From assembly GCF_000507185.2 (NCBI RefSeq), contig NZ_AYTM02000002.1:1201501-1265500 (forward strand): a DNA stretch of 64,000 nucleotides, in the 5' to 3' direction. The position numbers and the translations under genes are program-made. Below the pieces are notes generated by a model. It saw only the letters and a list, made by a program, of their open reading frames with translations. It did no database searches and was not told the origin of the DNA. Of the stretch, positions 1-64,000 are shown in pieces. This stretch comes from Pseudomonas syringae KCTC 12500 (GTDB taxonomy: Bacteria; Pseudomonadota; Gammaproteobacteria; Pseudomonadales; Pseudomonadaceae). The stretch's first letter is position 1, and every line of letters starts with the position of its first letter.

Positions 1-392
1 CATACACGACGGACCTCGGCGTGCGCGATCCATGGCATCTGCTCAAGCTCGGTGCGCATGGCAGCCAGATCGATCTTGAAAAAGCTCGACGCCACATAAG
101 GCGCAATCCGCTGCTGCACAGCCTGCTGGCTGATGTAACTCAAATCGCCCTGCACGTTGATGCGGGTAATCGGGCGGTCGGCGTACGGCAGCAGACGCTG
201 TGCTGCCTCATAAGTACCGAAGCCCAGAACCACCAACAGCACAGGCCAGAGCAGACGCTTCAGAAAACTGAAGTTGGCCTTGGGCAGGCGCGCCGACAAG
301 GGCTCCTTGGCCACCATACGGCTGGCGCCGCGCGGCACCGGCTTGTTGCGGCCGGGTGCAGGTGGCTGAGGACGTGTCGACGGGCCGTACAT
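1..392 (-). CDS. ftsQ: FtsQ, cell division protein (C-terminus beyond window)
   Basis: First 130 codons of the divisome protein FtsQ, which bridges FtsBL to the late septation proteins at the inner membrane. A proline- and arginine-rich cytoplasmic tail (residues 1-45) precedes one membrane segment (about 46-63), and the POTRA fold starts near residue 75 ([13 protein letters not shown]). The ATG start lies 3 bp beyond the ddlB stop codon, so it is the last gene of the mra/dcw transcript seen here. The gene runs off the left edge; ftsA and ftsZ are expected next. The family is clear from sequence and position. Confidence 0.93.
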
Positions 393-395
393 GCC

Positions 396-2804
<2,409 letters not shown>

Positions 2805-2812
<8 letters not shown>

Positions 2813-3875
2813 GGGCCACCTCCACACAGATGTTGACGACGGTGCTGGTTGCATCAGGCCTGGCCAGGCTGCGTGCAGTGCGGGCCATGCTGTTCAATTG
2901 TTCGGGTTGCATCAAAACCTCTTTCAGGCGTGCTGCCATCTCGGCGGCGCCAGTTGTCGCTTGCGGCATGACGAAGGCTGCGCCTTCGCGAGCCAGATAG
3001 TCAGCGTTACGTGACTGATGGTCATCAATCGCGTGGGGCAGCGGTATCAGCAACGACGGCAGGCCGGCGGCGGCCAGTTCGCTGATGGTCAATGCACCTG
3101 CGCGGCAGACCACCAGATCGGCCCAGCCATAGGCTTGGGCCATGTTCTGGATGAACGGCGCAACCTGCGCCTCGACGCCCACGTTGCGATAGCGCTCGGC
3201 GGTAACTGCGTCATGATTCTTGCCCGACTGATGAAAGACTTCGGGCTGGATGTCCTGAGGCAGCTGGGACAGCGCCTCGGGCAACAATTTGTTCAACGGC
3301 TCTGCGCCCAGGCTGCCACCCAGTACCAGCAGACGAGCCTTGCGTCCGGTCAGTGCCTGACGCGGTGTTTCCAGAAACAGCTCGACACGCACCGGGTTGC
3401 CGGTGGTGCGACGCTTGGACGACTCCGCAAAGGTGTTCGGGAACGCTTCGCACACCCGGCTGGCGAACGACGCCAGACTGCGGTTGGCGGTACCGGCAAC
3501 GGCGTTCTGCTCGTGAATGATCAACGGTACGCCTGCCAGCTTCGCCGCCAGACCGCCGGGGCCGGTGACGTAGCCACCAAAGCCGACCACGCAGACCGGT
3601 TTCACCTGACGTACGACCTTGCGTGCCTGCATCAGGGCCTTGAGCAACATGAAAGGCGCTTTGAGCAGCGACAGACGGCCCTTGCCGCGCAGGCCGGTGA
3701 CATTGATCAGGTGCAGCGTCAGACCGGCCTGCGGTACCAGTTCGTTTTCGATACCGCGTGGCGTGCCCAACCAATGGACCTTGTAGCCGCGTGCCTGGAA
3801 CTCGCGCGCACAGGCCAACGCCGGGAATACATGCCCGCCGGTCCCGCCCGCCATGATCAGCACGTTAGCGTCCAT
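2805..3875 (-). CDS. murG: Lipid II synthase (GlcNAc transferase MurG)
   Basis: Peripheral inner-membrane GT-B glycosyltransferase that adds GlcNAc from UDP-GlcNAc to lipid I, giving lipid II. The 356-aa product starts [21 protein letters not shown], with the glycine-rich donor loop, and later carries the [11 protein letters not shown] and [12 protein letters not shown] acceptor-side segments. The frame is open for 35 more codons upstream, but these lie inside ftsW and do not look like MurG. The ATG at 3875 overlaps the ftsW end by 11 bp. Confidence 0.96.
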
Positions 3876-5079
3876 TGGGCGTGTCCTCGGCGAAGTCGCT
3901 TTCCTTGAACTCGGCTTCTTCACTGCCCATGTTGTTGCGCGATTCCCACTCGATGCGCAGCAGCAGGCCGAGGCTCGCACAGCAGATCACCAGTGAGCTG
4001 CCGCCGTAGCTGAGGAACGGCAGGGTCAGGCCCTTGGTGGGCAGCAGACCGACGTTCACACCGATGTTGATCAGGAACTGACCGATCCACAGGAACGACA
4101 GACCGTAGGCCACGTAGGCACCGAAGAACTGCTTGGCGCGCTCGGCCCACATGCCGATGTACATGCCGCGAATACTGACGAACAGGAACAACGCGACGGT
4201 GATCAGCGAACCCACGACGCCCAGCTCTTCTGCAAGGACCGAGAACACGAAGTCGGTGTGCGCTTCCGGCAGGTAGAACTGCTTCTGCACGCTGTTGCCC
4301 AGCCCGACGCCGAACCACTCGCCGCGACCGAAGGCGATCAGCGCCTGGGTCAATTGGTAGCCGGAGCCGAACTGGTCGGCCCACGGGTCGGTAAAGTTGG
4401 TCAGACGCGCCATCCGGTAAGGTTGGGCCTGAACCAGCACCACAACAGAGGCAACCGCCAGTACCACCATCAGCGAGAAGCGGAACAGGCCGACACCACC
4501 GAGGAACAACATGGCCGCCGCGGCGCCCATCATTACCACGGTCGCACCGAAGTCAGGCTCCATGAGCAGCAGACCGGCCATCGGCAACAGCACAATGAAC
4601 GGCTTGAAGAAGCCCATCCAGCTTTCGCGAACTTCCTGCTGCTGACGAATCAGGTAGCCGGCAAGGAAGATCACCACAAACACCTTGGCGATTTCCGACG
4701 GCTGCACGTTGAACGCGCCGAAGCCGATCCAGCGCATCGAGCCGTTCACCTCGCGCCCGATCCCCGGCACCAGCACCAGCAGCAACAGACCGAACGCGCC
4801 GAGCAGCATCATCCAGCCCAGACGCTGCCAGGTGGCGACCGGGATCATCATGGTCACGCCGCAGGCACCCAGGCCGATCAGCAGATAAACCAGGTGACGG
4901 GTCATCATGTACAGCGTGTTGCCCGACTGCACTGCGGCCACTTCCGACGAGGCCGAGGTAATCATCACCAGGCCAAGGCCAAGCAGCGCCAGGCAGCCGA
5001 CCAGCATCGGGAAGTCCAGGTCGATGCCGCGCCCGCTGATCAGTGGCGATGGATAAGGCTTGATCACACCGAAGATCAT
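3865..5079 (-). CDS. ftsW: FtsW, septal SEDS glycosyltransferase
   Basis: SEDS-family polytopic membrane protein that polymerises lipid II at the septum with its partner FtsI, also encoded in this cluster. The 404-aa protein is strongly hydrophobic throughout, about ten membrane segments, and ends in an acidic cytoplasmic tail. Two starts compete: GTG 5088 sits directly against the GGAG, while ATG 5079 has GGAG 8 nt upstream and forms an ATGA overlap with the murD stop, so I use 5079. Conserved SEDS stretches such as NIGVNVGLLPTKGLTLPFLS are present. Confidence 0.95.
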   Translation of the reverse strand: MIFGVIKPYPSPLISGRGIDLDFPMLVGCLALLGLGLVMITSASSEVAAVQSGNTLYMMTRHLVYLLIGLGACGVTMMIPVATWQRLGWMMLLGAFGLLLLVLVPGIGREVNGSMRWIGFGAFNVQPSEIAKVFVVIFLAGYLIRQQQEVRESWMGFFKPFIVLLPMAGLLLMEPDFGATVVMMGAAAAMLFLGGVGLFRFSLMVVLAVASVVVLVQAQPYRMARLTNFTDPWADQFGSGYQLTQALIAFGRGEWFGVGLGNSVQKQFYLPEAHTDFVFSVLAEELGVVGSLITVALFLFVSIRGMYIGMWAERAKQFFGAYVAYGLSFLWIGQFLINIGVNVGLLPTKGLTLPFLSYGGSSLVICCASLGLLLRIEWESRNNMGSEEAEFKESDFAEDTPNGR

Positions 5080-6422
5080 GACAAGCACTCCACTGCCTGC
5101 GCGAACACACGTCCGCGCTCTTCATAATTCTTGAACATGTCCAGACTGGCGCATGCAGGAGAAAGCAATACGGCGTCGCCACGCAGAGCCAGTTTTGCGC
5201 TGTGCTCGACAGCAGCCTGGACGGTGTCGACACGCACCAGCGGAACGGCGTCGCCCAATGCCTGGGCAATCAGTTCGGCATCACGTCCGAGCAAGACCGC
5301 CGCGCGGCAATACTTGGCGACTGGCGCACGCAAACCGCTGAAGTCAGCGCCTTTGCCATCGCCGCCGGCGATCAGCACCAGCTTGCCGTCGATATCCGAG
5401 CCCAGCCCTTCGATGGCCGCCAGTGCGGCGCCCACGTTGGTGGCTTTGGAATCGTTGTAGTAATGAACGCCATCGTGCTCGCGCAGCCACTGGCAGCGAT
5501 GCTCAAGGCCGGTGAATTCACGCAGGCTGGCGAGCATGGCGTCGAACGGCAGGCCGACTGCATGCCCAAGCGCCAAGGCGGCGAGCGCGTTGGCCTGATT
5601 GTGTGCACCGCGCACTTTCAGCTCACGCACCGGCATGAGGTTTTCAAACTGGAAAGCCAGGTACTTTTCGCCGTTCTCTTCACGCAGGCCGAAACCATGG
5701 AAGTCGGGCTTGTTGAGGCCGAATGTCCAGCACGGCAGGCCTTCGCCAATCAGCGGACGGGACAGCGCATCCTGACGATTGACCACCACTTGCCGCGCGC
5801 CACGGAAAATCCGGTGCTTGGCCAGGTGGTAAGCAGGCAGACCGTTGTAGCGGTCCATGTGGTCTTCGCTGATATTCAGCACGGTCGCCACTTCAGCATT
5901 GAGCTGGTCGGTGGTTTCGAGCTGAAAGCTGGAAAGCTCCATCACGTACAGCTCGACCTCGTCGCTGAGCAGGTCCAGCGCCGGAGTGCCGAGATTGCCG
6001 CCCACCGCCACACGCTTTCCAGCGGCAGCGGCCATCTCACCGACCAGCGTGGTCACGGTGCTTTTCGCATTCGAGCCGGTAATGGCAATCACCGGCGCCT
6101 TCGCGTAACGCGCGAACAGTTCAATGTCGCCCGACAGTTTGACGCCACGTGCGTGAGCCTGCTGCAGGGCCGGGGTTGCCAGGGCCAGACCGGGGCTGAC
6201 ATACAGCTCATCGGCACGGCAGAGGAAATCCACGTCCAGCTCGCCACAACGCACTTCCACCTGCGGATAGTCGCGACGCAAGGTCGCCAGCTCAGGAGGA
6301 TTCTCCCGCGTGTCGGCCACGGCAAAGGACACGCCCTGGTTCGCCAGGAAGCGAACCAGGGACATGCCGCTTTTGCCTAGACCCACGACAATGCGGAAGC
6401 GGTCGGAAACGATCAGGGACAC
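5076..6422 (-). CDS. murD: UDP-N-acetylmuramoylalanine--D-glutamate ligase
   Basis: Cytoplasmic Mur ligase adding D-glutamate to UDP-MurNAc-L-Ala. The 448-aa sequence has the N-terminal uridine-nucleotide loop (VVGLGKSGMS, about 12-21) and the ATP P-loop GSNAKST (116-122), in which alanine replaces the usual second glycine of GxxGKS/T; I believe this is normal for Pseudomonas MurD. The central NISEDHMDRYNG and the YYNDSKATN segments are intact. It ends in an ATGA overlap with ftsW and starts 5 bp after mraY. Confidence 0.96.
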   Translation of the reverse strand: MSLIVSDRFRIVVGLGKSGMSLVRFLANQGVSFAVADTRENPPELATLRRDYPQVEVRCGELDVDFLCRADELYVSPGLALATPALQQAHARGVKLSGDIELFARYAKAPVIAITGSNAKSTVTTLVGEMAAAAGKRVAVGGNLGTPALDLLSDEVELYVMELSSFQLETTDQLNAEVATVLNISEDHMDRYNGLPAYHLAKHRIFRGARQVVVNRQDALSRPLIGEGLPCWTFGLNKPDFHGFGLREENGEKYLAFQFENLMPVRELKVRGAHNQANALAALALGHAVGLPFDAMLASLREFTGLEHRCQWLREHDGVHYYNDSKATNVGAALAAIEGLGSDIDGKLVLIAGGDGKGADFSGLRAPVAKYCRAAVLLGRDAELIAQALGDAVPLVRVDTVQAAVEHSAKLALRGDAVLLSPACASLDMFKNYEERGRVFAQAVECLS

Positions 6423-6427
6423 TCGTT

Positions 6428-7510
6428 CTACCTCAGTTTCAGCGTGGCAAGGCCAATGAGCACCAGGATCACGGTGATGATCCAGAAACGGACGATCACA
6501 CGTGGCTCGGGCCAGCCTTTGAGTTCAAAGTGGTGGTGGATCGGCGCCATGCGGAATACGCGGCGGCCGGTAAGTTTGAAAGACGCAACCTGAATGACCA
6601 CTGAAAGGGTTTCCATCACGAACACGCCGCCCATGATGAACAAGACCATTTCCTGACGAACGATCACCGCCATGGTGCCCAGCGCCGCGCCGAGTGCCAG
6701 CGCACCGACGTCGCCCATGAACACCTGCGCCGGATACGTGTTGAACCACAGGAACCCGAGCCCGGCACCAATCAGAGCGCCTGAGAACACAATCAGCTCG
6801 CCCGCCCCCGGTACGTAGGGAATCAGCAGGTATTCAGCAAATTTCACGTTACCCGACAGATAGCAGAAGATGCCCAGGGCACCGCCCACCATCACCGTCG
6901 GCATGATCGCCAGACCGTCCAGCCCGTCAGTCAGGTTGACTGCGTTGCTGGAGCCGACGATCACGAAATAGGTCAGCACGATGAAACCGATACCCAGCGG
7001 GATGCGCACATCCTTGAGCATCGGCACGATCAGCGTGGTTTCAGTCGCCGACGGCGCAGTCGTATAAAGGAAGATCGCGGCACAGAGGCCGAACACCGAC
7101 TGCCAGAAATACTTCCAGCGACTCGGCAGGCCACGCGAATTCTTTTCGATCACCTTGCGGTAGTCATCGACCCAGCCGATGGCGCCGAACAGGAAGGTCA
7201 CCAGCAACACAACCCACACGTAACGGTTGCTCAGGTCAGCCCACAGCAGCGTACTGATACCGATGGACGAGAGGATCAACGCGCCGCCCATGGTCGGCGT
7301 ACCCGACTTGGAGAGGTGCGACTGTGGACCATCGTTACGCACGGACTGACCGATCTGACGCATCTGCAGGGTACGGATCATCCACGGCCCGAGGCACAGC
7401 GACAGCGTCAGTGCAGTGAGCACGCCAAGGATCCCGCGCAATGACAGGTACTGAAAGACCGCGAAGCCTTTGTAGAACTGTTGTAAAAACTCGGCCAACA
7501 GCAGCAGCAT
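6428..7510 (-). CDS. mraY: Phospho-MurNAc-pentapeptide-transferase
   Basis: Integral membrane transferase that moves phospho-MurNAc-pentapeptide onto undecaprenyl phosphate to form lipid I. The 360-aa product is hydrophobic, about ten membrane segments, with the aspartate pair in WVDDYRKV, the [10 protein letters not shown] loop and the histidine-rich [13 protein letters not shown] loop near the C-terminus, all diagnostic of MraY. The ATG at 7510 overlaps the last base of the murF stop codon. Second half of the cluster's lipid-linked pathway begins here. Confidence 0.97.
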
Positions 7511-8880
7511 TAATGTTTCTCCAGGCTAGAACCGCACAAGGCAGCCACGACGTGTTCCATCGCAGCGCTACGCGAGCCCTTGATCAGTAAAGTGGTATCA
7601 GGGTCCTGCTCGGCGCCCAGCGCCGCAATCAGTTCAGCCTGACTGGCAAAGTGGTAAGCGTGCTCGCCGAAGGCGCTGACAGCGTGAGTCATCAGCGGGC
7701 CGACGGCATACAGCGCCGACACCTTGCCAGCGGCATAGGCACCGACTTCGCGATGCCCCTGCTCGGCCCAGTCGCCCAGCTCGCCGATATCACCCAGAAC
7801 CAGTACGGTACGACCGGTGAAGCCGGTCAGGATGTCGACAGCCGCGTTGATCGAGGCAGGATTGGCGTTGTAGGTGTCATCGATGACGCGCGTGCCATTG
7901 CTGGCGATTTGCGCCACGGCACGCCCCTTGACCGGCTGCACGTTGTTCAGTCCGGTGACGATCCCTTCCAGCGGCACGCCCATTGCGCAGCCGGCAGCCG
8001 CAGCGGCCAGGGCATTGGACACATTGTGCGTGCCGAGCAGGTTCAACTGAACGCGGGCAGTGCCGAGCGGGCTGTTGAGGGTGAAAGCCGGGCAACCCCG
8101 CGCATCACGGCTAAGCTCGCTGGCGTACACATCCGCCGCAGAGTCGGTCAGTGCGAAGGTCAGGACATTGCGATTGCCAGCGCGCTTGCGCCAGATCGGG
8201 AAGGCCTTGTCTTCCAGGTTCAAGACTGCCGTACCACCCGCGTCGAGACCTTCCAGAATCTCGCCCTTGGCTTCGACAATGCGGTCCGGGCCGCCAAACT
8301 CGCCAACATGGGCGGTTCCGGCGTTGGTGATCATGGCGACGTGCGGCTTGGCGAGGCTCACGGTGTAGGCAATCTCGCCAACCCGCGACGCACCCAGTTC
8401 GATCACCGCCGAGGTGTATTCGGGTGCCAGTTCCAGCAGCGTCAGTGGAACGCCCAATTCGTTGTTCAGGTTGCCTCGGGTCGCGAGCACAGGCCCGCGC
8501 GTGCGCAGGATGCTCGCGAGCATTTCCTTGACCGTGGTTTTGCCACTCGACCCGGTGACGGCAGCAACCGGCCGGTCGACGAACGCATTGCGATTCATGG
8601 CACCCAGTTGGGCAAGTGCCTTGCGGGTATCCAGCACGACCAGTTGCGGCAGGGCGGCGCCCTGCACTTCGCGCTCGACCAGAGCACCGACCGCACCTTT
8701 GGCAGCCACTTGATCGAGGTATTCATGACCGTCGAAACGCGGACCGGTCAAGGCCACGAACAGCTGGCCAGGCTCGATGCCCCGGCTGTCGGTGCTGACG
8801 CCAGCAAAGCTGCAGTCGCCGCCGACCAGACGGGCGTCGAGTGGCACAACCAGTTCGCTGAAGGTCATTGGCTTAAGCAT
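7510..8880 (-). CDS. murF: UDP-MurNAc-tripeptide--D-Ala-D-Ala ligase
   Basis: Completes the UDP-MurNAc-pentapeptide by adding D-Ala-D-Ala. The 456-aa protein has the P-loop GSSGKTT (110-116), the NLNNELGVP and [11 protein letters not shown] segments and the C-terminal [10 protein letters not shown] motif. ATG 8880 (MLKPMTF) was chosen over ATG 8868 and over the 46-codon upstream extension because it aligns with the P. aeruginosa N-terminus and leaves an 8-bp overlap with murE. Confidence 0.95.
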
Positions 8881-10335
8881 TCGCAGGCTCCCATACAGCA
8901 AGCGCGCTGGCGGCTTCTTGCAGGTCGGAGAACGGCTGCCGCTGACCGTTGATTTCCTGGTAGTCCTCGTGGCCCTTGCCGGCAAGCACCACGACGTCAT
9001 CGGCATTGGCGCTGGCAATCAGTTCGGCAATGGCCTGACCGCGACCTTCGATGAAACGCACCTTGTCCGCAGCAACGAAGCCAGGGCGTATATCGTCAAA
9101 AATACTGACAGGCGATTCGGAGCGCGGATTGTCATCAGTGACCCATACGCCGTCGGCCAGACGCTCGACCACTTCAGCCATCAGCGGACGCTTGCCACGG
9201 TCACGATCACCGCCGCAGCCGAACAGGCACAACAAGCGGCCCTTGGCGTGCGGGCGCAGTGCTTCGAGTACTTTTTCCAGCGCGTCCGGGGTGTGCGCGT
9301 AATCCACGACGACCAGGGGCTTGTCGGCACCACCCAGACGCTGCATGCGTCCGACCGGGCCTTCGAGTTTCGGCAGCGCCTTGAGAATTTCGTCCAGCGC
9401 GTAATCCAGGCCCAGCAACGCACCGACCGCAGCCAGCACATTGCTCAGGTTGAAACGGCCCAGCAGGCTGCTGCGCAGGAAGTGTTGGCCCTGAGGCGTG
9501 ACCAGCGTGGCACGCACGCCATCGTCATCGAACTTCGCATCGCGGCAATACAGGTAGGCCGTGCTGTCCAGCTGGCTGTAGGTGATCAGGCGCGACTCTT
9601 GTTTGACAGCGGCCAGTTCACGACCGAAATCGTCATCCAGGTTGATCACCCGGCATTTCAGATCAGGCCATGCGAACAGCTTCGCCTTGGCGGCAGCGTA
9701 GGCCTCCATGGTGCCGTGGTAATCCAGATGGTCGCGGGACAGATTGGTCAGCACCGCCACATCAAAGGCCAGAGCCGCAGCGCGTCCCTGATCAAGACCG
9801 TGGGAGGAGACTTCCATCGCCACTGCGCGCGCGCCGGCCTGTCTCAGGTCGGTCAGCGTCGCCTGCACAGCAATCGGATCAGGCGTGGTGTGGCGGCCGC
9901 TTTGCAGCGAACCGTAGAAACCGGTGCCCAGTGTACCGACGATCCCGCAGCGTTGGCCGAGGGCATCAAGCGCCTGAGCCACCAACTGGGTCACGCTGGT
10001 CTTGCCGTTGGTGCCGGTAACACCCACCAGATTCAGACTGCGGCTCGAATCGCCATAGAAGCGACCAGCGATCGCGGACAACTGCGCGGCGAGCCCTTTT
10101 ACCGGAATCAGCGGCACGTCAGTGATCGGCAGAACGATCGACCCTTCGACTTCATAGGCTACGGCAGCTGCGCCACGCTTGAGCGCGTCGGCGATGTGCG
10201 CGCGGCCATCGACATTGATGCCCGGCACTGCCAGAAACAGGTCGCCCGGACGCACATTGCGGCTGTCGAGAGTCAACTCGCGAATCAGCGCATCGCGGTC
10301 GGTGTGAGCGAAAAGCTTGCTCAGATTAAAGGCCA

Positions 10336-10336
<1 letters not shown>
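8873..10336 (-). CDS. murE: UDP-MurNAc-tripeptide synthetase (meso-DAP-adding)
   Basis: Adds the third stem residue to UDP-MurNAc-L-Ala-D-Glu. The 487-aa protein has the P-loop GTNGKTS (108-114), the NLSRDHLDYHG segment and DDNPRSE in the C-terminal domain. The DNPR motif is the known signature for meso-diaminopimelate rather than lysine. The ATG at 10336 shares one base with the ftsI stop (TGATG); the alternative TTG one codon upstream is less likely. Confidence 0.96.
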
Positions 10337-12352
<2,016 letters not shown>

Positions 12353-12356
<4 letters not shown>

Positions 12357-13300
12357 CTGAGCTTCTCCGCTACACGCATGACAGCACTGCGCGAGCGCGG
12401 GTTTGCTTTGGTTTCTACATCTGAGGCGAACTGGGCCTTGCCGTGAATTTTGATTTTCGGTTCGAACGGTTTGTACTGAATCGGCAGATTGCGCGGCATG
12501 TTATCGGCTTCGCCCTTGGCGAGCTTGCGCATGAACAGCTTGACGATGCGGTCTTCCAGCGAGTGAAAGCTGATGACGACCAGGCGGCCGCCCACTTCCA
12601 GCGCATCCAGTGCCGCTTCGAGGCCGGCTTCCAGATCGCCCAATTCGTTGTTTACGTGAATACGCAGGCCCTGAAAGGCACGCGTTGCAGGATTCTTGCC
12701 CTTTTCCCAGGCAGGGTTGGCAACCTTGAGCACTTCTGCCAGATCGGCTGTGCGCTCGAAAGGCTGGACTTCGCGACGCGCGACGACCGCGTTGGCCATC
12801 CGCTTGGCAAATCGCTCTTCGCCGTATTCCTTGAAGACGCGGGCAATTTCTTCAGCCGGTGCAGTCGCGATGAACTCGGCAGCGCTTACACCACGGGTAG
12901 GGTCCATGCGCATGTCCAGAGGACCGTCGTTCATGAAGCTGAAACCGCGCTCGGGATCATCCAGCTGCGGGGACGACACACCCAGATCCAGCAGAATGCC
13001 ACTGACCTTGCCCGCCAAACCGCGTTCCTGGGTCTCGGATCCCAATTCGGCAAAGCTGCGCTGCACAATGACAAAGCGGCCGTCTTCGGCCGCTAGCGCT
13101 TGCCCGGTGGCAATCGCTTGAGGGTCCTTGTCGAATCCCAGAAGCCGACCATCTGGGCCCAGCTGGCTGAGTATCAGACGACTATGCCCGCCACGTCCGA
13201 ACGTGCCGTCCAGATAGCAGCCATCGGCGCGCACCGCGAGAGCCTCCACGGCTTCTTCGAGCAGCACGGTGATGTGGGTAAAGCCGCTATTCATAGTCAC
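12353..13300 (-). CDS. rsmH: 16S rRNA (cytosine-1402-N4)-methyltransferase
   Basis: Methylates N4 of C1402 in the 16S rRNA P-site, together with RsmI encoded at 14.5 kb. The 315-aa product carries the SAM-binding [10 protein letters not shown] motif near residue 30 and the [22 protein letters not shown] and [12 protein letters not shown] motifs of the MraW family. The start is uncertain: GTG 13300 overlaps the mraZ stop (GTGA), and ATG 13294 is two codons inside; neither has a good Shine-Dalgarno, which suggests coupling to mraZ translation. Confidence 0.95.
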
Positions 13301-13752
13301 AGGATCAAATCACGTAATTCGTCGGGCATCGCGCCAGGTTTTTGAATGGCAGCCAGGTCAGCATCAGCAAGAGCATTCCAGGCGTCCTCGTCCCACAGTT
13401 GAAACTTGTTCAGCTGGCCCACCAGCATTACGCGCTTATCCAGCTTCGCGTACTCGCGTAGGCGCGGCGGTACCAGAAAACGCCCACTCCCGTCGAGTTC
13501 CAGATCGACAGCATTACCAATCAGAAGCCTTTGCAGACGGCGGTTCTCTTCACGAAAGGTCGCCAGATCACGAAGTTTTGCTTCTATCAGCTCCCATTCG
13601 GAAAGCGGGTAAAGGCAAAGGCATGGATCAACGGCATCGATGGTCACGATAAGTTGGCCGGCGCTACGCGAATCCAACTCGTCACGGTACCGGCTCGGCA
13701 TAGCGAGACGGCCCTTGGCATCGAGATTGATCGCATTGGCACCACGGAACAC
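13297..13752 (-). CDS. mraZ: MraZ, dcw cluster transcription regulator
   Basis: DNA-binding regulator with two SpoVT/AbrB-like beta-barrel repeats that assembles into a ring and represses its own cluster in E. coli. The 151-aa protein begins [22 protein letters not shown], a typical first repeat, and the second repeat ([20 protein letters not shown]) lies near residues 80-105. It is first in the cluster and three 10-bp-spaced MraZ-type repeats lie just upstream, which supports autoregulation by the same mechanism here. Confidence 0.96.
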
Positions 13753-13792
13753 AGGCGCATTCTCCGAATATTAGCTTTTTGCGCTAAAAAAA

Positions 13793-13819
13793 CCCACTTC
13801 GTGCCACTTTCTGCCACTT
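13793..13819 (-). promoter_or_regulatory. MraZ operator: three direct repeats, 10-bp period
   Basis: On the minus strand AAGTGGC, AAGTGGC and AAGTGGG occur with exactly 10 bp between equivalent bases (plus-strand CCACTT at 13794, 13804 and 13814). MraZ in E. coli and Mycoplasma is known to bind TGGGN-like repeats at this spacing. The repeats begin right after the predicted -10 box, so bound MraZ would cover the transcription start. Function is inferred from the known family; the repeats are seen directly. Confidence 0.8.
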
Positions 13820-13825
13820 GCGCAC

Positions 13826-13855
13826 ACTATAGGAACGCGGCCACCACACCGTCAA
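13826..13855 (-). promoter_or_regulatory. Sigma70 promoter of the mra/dcw cluster
   Basis: On the minus strand TTGACG (13855-13850) and TATAGT (13831-13826) are separated by 18 bp, a near-consensus sigma70 pair. The expected start of transcription is near 13819, inside the first MraZ repeat, giving a leader of about 65 nt before mraZ. It is the only good promoter seen upstream of the overlapping mraZ-to-ftsQ genes. Confidence 0.7.
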
Positions 13856-13953
13856 GGCACGGTCTTAAGGAAAACCCTTACATTTCGGAGATTTAGGAGA
13901 GGTATTGGGGATAAAAGGGTAATTCTGAGAAGGATCCGACGGATAAATCCCAC

Positions 13954-14011
13954 ACAGCTCAAATCGTTGCGATTCAAAGTTAATGTGATTTATGAGCTGT
14001 AAGATTTTTTT
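13954..14011 (+). terminator. Terminator-like hairpin with T7 tract, unassigned
   Basis: ACAGCTCA (13954-13961) pairs with TGAGCTGT (13993-14000), extended inward by AATC/GATT with a two-base bulge; a run of seven T follows at 14005-14011. Read on the plus strand this looks like an intrinsic terminator, but no plus-strand gene precedes it: mraZ and rnpB are both on the minus strand. It may end an unrecognised short plus-strand RNA or be incidental. Confidence 0.35.
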
Positions 14012-14059
14012 GGTATTACGGAGGGGTTTTGCTGCTTGAAACGAAGGGGAAGAAAAAAG

Positions 14060-14419
14060 GTGGAGAGTCGATCTGTAAGCCGGGTTCTGTCGAGAACAGT
14101 CATTCCTCTACGACGGCCATCACTGGACGCCTTTAGCAACCTACCCGGTTCCAGCGCGGGCCACGCCTAGGAACCCTATTTGGTCTTGCTCCGAGTGGGG
14201 TTTACCTTGCCACGAACTGTTACCAGACGTGCGGTGCGCTCTTACCGCACCTTTTCACCCTTACCGGCACCGAAGTGCTTAGGCGGTTATTTTCTGTGGC
14301 ACTTTCCGTAGGCTCACGCCTCCCAGGCGTTACCTGGCACTCCGCCCTATGGAGCCCGGACTTTCCTCCCCCCCTTGTTGCGGAACAACAAGAGGCAGCG
14401 ACTGTCCAATCGACTCTCC
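14060..14419 (-). ncRNA. rnpB: RNase P RNA (class A)
   Basis: Catalytic RNA that removes 5' leaders from tRNA precursors. The minus strand reads GGAGAGTCGATTGGACAGTC at the 5' end, then GAGGAAAGTCCGGGCTCC, the universally conserved CR I block, and near the 3' end GACAGAACCCGGCTTACAG. The 5' GGAGAGTCGAT pairs with the 3' ATCGACTCTCC to close helix P1. About 360 nt, normal for the bacterial type; ends are accurate to a few bases. A T6 tract follows P1 on the 3' side. It lies between mraZ and rsmI as in other pseudomonads. Confidence 0.96.
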
Positions 14420-14426
14420 GCCGACA

Positions 14427-14455
14427 AGGTTAGCGGCACACGCCAACAAGAACAA
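14427..14455 (-). promoter_or_regulatory. Probable rnpB promoter
   Basis: TTGTTC (14455-14450) and TAACCT (14432-14427) on the minus strand are 17 bp apart, and the -10 box ends 7 nt before the GGAGAGTCG predicted as the mature 5' end of RNase P RNA. The -10 match is only partial; position supports it. Confidence 0.45.
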
Positions 14456-14502
14456 GCTTTAATAGCATGCGTGTCCCCCTTACCCCTTTCAAAAGCAGGC
14501 CG

Positions 14503-15372
14503 TTACTCCTTCTGCTTCTCCAGCGCCACCTGATACAGCAGGTTCTTGCGCACGCCGGTTATTTCGGCAGCCAGTGCCGCGGCACGCTTGAGCGGCATCT
14601 CTGCAAGCAACAGATCCAGCACCCGCCGAGCCTCCTCACCAATGACGTCCTCGTCATGCGGCGGCGTCCAGCCAGCCACCAGCACCACGCACTCGCCACG
14701 CTGCTGATTAATGTCGGATTCGACAAATGCCCGCAGCTCACCCAAAGGCAGACCCTTGAGGGTTTCGAAAGTTTTGGTTATTTCACGCGCCAGCAACGCC
14801 TGACGATCAGCACCGAAGACCAGCTCCATATCCTGCAGGCATTCCAGGATGCGGTGCGGCGCTTCATAGTAGATCAGCGTGCGCGGTTCTTCTTTGACAC
14901 GCTCGAGCCTGGCCTTGCGACCCGCAGACTTGGCCGGAAGAAAACCCTCGAAAATGAATCGATCCGACGGCAGCCCGGCCGCAGACAAAGCCGCAATCAA
15001 GGCGCAAGCACCCGGCACCGGTACGACCTGCACACCTGCGGCACGCGCCTGGCGCACCAGGTGATAACCGGGATCGGAGATCAGTGGCGTGCCCGCATCG
15101 GAAATCAGTGCGACGTCATCACCGGCCAGCAGACGCGTGATGAAACGACTACCCTCATCACGTTCGTTATGTTCGTGACAGGCAGCCAATGGCGTGGAGA
15201 TGCCGAAGTGTTGCATCAGACGTGCGGAATGACGCGTGTCTTCAGCTGCGATCAACGCGACGTCGCGCAACACCTTCAAGGCCCGCACACTCATGTCGTC
15301 CAGATTGCCGATAGGAGTCGCCACTACATAAAGCGAACCCGGAGTGGAATTCGAAACAACCGGAACAGTCAA
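14503..15372 (-). CDS. rsmI: 16S rRNA (cytidine-1402-2'-O)-methyltransferase
   Basis: Partner of RsmH: 2'-O-methylates C1402 of 16S rRNA. The tetrapyrrole-methylase fold is seen in LYVVATPIGNLDDMS at the N-terminus, AAEDTRHS, and the DAGTPLISDPG SAM-binding segment. The frame stays open to 15417, but the best start is TTG 15372, which has GAGG 8 nt upstream and gives a 289-aa protein beginning at the normal family position; upstream codons look like leader DNA. Divergent from lpoA. Confidence 0.93.
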   Translation of the reverse strand: MTVPVVSNSTPGSLYVVATPIGNLDDMSVRALKVLRDVALIAAEDTRHSARLMQHFGISTPLAACHEHNERDEGSRFITRLLAGDDVALISDAGTPLISDPGYHLVRQARAAGVQVVPVPGACALIAALSAAGLPSDRFIFEGFLPAKSAGRKARLERVKEEPRTLIYYEAPHRILECLQDMELVFGADRQALLAREITKTFETLKGLPLGELRAFVESDINQQRGECVVLVAGWTPPHDEDVIGEEARRVLDLLLAEMPLKRAAALAAEITGVRKNLLYQVALEKQKE

Positions 15373-15610
15373 AACGCAAACCTCGCAGGTTAAAACAGGT
15401 GCTTGGAAAAAATGCATTGTACAGGCTGCGGCCCGGCGGAACGGTTCGCGCGTCAGGATGCCGACAAAAAAGGAATGAAAACATGTTCAGACCCGAGCAA
15501 GAAACGCGGCGCACCTCGCCAATTGAACGATTTGGCCGCCAGATGACCTTAACGCGACTGATATCACGGCTTTAAATACCATCGACATCGCACCCCGGCC
15601 AGCGCTTGGG

Positions 15611-15616
15611 TACAAT
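15611..15616 (+). promoter_or_regulatory. Possible -10 box for lpoA
   Basis: TACAAT at 15611-15616 lies 36 bp before the lpoA ATG. No convincing -35 is seen at 16-18 bp spacing, so this is weak. The 280-bp divergent gap 15373-15652 holds nothing else I recognise. Confidence 0.3.
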
Positions 15617-15652
15617 CCCCCGTTAATTCGCTCGAGTTTCAGGAACATACCA

Positions 15653-17467
15653 ATGATCGCTTGTCTGCGGCTGCTCTCTGCCCTCTGCCTCGCTGCCCTC
15701 CTCGCAGCCTGTGCCAGCTCGCCCTCGTCCAGCCTTGGCGAGCTGCCTCGAACCCCTGATGCCAGCATCGAGCAATTGCTCGAGCAGGCCGCCAGCGCCA
15801 AAACACCCGAGCAGGCCGCAACGCTGCGCTTGAGTGCTGCCGATCTGGCCAGCCGCCAGAACGACGCAGGACGCGCTGCGCAGATCCTCGGACAGGTGCA
15901 AATCGATCAACTCAAGCCCGGCTTGCAGGTTTTCGCCAGCACACTGTCCGCTGAGCTGGCGATGGGCCGCAATCAGCCCAAGGCAGCGCTGACCGCGCTG
16001 AATCATCCAAGCATGCAACGCTTGGGCGAACTGTCGGTCGAGCAGCAGGTCCGCACTCACATGGTCAAGGCGCGCGCCCTGGAAGCCGATGGCCAGGCAC
16101 TCGCAGCCGCCCATGAACGTGTTTACGCCGGCCCGCTGCTACAAGGCGCAGACGCCAGCGCCAACAATGACGCGATCTGGACACTGGTCTCCGCCCTGCC
16201 TGCCGAGCAACTGCAGAGCACAGCCACCGACGACATGGGCGGCTGGCTGAATCTGGCTCGCTCGATCAAGGGCGCAGGCACGCTCGAGCAGCAACAGACT
16301 GCCATCGACAACTGGAAAGCGCAGAACCCTAAACACCCTGCTGCACAGCAACTGCCAACCGCCCTCGCCCAGCTGCGCGCATTGACCAGCGAGCAGATTA
16401 CCAAAATTGCCCTGCTGCTGCCGCAGGACGGTCAGTTGGCCGCAGTTGCCAAAGCGTTGCGCGAAGGCTTCATGGCCGCGCACTTCCAGGCTCAGCAAGC
16501 AGGCGAGAATCCTCCGGCCATCCAGGTCTTCGACAGCTCGCGAATCACCTCGATGGACGAGTTCTACCGTCAGGCTCAGGCCGCTGGTGTGCAACTGGTC
16601 GTCGGTCCGCTGGAAAAGAACCTCGTCAAACAGCTGAACAGCCGTCAGCAGTTGCCTATCACCACCCTGGCGCTGAACTACAGCGATACCAGCAATGAAG
16701 GCCCGGCGCAGTTGTATCAGTTCGGCCTGGCCGCAGAAGACGAAGCCCGCGAGGTTGCACGTCGCGCCTGGGCAGACGGCAAGCGCAGCGCCGTGGCGAT
16801 GGTTCCGAAAGGCGAATGGGGCGACCGCGTGCTGGATGCCTTCCGCAAGAGCTGGCAGGCCAAGGGCGGCACGCTGATCGCTGCAGAGCACGTCGATCAG
16901 CCTGTAGAACTGGCACAGCAGGTCGCCGACCTGTTCCAGCTGCGCAACAGCGAAGGCCGCGCGCAGCGCCTGCAAAGCACGGCCGGCACTCAAGTCGCCG
17001 CTCAGCCAAGCCGTCGCCAGGACATCGACTTCATGTTCCTCGCCGCGACCCCACAGCAAGCGCAGCAGATCAAACCCACCATGGTCTTTCAGTACGCAGG
17101 TGACGTTCCGGTCTACGCCACTTCGCACCTGTTCACCAACAGCAACGATCATGCGCAATACATGGACCTCAATGGCGTGCGCTTCTGCGAAACGCCATGG
17201 CTGCTGAACGCCGAAGACCCGCTGCGCCAGCAGGTCACCGCGCAATGGCCACAGGCTGCAGGCAGCCTGGGTCGCCTGTATGCGATGGGTATCGACGCCT
17301 ATCGCCTGGCACCGCGCCTCGCACAGCTCAAGGCGATGCCTGACAGCCGCATTGACGGGCTGTCCGGCAGCCTTAGCCTGAACCCTGGCCGCCGTGTCGA
17401 ACGTCAGCTGCCATGGGCCGAATTCGTCGACGGCAAGATCCAGCGCCTGCCGGACACCGCTCCTTGA
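15653..17467 (+). CDS. lpoA: LpoA-like outer-membrane lipoprotein, PBP1a activator
   Basis: Outer-membrane lipoprotein (LppC/YraM family) that in enterobacteria reaches through the periplasm to activate the peptidoglycan synthase PBP1a. The 604-aa product has a lipoprotein signal ending in LLAAC with the acylated Cys at residue 20, a helical repeat region (about 35-240) and a C-terminal periplasmic-binding-protein-like fold (from about 250, TKIALLLPQDGQLAAVAKAL). It overlaps yraN by one base (TGATG). Confidence 0.92.
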   Translation: MIACLRLLSALCLAALLAACASSPSSSLGELPRTPDASIEQLLEQAASAKTPEQAATLRLSAADLASRQNDAGRAAQILGQVQIDQLKPGLQVFASTLSAELAMGRNQPKAALTALNHPSMQRLGELSVEQQVRTHMVKARALEADGQALAAAHERVYAGPLLQGADASANNDAIWTLVSALPAEQLQSTATDDMGGWLNLARSIKGAGTLEQQQTAIDNWKAQNPKHPAAQQLPTALAQLRALTSEQITKIALLLPQDGQLAAVAKALREGFMAAHFQAQQAGENPPAIQVFDSSRITSMDEFYRQAQAAGVQLVVGPLEKNLVKQLNSRQQLPITTLALNYSDTSNEGPAQLYQFGLAAEDEAREVARRAWADGKRSAVAMVPKGEWGDRVLDAFRKSWQAKGGTLIAAEHVDQPVELAQQVADLFQLRNSEGRAQRLQSTAGTQVAAQPSRRQDIDFMFLAATPQQAQQIKPTMVFQYAGDVPVYATSHLFTNSNDHAQYMDLNGVRFCETPWLLNAEDPLRQQVTAQWPQAAGSLGRLYAMGIDAYRLAPRLAQLKAMPDSRIDGLSGSLSLNPGRRVERQLPWAEFVDGKIQRLPDTAP

Positions 17468-17838
17468 TGCAACGCAGCACCCGCCAGCAAGCAGGGCGCG
17501 AGGCCGAAGCCTTCGCCCTGCAGTTTTTGCAACAACAGGGGCTGCGCCTGATTGAACAAAACTGGTTATGCAAACGCGGCGAGCTTGATCTAGTCATGCT
17601 TGACGGCGATACAGTAGTATTCGTCGAAGTTCGCTACCGTCGCCATTCAGGATGGGGTGGTGCCATGGAAAGCGTCGATTTTCGCAAGCAGGGGAAACTC
17701 GTCACCGCCGCACAGCTTTTTCTACAGCATGCAACGGCCTGGGCCAATCACCCCTGCCGTTTCGACGTGATCGCCATTGAAGGCGAGCCCGGCAAGGCTG
17801 CACCGCTGAACTGGATCAAGAGCGCTTTTGACAGCTGA
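17467..17838 (+). CDS. yraN: YraN family (UPF0102) endonuclease-like protein
   Basis: Small protein (123 aa) of the UPF0102 family with a restriction-endonuclease-like fold. The conserved core is visible: GREAEAFALQFLQQQG, then RGELDLVMLDGDTVVFVEVRYR, whose Asp and Glu-x-Arg/Lys are the expected metal-binding residues. Function is not established. The ATG at 17467 is coupled to the lpoA stop; the frame upstream is inside lpoA. The lpoA-yraN-gmhA-dolP order is conserved widely. Confidence 0.9.
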   Translation: MQRSTRQQAGREAEAFALQFLQQQGLRLIEQNWLCKRGELDLVMLDGDTVVFVEVRYRRHSGWGGAMESVDFRKQGKLVTAAQLFLQHATAWANHPCRFDVIAIEGEPGKAAPLNWIKSAFDS

Positions 17839-17912
17839 CCTGGCGCAGTGGCCCGACTTGAGTCATGACCTGCAATACACTACAGCCCTCACCGATTTCG
17901 CTATTTGTTTTG

Positions 17913-19169
<1,257 letters not shown>

Positions 19170-19193
19170 CGGGTAACCGGCAGGCATGAAAAA

Positions 19194-19217
19194 GGCGATC
19201 CGAAGATCGCCTTTTTT
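19194..19217. terminator. Bidirectional terminator between dolP and sspB
   Basis: GGCGATC-CGAA-GATCGCC, a perfect 7-bp stem with a stable tetraloop, followed by six T on the plus strand and preceded by five A, so it can also end sspB transcripts from the other strand. Confidence 0.85.
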
Positions 19218-19229
19218 ATTGCCCGTTTT

Positions 19230-19649
19230 TTACTTCACGACCTTCAGACTCGGCCTGCCACTCGGACGCGGCGGTTCGCTGTCTGGCGGAGGCGTATCGT
19301 CTTCGATCTCGATCTCTATTTCCTCACCCTCTTCCATGGAAGGCTCCAGATCGAAAACCATGCCCTGACCGTTCTCGCGGGCATAAATACCCAGGATGGC
19401 AGCGACAGGTACATAAAGCGTGTGCGGCACACCGCCGAAGCGGCCTTCGAAGCTCACCGCTTCGTTATCCATATGCAGATGACGCACGGCACTCGGCGAA
19501 ACATTCAGGACAATCTGCCCGTCATTGGCAAATCCTTGTGGGACCTGCACCGCCGGGTAATCCGCATTGACCAGCACATGCGGGGTGCAATCGTTATCGA
19601 CGATCCACTCATAGAGAGCACGAACAAGATAAGGGCGACTGGAGTTCAT
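19230..19649 (-). CDS. sspB: SspB, ClpXP specificity-enhancing adaptor
   Basis: Adaptor that tethers ssrA-tagged proteins to ClpXP. The 139-aa product has the compact N-terminal substrate-binding domain (SSRPYLVRALYEWIVDN ... FGGVPHTLYVPVAAILGIYARENGQGM), an acidic flexible linker (about 105-125) and the C-terminal ClpX-docking tail RPSLKVVK. It follows sspA by 17 bp and is in the same transcript. Confidence 0.95.
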   Translation of the reverse strand: MNSSRPYLVRALYEWIVDNDCTPHVLVNADYPAVQVPQGFANDGQIVLNVSPSAVRHLHMDNEAVSFEGRFGGVPHTLYVPVAAILGIYARENGQGMVFDLEPSMEEGEEIEIEIEDDTPPPDSEPPRPSGRPSLKVVK

Positions 19650-19666
19650 TAACGGCTCCTTAAGCC

Positions 19667-20284
19667 TTAGCGCATTTCACGTTCGGCATCAGACAGACTC
19701 GTCTGAAAAGCCTCACGCGCAAATTGGCGCTCCATATAATCAAGCAACGGCTTGGCAGGCCGCGGCAATTCAATACCCAAAATTGGCAAACGCCAGAGTA
19801 TGGGGAGTAGACAGCAGTCAACAAGACTTAGCTCGTCACTCATGAAAAAAGCTTTTTCCGCGAACAACGGGGAAACTCCGGCCAGACTCTCACGGAGCTC
19901 CTTGCGCGCCTGAACACGAGCAGGCTCCTTGCTGCGCGTATCCAGAATCAGGTCGACAAGGCCGCACCAGTCTCTCTGGATACGATGGATCAGCAAACGA
20001 CTGTTGGCACGAGCAACCGGATAGACGGGCAGCAGAGGCGGATGTGGATAGCGCTCATCCAGGTACTCCATCACCACGGTCGACTCGTACAACGCCAGGT
20101 CACGATCAACGAGGGTCGGCACACTGCCGTATGGATTTACTTCAATCAGCTGCGGCGGATGACGACCTGCCACCACTTCAATGATTTCGGCGCTGACACC
20201 CTTCTCGGCGAGCACAATGCGTACGCGATGAGAATAGTGGTCGGCGGGGTCGGAGTAGCAGGCCAACCGGTTGGTCACGCCCAT
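19667..20284 (-). CDS. sspA: SspA, stringent starvation protein A
   Basis: Glutathione-S-transferase-fold protein that binds RNA polymerase in starvation and acid stress. The 205-aa sequence has the thioredoxin-like N-domain ([20 protein letters not shown], then the PYGSVPTL and [15 protein letters not shown] segments) and a helical C-domain. The Cys of true GSTs is absent, as usual for SspA. A GGAGG lies 6 nt before the ATG. In P. aeruginosa petABC sits directly upstream; here the next gene is rpsI. Confidence 0.95.
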
Positions 20285-20508
20285 GGCGATCCTCCTCGCT
20301 TGTTAAAATTTATCGGACAGACGAACGAACGCGCTTGAAGGGCGCATCCGATAATGAACGCAACAGGACAGGTGTTCGTCGCGGGCCACAAGATAGCTCA
20401 TTTACGCGATGTAAATTCCGTAATCTTCGTCGACAGGCGGATAAATTTCACAATATCGACGTAAAAGGAGCAACGCAAAAACATCCTGACCGTAAAAATC
20501 ACGCCCAT
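20285..20508. other. sspA-rpsI gap where petABC would be expected
   Basis: No coding region is seen here. The stretch is more AT-rich than its neighbours and holds the sspA leader and the distal side of the rpsI terminator. No fragment resembling Rieske protein, cytochrome b or cytochrome c1 was recognised in either strand. Confidence 0.6.
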
Positions 20509-20543
20509 AAAAAAACGCCCAGCCCCGCGAGGGGATGGACGTT
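20509..20543 (-). terminator. Intrinsic terminator of rplM-rpsI
   Basis: Read on the minus strand, AACGTCCATCCCC-TCGC-GGGGCTGGGCGTT forms a 13-bp stem with two mismatched or wobble positions and is followed by a run of T (A7 at 20509-20515 on the plus strand). It lies 23 bp after the rpsI stop. Confidence 0.85.
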
Positions 20544-20565
20544 CTTTCTTTGAACGAAGAGCGTA

Positions 20566-20958
20566 TTAACGCTTCGAGTACTGCGGACGCTTACGCGCTT
20601 TACGCAGACCGACTTTCTTACGTTCAACTTCACGAGCATCGCGAGTCACGAAGCCTGCTTTACGCAGAGCGCCACGCAGTGTCTCGTCGTACTGCATCAG
20701 AGCGCGAGTGATACCGTGGCGGATTGCGCCAGCCTGACCACTCACACCGCCACCGATAACGGTGACGTAGATGTCGAACTTTTCAACTGTCTCGGTCAGT
20801 TCCAGCGGCTGACGAACTACCATGCGGGCAGTTTCGCGGCCGAAGAAATTATCCAGGGAGCGGTTGTTGATCGAGATGTTACCAGTACCCGGACGCAGGA
20901 AAACGCGAGCGGTTGCGGTCTTGCGACGGCCAGTGCCGTAATTTTGAGTCGCCGACAT
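20566..20958 (-). CDS. rpsI: 30S ribosomal protein S9
   Basis: Small-subunit protein whose C-terminal tail reaches the P-site tRNA. The 130-aa protein begins [20 protein letters not shown] and ends [11 protein letters not shown], both diagnostic. It is 14 bp after rplM in the usual L13-S9 operon. Confidence 0.98.
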
Positions 20959-20972
20959 AATGAACTATTCCG

Positions 20973-21401
20973 TTAAAACTTCAGTTCTTGGGGCTGCTGA
21001 GCAGTATGAGGGTGTACAGCGCCCGCATAGACTTTCAGCTTACGATACATGTCGCGACCCAGCGGGTTCTTAGGCAGCATGCCTTTGACCGCGGTCTCGA
21101 TCACGCGCTCAGGAGCTTTGGCGATCAGCTTTTCGAAGTTGATCGACTTGATCCCGCCCGGAAAACCGGAGTGTGAGTAGTAGATCTTGTCGGTGGTCTT
21201 GGCACCAGTAACGCGGATCTGCTCGGCATTGATCACGACGATGTAGTCGCCAGTATCAACGTGCGGAGTGTATTCCGGTTTGTGCTTGCCACGCAGACGG
21301 CTCGCGATTTCGGTGGCCAGACGACCCAGGGTCTGACCAGCAGCGTCGACGACGAACCAGTCGCGCTTAACTGTTTCCGGTTTAGCAGTAAAAGTTTTCA
21401 T
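20973..21401 (-). CDS. rplM: 50S ribosomal protein L13
   Basis: Early-assembling large-subunit protein; in E. coli it also represses its own mRNA. The 142-aa product starts [20 protein letters not shown] and contains [20 protein letters not shown] and [10 protein letters not shown], family hallmarks. First gene of the rplM-rpsI operon with a long leader upstream. Confidence 0.98.
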
Positions 21402-21581
21402 TCTTTATAGCCTCAGGGGCCGCCCTGAAAATTAGACGGCGGATCTTACTGAATAGTGCGTACTTTGACAAGTCAAAGGCAGCCGGAAACAGACGCTATC
21501 GGGGGCTCGGGTCAGCGCGTCCGTTATACGGCAAGATTCTTCGGCAGACGGCGCATCACTTCCACTGCAAAGAGCTGGCGG

Positions 21582-21609
21582 ATTATACAGACTGTAAAAA
21601 TAACCTCAA
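21582..21609 (-). promoter_or_regulatory. Promoter of rplM-rpsI
   Basis: Minus-strand TTGAGG (21609-21604) and perfect TATAAT (21587-21582) with a 16-bp spacer. The start near 21575 would leave a leader of about 175 nt before rplM, long enough for the L13-binding control known from E. coli. Confidence 0.65.
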
Positions 21610-21722
21610 CCGGATTTTTTGTTCACATTCTGTTTATTGCCTGCGGGGCGTGGATTGGCGGATATTTACCCTCTTAGCACAAAGCCATCATGGGAGCCCT
21701 GCCAAGGAGCCCCACGTAACGA

Positions 21723-21760
21723 GGCTGGACAGTTTTGGCAAAAAATAAGACGATCCAGCC
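21723..21760. promoter_or_regulatory. Inverted repeat upstream of the AraC-type gene
   Basis: GGCTGGA (21723-21729) and TCCAGCC (21754-21760) form a perfect 7-bp inverted repeat with 24 bp between arms, 36 bp before the regulator's start codon. It could be an operator or an RNA hairpin; nothing further is shown by the sequence. Confidence 0.35.
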
Positions 21761-21796
21761 GTTGCTTGACCATTTACCCATATAAGAATAACGATT

Positions 21797-22801
21797 ATGC
21801 CGATCCAACACGCCACTCTTCTGCGCCGCGTAAGCATCCTGACCACGGACAAGATGTTTGCCTCCACTGTCATGCAGGCCAAGGATTTCTTCCATCTCGC
21901 GAGCCTGCGCTACAGCAAGCAACTGGGCCATGGCCTGGTACCCGCCTTCGAAACGCGCCTGGTCAGCCCGGACGGGCTTTCGGTCAGCAGCTTCAGCGAT
22001 GTCACCCTGCCGGTCGACGGCGCGCTCTGCCAGAGCGACATCATCGTCATCCCGGCCTTCTGGGACGATTTTGAAACCCTCTGCCAGCGTTACCCACAGA
22101 TCCTGCCGTGGTTGCGCGAACAGCACGCCAATGGGGCGGTACTCTGCGCCGAAGCCACCGGTGTCTACTGGCTTGCCGAAGCCGGCTTGCTGGACGGCAA
22201 GGAAGCGACGACCTACTGGCGCTTTTTCAGCGCATTCGCCGAGCGCTATCCCAAGGTCCTGCTCAATCAGGAAAAGCACCTGACCGACGCCGACAACGTG
22301 TATTGCGCGGGCGGCACGACCTCGGCCTGCGATCTGTACATTTATCTGATCGAGCGCTTCTGCGGCGCCAATGTCGCCCAGGCCGTCGCCCGCGACATCC
22401 TCTATGAAGTGCGTCGCACCTACTCGCCGGGGCGAATCGGTTTTGGCGGTCAGAAGCTTCATCAGGACGTGGTCATTCTGCAGATCCAGCACTGGCTGGA
22501 AGAGCACTTTGCCGACAAGTTCCGCTTTGAAGACGTGGCCCGTGAGCACGGCATGAGCATTCGCAATTTCATGCGCCGCTTTCAGACCGCCACAGGCGAC
22601 AAGCCGCTGCATTACCTGCAACGGCTGCGGATCGAAACGGCAAAGGGATTGCTGTCGGGGACGCGCAAGAGCATCAAGACCATCAGCTACGAAGTGGGCT
22701 ACGACGACGCCAGCTTCTTTGCCCGACTGTTCCGCCAGCACACCGAGCTGTCACCCAATCAGTATCGGCAACAGTTCGAGGGTCAGAGGGAGAAGCTATA
22801 A
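21797..22801 (+). CDS. GATase1-like/AraC family transcriptional regulator
   Basis: A 334-aa regulator with an N-terminal class I glutamine-amidotransferase/DJ-1-like domain (about 10-190, nucleophile-elbow Cys117 in VLCAEATG) and a C-terminal pair of AraC helix-turn-helices (about 230-328: VAREHGMSIRNFMRRF and ISYEVGYDDASFFARLFRQ). Relatives such as GbdR, ArgR and FtrA sense amines or amino-acid-like compounds in Pseudomonas, but the ligand here cannot be read. The start has a poor Shine-Dalgarno. Its last codons and stop lie inside a heptamer repeat element, so the exact C-terminus may have been set by that insertion. Confidence 0.85.
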   Translation: MPIQHATLLRRVSILTTDKMFASTVMQAKDFFHLASLRYSKQLGHGLVPAFETRLVSPDGLSVSSFSDVTLPVDGALCQSDIIVIPAFWDDFETLCQRYPQILPWLREQHANGAVLCAEATGVYWLAEAGLLDGKEATTYWRFFSAFAERYPKVLLNQEKHLTDADNVYCAGGTTSACDLYIYLIERFCGANVAQAVARDILYEVRRTYSPGRIGFGGQKLHQDVVILQIQHWLEEHFADKFRFEDVAREHGMSIRNFMRRFQTATGDKPLHYLQRLRIETAKGLLSGTRKSIKTISYEVGYDDASFFARLFRQHTELSPNQYRQQFEGQREKL

Positions 22802-22860
22802 GCTGCAAGCTGCAAGAGCCTGGGCTTTTAGCTTGCGGCTTGCAGCTTGAAACTTGCCGC
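22793..22860. repeat. Heptamer-phased inverted repeat element without ORF
   Basis: The left arm has AAGC at 22793, 22800 and 22807 (7-bp period: AAGCTAT, AAGCTGC, AAGCTGC). The right arm is the inverse (GCTTGCGGCTTGCAGCTTG ...). Left and right arms resemble the terminal repeats of the cassette at 28657-29090 (about 20 of 23 positions on the left). It fills the whole gap between the convergent regulator gene and zapE and can fold as a long hairpin, so it probably also acts as a transcription end. Confidence 0.65.
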
Positions 22861-22865
22861 TGCGA

Positions 22866-23960
22866 CTAGGCCCTGTGCGCCCGCGAGAGGAACTCGTGGG
22901 ATTGCATTTCCAGCAGACGGCTGAGGGTGCGCTGAAACTCGAACATCAACCGGCCACCGGTGTACAGGTCCTTCAATTCGACCTCGGCCGAGATGATCAG
23001 CTTGACGTTGCGATCGTAGAACTCGTCGACCATGTTGATGAAGCGTCGGGCGATGTCGTCGGTGGCGACGTCCATCTGCTCGACGCCACTGATCAGCACG
23101 GCATGGAAGATCTTGCCCAGCTCGATGTAGTCGTTCTGACTGCGCGGGCCGTCGCACAACTCACGGAAGTCGAACCACGCCACATCGTCACAGGTGCGCA
23201 GCGCACGGATCTCGCGGTTTTCGATCATCAACACATCGTTTTCGATGGTTTCCGCGCAATCCGGAGTCAGCGCCTTGAAGCTTTTACGCAGGCTCTCCTG
23301 TGCAACTTCGTTGAGCGGGAAATGGAACAGTTCAGCCTGCTCCAAGTGACGCAGACGGTAATCGACGCCACTGTCGACGTTGACGATGTCGGTGTTCTGC
23401 TTGATCAGCGCGATGGCCGGCAGGAAACGCGCCCGCTGAAGGCCGTCCTTGTACAGGCCGTCCGGAACGATGTTGGAAGTGGCCACCAGCGTCACGCCGT
23501 TCTTGAACAGCTCTTCCATCAGCGTGCCGAGGATCATGGCATCGGTGATATCGGAGACAAAAAACTCGTCGAAACAGATGACCCGCGCCTCATCGGAAAA
23601 CCGCCTGGCGATGATCGTCAGCGGGTTTTTCTCGCCTTTGAGGGTCTTCATCTCTTCGTGCACGCGCTTCATGAAGCGGTGGAAGTGCGTACGGACCTTG
23701 TCCTTGAACGGCAGCGCGTCAAAGAACGTATCGACCAGATACGTCTTGCCGCGGCCTACGCCACCCCAGAAGTACAGCCCCTTGACCAGCGTCTGCTCTT
23801 TCTTGCCGAACAGTTTGCCGAACAGGCCGGGCTTGCTGTCGTGAGCGGCGATCAGATCGTCGTACAGGCGCTGCAGATGGCGCACAGCGTTTTCCTGCGC
23901 GGCATCGTGAAAGAAGTCCGGGCGTTTCAGATCAGCTTGATATCGTTCTAGGGGCGTCAT
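22866..23960 (-). CDS. zapE: ZapE, AFG1-like cell division ATPase
   Basis: AFG1/YhcM-family AAA-like ATPase that in E. coli appears at the constricting FtsZ ring. The 364-aa product carries Walker A GGVGRGKT (66-73), Walker B ICFDEF and the sensor region ATSN. It lies downstream of trpS with an intrinsic terminator in between, so it probably has its own start of transcription or is read through at low level. Confidence 0.93.
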   Translation of the reverse strand: MTPLERYQADLKRPDFFHDAAQENAVRHLQRLYDDLIAAHDSKPGLFGKLFGKKEQTLVKGLYFWGGVGRGKTYLVDTFFDALPFKDKVRTHFHRFMKRVHEEMKTLKGEKNPLTIIARRFSDEARVICFDEFFVSDITDAMILGTLMEELFKNGVTLVATSNIVPDGLYKDGLQRARFLPAIALIKQNTDIVNVDSGVDYRLRHLEQAELFHFPLNEVAQESLRKSFKALTPDCAETIENDVLMIENREIRALRTCDDVAWFDFRELCDGPRSQNDYIELGKIFHAVLISGVEQMDVATDDIARRFINMVDEFYDRNVKLIISAEVELKDLYTGGRLMFEFQRTLSRLLEMQSHEFLSRAHRA

Positions 23961-23979
23961 AATTCGTTAGCAAGGCAAC

Positions 23980-24010
23980 AAAAACGGGTCGTCACTGTAG
24001 CGACGACCCC
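23980..24010 (-). terminator. Intrinsic terminator of trpS
   Basis: On the minus strand GGGTCGTCGC-TACA-GTGACGACCC forms a strong stem with one imperfect pair, followed by GTTTTTG. It begins 13 bp after the trpS stop. Confidence 0.75.
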
Positions 24011-24022
24011 GGGGATTGGCAA

Positions 24023-25372
24023 TCAGTCCTGTTGAGGAGCGAGCGCCAGCTTGAGTGTTTCGATGGCACTGTCGCGCGCGGCAGCGTTGGCGAATACCGG
24101 ACTGTCCGCCACGCAGGCGCCGTCCAGCCACAGCGTGAAGCGATCGTCTTCGCTGCGCAGGTCCAGTTCGCCGCCCTGCTGCAACTGCTTGCTGACCACG
24201 CCTGCAGCCTTGCCATCGGCAAAGTTGCGCGACAACAGCAACTGCTCGCCATCGGCTGCCAGCAGACGGAAACGGAAGCTACCGTCGTCTTCACGGAAGC
24301 TGACGAAACGAGCGCCCTTGCTGGCCTTTTTCTTACCCGTGTCGGCGTTCTGCACCACGGTACGGAAAGACCGCAGGCCCACCGCCTCGCGCAATTCCTC
24401 GAGGAATGGGGTGGCGACACGTCGGGCTTTCTGCGCGCCAGCGAGCAGGATGTCTTCTAGATCGGCAGGACGCTCGATCAGCCCCAGATACTTTTCACGG
24501 GGCTCGCTCAGCTGTGCATCCAGCAACGTAAACAGACGATTCTTGGCTTCACCCCAACCCAGACCCTGCAACAGGTCAGCGCGGAACTCGGCGCACTGCT
24601 CGGCCGTCGAGAAAGCCTGGTACAGGGTAAACAGGTGCGAGGTGTCCGGGTCTTTCGCTTCGCCCGGGGCACGCGAGTCGGTGACGATGCGCGATATCGC
24701 GCTTTTCATGTCCTTGGCACCGCTGAACAACGGGATGGTGTTGTCGTAGCTCTTGGACATCTTGCGACCGTCCAGACCTGGCAGCGTAGCCACGCTCTCT
24801 TCGATCAGCGCCTCGGGCATGACGAAGAATTCCTTGCCATTGCCGAACAGGTGATTGAAACGCTGACCGATGTCACGGGCCATTTCAACGTGCTGAATCT
24901 GGTCGCGACCTACCGGAACCTGATGCGCATTGAACATCAGGATGTCGGCAGCCATCAGCACCGGGTAGCTGTATAGACCCATGGTGATGCCTGCGTCCGG
25001 GTCTTCGCCACCTTCCACGTTCTTGTCCACCGACGCCTTGTAGGCGTGGGCGCGATTGAGCAGGCCCTTGGCCGCGACGCAGGTGAGCAACCAGGTCAGT
25101 TCCGGGATTTCAGGAATGTCCGACTGGCGATAGAAGGTCACACGATCGACGTCCAGCCCCGCCGCCAGCCAGGTCGCTGCGATTTCCAGACGCGAGCGCT
25201 GAATCCGCAGCGGGTCATCGCATTTGATCAGCGCGTGGTAGTCGGCCAGAAAGTAGAACGAGTCGAAGTCGCTCTGACGGCTGGCGACAATGGCCGGGCG
25301 AATCGCGCCCGCGTAGTTGCCCAGATGGGGAGTGCCGGTGGTCGTGATACCGGTCAGGATACGAGTGGTCAT
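24023..25372 (-). CDS. trpS: Tryptophan--tRNA ligase with C-terminal extension
   Basis: Class I aminoacyl-tRNA synthetase charging tRNA-Trp. The Rossmann core has the HIGH-like TGTPHLGNY near the start and GRKMSKS mid-protein. At 449 aa it is about 110 residues longer than E. coli TrpS. The extra C-terminal part (about 350-449) contains two similar segments, [20 protein letters not shown] and [20 protein letters not shown], that look like YegP/DUF1508 repeats. ATG 25372 is used because the 13 upstream codons are not conserved-looking. Probably in one transcript with the upstream hydrolase. Confidence 0.95.
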
Positions 25373-25411
25373 GGCAGGTCGCTTATCAATAGGATGCAAT
25401 ACGGGCTGCAA

Positions 25412-26041
25412 TCAGCTGGAAAGTCGCGGCAGGAGCAGATCTTTCAGATCAGTCAGCTTGCCGTGAAAAAAGTGTCCGCATTCTGCCACTTTCAGCAGCT
25501 CATGGGGACGTTGCAACGCGGCGGACCATGCATAGACCGTCTCAGGGTCGATCACTTCGTCGTTCTCCGGCTGAATGATCGTCAGCGGGCAAGCCTTGGG
25601 CAGTACGCTTTGGTCCTTGAGGCGCGACGCCGCAGCCGCAATCAGAAACAGATGCGTGAGCTTTTCACCCTGCGCTTCCAGCCTGCCACCCAGGTTTGCA
25701 GCAACGTAGCCGCCAAAGGAAAATCCGAACAGGGTCATCGGCAGATCAGGATGTTGCGCCCGCAGCCATTGGGCGGCAGCCTGGGCATCATCGATCTCGC
25801 CTGGCCCGGCAACCGAGGTACCGGCACTGGCACCGACGCCGCGATAATTGAAGCGCAACGTGATCAAACCCTGATCGCGTGCGGTACGCTGCAACGTCGA
25901 GACGACTTTATTGAGCATCGTTCCGCCCTGTATCGGGTTAGGATGACAGATCAGTGCAACACCTCGGGCGTCGGGGACATCCTGATACAGCGCTTCGAGC
26001 TGGCCTTCAGGGCCATCGATAAATAATGGGGTTTCACGCAT
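25412..26041 (-). CDS. Alpha/beta hydrolase, uncharacterised
   Basis: A 209-aa protein of the small dienelactone-hydrolase/YfbR-like alpha/beta hydrolase class. The nucleophile elbow GFSFGG has Ser near residue 106, an Asp lies in PENDEVID and the catalytic His in CGHFFHGKL. The early CHPNPIQGGTMLNKVV segment is typical of this family. No substrate can be named. ATG 26041 is preferred over TTG 26047. It lies 39 bp before trpS on the same strand and is divergent from zapG. Confidence 0.8.
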   Translation of the reverse strand: MRETPLFIDGPEGQLEALYQDVPDARGVALICHPNPIQGGTMLNKVVSTLQRTARDQGLITLRFNYRGVGASAGTSVAGPGEIDDAQAAAQWLRAQHPDLPMTLFGFSFGGYVAANLGGRLEAQGEKLTHLFLIAAAASRLKDQSVLPKACPLTIIQPENDEVIDPETVYAWSAALQRPHELLKVAECGHFFHGKLTDLKDLLLPRLSS

Positions 26042-26186
26042 GAGCAAAACAGAACTCCGTGACCTCGAAATGGGTCGACTCGTCTAGCTGATTGTCTGCG
26101 GCATGCATATCAACGATACGTCGCGGGTATACAGCGCAGGTTCGAGCCGTTAACGTAAAGCAAAGCCGTTTATAGAGGAAGGACTC

Positions 26187-26630
26187 GTGGAACACTCGCT
26201 CTTAGTCTGGTTGTTGCCGACGCTCGCCCTGGTGGCCGGTGTCGTCATTGGTTTTCTGGTGGCACGCCTGCTGCCCAACACCGTTCCGAACAGCACCCAG
26301 CGCCAGCTGGATGACATTCAGGAGCGTTTCGACGCCTATCAGAACGAGGTAGTCACGCACTTCAACAGCACGGCCAATCTGGTACAAAAGCTTTCACAGA
26401 GCTATCAGGATGTTCAGGAACACCTTGCCGAGGGCGCCAACCGTCTGGCTCTCGACGAGCTGACCCGCCAACGCCTGCTGGCCGCCCTGCACCCTGAGGC
26501 CAATCATGCGCACCGCGATCATCGCGACCGCCTGACCCCGCCACGTGACACTGAAACACCCAAGGATTACGCGCCCAAGTCGCCCAACTCCCCGGGCATG
26601 CTGGATGAGCATTACGGCTTGAAGAAGTAA
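26187..26630 (+). CDS. zapG: ZapG (YhcB, DUF1043) inner-membrane protein
   Basis: Small inner-membrane protein tied in enterobacteria to cell division and envelope biogenesis. The 147-aa product has one N-terminal membrane segment (about 6-28), then a coiled coil (about 35-95: QRQLDDIQERFDAYQNEVVTHF) and a charged, proline-rich tail. The start is GTG at 26187 with AGGAAGGA just upstream. Followed by a strong terminator. Confidence 0.88.
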   Translation: MEHSLLVWLLPTLALVAGVVIGFLVARLLPNTVPNSTQRQLDDIQERFDAYQNEVVTHFNSTANLVQKLSQSYQDVQEHLAEGANRLALDELTRQRLLAALHPEANHAHRDHRDRLTPPRDTETPKDYAPKSPNSPGMLDEHYGLKK

Positions 26631-26651
26631 GCTTTCGCAGCCACACAAAAA

Positions 26652-26687
26652 GCCCGCCGCAGAGAGCATCTGCGGCGGGCTTTTTTT
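26652..26687. terminator. Bidirectional terminator between zapG and cysNC
   Basis: GCCCGCCGCAGA (26652-26663) pairs perfectly with TCTGCGGCGGGC (26669-26680); seven T follow and five A precede, so it can stop both converging transcripts. Confidence 0.9.
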
Positions 26688-26743
26688 GTAGCATCGAAAC
26701 TGCAATCCCTTGCGGAGGCAAGCCCCCTGCCAGGGGATATGAA

Positions 26744-28642
26744 TCAGATCGCGCCGCGGCTGCGCAGCAGATCCAGCACCTGCCTGACGCTTTCTTCCAC
26801 GTTGAGTGTCTGCGTGTCGATCACCAGATCGGCATTCAGCGGCACGTCATACGGGAAGGACTCGCCAGGGATATTGTCGCCATCAGCGGCATACAGGCCC
26901 TGCGGATCACGCTCGCGGCAGACCGTTGGCGACGCCTGTACATAGACGGTGAGCAGGCGATCCTTGCCGATCAGCGCCTTGGCGCGCTCACGCCCTTCGG
27001 CATCCGGAGCAACGAATGCGGCCAGGGTCAACAGGCCGGCTTCGTTGAACTGACGCGCCACATGCGCGGCACGGCTCCAGTTCTCGGTACGACCTGCACG
27101 ATCCTGTGGCAAGCCTTTGTTCAGGTCATGACGCAGGTTCTGACCGTCCAGGACATAGACCGCACGGCCCATGTCGAACAGCTTGCGCTCGACCGCATAG
27201 GCCAGCGTGCTTTTGCCCGCGCCGGAAAGGCCGCTGAACAACACAGTGGCCGGTTGCTGACCGAAGCGCTGCGCGCGCTCTTCGGTGGAGACGTGAGCCA
27301 GTTCGCCATGGTGCTGCGAGCCGCCACCTGAAACCGGCTTGGCGATGATCATGCCCGCCGCAACGGTGCCATTGGTCAAACGATCGATGACGATGAACGA
27401 ACCCGTGGTGCGGTTGCTGCTGTAGCCGTCCAGCGCGATGGGCGCATCAAGGCTGACCTTGACGCGGCCGATCTCGTTCAGTTGCAACGAGCTGGCAGGG
27501 CCTTCCTCCAGCGTGTTCACATCGACCCGATGGGTGATGCTGGCAATGGAGCCTGGCACATAGCTGGTGGCGCGCTTGATGTCGTACTTCTTGCCCGGCA
27601 GCATCGGTTCTTCGGCCATCCACACCAGCATGGCATCGAACGCATCGCTGACCTGCGGAACGTTGTCGGCATGCACCAGCAGGTCACCACGGGAAATGTC
27701 GATCTCGTCTTCCATGGTCAGCGTCACCGCCTGACCCGGCCCCGCCTGCTCCAGCTCGCCTTCAAAGGTGACGATGGACTTCACACGGCTGCTCTTGCCC
27801 GACGGCAGCACGACGATCTCGTCGCCCTTGTGCACGATGCCGCTGGCCAGCGTACCAGCGAAACCCCGGAAGTTCAGGTTCGGACGGTTGACGTACTGCA
27901 CCGGGAAACGCAGGTCCGCATAGTTACGGTCGCTGGCGATTTCGACCGTTTCGAGAATTTCCATCAGCGACTGGCCGGTGTACCAGGGCGAACGCTCGCT
28001 CTTGTTCACCACGTTGTCGCCCTTGAGCGCCGACATAGGTACAAAAGCCATGGTGGTCGGCTTGAACGCGATGCCGTCGGCAAACTTCAGGTAATCGGCC
28101 TTGATCGACTCGAAAACGCTTTCATCGAAGCCGTTGAGGTCCATCTTGTTGATGGCGACGACGATATGCTTGATGCCCAGCAGCGAGGCGATATAGCTGT
28201 GACGACGGGTCTGGGTCTGCACGCCGTAGCGGGCGTCCACCAGAATGATCGCCAGGTCACAGGTCGACGCACCGGTGGCCATGTTGCGGGTGTACTGCTC
28301 GTGGCCCGGGGTGTCGGCGATGATGAATTTGCGCTTGGCCGTGGAGAAATAGCGATAAGCGACATCGATAGTGATGCCCTGCTCCCGCTCGGCCTGCAGG
28401 CCATCCACCAGCAACGCCAGATCGACGTCATCACCCGTGGTACCGGACTTCTTCGAGTCACGGGTGATGGCTTCCAGGTGATCCTCGTAGATCATCTTGG
28501 AGTCGTGCAGCAAACGCCCGATCAGCGTGCTCTTGCCGTCATCGACGTTGCCACAGGTAAGAAAACGCAGCATTTCCTTGCGTTCGTGCTGGCCCAGGTA
28601 GGCGAGGATGTCCTCGCTGATCAAATCAGATTGGTGACTCAT
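26744..28642 (-). CDS. cysNC: CysNC: sulfate adenylyltransferase large subunit/APS kinase fusion
   Basis: Bifunctional sulfate activation enzyme: the N-terminal GTPase (CysN) drives ATP sulfurylase with CysD, and the C-terminal APS kinase (CysC) makes PAPS. The 632-aa protein has the EF-Tu-like G1 loop GNVDDGKST (31-39), [15 protein letters not shown] and NKMDL, and a second P-loop GLSGAGKST (about 471-479) for the kinase. The fusion is known in Pseudomonas. The ATG at 28642 has GGAG 10 nt upstream, which lies in the flanking direct repeat of the inserted cassette that separates it from cysD. Confidence 0.95.
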
Positions 28643-28651
28643 AGCGGTTGA

Positions 28652-28656
28652 GCTCC
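28652..28656. repeat. Candidate target-site duplication, left copy
   Basis: GCTCC immediately left of the cassette's inverted repeat; an identical GCTCC follows the right end at 29091-29095. On the coding strand it reads GGAGC and supplies the cysNC Shine-Dalgarno. Confidence 0.55.
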
Positions 28657-28684
28657 AAGCTGTAAGCTTCAAGCGGCAAGCTTG
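28657..28684. repeat. Left terminal inverted repeat, four AAGC heptamers
   Basis: AAGCTGT, AAGCTTC, AAGCGGC and AAGCTTG follow each other with AAGC at 28657, 28664, 28671 and 28678. The 18-bp core AGCTTCAAGCGGCAAGCT (28665-28682) recurs inverted and perfect at 29066-29083; over 25 bp the two ends match at 23 positions. Confidence 0.8.
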
Positions 28685-28695
28685 TCGGCGTACAG

Positions 28696-29037
28696 CTATT
28701 CAGAAATTTTGTTGATCAGCCCGCACAGCATTTTCGAGAGCTCGCGGGTTTCAGTAATCAATGCTGCTGCAACTGCCTCAGGGATATAACCGATTTCACT
28801 GCCGATCATGAGCTGAGTTCTCAGCTCGCCGCACGAGGCTTTCGCAATATACAAAAAGCGACATTTGTCCTTGGCAGTGAATCGCTCCATGCCCTCAGCA
28901 ATATTGCTTGGTACCGACAAACCAGAGCGTGTGATCTGGCTTCTGAAAGCCAGATCAGGGCAAGACGCCGTTTGCCTGTAGAGAATGACCGCCAGCGCCT
29001 TTACTCTTTGCCATACCAAGAGTCTCTCGAAGTCCAT
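28696..29037 (-). CDS. Four-helix-bundle protein, S23/IVS-encoded family
   Basis: A 113-aa protein of the family first known from 23S rRNA intervening sequences. The hallmark [13 protein letters not shown] lies at about residues 40-52, with [14 protein letters not shown] at the N-terminus and four amphipathic helices predicted by eye. The function of the family is unknown; related Avd proteins assist diversity-generating retroelements, but no reverse transcriptase or variable repeat is seen here. AGGGGA lies 5 nt before the ATG. It is co-directional with cysD and cysNC, and its codon use and base composition look less GC-rich than its neighbours, which suggests acquisition. Confidence 0.85.
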
Positions 29038-29065
29038 TTCGATCCCCTGCTTTTAATTTTCTTGT

Positions 29066-29090
29066 AGCTTGCCGCTTGAAGCTAAAAGCT
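29066..29090. repeat. Right terminal inverted repeat of the cassette
   Basis: AGCTTGCCGCTTGAAGCT (29066-29083) is the exact reverse complement of 28665-28682, and AAAAGCT completes the outer heptamer. The right GCTCC direct repeat (29091-29095) directly abuts the cysD stop codon (29096-29098). Confidence 0.8.
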
Positions 29091-29095
29091 GCTCC

Positions 29096-30013
29096 TTAGA
29101 AATAACCCTGACGTTTCTTTTCTTCCATCGAACCAGCGCCGTCATGGTCGATGACCCGGCCCTGGCGTTCGGAAGTTCGCGTCAGCAACATTTCCTGAAT
29201 GATGTCGGTCAGGCTGGTCGCTTCGGACTCGACGGCACCGGTCAGCGGGTAGCAGCCCAGGGTGCGGAAACGGACCTTTTTCTTGACGATGCGCGACTTC
29301 TCTTCATCGGTGAGATGCTCGAGGATGCGCTCGTCGTCGATCATGATCAGCGTGCCGTTCCTCTCGATAACGTCGCGTTCGGCGGCGAAATACAGCGGCA
29401 CGATCGGGATGCCTTCAAGGTAGATGTACTGCCAGATATCCAGCTCGGTCCAGTTGGAGAGCGGGAACACACGGATCGACTCACCTTTGTTGACGTTGCC
29501 GTTGTAGACGTTCCACAACTCGGGACGCTGGTTTTTCGGGTCCCAGCGGTGCTTGCTGTCGCGGAACGAGTAGACGCGTTCCTTGGCCCGGGACTTCTCT
29601 TCGTCGCGTCGGGCACCGCCAAAGGCGGCGTCGAAACCATGCTTGTCGAGCGCCTGCTTCAGGCCCTCGGTCTTCATGATGTCGGTGTGTTTGGCGCTGC
29701 CATGGGTGAACGGGTTGATGCCCTGCGCCACGCCATCGGGGTTGATGTGGGTGATCAGGTCCAGGCCCATTTCCTCGACCATCTGGTCGCGAAAGCGATA
29801 CATCTCCTGGAATTTCCAGCGGGTATCGACGTGCATGACCGGGAATGGCAGTTTACCGGGGAAGAATGCCTTGCGCGCCAGGTGCAGCATCACGGCCGAA
29901 TCTTTGCCGATCGAGTACAGCATCACCGGGTTATCGAACTCGGCGGCGACCTCGCGGATGATGTGGATGCTTTCCGCCTCCAGCTGTTTCAGATGCGTCA
30001 GTTTGTCAACCAT
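29096..30013 (-). CDS. cysD: Sulfate adenylyltransferase subunit 2
   Basis: PP-loop ATP sulfurylase subunit making adenosine 5'-phosphosulfate with the GTPase CysN. The 305-aa product has the SIGKDSAVM pyrophosphate loop (about 34-42), the [22 protein letters not shown] segment and the C-terminal EEKKRQGYF ending typical of the family. It heads the cysD-cysNC operon; in P. aeruginosa the two genes adjoin, but here the S23 cassette lies between them. Confidence 0.96.
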
Positions 30014-30166
30014 GGCTACTCACGGATTGCGTTCGTTATGGACCGGGAAACCCCGGGGCGGCCAGCGGGCCGTATTCGAGCCGGGCACTTTAACATGCGT
30101 GATATCGCTAATCAGCGATGCAACTAGATCGAAACGATCTATGCATATGCCCTGCTGTTTGATCGT

Positions 30167-30925
30167 TCAAATCGGATTCGGACAGTCGATAAAGATATGC
30201 TCGAGCGCAAAGCGCCGCGCCAGGTAGTCGCCCAGTGCCTGAACGCCATAGCGCTCGGTGGCATGATGGCCGGCGGCGATGAAGCTGATGTCGTTCTCTC
30301 GTGCGCTATGAAACGTCTGCTCCGACGCTTCGCCACTGAGGAACAGGTCGACGCCCTCAAGCACCGCCTGATCGATGTAGTTCTGCCCCCCACCCGTGCA
30401 CCAGCCGACACGGCGAATCATCTGACTGCCTTCGATGAGCAATGGCTCACGCCCCAGCGCGTCCTGCACGCGACGAGCGAAATCCCGCGCAGTCATGGGT
30501 TCGGACAGCGAACCGATCAGCCCGACCACGCGCGGGTTTTCGGGGTCCAGAGGACCTTCGACCGTGATGTCCAGTTGACGCGCCAGTTGCACGTTGTTGC
30601 CCACCTCGGGATGCACATCCAGCGGCAGGTGGTAGGCCAGCAGGCTGATGTCATGCTTGAGCAAAGTTTTCAGGCGACGCTGCTTCATGCCGACGACACA
30701 CGGGTTTTCGCCCTTCCAGAAATAACCGTGGTGGACCAGAACCAGATCAGCCTGAGCGTCGACTGCCGCGTCCAGCAGGGCCTGACTGGCCGTCACGCCA
30801 CTGACGATGCGCATGACTTGCGGCCGCCCTTCGACCTGCAGGCCATTGGGGCAGTAATCCTGAATCCGGGCACTGTTCAGATAGCGGTCGGCTTCTTCGA
30901 CCAGGGTGCTCAGGGCAACAGCCAT
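30167..30925 (-). CDS. Nif3-like dinuclear metal centre protein
   Basis: YbgI/NIF3 family (GTP cyclohydrolase I type 2 homologue), a hexameric metal-binding protein of uncertain role. The 252-aa product has the expected ligands: VHHGYFWKG in the first half and AAGHHATERYG plus a nearby Glu in the second. Divergent from algW with a 111-bp gap. The 153-bp gap to cysD holds the palindrome TAGATCGAAACGATCTA at 30124-30140, without a T tract. Confidence 0.9.
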   Translation of the reverse strand: MAVALSTLVEEADRYLNSARIQDYCPNGLQVEGRPQVMRIVSGVTASQALLDAAVDAQADLVLVHHGYFWKGENPCVVGMKQRRLKTLLKHDISLLAYHLPLDVHPEVGNNVQLARQLDITVEGPLDPENPRVVGLIGSLSEPMTARDFARRVQDALGREPLLIEGSQMIRRVGWCTGGGQNYIDQAVLEGVDLFLSGEASEQTFHSARENDISFIAAGHHATERYGVQALGDYLARRFALEHIFIDCPNPI

Positions 30926-30967
30926 AAAAGACTCCTAAATATGCAGTTCAGAGCTGCGTTGTACTCG

Positions 30968-30973
30968 TATAAT
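30968..30973 (+). promoter_or_regulatory. Probable -10 box of algW
   Basis: A perfect TATAAT lies 63 bp before the algW ATG. The matching -35 region is weak (AGTTCA at 17-bp spacing). Confidence 0.5.
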
Positions 30974-31036
30974 GCCCGCCATTATGGCGCACCCGTGGCA
31001 AAACTTTCTGCGCCCGCAACCATCAGGACTTGTTAA

Positions 31037-32197
31037 ATGTTCAAGGCACTGCGTTTTTTCGGCTGGCCATTGCTGGCTGGCGTGCTTATCGCCATGCTGA
31101 TTATTCAGCGCTACCCGCAGTGGGTCGGTCTGCCGAGCCTGGATGTCAATCTGCAACAGGCCCCACAGACCACCAATGTCATGCAAGGTCCGTCTTCCTA
31201 TGCCGACGCGGTCATTGCCGCAGCGCCCGCGGTGGTCAACCTCTATACCACCAAGATGGTCAACAAGGGCAACAACCCGCTTTTCGAAGACCCGCAGTTC
31301 CGACGCTTCTTCGGCGACAACACGCCCAAGCAGAAGCGTATGGAATCGAGCCTCGGTTCTGGCGTGATGATGAGCCCCGAAGGCTACATACTGACCAACA
31401 ACCACGTCACCACCGGCGCGGACCAGATCGTGGTCGCGCTCAAAGACGGCCGCGAAACCATTGCCCGGGTCATCGGCAATGACCCGGAAACCGACCTGGC
31501 GGTGCTCAAGATCGACCTGAAAAACCTGCCGGCGATTACCATCGCGCGCTCTGACAGCATCCGCATCGGCGACGTGGCACTGGCGATCGGCAACCCGTTC
31601 GGGGTCGGCCAGACCGTGACCATGGGCATCATCAGTGCCACCGGGCGCAATCAATTGGGCCTCAATACTTATGAAGACTTCATTCAGACCGATGCGGCCA
31701 TCAATCCGGGTAACTCGGGCGGCGCGCTGGTGGACGCCAGCGGCAATCTGATCGGTATCAATACCGCGATCTTTTCCAAGTCCGGCGGCTCGCAGGGCAT
31801 CGGCTTCGCCATTCCGACCAAGCTGGCTATGGATGTCATGAAGTCGATCATCGAGCATGGTCAGGTCATTCGTGGCTGGCTGGGCATCGAAGTTCAACCT
31901 CTGACTCAGGAACTGGCCGAATCCTTCGGGCTGAAGGATCGTCCAGGTATCGTCGTGGCGGGCATCTTCCGCGACGGACCGGCGCAGAAAGCCGGGCTGC
32001 AACTGGGCGACGTGATCCTGAGCATCAATGGCGAACCTGCCGGCGACGGTCGTCGCTCGATGAACCAGGTGGCGCGCACCAAACCCAAGGACAAGATTGC
32101 GATCGACGTGATGCGTAACGGCAAGGAAATGCGCCTGAGCGCCGAAGTCGGCCTGCGCCCACCGCCCGCCCCAACACCCGTCGCCGCGCCGGAGTGA
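31037..32197 (+). CDS. algW: AlgW/DegS-type periplasmic serine protease
   Basis: Inner-membrane-anchored HtrA protease that senses misfolded outer-membrane proteins and makes the first cut in the anti-sigma factor MucA, releasing AlgU. The 386-aa product has one N-terminal membrane anchor (about 8-24), a trypsin-like domain with His123 (TNNHV), Asp153 (ETDLAVLK) and Ser227 (GNSGGA), and one PDZ domain (about 270-365). A single PDZ and a retained anchor fit AlgW rather than MucD. The proline-rich tail ends 90 bp before a large repeat array. Confidence 0.93.
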   Translation: MFKALRFFGWPLLAGVLIAMLIIQRYPQWVGLPSLDVNLQQAPQTTNVMQGPSSYADAVIAAAPAVVNLYTTKMVNKGNNPLFEDPQFRRFFGDNTPKQKRMESSLGSGVMMSPEGYILTNNHVTTGADQIVVALKDGRETIARVIGNDPETDLAVLKIDLKNLPAITIARSDSIRIGDVALAIGNPFGVGQTVTMGIISATGRNQLGLNTYEDFIQTDAAINPGNSGGALVDASGNLIGINTAIFSKSGGSQGIGFAIPTKLAMDVMKSIIEHGQVIRGWLGIEVQPLTQELAESFGLKDRPGIVVAGIFRDGPAQKAGLQLGDVILSINGEPAGDGRRSMNQVARTKPKDKIAIDVMRNGKEMRLSAEVGLRPPPAPTPVAAPE

Positions 32198-32381
32198 CGC
32201 CAGCACCTGGAAGTGCGGTACAACGCAGATCTGTGACGCCGGGAATAAAAGGTGTCCACGCTTCTGCCCGGAGGGCGTGAGAGCGAGGTGTTTTCGGGCC
32301 ATGTGAAACACTCACATGAAACACTCACACAGGTCGGCTGTGTTTCGAGCCATGCGAATGCCCTGCGGCACTGATGACCTT

Positions 32382-32471
32382 GTGGGAGCGAGCTTGCTCG
32401 CGAAGACGGTGTTTCAGTCGATGCATTTTCGGCGCTTGTGCAGCCCCTTTCGCGAGCAAGCTCGCTCCCAC
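32382..32471. repeat. REPIN copy 1
   Basis: A 90-bp palindrome-flanked unit starting GTGGGAGCGAGCTTGCTCGC and ending with the inverse GCGAGCAAGCTCGCTCCCAC, around a central stretch of about 50 bp. This is the classic doublet of REP sequences abundant in P. syringae and P. fluorescens. The mobilising RAYT transposase is not in this window. Confidence 0.9.
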
Positions 32472-32600
32472 AGGTCCGGGGTGTTTTCGAGCCATGTGAA
32501 ACACTCACACAGGTCCGAGGTGTTTTCGAGCTATGTGGATTACTCACACAGGTCGGCTGTGTTTCGAGCCATGCGAATGCCCTGCGGCACTGATGACCTT

Positions 32601-32690
32601 GTGGGAGCGAGCTTGCTCGCGAAGACGGTGTTTCAGTCGATGCATTTTCGGCGCTTGTGCAGCCCCTTTCGCGAGCAAGCTCGCTCCCAC
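32601..32690. repeat. REPIN copy 2
   Basis: Same 90-bp REPIN, by eye identical to copy 1, in the same orientation and at the same place inside its 141-bp unit, showing it was copied with the unit rather than inserted separately. Confidence 0.9.
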
Positions 32691-32857
32691 AGGGCCGGGG
32701 TGTTTTCAAGCCATGTGAAACACTCACACAGGGCCGTGGTGTTTTCGGGCCATGTGAAACACTCACACAGGTCCGGGGTGTCTTCAAGCTATGTGGATTA
32801 CTCACATAGGTCGGCTGTGTTCGAGCCATGCAAATGCCCTGCGGCAATGATGACCTT

Positions 32858-32947
32858 GTGGGAGTGAGCTTGCTCGCGAAGACGGTGTTTCAGTCGATGC
32901 ATTTTCGGCGCTTGTACAGACCCTTTCGCGAGCAAGCTCGCTCCCAC
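32858..32947. repeat. REPIN copy 3
   Basis: Third 90-bp copy with a few substitutions (GTGGGAGTGAGC at the left end; TGTACAGACC in place of TGTGCAGCCC centrally). It is the most diverged copy and sits in the last 141-bp unit. Confidence 0.9.
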
Positions 32948-33013
32948 AGGTCCGGGGGTGTTTTCGAGCCATGTGGATTACTCACACAGGTCGGCGATGA
33001 GTGACGGCGCAGA

Positions 33014-33035
33014 GTCAGCCCGTTTTCGGGCTGAC
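33014..33035 (-). terminator. Hairpin after hisC
   Basis: GTCAGCCCG-TTTT-CGGGCTGAC, a perfect 9-bp stem 11 bp past the hisC stop. There is no T tract, so it may stabilise the 3' end rather than terminate on its own. Confidence 0.5.
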
Positions 33036-33046
33036 CGATCCGCTTC

Positions 33047-34099
33047 TCAGATGTCGCTCAGACCTTCCAGCAACGCTTGATGCTGCTCTGGCGTGCCGAT
33101 GCTGATGCGGAGGAACTGGGCGATTCGCTGCTGTTTGAAGTGACGGACGATGACGCCCTGTTCGCGCAATTTGGCGGCCAGTGCTGCGGCATCATGTTGC
33201 GGGTGGCGGGCGAAGATGAAGTTGGCTGCCGATGGCAGAACCTCAAAGCCTTTGCCCTGCAACTGCTCGACCAGTACCTCGCGGTTTTCGATGACCTTGT
33301 TGCGGGTGGTTTCGAAGTGCTCGCGATCCTCGAAGGCGGCCGCCCCGCCCACATTGGCCATGCGGTCCAACGGATAGGAGTTGAAGCTGTTCTTGATCCG
33401 CTCCAGCGCCTCGATCAGGTCAGGATGCCCCACCGTCAGGCCGACGCGCAGACCGGCCAGCGAACGCGACTTGGACAGGGTCTGGGTGACCAGCAGGTTC
33501 GGGTAACGATCGACCAGCGTAATAGCTGTCTCGCCACCAAAGTCGATATACGCTTCATCGACGACCACCACCGAGTCCGGGCTGGCCTTGATGATCTGCT
33601 CGACCTTGTCCAGACCGAGCAGGCAACCGGTCGGCGCATTCGGGTTGGGGAAGATGATCCCGGCATTCGGTCTGGCATAGTCTTCGGCACGAATCTGGAA
33701 CTGCTCATCCAGCGGGACCAATTCGTGATCGATGCCATACAGGCCGCAATACACCGGATAGAAGCTGTAGCTGATATCCGGGAACAGCAGCGGAGCATCG
33801 TGCTGAAACAAGGCGTGAAAAATGTGCGCCAGCACCTCGTCCGAGCCGTTGCCCAGGAACACCTGATTGGGCTGCACCTTGTAGTAATCGGCGACAGCGT
33901 GCTTGAGCAGATCGCTGTTGGGGTCCGGGTACAGGCGCAAGTCGTCGGTCAGCGCAGCGCGCATGGCGTCGATGGCCTTTGGCGAAGGGCCATACGGGTT
34001 TTCATTGGTATTGAGCTTGACCAGGCGGGTCAGCTTCGGCTGCTCGCCCGGCACATAAGGCACCAGATCGCTGACAAAAGGGCTCCAGAATTTGCTCAT
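33047..34099 (-). CDS. hisC: Histidinol-phosphate aminotransferase
   Basis: PLP-dependent aminotransferase converting imidazole acetol phosphate to histidinol phosphate. The 350-aa fold-type I protein has [12 protein letters not shown] at the N-terminus, the VVDEAYIDF Asp pocket and the PLP lysine in [14 protein letters not shown]. Its ATG shares a base with the hisD stop (TAATG), so it is translationally coupled. Confidence 0.95.
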
Positions 34100-35445
34100 T
34101 ATTTGCCGTCCTCTGTGTTGCCTGCTTTCCAGTCAGGGTCAGTGATTCGATATTCGGCACTGCGCGCGTGGCCGCTCAGGGACTCGCCACGAGCCAGCAC
34201 GGACGCTGTCTTGCCCAGCTCGGACGCACCTTGCGGCGAGCAATAGATGATCGACGAGCGCTTCTGGAAATCGTAGACGCCCAGCGGCGAGGAAAAACGC
34301 GCCGTGCCGGAGGTAGGCAGCACATGGTTGGGACCTGCGCAGTAATCGCCCAGCGCTTCGGAGGTGTGGCGCCCCATGAAAATCGCACCCGCATGGCGGA
34401 TCTGCGGCAGCCAGGCTTCCGGATCGGCGACCGACAATTCGAGGTGCTCGGGCGCGATGCGATTGGCGACTTCGATGGCCTGGGCCATGTCAGACACTTT
34501 TATCAGGGCGCCGCGACCGTTGATCGACGTTTCGACGATGGCCGCCCGCTCCATGGTCGGCAGCAGACGGGTGATGCTGGCCGCCACCTTGTCGAGAAAT
34601 TCGGCATCCGGACTGACCAGAATGGCCTGGGCATCTTCGTCGTGCTCGGCCTGGGAGAACAGGTCCATGGCGATCCAGTCAGGATCGGTCTGGCCGTCAC
34701 ACACCACCAGAATCTCGGAAGGACCAGCGATCATATCGATCCCCACCTGACCGAAGACGTGACGCTTGGCGGTCGCCACATAGATGTTGCCAGGGCCAAC
34801 AACCTTGTCGACTTTCGGCACGCTTTCAGTGCCGTAAGCCAGCGCGGCAACAGCCTGCGCCCCGCCAATGGTGAACACCCGGTCGACCCCTGCAATGCAG
34901 GCAGCAGCCAGCACCAGCTCGTTGATTTCACCACGCGGCGTCGGCACGACCATGACCACTTCGGTCACACCTGCCACTTTGGCCGGTATGGCGTTCATCA
35001 ATACCGAAGACGGATAGGAAGCTTTGCCACCCGGCACGTACAGACCTGCACGGTCCAACGGCGTGACCTTCTGGCCCAGCACCGTGCCGTCGGCCTCGGT
35101 GTAGCTCCAGGAATCCTGCTTCTGCTTTTCGTGGTAGCTGCGCACACGCTCGGCGGCCTTTTCCAGGGCTTCGCGCTGAACCGCAGTAATGCGCGTCAAC
35201 GCCAGTTCCAGGCGCTCGCGGGGCAGGATCAGGTCAGCCATCGACGCAACCTGCAGCCCGTCGAACTTCTGGGTGAACTCGACCAGCGCCGCGTCGCCAC
35301 GCTCACGCACCGCCTTGATGATGTCGAGCACGCGCTGGTTGACCGAGTCGTCAGACACACTTTCCCAGCTCAGCAGATGATCCAGATGTCGTGCGAAATC
35401 CGGGTCAGCAGCGTCGAGTCGGCGAATTGCAGTGGGAGTGGTCAT
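34099..35445 (-). CDS. hisD: Histidinol dehydrogenase
   Basis: Zinc enzyme performing the last two oxidations to histidine. The 448-aa product shows the long conserved block [26 protein letters not shown] split over residues near 125-150, [12 protein letters not shown], and the zinc-site [10 protein letters not shown] and H-containing [14 protein letters not shown] segments. Second gene of hisG-hisD-hisC. Confidence 0.96.
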
Positions 35446-35568
35446 AGCGGGGCCTCAATAATTGGCGGATGCTCAGGAGCCTAAAGCTACCAAGCTATCC
35501 GCGCAGGCACCTGAGAAATTTGGCTATGACACGGATAGCTGGACGCAACTCAACGTTGCGTGTGGGGA

Positions 35569-36204
35569 TCAGCTACGGTGTCGCGACTCCACTGCCTTGC
35601 GCAGGGTGTCGATGAGAGCCTGAATACGTGCGTGCTGCATCTTCATGGAGGCCTTGTTCACCACCAGACGCGAGCTGATGGTCGCGATCAGCTCCTGGGG
35701 CTCCAGGCCGTTGGCGCGCAGGGTATTCCCGGTGTCGACCACGTCGATGATCTTGTCTGCGAGGCCAATCAGCGGTGCCAGCTCCATGGAGCCGTACAAC
35801 TTGATGATATCGACCTGACGGCCCTGCTCTGCGTAGTAACGCTTGGCGACGTTGACGAACTTGGTCGCCACGCGCAGACGCCCCTTGGGCTCGACCGCAC
35901 CGATGGCACCCGCGGTCATCAGCTTGCACTTGGCAATCTGCAGGTCCAGCGGCTCATATAGGCCCTGACCGGTGTATTCCATCAGCACATCCTTGCCCGC
36001 GACACCCAGGTCGGCGGCACCATGCTCGACATAGGTCGGTACGTCGGTGGCACGCACGATCAGCAGGCGCACATCGGCCTGAGTCGTGGGGATGATGAGC
36101 TTGCGGCTCTTGTCCGGATTCTCGGTTGGCACTATGCCGGCTTCAGCGAGAAGCGGCAGAGTGTCGTCAAGAATGCGGCCCTTGGACAGTGCGATGGTCA
36201 ACAT
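35569..36204 (-). CDS. hisG: ATP phosphoribosyltransferase, short form
   Basis: First and committed step of histidine synthesis. At 211 aa it is the short HisG that lacks the C-terminal regulatory domain and needs HisZ for activity; hisZ is not in this window. The sequence starts [18 protein letters not shown] and has the PRPP loop [14 protein letters not shown]. It follows murA by 153 bp and precedes hisD by 123 bp. Confidence 0.96.
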
Positions 36205-36357
36205 GGGAAACGTAAATCCTTATCAGGAAACTTTTGTCACGACGCAAGCGGCGCATGACAACCCTCAGGCCTGTTGACCTGAAGTGAAACGAATCAGAAA
36301 TTACACCCGCGACAGAACAGGCGGCCCTGATGCCAGTGGCATCAGGACCGCATGCTG

Positions 36358-37885
<1,528 letters not shown>

Positions 37886-37931
37886 GCTTAACCTCGATCG
37901 GCGCTGTACGCGCGCGGGTCTGGCATCATAC

Positions 37932-37988
37932 AAAAAAAGCCCATGTTATGCGAAGCCCGACAAGCAGGTCCCGGATAAAGGGCTTTTT
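37932..37988. terminator. Possible terminator between mlaB and ibaG
   Basis: AAAAAGCCC and GGGCTTTTT form a 9-bp inverted repeat around about 37 nt that itself contains GC-rich pairing. T or A tracts on both sides allow stopping in either direction. The large loop makes it uncertain, but it separates mla from the ibaG-murA genes. Confidence 0.4.
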
Positions 37989-38000
37989 CGATAGTGCTTT

Positions 38001-38306
38001 TCAGTGGGCGTCCAGCAGCTCGGTCAAACCTGATACGCGAGCTATCTGGCGCATGTCTTCGGGGAGCGAGCGCAACGTCATGGACTTGCCCGCATCCCGG
38101 GCATCGCGCATGAACGCCAGCAACAAGGCCAGGCCGACGCTGCTGGACTTCTCGACACCCGAGCAGTCCAGCGTGAGGTCTGCCAGATCACCGGATTTGA
38201 TCAGTGCCGCACCCTGCTTGCGCAGTTGCGGCCCTGTGCGGTAATCCAGCACACCAATCAGCCTGAGCTCACCCGGCCCGACAAGGCGAACGGCAGATTC
38301 GGTCAT
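38001..38306 (-). CDS. mlaB: MlaB, STAS-domain subunit of phospholipid transporter
   Basis: Cytoplasmic STAS protein that stabilises the MlaFE ABC transporter. The 101-aa product is a single STAS domain with the LTLDCSGVEKSSSVGLALLLAFMRDA helix-strand motif. It overlaps mlaC by 4 bp and is last in mlaFEDCB. Confidence 0.9.
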   Translation of the reverse strand: MTESAVRLVGPGELRLIGVLDYRTGPQLRKQGAALIKSGDLADLTLDCSGVEKSSSVGLALLLAFMRDARDAGKSMTLRSLPEDMRQIARVSGLTELLDAH

Positions 38307-38953
38307 TGCACCGGCTTCTGCGTAGCATCGACGGTAGATTTGGTCTTGGCCACTTCGCCAGCCCAGTTGTTGATGGTGGTGTCCAGGTTGTTGCCGTTGC
38401 GCTGCATCGCATCAGCGAACTGATCACGGAACAGTTTGCCGATATTGATACCGTTGATGACAACGTTACGCACTTTCCACTCGTCGTTCAGCTTGACCAG
38501 CGTGTAGGACACCGGATAAACCGCGCCGTTACTGCCCTTTACCTGCATGTCAACGCTGGTGCGGTCATTGCCTTCGTCCTTGGCAGGTGCGACGGTGATG
38601 CCCTGATTGTTGAATTCAAGCAAGGCATTGCCATAGAACTGCATCAGGCTTCGCTTGAAGTTTTCCTCGAAACGCTTCACCTGTTCGGGACTCGCCTTGC
38701 GGGAATACTTCACGGTCATGATGCTTTTGGAGATGCCATCGGCATCCACGACAGGACCGACGATGCGGTTCAGTGCATCGTAGAACGCGCTTGGGTTGGC
38801 TTTGTACTGCTCGCGATTGGTCGCCAGGTCACTCAACAGTTCCTTGGTGGTGCGCTCCACCAGGTCATGAGCCGACGGGGTGGCCGCGGCATTCGCCAGC
38901 ATTGGCAGAGTGGCCAGCAATACCAGCAGGCCACGGCGCAGAATAGAGATCAT
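38303..38953 (-). CDS. mlaC: MlaC, periplasmic phospholipid shuttle
   Basis: Carries phospholipids between the outer-membrane MlaA complex and MlaFEDB. The 216-aa product has a cleavable signal peptide (about 1-22, ending ANA) and the Tol-Tol-associated/MlaC fold, with PVSYTLVKLNDEWKVRNVVI typical of the lipid-binding half. Ten bp after mlaD. Confidence 0.93.
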   Translation of the reverse strand: MISILRRGLLVLLATLPMLANAAATPSAHDLVERTTKELLSDLATNREQYKANPSAFYDALNRIVGPVVDADGISKSIMTVKYSRKASPEQVKRFEENFKRSLMQFYGNALLEFNNQGITVAPAKDEGNDRTSVDMQVKGSNGAVYPVSYTLVKLNDEWKVRNVVINGINIGKLFRDQFADAMQRNGNNLDTTINNWAGEVAKTKSTVDATQKPVQ

Positions 38954-38963
38954 TTGAAGCTCC

Positions 38964-39431
38964 TCACTTGGCGTCTTTACTAACAGTATTGAGCAGGAAT
39001 TTTCCGATCAGGTCTTCCAGCACCAGCGACGACTGCGTGTCATGGATAGTCCCGCCATCCTTGAGCAGCTTGTCATCGCCACCGACGCTGAGACCAATGT
39101 ATTTTTCACCCAGCAAACCGGCCGTCAGAATCGACGCAGTCGAGTCCGAAGGCAGGTTATCGACCTTCTTCTGAATTTCCAGTGTGACGCGACCGGTAAA
39201 GGTATCGCGATCCAGATCGATCGCCGTCACCTTGCCGATCGTGACGCCAGCCATGCTTACCTTGGCTCTGACAGTCAAACCGGCAATATTGTCGAAGTAG
39301 GCATAAAGTTTATAGGTGTCGGTGCTTGCGCTCGTGCTCAGACCACTGACTCGCAGGGCCAGCAGGAGCAGAGCCAGTATCCCCGCCAGCAGGAACAGAC
39401 CGACTCCGGTTTCGATGGCACGGTTTTGCAT
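38964..39431 (-). CDS. mlaD: MlaD, MCE-domain lipid-binding subunit
   Basis: Inner-membrane-anchored MCE protein that forms a hexameric ring on MlaFE. The 155-aa product has one membrane segment (about 8-28) and an MCE domain (YKLYAYFDNIAGLTVRAKVSMAGVTIGKV, about residues 40-68). ATG 39431 overlaps the mlaE stop by one base; the 48 extra codons upstream are inside mlaE. Confidence 0.94.
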   Translation of the reverse strand: MQNRAIETGVGLFLLAGILALLLLALRVSGLSTSASTDTYKLYAYFDNIAGLTVRAKVSMAGVTIGKVTAIDLDRDTFTGRVTLEIQKKVDNLPSDSTASILTAGLLGEKYIGLSVGGDDKLLKDGGTIHDTQSSLVLEDLIGKFLLNTVSKDAK

Positions 39432-40228
39432 CAGAAATCTCCAAACATCAAAGCGGTCAAAATAAAGTCCAGTCCCAGCACGGCCAACGAGGCGTAAACG
39501 ACGGTTCTGGTCGTCGCTCGACTGATCCCCTCGGAAGTAGGCTCGCAATCGTAACCCTGGAAAACGGCAATCCATGTCACCACGAAGGCAAATACGACGC
39601 TTTTGATCACCCCATTGAGCACATCGTTCGTGAAAGAAACGCTGTTCTGCATGTTCGACCAGAAAGAACCGTCATAGACTCCCAGCCAATCGATCGCCAC
39701 CCAGGAAGCTCCCCAGATACCGACCACGCTGAAAATCATCGCCAGAATCGGCAGCGAGATGAACCCGGCCCACAGACGCGGGGCAACGATGTACTTGAGC
39801 GGGTCGACACCGATCATTTCAAGGCTCGACAGCTGCTCGGTGGATTTCATGTTGCCAATCTCGGCGGTCAATGCCGACCCTGCACGACCGGCGAACAGCA
39901 AGGCCGTCACCACAGGACCAAGCTCACGCAGCAGGGTCAGGGCAACCATCTGGCCGACCGCCTGCTCCGAACCGTATTTGGTCAGGATGCTGAACCCCTG
40001 CAGCGCCAGTACCATGCCGATAAACATGCCGGACACCACAATGATGACCAGCGACATGACACCTACCGAATACAGCTGCCTGACCAGCAATTGAAAACTG
40101 CTGCCCGCACCGCCGCGACCGAGCAAGGCATGCACCAGAAACAGACCGGAGCGCCCCAGAACAGTAACAATATCAATGGCCGACCGCCCCAGCAGGCGAA
40201 CCCGGTCCATCAGTGACTTATTGCGCAT
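39431..40228 (-). CDS. mlaE: MlaE, ABC transporter permease
   Basis: Permease of the Mla phospholipid transporter. The 265-aa polytopic protein has the family signature [30 protein letters not shown] in two conserved blocks (near residues 100-130) and several membrane segments. Coupled by single-base overlaps to mlaF and mlaD. Confidence 0.95.
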
Positions 40229-41037
40229 CAGCGCTTCCCCAATAGATCTTCGCGAAAATCCGGCGCCGGATAGTGGAACGGTACAGGACCGTCAGGCTCG
40301 CCGGTCATGAATTGACGAATACGTGGATTGTCCGAGGACATCAGTTCCTGAGGCGTACCCTGCCCCAGCACCTGCCCGTCGCCGACAACATATAGGTAGT
40401 CGGCAATGCTCGCAGTCTCGCTGAGGTCATGCGACACCACGATGCTGGTAATACCCAGCGCGTCGTTGAGCAGGCGGATCAGACGCACCAGCACCCCCAT
40501 CGCAATCGGGTCCTGCCCGACGAAGGGCTCGTCATACATGAGAATCTGCGGATCAAGAGCGATTGCGCGCGCCAGCGCGACACGACGCTTCATGCCGCCC
40601 GACAATTCGTCCGGCATCAGCTCCACCGCGCCGCGCAGGCCTACGGCCTGAAGCTTGAGCAGAACGATGTCGCGGATCATTTCTTCCGGCAGCTCGGTGT
40701 GCACGCGCAGGGGAAAGGCGACGTTTTCGAAAACATCCAGATCGGTAAACAGCGCACCGCTCTGAAACAAAACGCCCATCTGCTTGCGAGCATCGAACAG
40801 ATCACTGCGCGACAGCTCCGGCAGATTCTGGCCGTTGACCCACACCTGCCCTTCGCTCGGGCGCAACTGGGCACCCATCAGGCGCAGCAGGGTCGTCTTG
40901 CCGCAGCCTGACGGCCCCATGATCCCGGTGACCTTGCCGCGCGGAATACGAATATCAACGTTATTGAAAATGCTGCGCGCACCGCGTTTGAAAGACACAC
41001 CTTTCAACTCGACCGCATAGGCGTCATCAGGACTCAT
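40228..41037 (-). CDS. mlaF: MlaF, ABC transporter ATPase
   Basis: ATPase powering MlaE. The 269-aa protein has Walker [10 protein letters not shown] (about 41-49), signature [14 protein letters not shown], Walker B ILMYDEPF and the H-loop VVSHD. First gene of the mla operon. Confidence 0.96.
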
Positions 41038-41123
41038 CTAAACTCCTTGCGATACAGCTTCCACCCCGAGCCGCCGGTTTTTGAACACCGAGAGGCTGCC
41101 CAAGCGTGCCGAACAGGCCGCGA

Positions 41124-41152
41124 ACTATATCACCGCAGCCACCCGCCCCCAA
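41124..41152 (-). promoter_or_regulatory. Candidate promoter of the mla operon
   Basis: Minus-strand TTGGGG (41152-41147) and TATAGT (41129-41124) with a 17-bp spacer, about 90 bp before mlaF. The rest of the 304-bp divergent gap 41038-41341 holds the kdsD promoter and no gene. Confidence 0.45.
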
Positions 41153-41302
41153 GAAGAGAACCGAGCGGTTCAGGTATTCGCTGAATTATTCTGTACCACA
41201 ATGTTATGGCCACAGGCTTGAATACAGACACGCAGGTGCGTAGGAAATTCGTTTAAAAACAACACAACGACGATCAGACGTGAGGGAATCGTTCATTACC
41301 GC

Positions 41303-41308
41303 TATAAT
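41303..41308 (+). promoter_or_regulatory. Probable -10 box of kdsD
   Basis: Perfect TATAAT 33 bp before the kdsD ATG; the -35 position has no strong match. It would drive the long kdsD to npr gene series. Confidence 0.5.
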
Positions 41309-41341
41309 CGCCGCCTTTCAGCAGGCTGATCCTCTCCAGAC

Positions 41342-42316
41342 ATGAACCAATCCAGTGACCTGATCCAATCGGCGCAACGCACCATTCGCCTTGAGATAGA
41401 AGCCATACAAGGCCTGCTTGAACGTCTTGACGGCGACTTCGTGCGCGCGTGCGAAATGATCCTCGCCAGCAAAGGGCGTGTGGTCGTGGTCGGGATGGGC
41501 AAGTCCGGACACATCGGCAACAAGATCGCTGCCACGCTGGCGAGTACCGGCACCACCTCGTTTTTCGTGCATCCGGCCGAAGCCAGCCACGGCGACATGG
41601 GCATGATCACCCGCGATGACATCATCCTGGCCCTGTCGAACTCCGGCAGCACCAACGAAATCGTCACCCTGCTGCCACTGATCAAGCGCCTGGGCATAAA
41701 GATGATCAGCCTGACCGGCGACTCCGAGTCCATTCTGGCCAAGGCTGCCGACATCAACCTCAACGCGCATGTCGTGCATGAGGCCTGCCCGCTCAACCTG
41801 GCACCGACGTCCTCGACGACCGCCGCACTGGTCATGGGCGACGCTCTCGCCGTGGCGCTGCTCGATGCACGTGGTTTTACCGCCGAAGATTTCGCATTCT
41901 CCCATCCGGGCGGCGCATTGGGTCGCCGCCTGCTGCTCAAGGTCGAGAATGTGATGCACTCCGGCGAATCACTGCCCAGCGTGCAACGCGGCACTCTGCT
42001 GCGCGATGCGCTGCTTGAAATGACTCGTAAAGGTCTGGGCATGACGGCTATCGTCGAAGCCGACGGCACACTGGCCGGCATCTTCACTGACGGAGACTTG
42101 CGCCGGACACTGGACCGGCCTGTCGATATCCGCCAGACCATCATCGATGAGGTCATGACGCTTCATGGCAAGACCGCCCATGCCGAGATGCTCGCTGCCG
42201 AGGCGCTGAAGATCATGGAGGACAACAAAATCAGTGCGCTTGTTGTCGTAGACCAGAACGACCGTCCGGTTGGCGCATTCAACCTGCAGGATCTCCTGCG
42301 CGCAGGCGTCATGTAA
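41342..42316 (+). CDS. kdsD: Arabinose-5-phosphate isomerase
   Basis: Makes D-arabinose 5-phosphate from ribulose 5-phosphate for Kdo synthesis. The 324-aa product has a SIS domain (VVVVGMGKSGHIGNKIAATL, LSNSGSTNEIV) followed by two CBS domains (about 205-324). First of the kdsD-kdsC-lptC-lptA-lptB LPS genes. Confidence 0.96.
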   Translation: MNQSSDLIQSAQRTIRLEIEAIQGLLERLDGDFVRACEMILASKGRVVVVGMGKSGHIGNKIAATLASTGTTSFFVHPAEASHGDMGMITRDDIILALSNSGSTNEIVTLLPLIKRLGIKMISLTGDSESILAKAADINLNAHVVHEACPLNLAPTSSTTAALVMGDALAVALLDARGFTAEDFAFSHPGGALGRRLLLKVENVMHSGESLPSVQRGTLLRDALLEMTRKGLGMTAIVEADGTLAGIFTDGDLRRTLDRPVDIRQTIIDEVMTLHGKTAHAEMLAAEALKIMEDNKISALVVVDQNDRPVGAFNLQDLLRAGVM

Positions 42317-42330
42317 TGGAAACCGAAATA

Positions 42331-42855
42331 ATGACCCAGGATCTCATGCAACGCGGCAAGGCCATCAAGCTGGCAGTCTTCGACGTCGATGGCGTACTGA
42401 CCGATGGCCGCCTTTACTTCATGGAAGATGGCAGCGAGATCAAGACATTCAATACTCTCGACGGCCAAGGCATTAAAATGCTGATAGCCTCGGGGGTCAC
42501 CACCGCGATCATCAGTGGCCGCAAGACCGCGATAGTCGAGCGCCGGGCAAAGAGCCTGGGCATTGAACACCTGTTTCAGGGACGTGAAGACAAACTGGTG
42601 GTACTGGACAAGTTGCTGGCAGAACTCAACCTGAGTTACGAACAGGTCGCCTATCTGGGTGATGATCTGCCAGACTTGCCCGTCATCAGACGCGTCGGTC
42701 TGGGCATGGCAGTGGCCAATGCTGCCGGCTTTGTACGCGAGCACGCACACGGGATAACCAGGGCGCGAGGCGGCGAAGGTGCAGCGCGCGAATTCTGCGA
42801 ACTGATTCTGAGTGCGCAAGGCAACCTTGAAGCGGCTCACTCCGCCTATTTATAG
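42331..42855 (+). CDS. kdsC: Kdo-8-phosphate phosphatase
   Basis: HAD-family phosphatase releasing Kdo from Kdo-8-phosphate. The 174-aa product has the nucleophile motif FDVDGVLTDG, IISGRK and the metal-binding GDDLPDLPVI. Two starts are possible: ATG 42316 overlapping the kdsD stop (TAATG), and ATG 42331 with GGAA 9 nt upstream. I use 42331, which gives the usual family length, at moderate certainty. Confidence 0.93.
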   Translation: MTQDLMQRGKAIKLAVFDVDGVLTDGRLYFMEDGSEIKTFNTLDGQGIKMLIASGVTTAIISGRKTAIVERRAKSLGIEHLFQGREDKLVVLDKLLAELNLSYEQVAYLGDDLPDLPVIRRVGLGMAVANAAGFVREHAHGITRARGGEGAAREFCELILSAQGNLEAAHSAYL

Positions 42856-42863
42856 AAGCCATT

Positions 42864-43436
42864 ATGTTCACTAAAAAAATTCGCAAGTTCCTGCTTCTCG
42901 GGGTACTGGCGCTGCTGCTGGCAGCGGTCGGTTACTGGAACATCAGCCCGGAAAGCTTCATGGACCAGCCTGATGCGTCGCTTGACGACACGGCGATCGA
43001 CTACTATGCGATCAATACTCGCAGCGTGCAGTACCTGCCAGACGGCACACTTCAGTACGACATGACCTCCGACAAGGTCGAGCATGTGAAGGCCACAGAT
43101 GTGAGCCTGCTGACGACACCCAATCTGAACATGTACCGCGGCGGAGCATTTCCGTGGCACGTGCAAAGCAAACGAGGTGAAGTTTCGTCCGACGGCGATC
43201 AGGTCGAGCTGATGGATTCCGTTCGTGTTGAACGCACCGATGAAAAACAGCGCACGACCATTATTACCAGCAGCCGCATGACCGTATTTCCTCAGAAGGA
43301 ATATGCGCAGACCGACCAAGACGTTAGAATCGACGGCGCGGGCGGTGTCACTACGACCAAGGGAATGAAAGCGTATTTGAAAGACAGCAGGATGGACCTG
43401 CTGTCCAACGTAAGAGGACAGTATGAGGCTCGTTAA
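42864..43436 (+). CDS. lptC: LptC, LPS transport bitopic protein
   Basis: Inner-membrane component that receives LPS from LptB2FG and passes it to LptA. The 190-aa product has one N-terminal membrane segment (about 8-26) and a beta-jellyroll periplasmic domain (from about 45: YYAINTRSVQYLPDGTLQYDMTS, in part). It overlaps lptA by 14 bp. Confidence 0.93.
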   Translation: MFTKKIRKFLLLGVLALLLAAVGYWNISPESFMDQPDASLDDTAIDYYAINTRSVQYLPDGTLQYDMTSDKVEHVKATDVSLLTTPNLNMYRGGAFPWHVQSKRGEVSSDGDQVELMDSVRVERTDEKQRTTIITSSRMTVFPQKEYAQTDQDVRIDGAGGVTTTKGMKAYLKDSRMDLLSNVRGQYEAR

Positions 43437-43971
43437 AACTCTTCCTTTATTGCTCGGCCTGGGCGCAGCACTGGGAAGCGCGAGCGCCTGGTCCCTGCCA
43501 ACCGACCGAGATCAGCCTATCCACATCCAGTCTGACGATGCTCAGCTCGATGACAAGAAAGGCGTGGCGACTTACAAGGGCAATGTCATCATCACTCAGG
43601 GCTCGATGAAAATCACGGGCAACACCGTGACAATCACGCGTAATGCCCAGGGCGAAGTCGACGTCTTCACCTCCGTCGGCAACCTGGCTTACTACGAGCA
43701 GAAGCCTGCCGTAGACAAACCGATCGTGCAGGCCTATGCCGTCACCATCCAGTATTACGCTGGCCAGGACCGTATCGTCCTGATCGACAAGGCCAAGGTC
43801 ATCAATGATGGCAACACCTCGGAAGGCGAGAAAATCGTCTACGACACGGTTAGACAGGTCGTCACCGCTGGTCGGGCCAATGGCGGCGCCAAGGTGACTA
43901 CACCACGTCCGCGTATCGACATGGTCATCCAGCCGAAAAAGAAAACCGATCAACCTCAGAAGGCCCAGTAA
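43423..43971 (+). CDS. lptA: LptA, periplasmic LPS bridge protein
   Basis: Oligomerises into the bridge carrying LPS across the periplasm. The 182-aa product has a signal peptide (about 1-24) and an OstA/LptA jellyroll (HIQSDDAQLDDKKGVATYKGN, about 34-54). The tail is rich in Lys, Pro and Gln. It abuts lptB with no gap. Confidence 0.94.
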   Translation: MRLVKTLPLLLGLGAALGSASAWSLPTDRDQPIHIQSDDAQLDDKKGVATYKGNVIITQGSMKITGNTVTITRNAQGEVDVFTSVGNLAYYEQKPAVDKPIVQAYAVTIQYYAGQDRIVLIDKAKVINDGNTSEGEKIVYDTVRQVVTAGRANGGAKVTTPRPRIDMVIQPKKKTDQPQKAQ

Positions 43972-44697
43972 ATGGCGACGCTCAAAGCCCAGCATCTGGC
44001 TAAAAGCTACAAAAGCCGGCAGGTCGTGCGCGATGTGAGCATTTCCATCGACAGCGGCCAGATCGTCGGCCTGCTGGGCCCGAACGGCGCCGGCAAGACC
44101 ACCTGTTTCTACATGATAGTGGGTCTGGTCCAGGCTGATCAGGGTCGTGTGCTGATTGACGATCTGGATGTCAGCCATCAACCCATGCACGGTCGCGCCC
44201 GCGCGGGCATCGGTTATTTGCCTCAGGAAGCCTCGATTTTCCGCAAGCTGTCGGTGTCCGACAACATCATGGCGATTCTCGAGACCCGCAAGGAGCTCGA
44301 TGCCGGTGCGCGCCGCAAGGAACTGGAAAGCCTCCTGCAGGAGTTCCACATCACCCATATCCGCGACAACCTGGGCATGAGCCTGTCCGGCGGTGAACGT
44401 CGCCGCGTGGAAATCGCTCGAGCCTTGGCCACCGCGCCGAAATTCATCCTGCTGGATGAACCGTTCGCAGGTGTCGACCCTATTTCGGTAGGCGACATCA
44501 AGCAGATCATTCACCATCTCAAGGCCAAGGGTATCGGTGTACTGATCACTGACCACAACGTCCGGGAAACGCTGGATATCTGCGAAATGGCCTACATCGT
44601 CAACGATGGACAGCTGATTGCGGAAGGCGACTCCGAGACCATTCTGGCGAATCAGCTGGTGAAAGAGGTCTACCTCGGCCACGAGTTCCGCCTTTAA
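43972..44697 (+). CDS. lptB: LptB, LPS export ATPase
   Basis: ABC ATPase energising LPS extraction with LptFG, which are not in this window. The 241-aa protein has Walker [10 protein letters not shown] (about 36-44), signature [16 protein letters not shown], Walker [13 protein letters not shown] and H-loop ITDHN. It precedes rpoN, as in most gamma-proteobacteria. Confidence 0.96.
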
Positions 44698-44745
44698 TCG
44701 ACTGCCCCGTTGCGCTTCGCAGCCGATTGATGCCTACGCAGTGTA

Positions 44746-44805
44746 TTGACAACATTTTATTTGTCATACCACTCTAGGCAAACGCACAGGTTTCAGGCAT
44801 ATAAT
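44746..44805 (+). promoter_or_regulatory. Candidate promoter elements before rpoN
   Basis: A perfect TTGACA (44746-44751) and a perfect TATAAT (44800-44805) lie in this gap but 48 bp apart, so they are not a pair; each has only a weak partner. A palindrome-rich GGCGCC-AC-GGCGCC follows at 44818-44831. rpoN probably has its own promoter here; which element is used cannot be told. Confidence 0.35.
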
Positions 44806-44880
44806 TTGCTTAAGTTGGCGCCACGGCGCCTGTAGTAGATGGCGCATGCGCGCCGGCGAATAAGGTGTTTAGCCCCTGCC

Positions 44881-46374
44881 ATGAAACCATCGCTAGTCTT
44901 GAGAATGGGCCAGCAGCTGACGATGACACCGCAGCTGCAACAGGCAATCCGCTTACTTCAGCTTTCCACTCTGGATCTCCAGCAGGAGATCCAGGAGGCG
45001 CTGGAGTCAAACCCTATGCTGGAGCGGCAGGAAGAAGGCGACGACTTCGACCACTCCGATCCGCTTGCCGACAACATCGAACAAAAGCCCAACCCCGACG
45101 TTCAGGAACCGACTTATCAGGAATCCGCGCCTACCGTGGATAACCTTGAAGAAGGCGAATGGAACGAACGCATTCCCAATGAGTTGCCCGTCGATACTGC
45201 ATGGGAAGACATCTACCAGACCAGCGCCAGCAGCCTGCCAAGCAATGATGATGACGAGTGGGACTTCACCACACGCACCTCTGTGGGCGAAAGCCTGCAA
45301 AGCCACCTGCTGTGGCAACTGAATGTTGCGCCGATGTCCGATAAGGATCGCCTGGTGGCGGTCACGCTGATCGACTGCATCAACAACCAGGGCTACCTCG
45401 ACGAGACGCTCGATGAGATTCTCGAGTCGTTCGACCCCGAACTGGACATAGAGCTCGACGAAATCGAAGCGGTACTGCACCGCATCCAGCAGTTTGAACC
45501 TGCCGGCATCGGCGCACGCAACCTGAGCGAATGCTTGCTGCTGCAACTGCGCCAACTGCCGGCGAAAACACCTTGGCTGACAGAAGCACAACGCCTGGTC
45601 AGCGACTACATCGACCTGCTCGGAAGCCGCGATTACGGCCAGCTGATGCGGCGCATGAAGCTCAAGGAAGACGAGCTGCGCCAGGTCATCGAGCTGGTGC
45701 AGAGCCTCAACCCGCGTCCAGGCTCGCAGATCGAATCCACCGAAGCCGAATACGTCATTCCGGACGTCATCGTGCGCAAGGACAACGAACGCTGGCTGGT
45801 CGAACTCAATCAGGAGTCGGTGCCACGCCTGCGCGTCAATCCGCAATACGCAGGCTTCGTGCGACGCGCCGACACTAGCGCAGACAACACCTTCATGCGC
45901 AATCAGTTGCAGGAAGCACGCTGGTTCATCAAGAGCCTGCAAAGCCGCAACGAAACACTGATGAAGGTCGCCACGCAGATCGTCGAACATCAGCGCGGTT
46001 TTCTCGAGTACGGCGACGAGGCCATGAAGCCGCTCGTCCTCCATGACATTGCCGAGGCAGTGGGCATGCACGAGTCGACCATCTCGCGGGTGACCACGCA
46101 GAAATTCATGCACACCCCACGTGGCATTTACGAGCTGAAATACTTCTTCTCAAGCCATGTGAGCACCTCCGAGGGCGGCGAATGCTCGTCCACGGCAATT
46201 CGCGCAATCATCAAAAAACTGGTTGCGGCGGAAAATCAGAAAAAGCCGTTGAGTGATAGCAAGATCGCTGGTTTACTGGAGGCACAAGGCATTCAAGTAG
46301 CCCGTCGCACAGTCGCCAAGTACCGTGAGTCTCTCGGGATCGCCCCTTCCAGTGAGCGTAAGCGACTGATGTGA
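44881..46374 (+). CDS. rpoN: RNA polymerase sigma-54 factor
   Basis: Alternative sigma factor for nitrogen, flagellar and, in plant pathogens, type III secretion genes. The 497-aa protein has the glutamine- and leucine-rich region I ([20 protein letters not shown]), an acidic region II (about 45-120), core-binding region and, near the C-terminus, the RpoN box [13 protein letters not shown] 44881 is used; the 14 upstream codons are leader. Followed by hpf, ptsN, rapZ and npr, the standard set. Confidence 0.97.
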
Positions 46375-46449
46375 TACAGGCCGAGCCACAGCGTCCCAGT
46401 GGCAGGCGTCATGCCTGCCTCTTTATGCACTGGCAAAGGAGAAAGCTGT

Positions 46450-46758
46450 ATGCAAGTCAACATCAGTGGACACCAACTGGAAGTGACCAAACCCCTTCGT
46501 GAATACGTTGAGCTCAAGCTCAAGAAGCTCGAGGGGCATTTTGACAAGATTACCAACGTGCAGGTCACGATGACGGTCGAAAAGCTCAAGCAGAAGATCG
46601 AAGCCACGTTGCACATCCATGGTGGAGAGGTTGTTGCCAATGCTGAACATGATGACATGTACGCTGCCATCGACCTGCTCACTGACAAGCTAGATCGACA
46701 ATTGCTCAAGCATAAGGAAAAGCAGCAAAGCATCCTCAAAGGTGCGGCCGCTCGCTAA
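46450..46758 (+). CDS. hpf: Ribosome hibernation promoting factor
   Basis: Binds 30S subunits in stationary phase and helps form inactive ribosome dimers. The 102-aa short-form protein starts MQVNISGHQLEVTKPLREYV and has the basic DKLDRQLLKHKEKQQ C-terminus. ATG 46450 has AAAGGAGAAAG just upstream. Confidence 0.95.
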   Translation: MQVNISGHQLEVTKPLREYVELKLKKLEGHFDKITNVQVTMTVEKLKQKIEATLHIHGGEVVANAEHDDMYAAIDLLTDKLDRQLLKHKEKQQSILKGAAAR

Positions 46759-46768
46759 CGCCCATTTA

Positions 46769-47233
46769 ATGATCCGAATCGAAAATATCCTGACCCCCGG
46801 CCGTTCGCTCGTGAACGTGCCGGGTGACAGCAAAAAGCGTGTACTCGAAGACATCGCCAATCTGATCGCTCGTGAAGTACCGGGCATGGATGTCGACACG
46901 GTGCTTGGAAGCCTCGTTGCCCGCGAAAAGCTGGGCTCGACCGGTTTTGGCAACGGTATTGCCATCCCTCATTGCCGCCTCCCCGGCTGTGACGAGCCCG
47001 TAAGTGCGGTCATTCACCTCACCAACCCTATCAACTTCGATGCTATCGATGGCGCACCAGTGGACCTGCTTTTCGTGTTGCTGGTCCCGCAAGCCGCCAC
47101 CGATGCACACCTGGAGCTGCTGCGCCAGATCGCAAGCATGCTTGACCGCGCCGATGTGCGTGAACGCCTACGCAGTGCCAAAAGCGGTGAAGCGCTTTAT
47201 CAAGTGGTGCTGGACGTGCAGAACGGCCACTGA
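46769..47233 (+). CDS. ptsN: Nitrogen-regulatory PTS enzyme IIA
   Basis: Terminal phosphoacceptor of the PtsP-NPr-EIIA(Ntr) relay that ties nitrogen status to potassium and stress control. The 154-aa mannitol-type EIIA domain has the phosphorylated His68 in AIPHCRL. ATG 46769 was chosen because it starts the conserved domain ([13 protein letters not shown]). Ten bp after hpf and 2 bp before rapZ. Confidence 0.95.
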
Positions 47234-47235
47234 CC

Positions 47236-48093
47236 ATGCGCATGATCATCGTCAGCGGCCGCTCCGGCTCAGGCAAGAGTACGGCGCTCGATGTGCTGGA
47301 AGACAACGGTTTCTATTGCGTCGACAACCTGCCAGCCGGCCTGCTGCCGGAACTGGCCGAACGCGCGCTGATCAACACCGAACTCGCCGAACCCTTGCTG
47401 GCGGTTTCGATAGATGCCCGTAACCTGCCAAGCCACCTCACACGCTTCCCGCAGATGCTGGATGAAGTGCGTTCACGCAATATCCAATGCGACGTGCTTT
47501 ACCTGGACGCCGACGAAGCCACCCTGCTCAAGCGTTTCTCAGAAACCCGACGTCGCCACCCGCTGAGCACAGCGGACCGCTCGCTGGCTGAGGCGATACG
47601 GGATGAGACCACCCTGCTCGGCCCGATCATCGACCTGGCCGATCTGAAGATCAACACCACTCACCTGAACCTGTACCAGCTGCGTGACGCACTGAAACTG
47701 CGCCTGCTGAACAAGCCCGAGCCGGGTACGGCGTTCCTGATCGAGTCGTTTGGCTTCAAGCGTGGCATGCCTGTCGATGCAGACCTGGTATTCGATGTGC
47801 GCTGCCTGCCCAACCCTTATTGGAAGCCTGAGCTGCGCGACCATTCGGGCCTGGAACAACCGGTTATCGACTACCTGTCCGCGCAGGCCGATGTAGAAGA
47901 GATGTTCCAGGATATCTTCTCCTACCTCAATAAATGGCTACCGCGCTTCGCAGCCAGCAACCGCTCTTACGTTACCATTGCCATCGGTTGCACCGGCGGG
48001 CATCACCGCTCCGTCTACCTGACCGAACGGCTTGGCCAGGTCTTGCAACAATCACTCAAGAACGTTCAGGTCCGCCACCGCGACCTTAGCTGA
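47236..48093 (+). CDS. rapZ: RapZ-type nucleotide-binding RNase adaptor
   Basis: P-loop protein that in E. coli delivers the small RNA GlmZ to RNase E. The 285-aa product has Walker [10 protein letters not shown] (8-16) and the C-terminal [15 protein letters not shown] motif. GlmZ-type RNAs are not known to me in Pseudomonas, so the RNA partner here is open. Confidence 0.94.
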
Positions 48094-48109
48094 AAGGATT
48101 TACACTGCG

Positions 48110-48382
48110 ATGCCCGTTCGTCAAATCACCATCATCAACAAACTGGGCCTGCACGCCCGCGCCGCCGCCAAATTCGTCGGCGTCGCAGGCAAGTTCCCCT
48201 GCAAGATCAGGGTCGGCCGCACTCCGGAGAGCATGGTCGACGGCAAAAGCATCATGGCCGTGATGATGCTGGCTGCCGGCAAGGGCACCGAGATCCACCT
48301 GCACACCGAAGGTGAATTCGAACAGGAAGCACTCGACGGACTGGTTGAGCTGATTGATAACAAGTTTGATGAGGGCGAGTAA
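48110..48382 (+). CDS. ptsO: NPr, nitrogen-PTS phosphocarrier
   Basis: HPr-like phosphocarrier passing phosphate from PtsP to PtsN. The 90-aa product has the active His15 in NKLGLHARAAAKFV and the SIMAVMMLAAGKGT segment. ATG 48110 has AAAGGA upstream. Last gene of the rpoN group. Confidence 0.95.
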   Translation: MPVRQITIINKLGLHARAAAKFVGVAGKFPCKIRVGRTPESMVDGKSIMAVMMLAAGKGTEIHLHTEGEFEQEALDGLVELIDNKFDEGE

Positions 48383-48391
48383 GCCCACCCG

Positions 48392-48520
48392 TCACCAGTG
48401 CATTCGCAGCCAGCTCACCCCATGAGCGACCAGTAACGCCATACCCGCCATCAGCAGCACAGTGCCGACTGCCTGACGCAACAACCGCACTCGGCCGATG
48501 GCGAATATTCCTGAGCGCAT
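48392..48520 (-). CDS. Small single-span membrane protein, hypothetical
   Basis: A 42-codon ORF: basic N-terminus (MRSGIFAIGRVRLLRQ), one hydrophobic stretch (about residues 18-33, VGTVLLMAGMALLVAH) and a short tail ending WLRMHW. It starts 28 bp after the sodA stop on the same strand, so it may be the last cistron of the sodA operon. I recognise no family. No obvious Shine-Dalgarno precedes the ATG (GGCAGTTT), which lowers confidence. Confidence 0.45.
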   Translation of the reverse strand: MRSGIFAIGRVRLLRQAVGTVLLMAGMALLVAHGVSWLRMHW

Positions 48521-48547
48521 AAACTGCCTTGGGTCAGGTTACAGAAG

Positions 48548-49159
48548 TCAGGCCAGAGCAGCTTGGTAACGTCGGGAAACTTCATCCCAATTGATCACGT
48601 TGTAAAACGCATTGATGTATTCGGGACGACGGTTCTGATAGCGCAGGTAGTAAGCGTGCTCCCACACGTCCAGCCCCAGAATCGGCGTGTTGCCATTCAT
48701 CAGCGGGCTGTCCTGATTACCGCTGCTTTCCACCACCAGCTTCTTGTCAGGGGTGACGCTCAGCCATGCCCAGCCACTGCCAAAACGGGTCAACGCGGCC
48801 TTGGTGAATGCCTCCTTGAAGCTTTCGTAGCCGCCCAGTTGCTCATCGATGGCCGACGCGACAGCGCCTGTGGGCAAGCCTCCCCCGCCTGGCACCATGA
48901 CCTCCCAGAACAACGAGTGATTGGCATGGCCGCCACCCTGATTGATCACCGCGGGGCGCAGGTTTTCAGGCAACTGCTGGACGCTGGCGACCAGCTTCTC
49001 CACAGACCAGTCCGCGAACTGGGTGCCTTCGACCGCGGCATTGAGGTTGTTGATGTACGTCTGGTGATGCTTGGTGTAGTGGATTTCCATGGTTTGCGCA
49101 TCGATGTGCGGCTCGAGCGCATCGTAGGCGTAAGGCAGTGCTGGCAATGTATGAGACAT
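48548..49159 (-). CDS. sodA: Superoxide dismutase [Mn]
   Basis: Cytoplasmic superoxide dismutase. The 203-aa product has metal ligands His27, His81, Asp164 and His168 ([18 protein letters not shown]). GGGHANH together with NQDSPLMNG are Mn-type features. Its position behind an iron-responsive site matches the known induction of Mn-SOD in low iron in P. aeruginosa. It starts right at the end of the preceding ORF. Confidence 0.94.
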
Positions 49160-49621
49160 TCAATGTGCTCCGTAGAAAAGTCCGGATTGAGTGGCTGAAG
49201 TGCGCTGCAGCGATGAACGCGTGTGCTCGCCGTTGCTGTTCAGCAAACGATGGGTGCGCGGGTACTCGCCATGCTCGCTGATGAAACTCAATAGCTCGGC
49301 GTAGGTTTTGCTGCTATGGCGCAAGGCCGCTTCACGCAGGGCGGGAGGCAGGCGTTGGCTCTGCATGGTCTGCAACAGGTGTTGATGGATGGCGCATAGG
49401 TATTCGGCGCTTTCCTCCGGCTGCCCCAGGCTGAGGTGCAGGTCCGCCAGGTTGTGATGGGAGATCACACACGCCGCGACGGCTTCGTCCACGTCCGGCC
49501 ACCGCTCGAACAGCACCTGCGCCAAGGCCAGCGCCTGAAGGTACAGCTCACGGGCTTCGACCCACTCACCGAGACTGAAACAGCGATTGGCCTGTTCAAT
49601 GGTGCGTTTCCAATGCTGCAT
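49160..49621 (-). CDS. Conserved hypothetical upstream of sodA (PA4469-like)
   Basis: A 153-aa protein of unknown role, mostly helical, with TPR-like periodicity in RTIEQANRCFSLGEWVEARELYLQALALAQ. In P. aeruginosa an equivalent ORF lies between fumC1 and sodA. ATG 49621 (MQHWKRTIEQ) has GGAGGT nearby and is better than the 19-codon extension. Co-transcription with sodA is very likely since the two genes abut. Confidence 0.8.
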   Translation of the reverse strand: MQHWKRTIEQANRCFSLGEWVEARELYLQALALAQVLFERWPDVDEAVAACVISHHNLADLHLSLGQPEESAEYLCAIHQHLLQTMQSQRLPPALREAALRHSSKTYAELLSFISEHGEYPRTHRLLNSNGEHTRSSLQRTSATQSGLFYGAH

Positions 49622-49682
49622 GACATACCTCCAGAGGCGCAGGCTGGCCGGATCAACTGATCCTGACGGCCACAGCACACCT

Positions 49683-49701
49683 TCAAATGATATTCATTAT
49701 T
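49683..49701 (-). promoter_or_regulatory. Fur box of the sodA operon
   Basis: The minus strand reads AATAATGAATATCATTTGA, about 13 of 19 positions of the Fur consensus GATAATGATAATCATTATC. It overlaps a plausible promoter (TTGAGT at 49720-49715, 17-bp spacing, ATGAAT). Iron-bound Fur would block the operon. The gap 49622-49909 otherwise holds only a doubtful small plus-strand ORF. Confidence 0.7.
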
Positions 49702-49760
49702 AAATGAGATTTTGACTCAACACAAGCGAGTTGATGAGATTGATTCTTGAGGAGGGGATG

Positions 49761-50045
49761 ATGCAAGGCCGCAAACGCTGTCGATCGCTCTTGATCATGG
49801 GGCGAAGCGCAGTCGGGATGTGTGACACGGAATGCCGAGAACTGCGCGCCAAAGCCAATGCGGCATTGGCACGCGTTCAGTCAGGTGCGGGGCTGACGAG
49901 GCAGGCTGATCAGCTCCCCGCCACGGTCATTCGCTCGATGAGTACCGAGCCGGTGCGGATGTTGCTGCGCAGCTCAAGATCGCTGCCGACGGCGACGATC
50001 TGCTTGAACATGTCGCGCATGTTGCCGGCAATGGTCACTTCCTGA
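49761..50045 (+). CDS. Doubtful small ORF divergent from sodA operon
   Basis: A 94-codon frame with a perfect AGGAGG 5 nt before the ATG, divergent from the Fur box. The second half lies antisense to pmbA and the protein resembles nothing I know (MQGRKRCRSLLIMGR...). The good ribosome-binding site is the only positive sign; it could also be a truncated remnant of a larger iron-regulated gene. Confidence 0.25.
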   Translation: MQGRKRCRSLLIMGRSAVGMCDTECRELRAKANAALARVQSGAGLTRQADQLPATVIRSMSTEPVRMLLRSSRSLPTATICLNMSRMLPAMVTS

Positions 50046-51256
50046 ACCGGGAACTGAATCTCGCCATTCTCGACCCAGAAGCCTGCCGCGCCGCGCGAAT
50101 AGTCGCCGGTGACCATGTTCAGGCCACTGCCCATCAGTTCGGTCACCAGCAAGCCGCGTCCCATGCGCCGGATCAGCGCAGCCTGGTCGTCCGAACCGTG
50201 GGTGACGAACAGATTATGCACACCGCCCGCGTTGGCGGTGCTCGGCATGCCCAGCTTGCGGCCGGAATACGTGCTCAGCACGTAGGAAACCAGATCCCCA
50301 CCTTCCACGAATGGTTTGGCGAAGGTCGCCAGACCATCACTGTCGAACGCCGAACTGCCCATCGCATGCTTCAAGTGCGGGCGCTCATCGATGGTCATCC
50401 ACTCGGGGAACAGGCGCTGACCCAGCGCGCCTTCGAGGAACGACGATTTGCGGTACAGGGTGCCGCCGGAAATCGCACCGAGAAAGCTGCCGAACAGGCC
50501 GCCTGCCAACTCCGCAGCAAACAGCACCGGCACTTCACAGGTCGGCACAGGGCGCGCACCCAGACGGCTCGCTGCACGCAACGCAGCCTTGCGACCAATG
50601 CTCTGCGCATCGGCCAGCAGCTCGCCCTGGCGGTTGACGTCATACCAGTAATCGCGCTGCATCTGGCCTTCGCCCTCGGCGATCATCACACAGCTGAGGC
50701 TGTGCCGCGTTGACGCATAGCCACCGATGAAGCCATTGCTGTTGCCGTATACACGGCAGCCCTGATGGGTATTGAGCGTGGTGCCATCGGCGTTCTTGAT
50801 GCGGCTGTCGGCATCGAAGGCCGCCGCTTCGCAGAGCAACGCCTTCTCGATGGCTTGCTCGGGCGTGATGTCCCAGGTGTGATAAAGGTCAAAATCCATG
50901 ACCTCTTTGGCCATCAGCGCAGCGTCGGCCAGCCCGGAGCTTTCATCTTCGGAGGTGTGTTCGGCAATCGCCAGTGCAGCGGCGACCGTTTCACGAATCG
51001 CGTCGGCGCCGGTTGCCGACGTGCTGGCCGAGCCCTTGCGCTGCCCGACATACAGGGTGATACCAAAGCCCTGATCGCGGTTGAACTCGACGGTTTCGAC
51101 TTCACGCTGACGGACCGATGTCGACAGCCCCTGATCCACCGACACGGCGACTTCGCAGGCGCTGGCGCCCTGACGCCGGGCTTCGGCGATGATCTGCTCG
51201 ACCTGTTCCTGCAGCTCGGGCAAGGCTTGTGGGCCGACGCTTTGGGTTGCACTCAT
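49910..51256 (-). CDS. pmbA: PmbA/TldE metalloprotease-related subunit
   Basis: Partner of TldD in a heterodimeric peptidase that matures microcin B17 and degrades CcdA in E. coli. The 448-aa product lacks the HExxxH site, as PmbA/TldE proteins do, and carries GGLFGSFLGAISGGTLYRKSSFL (in two conserved blocks), MGRGLLVTELMGSGLNMVTGDYSRGAAGFWVENG in part. ATG 51256 has GGAG 6 nt upstream. Divergent from darP. Confidence 0.95.
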   Translation of the reverse strand: MSATQSVGPQALPELQEQVEQIIAEARRQGASACEVAVSVDQGLSTSVRQREVETVEFNRDQGFGITLYVGQRKGSASTSATGADAIRETVAAALAIAEHTSEDESSGLADAALMAKEVMDFDLYHTWDITPEQAIEKALLCEAAAFDADSRIKNADGTTLNTHQGCRVYGNSNGFIGGYASTRHSLSCVMIAEGEGQMQRDYWYDVNRQGELLADAQSIGRKAALRAASRLGARPVPTCEVPVLFAAELAGGLFGSFLGAISGGTLYRKSSFLEGALGQRLFPEWMTIDERPHLKHAMGSSAFDSDGLATFAKPFVEGGDLVSYVLSTYSGRKLGMPSTANAGGVHNLFVTHGSDDQAALIRRMGRGLLVTELMGSGLNMVTGDYSRGAAGFWVENGEIQFPVQEVTIAGNMRDMFKQIVAVGSDLELRSNIRTGSVLIERMTVAGS

Positions 51257-51363
51257 GACTTTCTCCATCAAATTCTTCTTTCAGCACAGGCCGAATACCG
51301 ACCGGGCCGGACAAGCGGCCCACGACTGGTTATCATGGCGGCGTTTCTTTGCGGACTGCCCCC

Positions 51364-51885
51364 ATGGTTGATTCTTACGACGACTCCCTCGACGGGGAGA
51401 AAAGCAAAACCCAGGTCAAACGAGAGCTGCATGCTCTGGTCGACCTCGGCGAGCGACTGACAACACTCAAAGCCGATGTGCTGGCCAAGCTGCCGCTGAC
51501 CGACGCTTTGCGCAAGGCCCTGGCCGAAGCGCCCAAGCACACGGCGAACATCGCGCGAAAGCGGCATATTCTGTTCATCGGCAAGCTGATGCGCGATCAG
51601 GACCAGGAAGCCATTCTGGTGTTGCTGGACCAACTCGATGCCTCCACTCGCCAATACAATGAACGTTTCCACAATCTGGAGCGCTGGCGTGATCGCCTGA
51701 TCGCGGGCGATGACGCCGACCTCGAGAAATTCGTTGTCGAATACCCCGATGCCGACCGTCAGCAGCTGCGTTCGCTGATCCGTCAGGCGCAACACGAAGT
51801 TGCACGCAACAAACCGCCGGCCACCAGCCGCAAAATCTTCAAATACATCCGTGAGCTGGACGAACTTCAACGCGGTCTGCGTTGA
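51364..51885 (+). CDS. darP: DarP (YjgA), 50S assembly factor
   Basis: Associates with late large-subunit intermediates. The 173-aa charged helical protein has the family motif SKTQVKREL and [14 protein letters not shown]. It sits between pmbA and tldD, as in many gamma-proteobacteria. ATG 51364 is used; five upstream codons are not typical. Confidence 0.92.
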
Positions 51886-51933
51886 TTTCGCCCTCGAGGC
51901 CGGCAGCAACAAGCAGCCGGCCCCGACTCACAT

Positions 51934-53373
51934 TCAGCTACCGGTGCCACCCACAGTGATCGCGTCGATTTTCAGCGTAGGCTGACCCACACCGACCGGC
52001 AGCGACTGGCCATCTTTCCCGCACGTACCGACGCCGCTGTCCAGCGACAGATCGTTACCCACCATCGACACCCTGCTCATGGCTTCCGGCCCGTTACCGA
52101 TCAAGGTAGCCCCTTTGACCGGCGCAGTAATCTTGCCGTCTTCGATCAAATAGGCCTCACTGGTCGAAAACACGAACTTGCCGCTGGTGATATCCACCTG
52201 ACCGCCGCCCAGGTTGGCGCAGTAGATGCCGCGCTTCACTGAGGCGATGATTTCCTGCGGATCGCTCTGCCCGCCCAGCATGTAGGTGTTGGTCATGCGC
52301 GGCATCGGCAGGTGGGCATAGGACTCGCGACGGCCGTTGCCGGTGCGGGCCACGCCCATCAGGCGTGCATTGAGCTTGTCCTGCATGTAGCCCTTGAGCA
52401 CGCCGTTCTCGATCAGCGTCGTGCATTCGGTCGGTGTGCCTTCGTCATCGACACTCAGCGAGCCACGACGCCCCGCCAGGGTGCCGTCGTCGACGATGGT
52501 GCAGAGTTTCGACGCAACCATCTCGCCCATGCGCCCGCTGTAGGCCGAACTGCCCTTGCGGTTGAAGTCGCCCTCAAGGCCGTGCCCCACCGCTTCGTGC
52601 AGCAGCACACCGGACCAGCCTGAGCCGAGCACCACCGGCAAGGTGCCTGCCGGTGCAGGAATCGCTTCCAGGTTGACCAGCGCCTGACGCAGGGCCTCAC
52701 GGGCATAGCCCATGGCGCGATCGTCGGTCAGGAAATAACGGTAGTCGGTACGCCCACCGCCACCATGCCCGCCCCGCTCGCGACGGCCATTCTGCTCGAC
52801 GATAACACTGACGTTGAAACGCACCAGCGGGCGCACATCGGCGGCCAGGCTGCCATCCGCGGCGGCCACCAGGATGCGCTCCCAGACACCGGCCATGCTC
52901 ACCGAAACCTGCTGGATACGCGAGTCCAGCGCACGCGTCGCAACGTCGATGCGCTTGAGCAACTCGACCTTCTCGGCGCGGCTCAGCACTTCCAGCGGGT
53001 TATCCGGGGCATACAACTGCGCCACGTCCTGCGAGGTGAAAGCCTGCACGCGACCATTCTGGCCAGCGCGAGAAATGGAGCGCGCGGCCTGTGCAGCGGT
53101 GCGCAGGGCCTCGGGGGTGATCGCGTTGCTGTACGCAAAGCCGGTTTTCTCACCCGACTGGGCACGCACGCCCACGCCTTGATCAAGATTGAAACTGCCT
53201 TCCTTGACGATCCCGTCTTCGAGCGACCAGGACTCGGAGATCATGCCCTGAAAATACAGATCAGCCGCGTCGATTCCTGGCCCGGCCAGATCGCCCAGCA
53301 CGGACTGCAGGCTGTCGAGGCTCAGGCCACCGGGTGCCAGAAGGTGTTCGCTGACTGAGGACAGATCACTCAT
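51934..53373 (-). CDS. tldD: TldD metalloprotease
   Basis: Catalytic subunit of the TldD-PmbA peptidase. The 479-aa product has the zinc site HEAVGH (259-264) and the later cysteine/histidine region [22 protein letters not shown] 53373 has GGAG 5 nt upstream and is preferred to the GTG at 53379. It begins 2 bp after the nitrilase-like gene. Confidence 0.95.
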
Positions 53374-53375
53374 AT

Positions 53376-54221
53376 TCACTCCGAAGCAGGCCGCATGGCG
53401 CCCTGCGAAAAAAAGCGCCGGTGACTGGACACCGGCATCCGCGCCCGTATGGACGCCTGTTCTTCACTGTCGCGTGTGGCCAGCAGCACCGCTTCACCCT
53501 GCGCCTGCTCGGCCAGTACGCGGCCCCATGGATCAACGATGGCCGCGTGTCCGTAAGTCTCGCGAGGCCCCGGATGGACCCCGCCCTGTGCCGCCGCCAG
53601 CACGTAACACTGGGTTTCGATGGCACGCGCGCGGATCAGAATGTCCCAGTGCGCAGCCCCCGTTACCGCAGTGAACGCTGACGGCGCGGTAATAAGCTCA
53701 GCACCGGCTTCACGCAGCGCGGTGTACAGCTCGGGAAAGCGCAGGTCATAACAGACGGTCAGCCCCAGACGCCCCACAGGCGTATCGGCTACCACCACCC
53801 TGCTCCCATGAGCGTAGTCATCCGATTCACGATAGCGGCCACGATTGTCAGCGACATCCACATCGAACAGATGCAGTTTGTCGTAACGGGCCACCTGCTC
53901 ACCGTGCTCATCGATCAACAGCGAACACGCCGTCACCTTGCCATCCGGCCGCTCATCCGGCGGCAGTGGCAAGGTTCCGGCAACAATCCATAACTTGAGG
54001 TCGCGAGCGGCCAGTTTCAACCATGGCAGGATCGGTCCGTGCCCCTGAGCCTCGGCACGCCCGATATCGGCGACGTCGCGGCGCCCCATTGCGACGAAGT
54101 TTTCGGGCAGTACCGCCAGCCGCGCGCCACCTTCGGCTGCCTGTTCCAGCAGACGTCGGGCGCTGGCCAGATTGGCCAGGACATCGCTTTGGCTGACCAT
54201 TTGAATCACCGCGAAGGACAT
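53376..54221 (-). CDS. Nitrilase-superfamily carbon-nitrogen hydrolase
   Basis: A 281-aa amidase-like enzyme with the catalytic triad Glu40 (LPENF), Lys115 (YDKLHLF) and Cys157 ([11 protein letters not shown]). Its closest relatives by sequence feel are Nit1/Nit2-type deaminated-glutathione amidases (metabolite repair), a likely but unproven role. Lies between yhdP and tldD in a minus-strand series. ATG 54221 starts the conserved domain. Confidence 0.88.
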
Positions 54222-54269
54222 GGCAACCCGCTCCTGAATGACATGGCCACCACTGTACTCCATGAGACG

Positions 54270-57200
54270 CTATTGGGGCTTTTCAAATGGCTTGTCGAAC
54301 GTGATCTTCGGCTCTTTCCAGGGCCCTTCGACCTTGTATTGCACGCTGGCGAAACGCGCAACCCGGTCGCCCAGCAGCTTGTCGACCAGAAACAGTGCCC
54401 CGCCAATGGCGGGCGCGCCGACAATCAGCGCAGCGATAGGCAGATTATTGGTCACCGGCAAGGTCACCAGCAGCTTCGCATCGACACGATCGCGAACCAT
54501 GTCCAGCGTCCCGTTGAGCTCCAGATTGCTCGACGGCCCGGTCAGGGTGATCGGGTTGCGCGTCACATAGACACCGTCGCTGGCCACCAGCAGCCCTTTG
54601 ACCCGGTCGTAGCTCAGGCCTTTGCCCAGCAGGTCGGAGAAGTCCAGGCGCAGACGCCGGCCGATGGAGTTGAAATTCAACAGCCCGAACACCCGTAACG
54701 CCTGAGCACCGCCCTCGACCTCAACAAACTGGCCTCTGTTGAGCGTGGCATCCAGGCTGCCGGAATAGCGCTTCAGACCGACCCAGGCAGGCGAACCCGG
54801 CCAGCGTCCGTCCACGTTCATCTCGAAGCGTTCACTGGTGACAGTGGGTGCGAAGTTCCAGGCCTTGAGCACATCCGCGAGGTTCTTGCCTGCCAGACGG
54901 CCTTTGAACGAACTGCTGCTGGCCCCGGGCGTACCCTCCCAGGTAGCGTCACCCTCCAGCAGAATGCCTTTGAGCCCCAGGCTCATGTCCGACATGCGCA
55001 TGCCGGCAGGTGTCGGCCGGGTTTTCAATGCCCAGGCCCCGAGCAACTGATCACCCTGAAACAGCTGGGAGATCTTCACGTCCAGCGCAGGGATATTGTG
55101 CGGGTCGATATCCGCCAGAGGATCAGGCGCGTTTTCCACCACGGTCGCTGTCGGATCGGATGCAGGCAGTCGAACGTAGAGCATGTTGACGCCGATCGGT
55201 GCAGACTTGGCGTCGGGCAGCGTTGCTGTGCCCTTGGCCAGCGCGCTGTCCAGCGACAGGGCCCAAGCTGCCGCGTTGCGCTGCAACTGGACACGCACGT
55301 CATTGAGTGTGGTGCCCATCGCGGTCAGTTTGCCGATCTGCAGATCAACGCTGTTAAGCAGTTGTTTTGCGTTGCCGCCCGGATCATTCCCCGTGTAGCG
55401 AGCGGCCAGTTCCTGCCAGGGCGCGATGTCCAGTTCGGACAACTCCCCGCGGATCCGCAAGCCCTTGGCGTCCGGCACGATCGCCCCGCCGCGCCCCAGA
55501 TAAAGCTCGCCACGACCTTCGGCAAACTTGCCATTCGGTGCTGCGAACGCAAAGTTGGCCTGATCGTTATAGGCCGCGCCGAGCCTGCGCTCCGCGCCTT
55601 GCAGGGTCATGCGGAATTCGCTGGGACGCTCCTGATCGGCGGTCTTGCCAAACGGTGCGGGCAAATCGATCGCCACGCCCTTGAGGGTGGAGTTGATTAC
55701 CAGCGGGCTGTCCTTGCTGTCCAGAATCAGCTGCAACTGATACGGCAGGTCACCGGAGACCGGCAACGGCTGGGTCACGTTCAGCCAGTCGGTGAGCCGC
55801 TTCACGGTGATTTGCCCGTTCGCCACAATGCGCGTCACGTTGTCGCCAGGCTTGCCCTCGGCGGCGATCTCTGCGGTGACAGGGCGATCGAATGCCTGGG
55901 CCTTGATGCCCTTGCCGCTCAGCCCGCTGGAGCTGTCAAAACGGAAGTCGCCTTTCAGGCGGGTCAGCTCCAGCACCGGGTCAGCCAGTTTCAAGCGCGC
56001 ATTGTCGGTGCTGAAGTCCACCACGACCTTTGGCTCGACGCCCTTGGCCAGCGGTATATCCAGCTTCAGCTTGCCGTCCAGAGGGCCCTCGCCCTGCCAT
56101 CCGGCAAACGTGCTGCCCGTACCGATGGGCGCCTGCTGGAGAATCTTCAGGCCGTCGACCAGATTTCCGGAGAAATTACCGTCCACCAGCAGGTGACTGT
56201 CCTGACCTGACGGCACATGAGGAATATTGACCAGCACGTTGCTGACCTTGGTATCCAGCAACTGGCCTTTGCTTGCCTTGACACGTACACCGCTGTTTTC
56301 GACGTAGACCTTGCCATCCACCCCGGTCAGCGACGGCCAGCCCGGCTGGAACGCCAGTGTTGCGTTGCTGACATCGAAGAACAGACTAATGACACGCGCC
56401 GTATCGGGCGAGTTCTTGTTCAGCGACCCTTGATACTGGAAGAAACCCTGCTTGACCGCGCCACTCACCACGGCGGTGCGCAGCCAATGATCAAGCTCCG
56501 GACTGAGCGCTGTCGGCAGGTACTTGCTGGTGTAACGGCCGTCGCCGTCAACCATGCCGACCCGCAGGTCCATGTAGTCTTCCTGATCATGATTGAGATG
56601 AATTTTGATCAAAAAGTCCGCCGCAATCTTGCCTTCGTCGCCGAGCACCTTGATGTACGGGGCGATCAGCGTAAACGCCTGGTCATCCAGTTTCCAGGTC
56701 AGACGGGCATTGGCCTTCTGGTAACGCCAGGGTTTGGCGAAGATCGGGTCCAGGTGCAGCATGAAGTCGTCGGTGTCGAGGCGCAGCTCGCCCTGCCCCA
56801 GATCACCGCTGATGGCACCGGTGACATTTCCGGCCGCAGGCGCCCCGCGATACGCGTTGAAACCCACCCTGTCCAGATTGGCGGCAAAGCTCAGGCGCTT
56901 GTCGCCGACTGCCTGCGGCCGGTAGTCGAGCAGCACGTTATGCAGCCCGCCTGTCACCTTGAGGCCGTCGACCACTGCCATGGCCTTGTCAGGCAGGGGC
57001 GCGAGCGAGTCGATCAGCGGCGTGACAGGCGTCAGGTCCAGACGATCCGCCTGTACATGCCAGAGCTCTTCGCTGTCAGGGGTCGCGGCGGTTTGCGTCA
57101 GTTGCACACGGCTTTCCCAACGCGTGTCGCCAAGGCTCATCGCCAGTGAATCGAGGTTCAGGTCGAAACCTGTATCAGTCCGTGCAAACCATGCGTTCAG

Positions 57201-58085
57201 CGCAAGGTTATCGATCGTCGAGGGTTTGCGACCGGCATAAACGCCTTTGACCTGCGGTGCATTGAGGCGCGTGGTCGCGCTTTGCACGGTGCCCTTGCCC
57301 CAACTCAACCAGACCTCGCCGCCGGCCTGCAGCTTCGACAGTGTCCATTCGCGAGTGAGGCTTTTCGGCAGCCACTTGGCCCAGTCGCTTTGCGGCAGGC
57401 TGGCGTAGACGTCGGCCTCGCCGTCCTTCCACTGACTGGCCTGGATGCGCGAGCGCACGTTGAGCGCGACCGGCTGACCATCCGGCAGGGTCAGGCGTGC
57501 GTCAAGTCGCTGGGCGTAGCTGCCGGTGTCCAGACTGAGGTTTACATAGGTGAGGGTCAGCGGCGCGGCGTCAAACGGTTGCACCGTGACCTGGCTGTCG
57601 AGCAACGACAGATGCGCGACCATCTGCATCTGCCTGAGCACCTGCTCGGGGTCGAACGGGCTGTCGTTGTGCACCGGCAAGCCCTGAACCGACCATGCGC
57701 CGCCCTTATCCTGCCTGAGGCTGAACTGCAGGCCGTCCACCTCGAGATGAGCGATCCGCATGTCACGCGCCAGCAGGCTCTCCCAAAGGTCAGGAACAAC
57801 CCTTACGCGATCCAGACGAAGGGCACTGGCACCCTCGCCGACCATCACGTCGTGGGCCAGCAGTACCGGGGCAAAGCGGCTCCAGCTGCCCTCCAGGCTG
57901 CCGATGCTCAGCGGTATGCCCAGCGCGCTGCTGGCACGGGTTTCCACGTCGACACGGTATTCGGCAACCAGCGGCGTCAATTGACGGCCGAGACTCACGT
58001 ACAGCGCCGCAAGCACCAAAATCAGTGCGCACAGGCTCAGCCCCCAGCGGGTCAGGGTTGCGACGAGGCGAGGAAGACGTCCCAT
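54270..58085 (-). CDS. yhdP: YhdP, AsmA-like envelope lipid-transfer protein
   Basis: Giant bridge-like protein (1271 aa) of the AsmA/TamB superfamily that helps move phospholipids to the outer membrane in E. coli. One N-terminal membrane anchor (about 12-33) is followed by a very long beta-rich periplasmic region (DUF3971 and AsmA-like C-terminal domain), ending with a hydrophobic patch (AALIVGAPAIGGALFLVDKLLG) near residue 1235. Follows rng by 180 bp with no recognisable feature in the gap. Confidence 0.93.
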   Translation of the reverse strand: MGRLPRLVATLTRWGLSLCALILVLAALYVSLGRQLTPLVAEYRVDVETRASSALGIPLSIGSLEGSWSRFAPVLLAHDVMVGEGASALRLDRVRVVPDLWESLLARDMRIAHLEVDGLQFSLRQDKGGAWSVQGLPVHNDSPFDPEQVLRQMQMVAHLSLLDSQVTVQPFDAAPLTLTYVNLSLDTGSYAQRLDARLTLPDGQPVALNVRSRIQASQWKDGEADVYASLPQSDWAKWLPKSLTREWTLSKLQAGGEVWLSWGKGTVQSATTRLNAPQVKGVYAGRKPSTIDNLALNAWFARTDTGFDLNLDSLAMSLGDTRWESRVQLTQTAATPDSEELWHVQADRLDLTPVTPLIDSLAPLPDKAMAVVDGLKVTGGLHNVLLDYRPQAVGDKRLSFAANLDRVGFNAYRGAPAAGNVTGAISGDLGQGELRLDTDDFMLHLDPIFAKPWRYQKANARLTWKLDDQAFTLIAPYIKVLGDEGKIAADFLIKIHLNHDQEDYMDLRVGMVDGDGRYTSKYLPTALSPELDHWLRTAVVSGAVKQGFFQYQGSLNKNSPDTARVISLFFDVSNATLAFQPGWPSLTGVDGKVYVENSGVRVKASKGQLLDTKVSNVLVNIPHVPSGQDSHLLVDGNFSGNLVDGLKILQQAPIGTGSTFAGWQGEGPLDGKLKLDIPLAKGVEPKVVVDFSTDNARLKLADPVLELTRLKGDFRFDSSSGLSGKGIKAQAFDRPVTAEIAAEGKPGDNVTRIVANGQITVKRLTDWLNVTQPLPVSGDLPYQLQLILDSKDSPLVINSTLKGVAIDLPAPFGKTADQERPSEFRMTLQGAERRLGAAYNDQANFAFAAPNGKFAEGRGELYLGRGGAIVPDAKGLRIRGELSELDIAPWQELAARYTGNDPGGNAKQLLNSVDLQIGKLTAMGTTLNDVRVQLQRNAAAWALSLDSALAKGTATLPDAKSAPIGVNMLYVRLPASDPTATVVENAPDPLADIDPHNIPALDVKISQLFQGDQLLGAWALKTRPTPAGMRMSDMSLGLKGILLEGDATWEGTPGASSSSFKGRLAGKNLADVLKAWNFAPTVTSERFEMNVDGRWPGSPAWVGLKRYSGSLDATLNRGQFVEVEGGAQALRVFGLLNFNSIGRRLRLDFSDLLGKGLSYDRVKGLLVASDGVYVTRNPITLTGPSSNLELNGTLDMVRDRVDAKLLVTLPVTNNLPIAALIVGAPAIGGALFLVDKLLGDRVARFASVQYKVEGPWKEPKITFDKPFEKPQ

Positions 58086-58265
58086 CTCAGGAGGCCCTCC
58101 ACTGCGGGGTGCAAGGAGCAGAGTCGGCGAACGGATTCCGGCTCGGATGCGCAGGTGCGGTCAGGTACAGGTTTTGCTCATTCGCCACGCATCATTCTCG
58201 ATAAAACGGCATACCTGCCAGAAACCCTTAGGGCACTTGTCATAGATTTCAAACGATCAGCACCC

Positions 58266-59723
58266 TCAGAGCAGCACCACGTCGTATTGTTCCTGCGAGT
58301 ACATGGTTTCTACCTGAAAACGGATAGTGCGGCCAATAAAGCTCTCCAGTTCAGCCACGTTACCGGACTCCTCGTCGAGCAGGCGATCCACCACGCGCTG
58401 ATTGGCCAGAACACGATAGCCCACTGCCTGATAGGCCCTGGCCTCGCGAAGGATTTCCCGGAAGATTTCGTAGCAGATGGTCTCGGGGGTCTTCAGCTTG
58501 CCCCGCCCTGCGCAGCAATGACACGGTTCGCACAGCACCTGTTCGAGACTTTCGCGGGTGCGCTTGCGGGTCATCTGCACCAGACCCAGTTCGGTGATGC
58601 CGATGATGTTGGTCTTGGCGTGATCGCGTTCCAGCTGCTTCTCAAGCGTGCGCAGCACCTGACGCTGGTGTTCACCGTCTTCCATGTCGATGAAATCGAT
58701 GATGATGATGCCGCCCAGATTGCGCAGGCGCAGCTGCCGGGCGATGGCCGTGGCAGCTTCCAGGTTGGTCTTGAAGATGGTTTCTTCGAGGTTGCGATGC
58801 CCCACGAACGCGCCGGTGTTGACGTCGATGGTGCTCATCGCTTCGGCTGGATCGATGACCAGATAGCCGCCCGACTTGAGCGGCACCTTGCGCTCGAGCG
58901 CTTTCTGGATTTCGTCCTCGACCCCATAAAGGTCGAAGATCGGCCGCTCGCCCGGATAGTGCTCAAGCCTGTCGGCGATTTCCGGCATCAGCTCGGCCAC
59001 GAACTGAGTCGTTTTCTGAAAGGTTTCCCGCGAGTCGATACGGATCTTCTCGATGCGCGGGCTGACCAGATCGCGCAAGGTGCGCAGCGCCAGGCCCAGA
59101 TCTTCGTAAATCACCGTGGGTGGGCTGACCGTCTTGATCTGCTCGCCGATCTGATCCCAGAGCCTGCGCAGATAGCGGATATCCATCAGGATTTCATCAG
59201 CCCCGGCGCCTTCGGCAGCGGTGCGCAGAATGAAACCTCCAGCTTCCTTGATACCTTCCTGGGCAACACAATCGCTGACCACTTTCTTGAGTCGTTCGCG
59301 CTCGGCTTCGTCCTCGATTTTCAGCGAGATGCCCACATGCGCGGTGCGCGGCATGTACACCAGATAACGCGACGGAATGGAGAGTTGCGTGGTCAGCCGT
59401 GCGCCCTTGCTGCCGATCGGGTCTTTGGTGACTTGCACGACAAGGCTCTGGCCATCATGTACCAGCGACGCGATGCTCTCGACCGCAGGCCCTTCACGCA
59501 TGGATATTTCCGATGCATGAATGAACGCCGCGCGATCCAGACCAATGTCGATGAACGCCGCCTGCATGCCGGGAAGCACCCGCACAACCTTGCCTTTGTA
59601 GATATTGCCGACGATGCCGCGACGCTGGGTGCGCTCGACGTGCACCTCTTGCAGAACCCCGTTTTCCACTACGGCCACGCGCGATTCCATCGGCGTGATG
59701 TTGATCAGAATCTCTTCACTCAT
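58266..59723 (-). CDS. rng: Ribonuclease G
   Basis: Endonuclease for 16S rRNA 5' maturation and mRNA decay. The 485-aa product has an S1-like domain (about 38-130), the DNase I-like catalytic part with ISTIDVNTG and IIIIDFIDM (the two catalytic Asp), and the zinc-link cysteines [14 protein letters not shown]. It overlaps maf by 4 bp (ATGA). Confidence 0.96.
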
Positions 59724-60322
59724 GACTTGTCACCTTCCAGGCATTGCCAGCAGGGTATGCCGAAATGGCCAAGCAGTTCTGCGGTTTCGCACAGGGGCAG
59801 ACCCACCACCCCAGAATAGCTACCTTGCAGACCCTCGACGAAAATCGCTGCCAACCCCTGGATGGCATAGCCGCCAGCCTTGTCGGCGGGCTCACCACTG
59901 GTCCAGTAGGCTTGGGCTTCATGGGTTTGAATCGGGCGAAAGCGCACACGACTGGTAACAATACGGGTTTCGCTGCGTTGCCGATCACAGAGCGCCACAG
60001 CCGTCAGTACGTCATGCTCGCGCCCGGACAGGGCCATGAGCATGGCCAGCGCATCCGCTTCATCGACCGGCTTGCCGAGAATGCGTCCATCGAGCACCAC
60101 CGCCGTGTCGGCCCCCATCACGCAGGCCTGCTGTTCGGCTGACAGCACGGATAGCCCAGCCTGAGCCTTGCCCAGCGCAAGACGCTCGACATAGGCAGCC
60201 GGGGTTTCATGGTCGAAAGGAGTTTCGTCGATCTGAGCGCTCAGTACGGTAAAGGGCACACCGATCTGAGTCAGAAGTTCGCGGCGGCGCGGCGAGCCAG
60301 AAGCCAGATAAAGCGAGGGCAT
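59720..60322 (-). CDS. maf: Maf-type nucleoside triphosphate pyrophosphatase
   Basis: House-cleaning enzyme hydrolysing dTTP/UTP and modified nucleotides. The 200-aa product has the [10 protein letters not shown] substrate loop near the N-terminus, [16 protein letters not shown] and [14 protein letters not shown] 60322 starts the conserved domain; 20 upstream codons are excluded. Between mreD and rng, the usual order. Confidence 0.95.
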
Positions 60323-60389
60323 AAGGACATCTCCGTGTCTGTACGGGTGAGCGCGAACAACGCAGCGAGGCGTCGCGCTCACCTTGCGC

Positions 60390-60872
60390 TTAATTGATTT
60401 TCAAACGTTTGCGCAATCCACGCAGGCCATAACTGATCCAGGGCCACAACAGAGCGCTGACCAACGCGGGCAGCACCAGCGCCAGCGTAGGCTGACGGTT
60501 GCCGGTCAGCGCACTCAGCCAGAGCTGCGCCAGACCGAATACCACCAATAGCACCAGGCACTGTTGCCACATCGGAAACATGCGCAGGCGCTGCTGCAGG
60601 GACATCACCAGAAAGGTAATCAGACTGAGGATCAGGGCATTCTGGCCAAGCAATGTGCCGTACAGAACATCCTCCATCAGGCCCAGTATCCACGCGGTGG
60701 TCATACCGTATTTGTGCGGCAGCGCCAGAACCCAGAAGGTCAGCAGCAGAGCCAGCCACAGCGGCCGGAAGATTTCCATGAATTGCGGCAGCGGCGAAAC
60801 GCTCAGCAGCAGACCGATCGCAAACGTCAGCCAGACCACCCAGCCGTTGCGCCCGGAAACATGACTAACCAT
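60390..60872 (-). CDS. mreD: MreD, rod-shape membrane protein
   Basis: Integral membrane member of the rod complex. The 160-aa product has about five hydrophobic segments and the family-typical [17 protein letters not shown] stretch. Its start overlaps the mreC stop by 8 bp. Confidence 0.94.
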
Positions 60873-61980
60873 CGATAGGCTCCCGGGCAGTGGAAGGTCT
60901 GGAGGCAGGCGGCTGTGACGCCGCGGGCCGGGCAGCAGGCCTTGCAGGTGTCGCGGGCGTTGCCGCCGGTGCAGGTGTTGCCGACTGCGCCGCCGGCTTG
61001 TGCGTCAGCGTGCTGCCCGGAAAGACCGGAACGAATGCCTGCGGCCACATCGGGAAAGCCGGTGTCGGCGGCGGCAGTGTTGCCATCACGGAAGGCTCGA
61101 CGCCCTTGTCGAGGGATTCCTGTGCTTGCGCCGCATCGGCAGCGCGCTCTTCAGGCGAGCGACCGTCAGAGAACACCAGCAACAGATAGCGACTGCGATT
61201 CAACGCGGCGGTTGGCACCGCTCGAACGATCGCGAACGGCTGGCCGGAGTCGTGAATCACTTCCTTGACCGTCGCCACCGGGTAACCGGCCGGGAAACGC
61301 TGACCAAGGCCCGAACTGACCAGTAGATCGCCTTCCTTGATGTCTGCGGTATCCGCCACATGCCGAAGCTCCAGACGCTCCGGGTTACCGGTGCCACTGG
61401 CGATGGCACGCAGACCGTTGCGGTTGACCTGCACCGGGATGCTGTGGGTCGTGTCAGTCAGTAGTAGAACGCGTGAGGTATAGGGCATCAATTCGACCAC
61501 CTGCCCCATCAGGCCGCGCGCATCGAGCACAGGCTGGCCGAGCACCACGCCGTCGCGTTCGCCCTTGTTGATGATGATGCGATGGGTGAAGGGGTTCGGG
61601 TCCATGCCGATCAACTCGGCGACCTCGACCTTTTCGTTGACCAGCGCCGAAGAGTTCAGCAGCTCACGCAGCCGAACGTTCTGCTCGGTCAGTGCCGCCA
61701 GCTTTTGCAGGCGACCTTGCAAAAGCAGGGCTTCGGTCTTGAGTTTTTCGTTTTCGGCGATCAGCTCTGTGCGGCTGCCGAACTGACTGGCGACGCCTTG
61801 ATACAGACGCTGTGGCAGGTCGACGATCCAGTAGGACTGCATGAGCACCATCGACATCTGGCTGCGCACGGGCTTGAGGATCGTAAAGCGGGCGTCGACA
61901 ACCATCAACGCAACCGACAGAACGGCCAGCACCAGCAGACGTACACCCAGCGACGGGCCTTTTGAGAAAAGCGGTTTAAT
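60865..61980 (-). CDS. mreC: MreC, rod-shape protein (AUU start proposed)
   Basis: Periplasmic scaffold that links MreB to the elongation synthases. From an ATT at 61980 the product is 371 aa: a short basic tail (KPLFSKGPSLGVR), one membrane helix (about 15-31), a coiled coil (about 70-110), the beta-barrel core, and a long Pro/Ala-rich C-terminal tail. Between the in-frame TGA near 62037 and this ATT there is no ATG, GTG or TTG. GGAGGAG lies 6 nt before ATT. The first ordinary start, GTG 61932, would remove the tail and half the membrane helix and has no comparable ribosome site. Confidence 0.88.
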   Translation of the reverse strand: MKPLFSKGPSLGVRLLVLAVLSVALMVVDARFTILKPVRSQMSMVLMQSYWIVDLPQRLYQGVASQFGSRTELIAENEKLKTEALLLQGRLQKLAALTEQNVRLRELLNSSALVNEKVEVAELIGMDPNPFTHRIIINKGERDGVVLGQPVLDARGLMGQVVELMPYTSRVLLLTDTTHSIPVQVNRNGLRAIASGTGNPERLELRHVADTADIKEGDLLVSSGLGQRFPAGYPVATVKEVIHDSGQPFAIVRAVPTAALNRSRYLLLVFSDGRSPEERAADAAQAQESLDKGVEPSVMATLPPPTPAFPMWPQAFVPVFPGSTLTHKPAAQSATPAPAATPATPARPAARPAASQPPASRPSTAREPIDG

Positions 61981-61986
61981 AGGCCG

Positions 61987-61993
61987 CTCCTCC
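61987..61993 (-). promoter_or_regulatory. Ribosome-binding site that decides the mreC start
   Basis: GGAGGAG on the minus strand, 6 nt before the ATT at 61980-61978. It is among the strongest Shine-Dalgarno sequences in the window and has no AUG, GUG or UUG in the mreC frame at a usable distance. Confidence 0.7.
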
Positions 61994-62102
61994 GGGGCAT
62001 GCGATCGTTGGATCGAACTTCGATTGGCAATTATTCATGCGGTATATAACCGGCCTGGACAAATGAAAGAGATAGGCACCCTGTTTCGGCGTCAGCCTGA
62101 TG

Positions 62103-62132
62103 CATACAGGTAGCATATCCGCCACCTGCATA
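62103..62132 (-). other. Hairpin between mreB and mreC
   Basis: On the minus strand TATGCAGGT and ACCTGTATG pair (one G-T wobble plus an end pair) around a 12-nt loop, 31 bp past the mreB stop. No T tract follows, so it is likely an mRNA processing or stability structure that sets mreB above mreCD rather than a full terminator. Confidence 0.4.
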
Positions 62133-62163
62133 CAAAAGACTCCGTGAAAGGCACCCCGGCGAA

Positions 62164-63213
<1,050 letters not shown>

Positions 63214-63245
63214 CTAGGGAACGCGTGGTAAAAAAAGTGCGGCAA

Positions 63246-63274
63246 ACTCTAACAACGACAGGGATTTTGGGCAA
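63246..63274 (-). promoter_or_regulatory. Candidate mreB promoter
   Basis: Minus-strand TTGCCC (63274-63269) and TAGAGT (63251-63246) with a 17-bp spacer, 45 bp before mreB. An inverted repeat GCCAAT/ATTGGC (63278-63297) lies just upstream. Confidence 0.5.
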
Positions 63275-63315
63275 GGAGCCAATATGCTAAATTGGCGGTT
63301 TTCCGAACACTACCC

Positions 63316-63344
63316 TCGACGTTAGCGGCTTGAGACAGTAATAA
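63316..63344 (+). promoter_or_regulatory. Candidate gatC promoter
   Basis: TCGACG (63316-63321) and TAATAA (63339-63344) with a 17-bp spacer, 62 bp before gatC. Moderate matches only. Confidence 0.35.
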
Positions 63345-63406
63345 CGCGATAGTGTTCCGCAATTGGCAACAAAGCAAATCCATAAGCATTCCACTGGAGA
63401 TACCCC

Positions 63407-63694
63407 ATGGCGCTTGAACGCTCCGACGTGGAAAAGATCGCTCATCTGGCCCGACTGGGTCTCAATGACGCCGATATCCCGCGTACCACCGAAGCACTTA
63501 ACAGTATTCTTGGGCTGGTCGATCAGATGCAAGCGGTCGACACCACTGGCATCGAGCCGCTGGCTCACCCGCTGGAAGCCACCCAGCGCCTGCGCGAAGA
63601 CGCCGTCACCGAGCGAAATCGTCGTGACACTTACCAAGCCATCGCACCAGCGGTCCAAGACGGGCTGTATCTGGTTCCGAAAGTCATCGAGTAA
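63407..63694 (+). CDS. gatC: Asp/Glu-tRNA amidotransferase subunit C
   Basis: Small structural subunit of GatCAB, which converts misacylated Asp-tRNA(Asn) and Glu-tRNA(Gln) to the amide forms. The 95-aa product starts [20 protein letters not shown] and has the [14 protein letters not shown] belt segment. GGAG lies upstream of the ATG, and gatA follows after 14 bp. Confidence 0.96.
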
Positions 63695-63708
63695 GGGAAA
63701 GCGCCTGC

Positions 63709-64000
63709 ATGCATCAAATGACTCTGGCCGAGATCGCTCGCGGACTCGCCGATAAAAAGTTTTCTTCCGAAGAGCTGACTCGCGTTCTGCTGTCGCGCAT
63801 CGCGACGCTCGACCCGCAGCTCAACAGCTTCATCAGCCTCACCGAAGACCTGGCCATCACCCAGGCGCAGGCGGCAGACGCGCGCCGTGCAGCCGGTGAA
63901 AACGGCCCGCTGCTCGGTGCCCCGCTGGCCCACAAGGACCTGTTCTGCACCCAGGGCATCCGCACCAGCTGCGGCTCGCTGATGCTCGACAATTTCAAGG
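63709..64000 (+). CDS. gatA: Asp/Glu-tRNA amidotransferase subunit A (C-terminus beyond window)
   Basis: First 97 codons of the amidase subunit that releases ammonia from glutamine. The conserved [22 protein letters not shown] carries the catalytic lysine of the Ser-cisSer-Lys triad in HKD; the serines lie beyond the right edge. The start [13 protein letters not shown] at 63709 follows gatC in the usual order. Confidence 0.95.

Follow-up and report, generated by a model that had tools for sequence, protein, structure and literature searches.

Within the analysed window, a 64,000-nucleotide stretch of the genome of Pseudomonas syringae KCTC 12500, the genes cysD (29096-30013, minus strand, an ORF call) and cysNC (26744-28642, minus strand; start set at the ATG of MSHQ, a longer ORF exists) are separated by an element of 434 bp (28657-29090). 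Its inverted arms, 28658-28682 and 29066-29090, are identical at 23 of 25 positions and share a perfect core of 18 bp (28665-28682 against the inverted 29066-29083), and the pentamer GCTCC stands outside each arm (28652-28656 and 29091-29095). The single ORF between the arms (28696-29037, minus strand) encodes a protein of 113 aa bearing the motif SNIAEG. All these features, reported in a preliminary description of the locus, were confirmed on the sequence. In mRNA sense (minus strand), the 5′ arm (29066-29090) lies between the cysD stop codon and the start of the ORF, and the 3′ arm (28658-28682) follows the ORF. The terminal inverted repeats resemble those of MITEs and IS-type transposons, and the complementary ends form a long stem of the type known from rRNA intervening sequences (IVSs). 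The transcript strand of the element folds well below its shuffled versions (z -5.1; none of 100 shuffles equalled it).

The arms are phased by a heptamer. With at most two mismatches allowed, CAAGCNNCAAGCNNCAAGC was matched nine times in the window, against 0.34 matches expected; four of these matches are in the element arms and five in a second hairpin at 22792-22856. The heptamer phase of the element arms is real. The second hairpin (22793-22856, no strand assigned) belongs to the same family, contains no ORF and is located between two convergent genes. A cluster of other perfect inverted 18-mers was also noticed in the window at 32381-32948, overlapping a repeated-peptide ORF (31906-32847); it looks like a REPIN-type cluster, not like heptamer arrays.

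The product of the ORF was assigned to the S23 family (23S_rRNA_IVP / four helix bundle) on the basis of its scores of 101.7 bits with PF05635 (cut-off 33.8) and 104.4 bits with TIGR02436 (cut-off 24). Its structure was modelled as a four-helix bundle with a pLDDT of 97.1, and Foldseek matched the model to two S23-family structures, 2gsc (E 1.2e-6) and 2rld (E 1.2e-4), which bears out the earlier identification of an S23/IVS-type gene. The same fold is found in Avd of diversity-generating retroelements (PDB 4dwl, 8ube and 8ub7; TM about 0.8, the value for 4dwl included), with an amino acid identity of 16-17%. Avd acts together with a reverse transcriptase and a structured RNA. A Pfam search of the S23 protein returned PF05635 alone and no transposase domain, hence no Y1 tyrosine transposase. 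The structure described for Xanthomonas S23p is a ring of five subunits (PMC4990558).

Among Pseudomonas-type relatives the median dN/dS of S23 is 0.096 (201 pairs from 64 unique 113-aa ORFs, dS 0.1-1.0). The ORF is under purifying selection, and selection keeps the element. The 3′ arm lies in a strongly conserved stretch of 56 nt that begins at the S23 stop codon; pairwise identity in this stretch is 0.84, versus 0.49 for third codon positions (64 sequences).

The heptamer arrangement is not peculiar to this locus. Self-match was scored in the best window of 28 nt on each side of 59 S23 loci, of which 14 are Pseudomonas-type cysD loci and the others belong to different lineages. At lag 7 it averaged 19.0 positions upstream and 20.0 downstream, compared with 10.8-13.1 at lags 4-6 and 8-12; this set includes two pairs whose flanks are identical or almost so (L155/L199 and L168/L198) and one locus, L163, in which an upstream run of N raises the self-match at every lag. 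The framing heptamer varies by lineage: it is CAAGCNN in Pseudomonas, and GTAGGCA, GTAGTGA, GGCAGTT, CCTAGAA and others elsewhere. The two arms of a locus pair with each other more strongly than with the arms of other loci (-58.0 versus -44.5 kcal/mol, p 3.6e-6; 51 loci, after removal of near-duplicates from the 56 of 59 that were usable). In 10 of the 51 loci the cognate arms paired less stably than the non-cognate average, and the cognate partner was the best of all in just eight (rows) or nine (columns). Across distant bacteria, arrays of a 7-bp repeat thus flank most S23 genes, as a rule in inverted orientation. The preliminary description of an S23 gene placed in a protein-coding operon between heptamer-phased inverted repeats therefore holds, and it is general to many S23 genes.

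The neighbourhoods of these genes are diverse. In loci with a neighbour on both sides, S23 was flanked by two same-strand genes in 24 of 39 cases (crude ORF caller). In a scan of named genomes (best 80 of 150 loci), both cysD and cysN adjoin S23 in 66 loci, cysD alone in one (L166), and 13 loci lie elsewhere; the cysD-cysN site is also occupied outside Pseudomonas (L151, L152, L159 and L196). The 24 loci read in the genus of genome G302 (17 of them the best-scoring new ones, from more than 100 listed matches) fall into three recurrent junctions, i.e. nuoC-nuoD (6), acyl-CoA dehydrogenase-mmsB (15) and glutamine synthetase-oxidoreductase (3), with gene names recognized from translations. Other S23 sites (L193, L175, L177, L178, L172 and L185) are next to what we take, from their translations, to be metK-ahcY, gmd-fcl, surE (upstream of it) and gltX (upstream of it). 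A plasmid search gave 22 records with an S23 match, every one below 60% identity, of which seven, all cyanobacterial, were fetched. Three of these seven loci are annotated within CRISPR operons, in the order cas6-S23-cas4 twice and cmr2-S23-cmr3 once (L401, L402 and L406). Lag 7 exceeds all other lags on both sides in five of the seven plasmid loci and on one side in L404, while L406 shows no lag-7 excess on either side; the arms of L402 are direct, not inverted.

The fixed cysD-cysN site in Pseudomonas and in the four loci beyond it, together with the low dN/dS, might suggest that S23 is an ordinary operon gene, e.g. of sulphate assimilation, whose arms serve solely as local regulatory hairpins. 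We consider this improbable, since similarly armed S23 genes adjoin unrelated genes (nuoCD, mmsB, cas/cmr and sugar epimerases) and this S23 is absent from 220 of the 249 genomes searched in the genus.

The preliminary description had read the element as a non-autonomous transposable cassette that spreads the S23 gene. Its inverted arms and the ORF-less relatives elsewhere in the genome are consistent with such a cassette, as are the one to five S23 matches per genome (fragments counted) in the G302 genus. The distribution of the gene argues strongly against it. The S23 gene is present in a single copy in the genome of the window, in contrast to the several gene-bearing copies expected of a MITE or IS-type element, and in all 29 S23-bearing genomes of the genus it is situated between cysD and cysNC. 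In the G302 genus the 24 loci read, mostly best-scoring ones, are confined to the three recurrent junctions. Distances between S23 genes correlate with those between marker genes (Mantel r 0.74, n=25). Carriage by phages was rejected separately, with no S23 match in 50,697 phage records.

The cysD-cysN junction was compared in 140 genomes, comprising all 29 with S23 and 111 of the 220 without it, with sampling confined to cysD places among the matches listed. Genomes rich in heptamer matches were taken first from the S23-negative group, so that 26 of the 111 have at least four matches compared with 34 of 220 overall; this bias works against the association described below. An S23 ORF or its broken form occupies 29 junctions, eight have lost the ORF with both ends kept, and the rest are short. 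One odd short junction, that of G175, was treated as a remnant in the regression (nine remnants, 102 empty sites) and as short in the junction count (eight and 103, respectively).

The preliminary description predicted empty sites carrying a single GCTCC, and none of the 103 empty junctions contains GCTCC or GGAGC. Transposition with duplication of GCTCC is therefore rejected, and no conserved duplication was found. In mRNA sense, the copy at 28652-28656 (GGAGC, minus strand) is probably the Shine-Dalgarno sequence of cysN: GGAGC is present near the 3′ end of the junction in 29/29 occupied sites and 8/8 remnants and in 0/103 empty ones. The copy after the cysD stop codon (29091-29095, minus strand) is not a target-site duplication, as the window's own element is the only one of the 29 occupied junctions to have GGAGC at the 5′ end. 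In the 37 junctions that hold the element or its remnant, the second codon of cysN is always AGY; of the 103 empty junctions, all but that of G175 have TCN there. The 102 other empty junctions are 9-16 bp long. Precise excision as the source of the empty sites is unsupported by these lengths and codons. Because occupied and empty alleles differ also at cysN codon 2, they represent two haplotypes rather than an insertion and its precise excision. Spread of S23 as a mobile cassette is, in our judgement, very improbable. What stands of the transposable unit is the dispersal of the ORF-less heptamer hairpin; the gene-bearing unit is not dispersed.

ORF-less arrays of the heptamer were examined at 17 distinct sites in the genome of the window. 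They are mostly pairs in which a CAAGC arm and a GCTTG arm are separated by a loop, with paired arms recognized in 16 of the 17 sites by eye and in 14 by script; in all 14 sites where the script detected both arms, the CAAGC arm precedes the GCTTG arm. The genome thus contains dispersed inverted-pair hairpins, as in REPIN/RAYT systems. Most of the arrays are at or near gene ends (crude ORF calls), and similar places in relatives also carry hairpins. At the site orthologous to 22793-22856, a hairpin is present in five of eight S23-positive and two of 13 S23-negative genomes, and three of the eight S23-positive genomes do not have it. This comparison covers the 21 of 25 examined loci in which both flanks aligned (G019, G002, G006 and G014, with one aligned flank, were dropped), with L367-L371, from other genera, left out.

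The number of heptamer-array matches was related to the presence of S23 in the 249 genomes. Matches to a 4-unit pattern, counted as overlapping matches and not as distinct arrays, so that one long array counts several times, had a median of 12 in S23-positive and 0 in S23-negative genomes. At least four matches were present in 24/29 versus 34/220 genomes, and at least one in 28/29 versus 86/220. The elements themselves add little to these counts, as just two of the 29 contain the 4-unit pattern, once each. In a phylogenetic regression (PGLS) of 140 genomes, on a marker tree of algW (139 genomes), nif3 (140), hisC (72) and hisD (71), the S23 effect persisted (t 8.2, p 1.8e-13), whereas the nine ORF-deleted remnants were not raised (t -0.6). 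When each of the 29 S23-positive genomes was paired with its nearest S23-negative relative, it had more matches in 25 pairs, fewer in two and equal numbers in two. The reversed pattern gave 16 matches in seven of the 249 genomes, against 1,686 for the real pattern, and an unrelated REP (forward-strand counts) showed no association with S23 (Mann-Whitney p 0.57, PGLS p 0.82). S23 is thus shown to co-occur with heptamer-array matches after phylogenetic correction, which is an association and not causation.

The G302 genus showed the same trend, weaker and less controlled: the median was 10.5 matches in S23-positive and 3 in S23-negative genomes (p 0.0016, ignoring phylogeny and with the arms of S23 itself included in the counts). 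The reversed pattern was absent from all 99 genomes, and six of the 17 S23-negative genomes had at least four matches.

Several genomes depart from the association. The 34 match-rich S23-negative genomes (at least four matches) reach up to 69, and a second S23 gene was rejected as the cause: a PF05635 search found one in 0/34, the same search being positive in G000 and G112. Some S23-positive genomes have zero or one match (G055, in which S23 is broken, G005 and G151). G020 has 57 matches in spite of a premature stop in S23, and G154 and G086, in which it is broken or truncated, have eight and ten. The match-rich genomes without S23, the match-poor ones with it and the match-rich ones with a broken copy, such as G020, are the main results against an action of S23 in trans; they could reflect recent loss or gain of the gene. 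The match-rich S23-negative genomes might also mean that S23 does not act on the arrays and that the two follow a common third factor, be it lineage, recombination rate or slippage-prone replication. This has a low probability in our view, because the association holds up both under PGLS and in the comparison of nearest relatives, because it concerns this heptamer repeat specifically, and because the ORF-deleted remnants (n=9) show no excess.

These results suggest that the S23 gene and the heptamer repeats work together. The reading that we favour, and hold to be somewhat probable, is that the S23 gene and the dispersed, lineage-specific heptamer hairpins form a pair comparable to RAYT and REPIN. 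S23 would be the one selected gene, kept at a fixed intercistronic site and itself framed by repeat arms, and the many ORF-less CAAGCNN hairpins elsewhere, mostly adjoining gene ends, would be its targets. The Avd-like four-helix bundle may bind the heptamer hairpin in its RNA or single-stranded DNA form and may promote copying, growth or retention of the hairpin. We infer this action in trans because of the association between S23 and the arrays.

A known system that shares several of these features is REPIN/RAYT, in which, as described, a single-copy and largely vertically inherited gene is found beside the repeat, the repeat is dispersed as inverted pairs, and gene and repeat co-occur (PMC3116915). 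In the genome of the window S23 is likewise a single-copy gene that adjoins the repeat; it is mostly vertically inherited and, across the genus, co-occurs with the repeat, with the exceptions given above. The two systems differ in that the S23 partner is a four-helix bundle in which no transposase domain was found, and its arms are tandem heptamers specific to the lineage. As the partner is no Y1 transposase, the S23/hairpin pair stands outside the RAYT/REPIN family.

The second system is the 23S rRNA IVS with S23p, as in Coxiella, an element of about 430 nt in which an S23-family ORF is likewise enclosed in a long paired-end stem, with tandem heptamers directly upstream of the S23p ORF (PMC4990558). 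The Pseudomonas element is located between cysD and cysN, both of its arms are heptamer-phased, its ORF is under purifying selection, and ORF-less hairpins are dispersed in the genome. Rfam gave no hit at the locus or in 20 other S23 loci scanned. An rRNA IVS by position was rejected, since the element lies outside 16S and 23S rRNA genes, even though protein and stem are shared.

The element might nevertheless be the mRNA version of an IVS, i.e. a selfish or tolerated insert whose end stem is cut by RNase III, which would free the S23 mRNA and split the operon transcript, the dispersed arrays being unrelated or secondary. The shared protein family, the terminal stem, a length close to that of the Coxiella IVS (434 bp versus 428 nt) and, in Coxiella, the cleavage of the IVS by RNase III in vitro and the position of the heptamers (PMC4990558) argue for it, as do the fold of the transcript strand (z -5.1) and the recurrent intercistronic sites. 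On its own, this explanation leaves the genome-wide prediction of arrays by S23 unaccounted for, and the S23 protein is under purifying selection; we therefore regard it as unlikely.

The pairing of S23 with the hairpins may extend beyond Pseudomonas. S23 might be the trans-acting partner of heptamer-array hairpins throughout bacteria, an Avd-like pentamer that binds RNA or single-stranded DNA, has no nuclease of its own and, with the help of host (or retroelement) enzymes, grows or spreads hairpins next to stop codons; on this view, an rRNA IVS would simply be a copy that had inserted into rRNA. We put this wider proposal forward tentatively, as a possibility short of probable.

S23 proteins have been described from rRNA IVSs as a family with no known function, and the Coxiella report describes heptamers in one IVS (PMC4990558). 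A separate report deals with intergenic heptamer arrays, for which no maker is known (PMC4679880). These TAACTGA repeats of Beggiatoaceae, cyanobacteria and Bacteroidetes, like the hairpins, form dispersed intergenic arrays of patchy occurrence, which in one species are mostly directly upstream of start codons, but they are direct repeats, in contrast to the paired arms of the S23 system (PMC4679880). The main text of that report does not mention S23, four helix or intervening sequence. In the open-access PMC literature (preprints excluded), we found no report tying S23 or four-helix-bundle proteins to dispersed heptamer hairpins, and none describing heptamer-armed S23 genes across bacteria. 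The present data join the two: the repeat frames the gene, and the gene predicts the repeat genome-wide, so that what S23 does can be put to a direct test. If the favoured pairing is true, it would be a dispersed-repeat system with a non-transposase partner.

Some of the orthologous hairpin sites show additional structure. In L354 (G007) and L363 (G003), long runs of a 6-bp repeat (CAAGAG and AAAGCA, respectively) occupy the loop between the heptamer arms. In L347 (G024) and again L363, the heptamer arms surround an apparent intrinsic terminator, as if added onto a pre-existing hairpin. A good system for following gain and loss of the whole element is the G302 genus, in which S23 was found in 82 of 99 genomes (one to five matches each, fragments counted) and the loci at the three junctions are L173-L181, L188, L189 and L372-L388.
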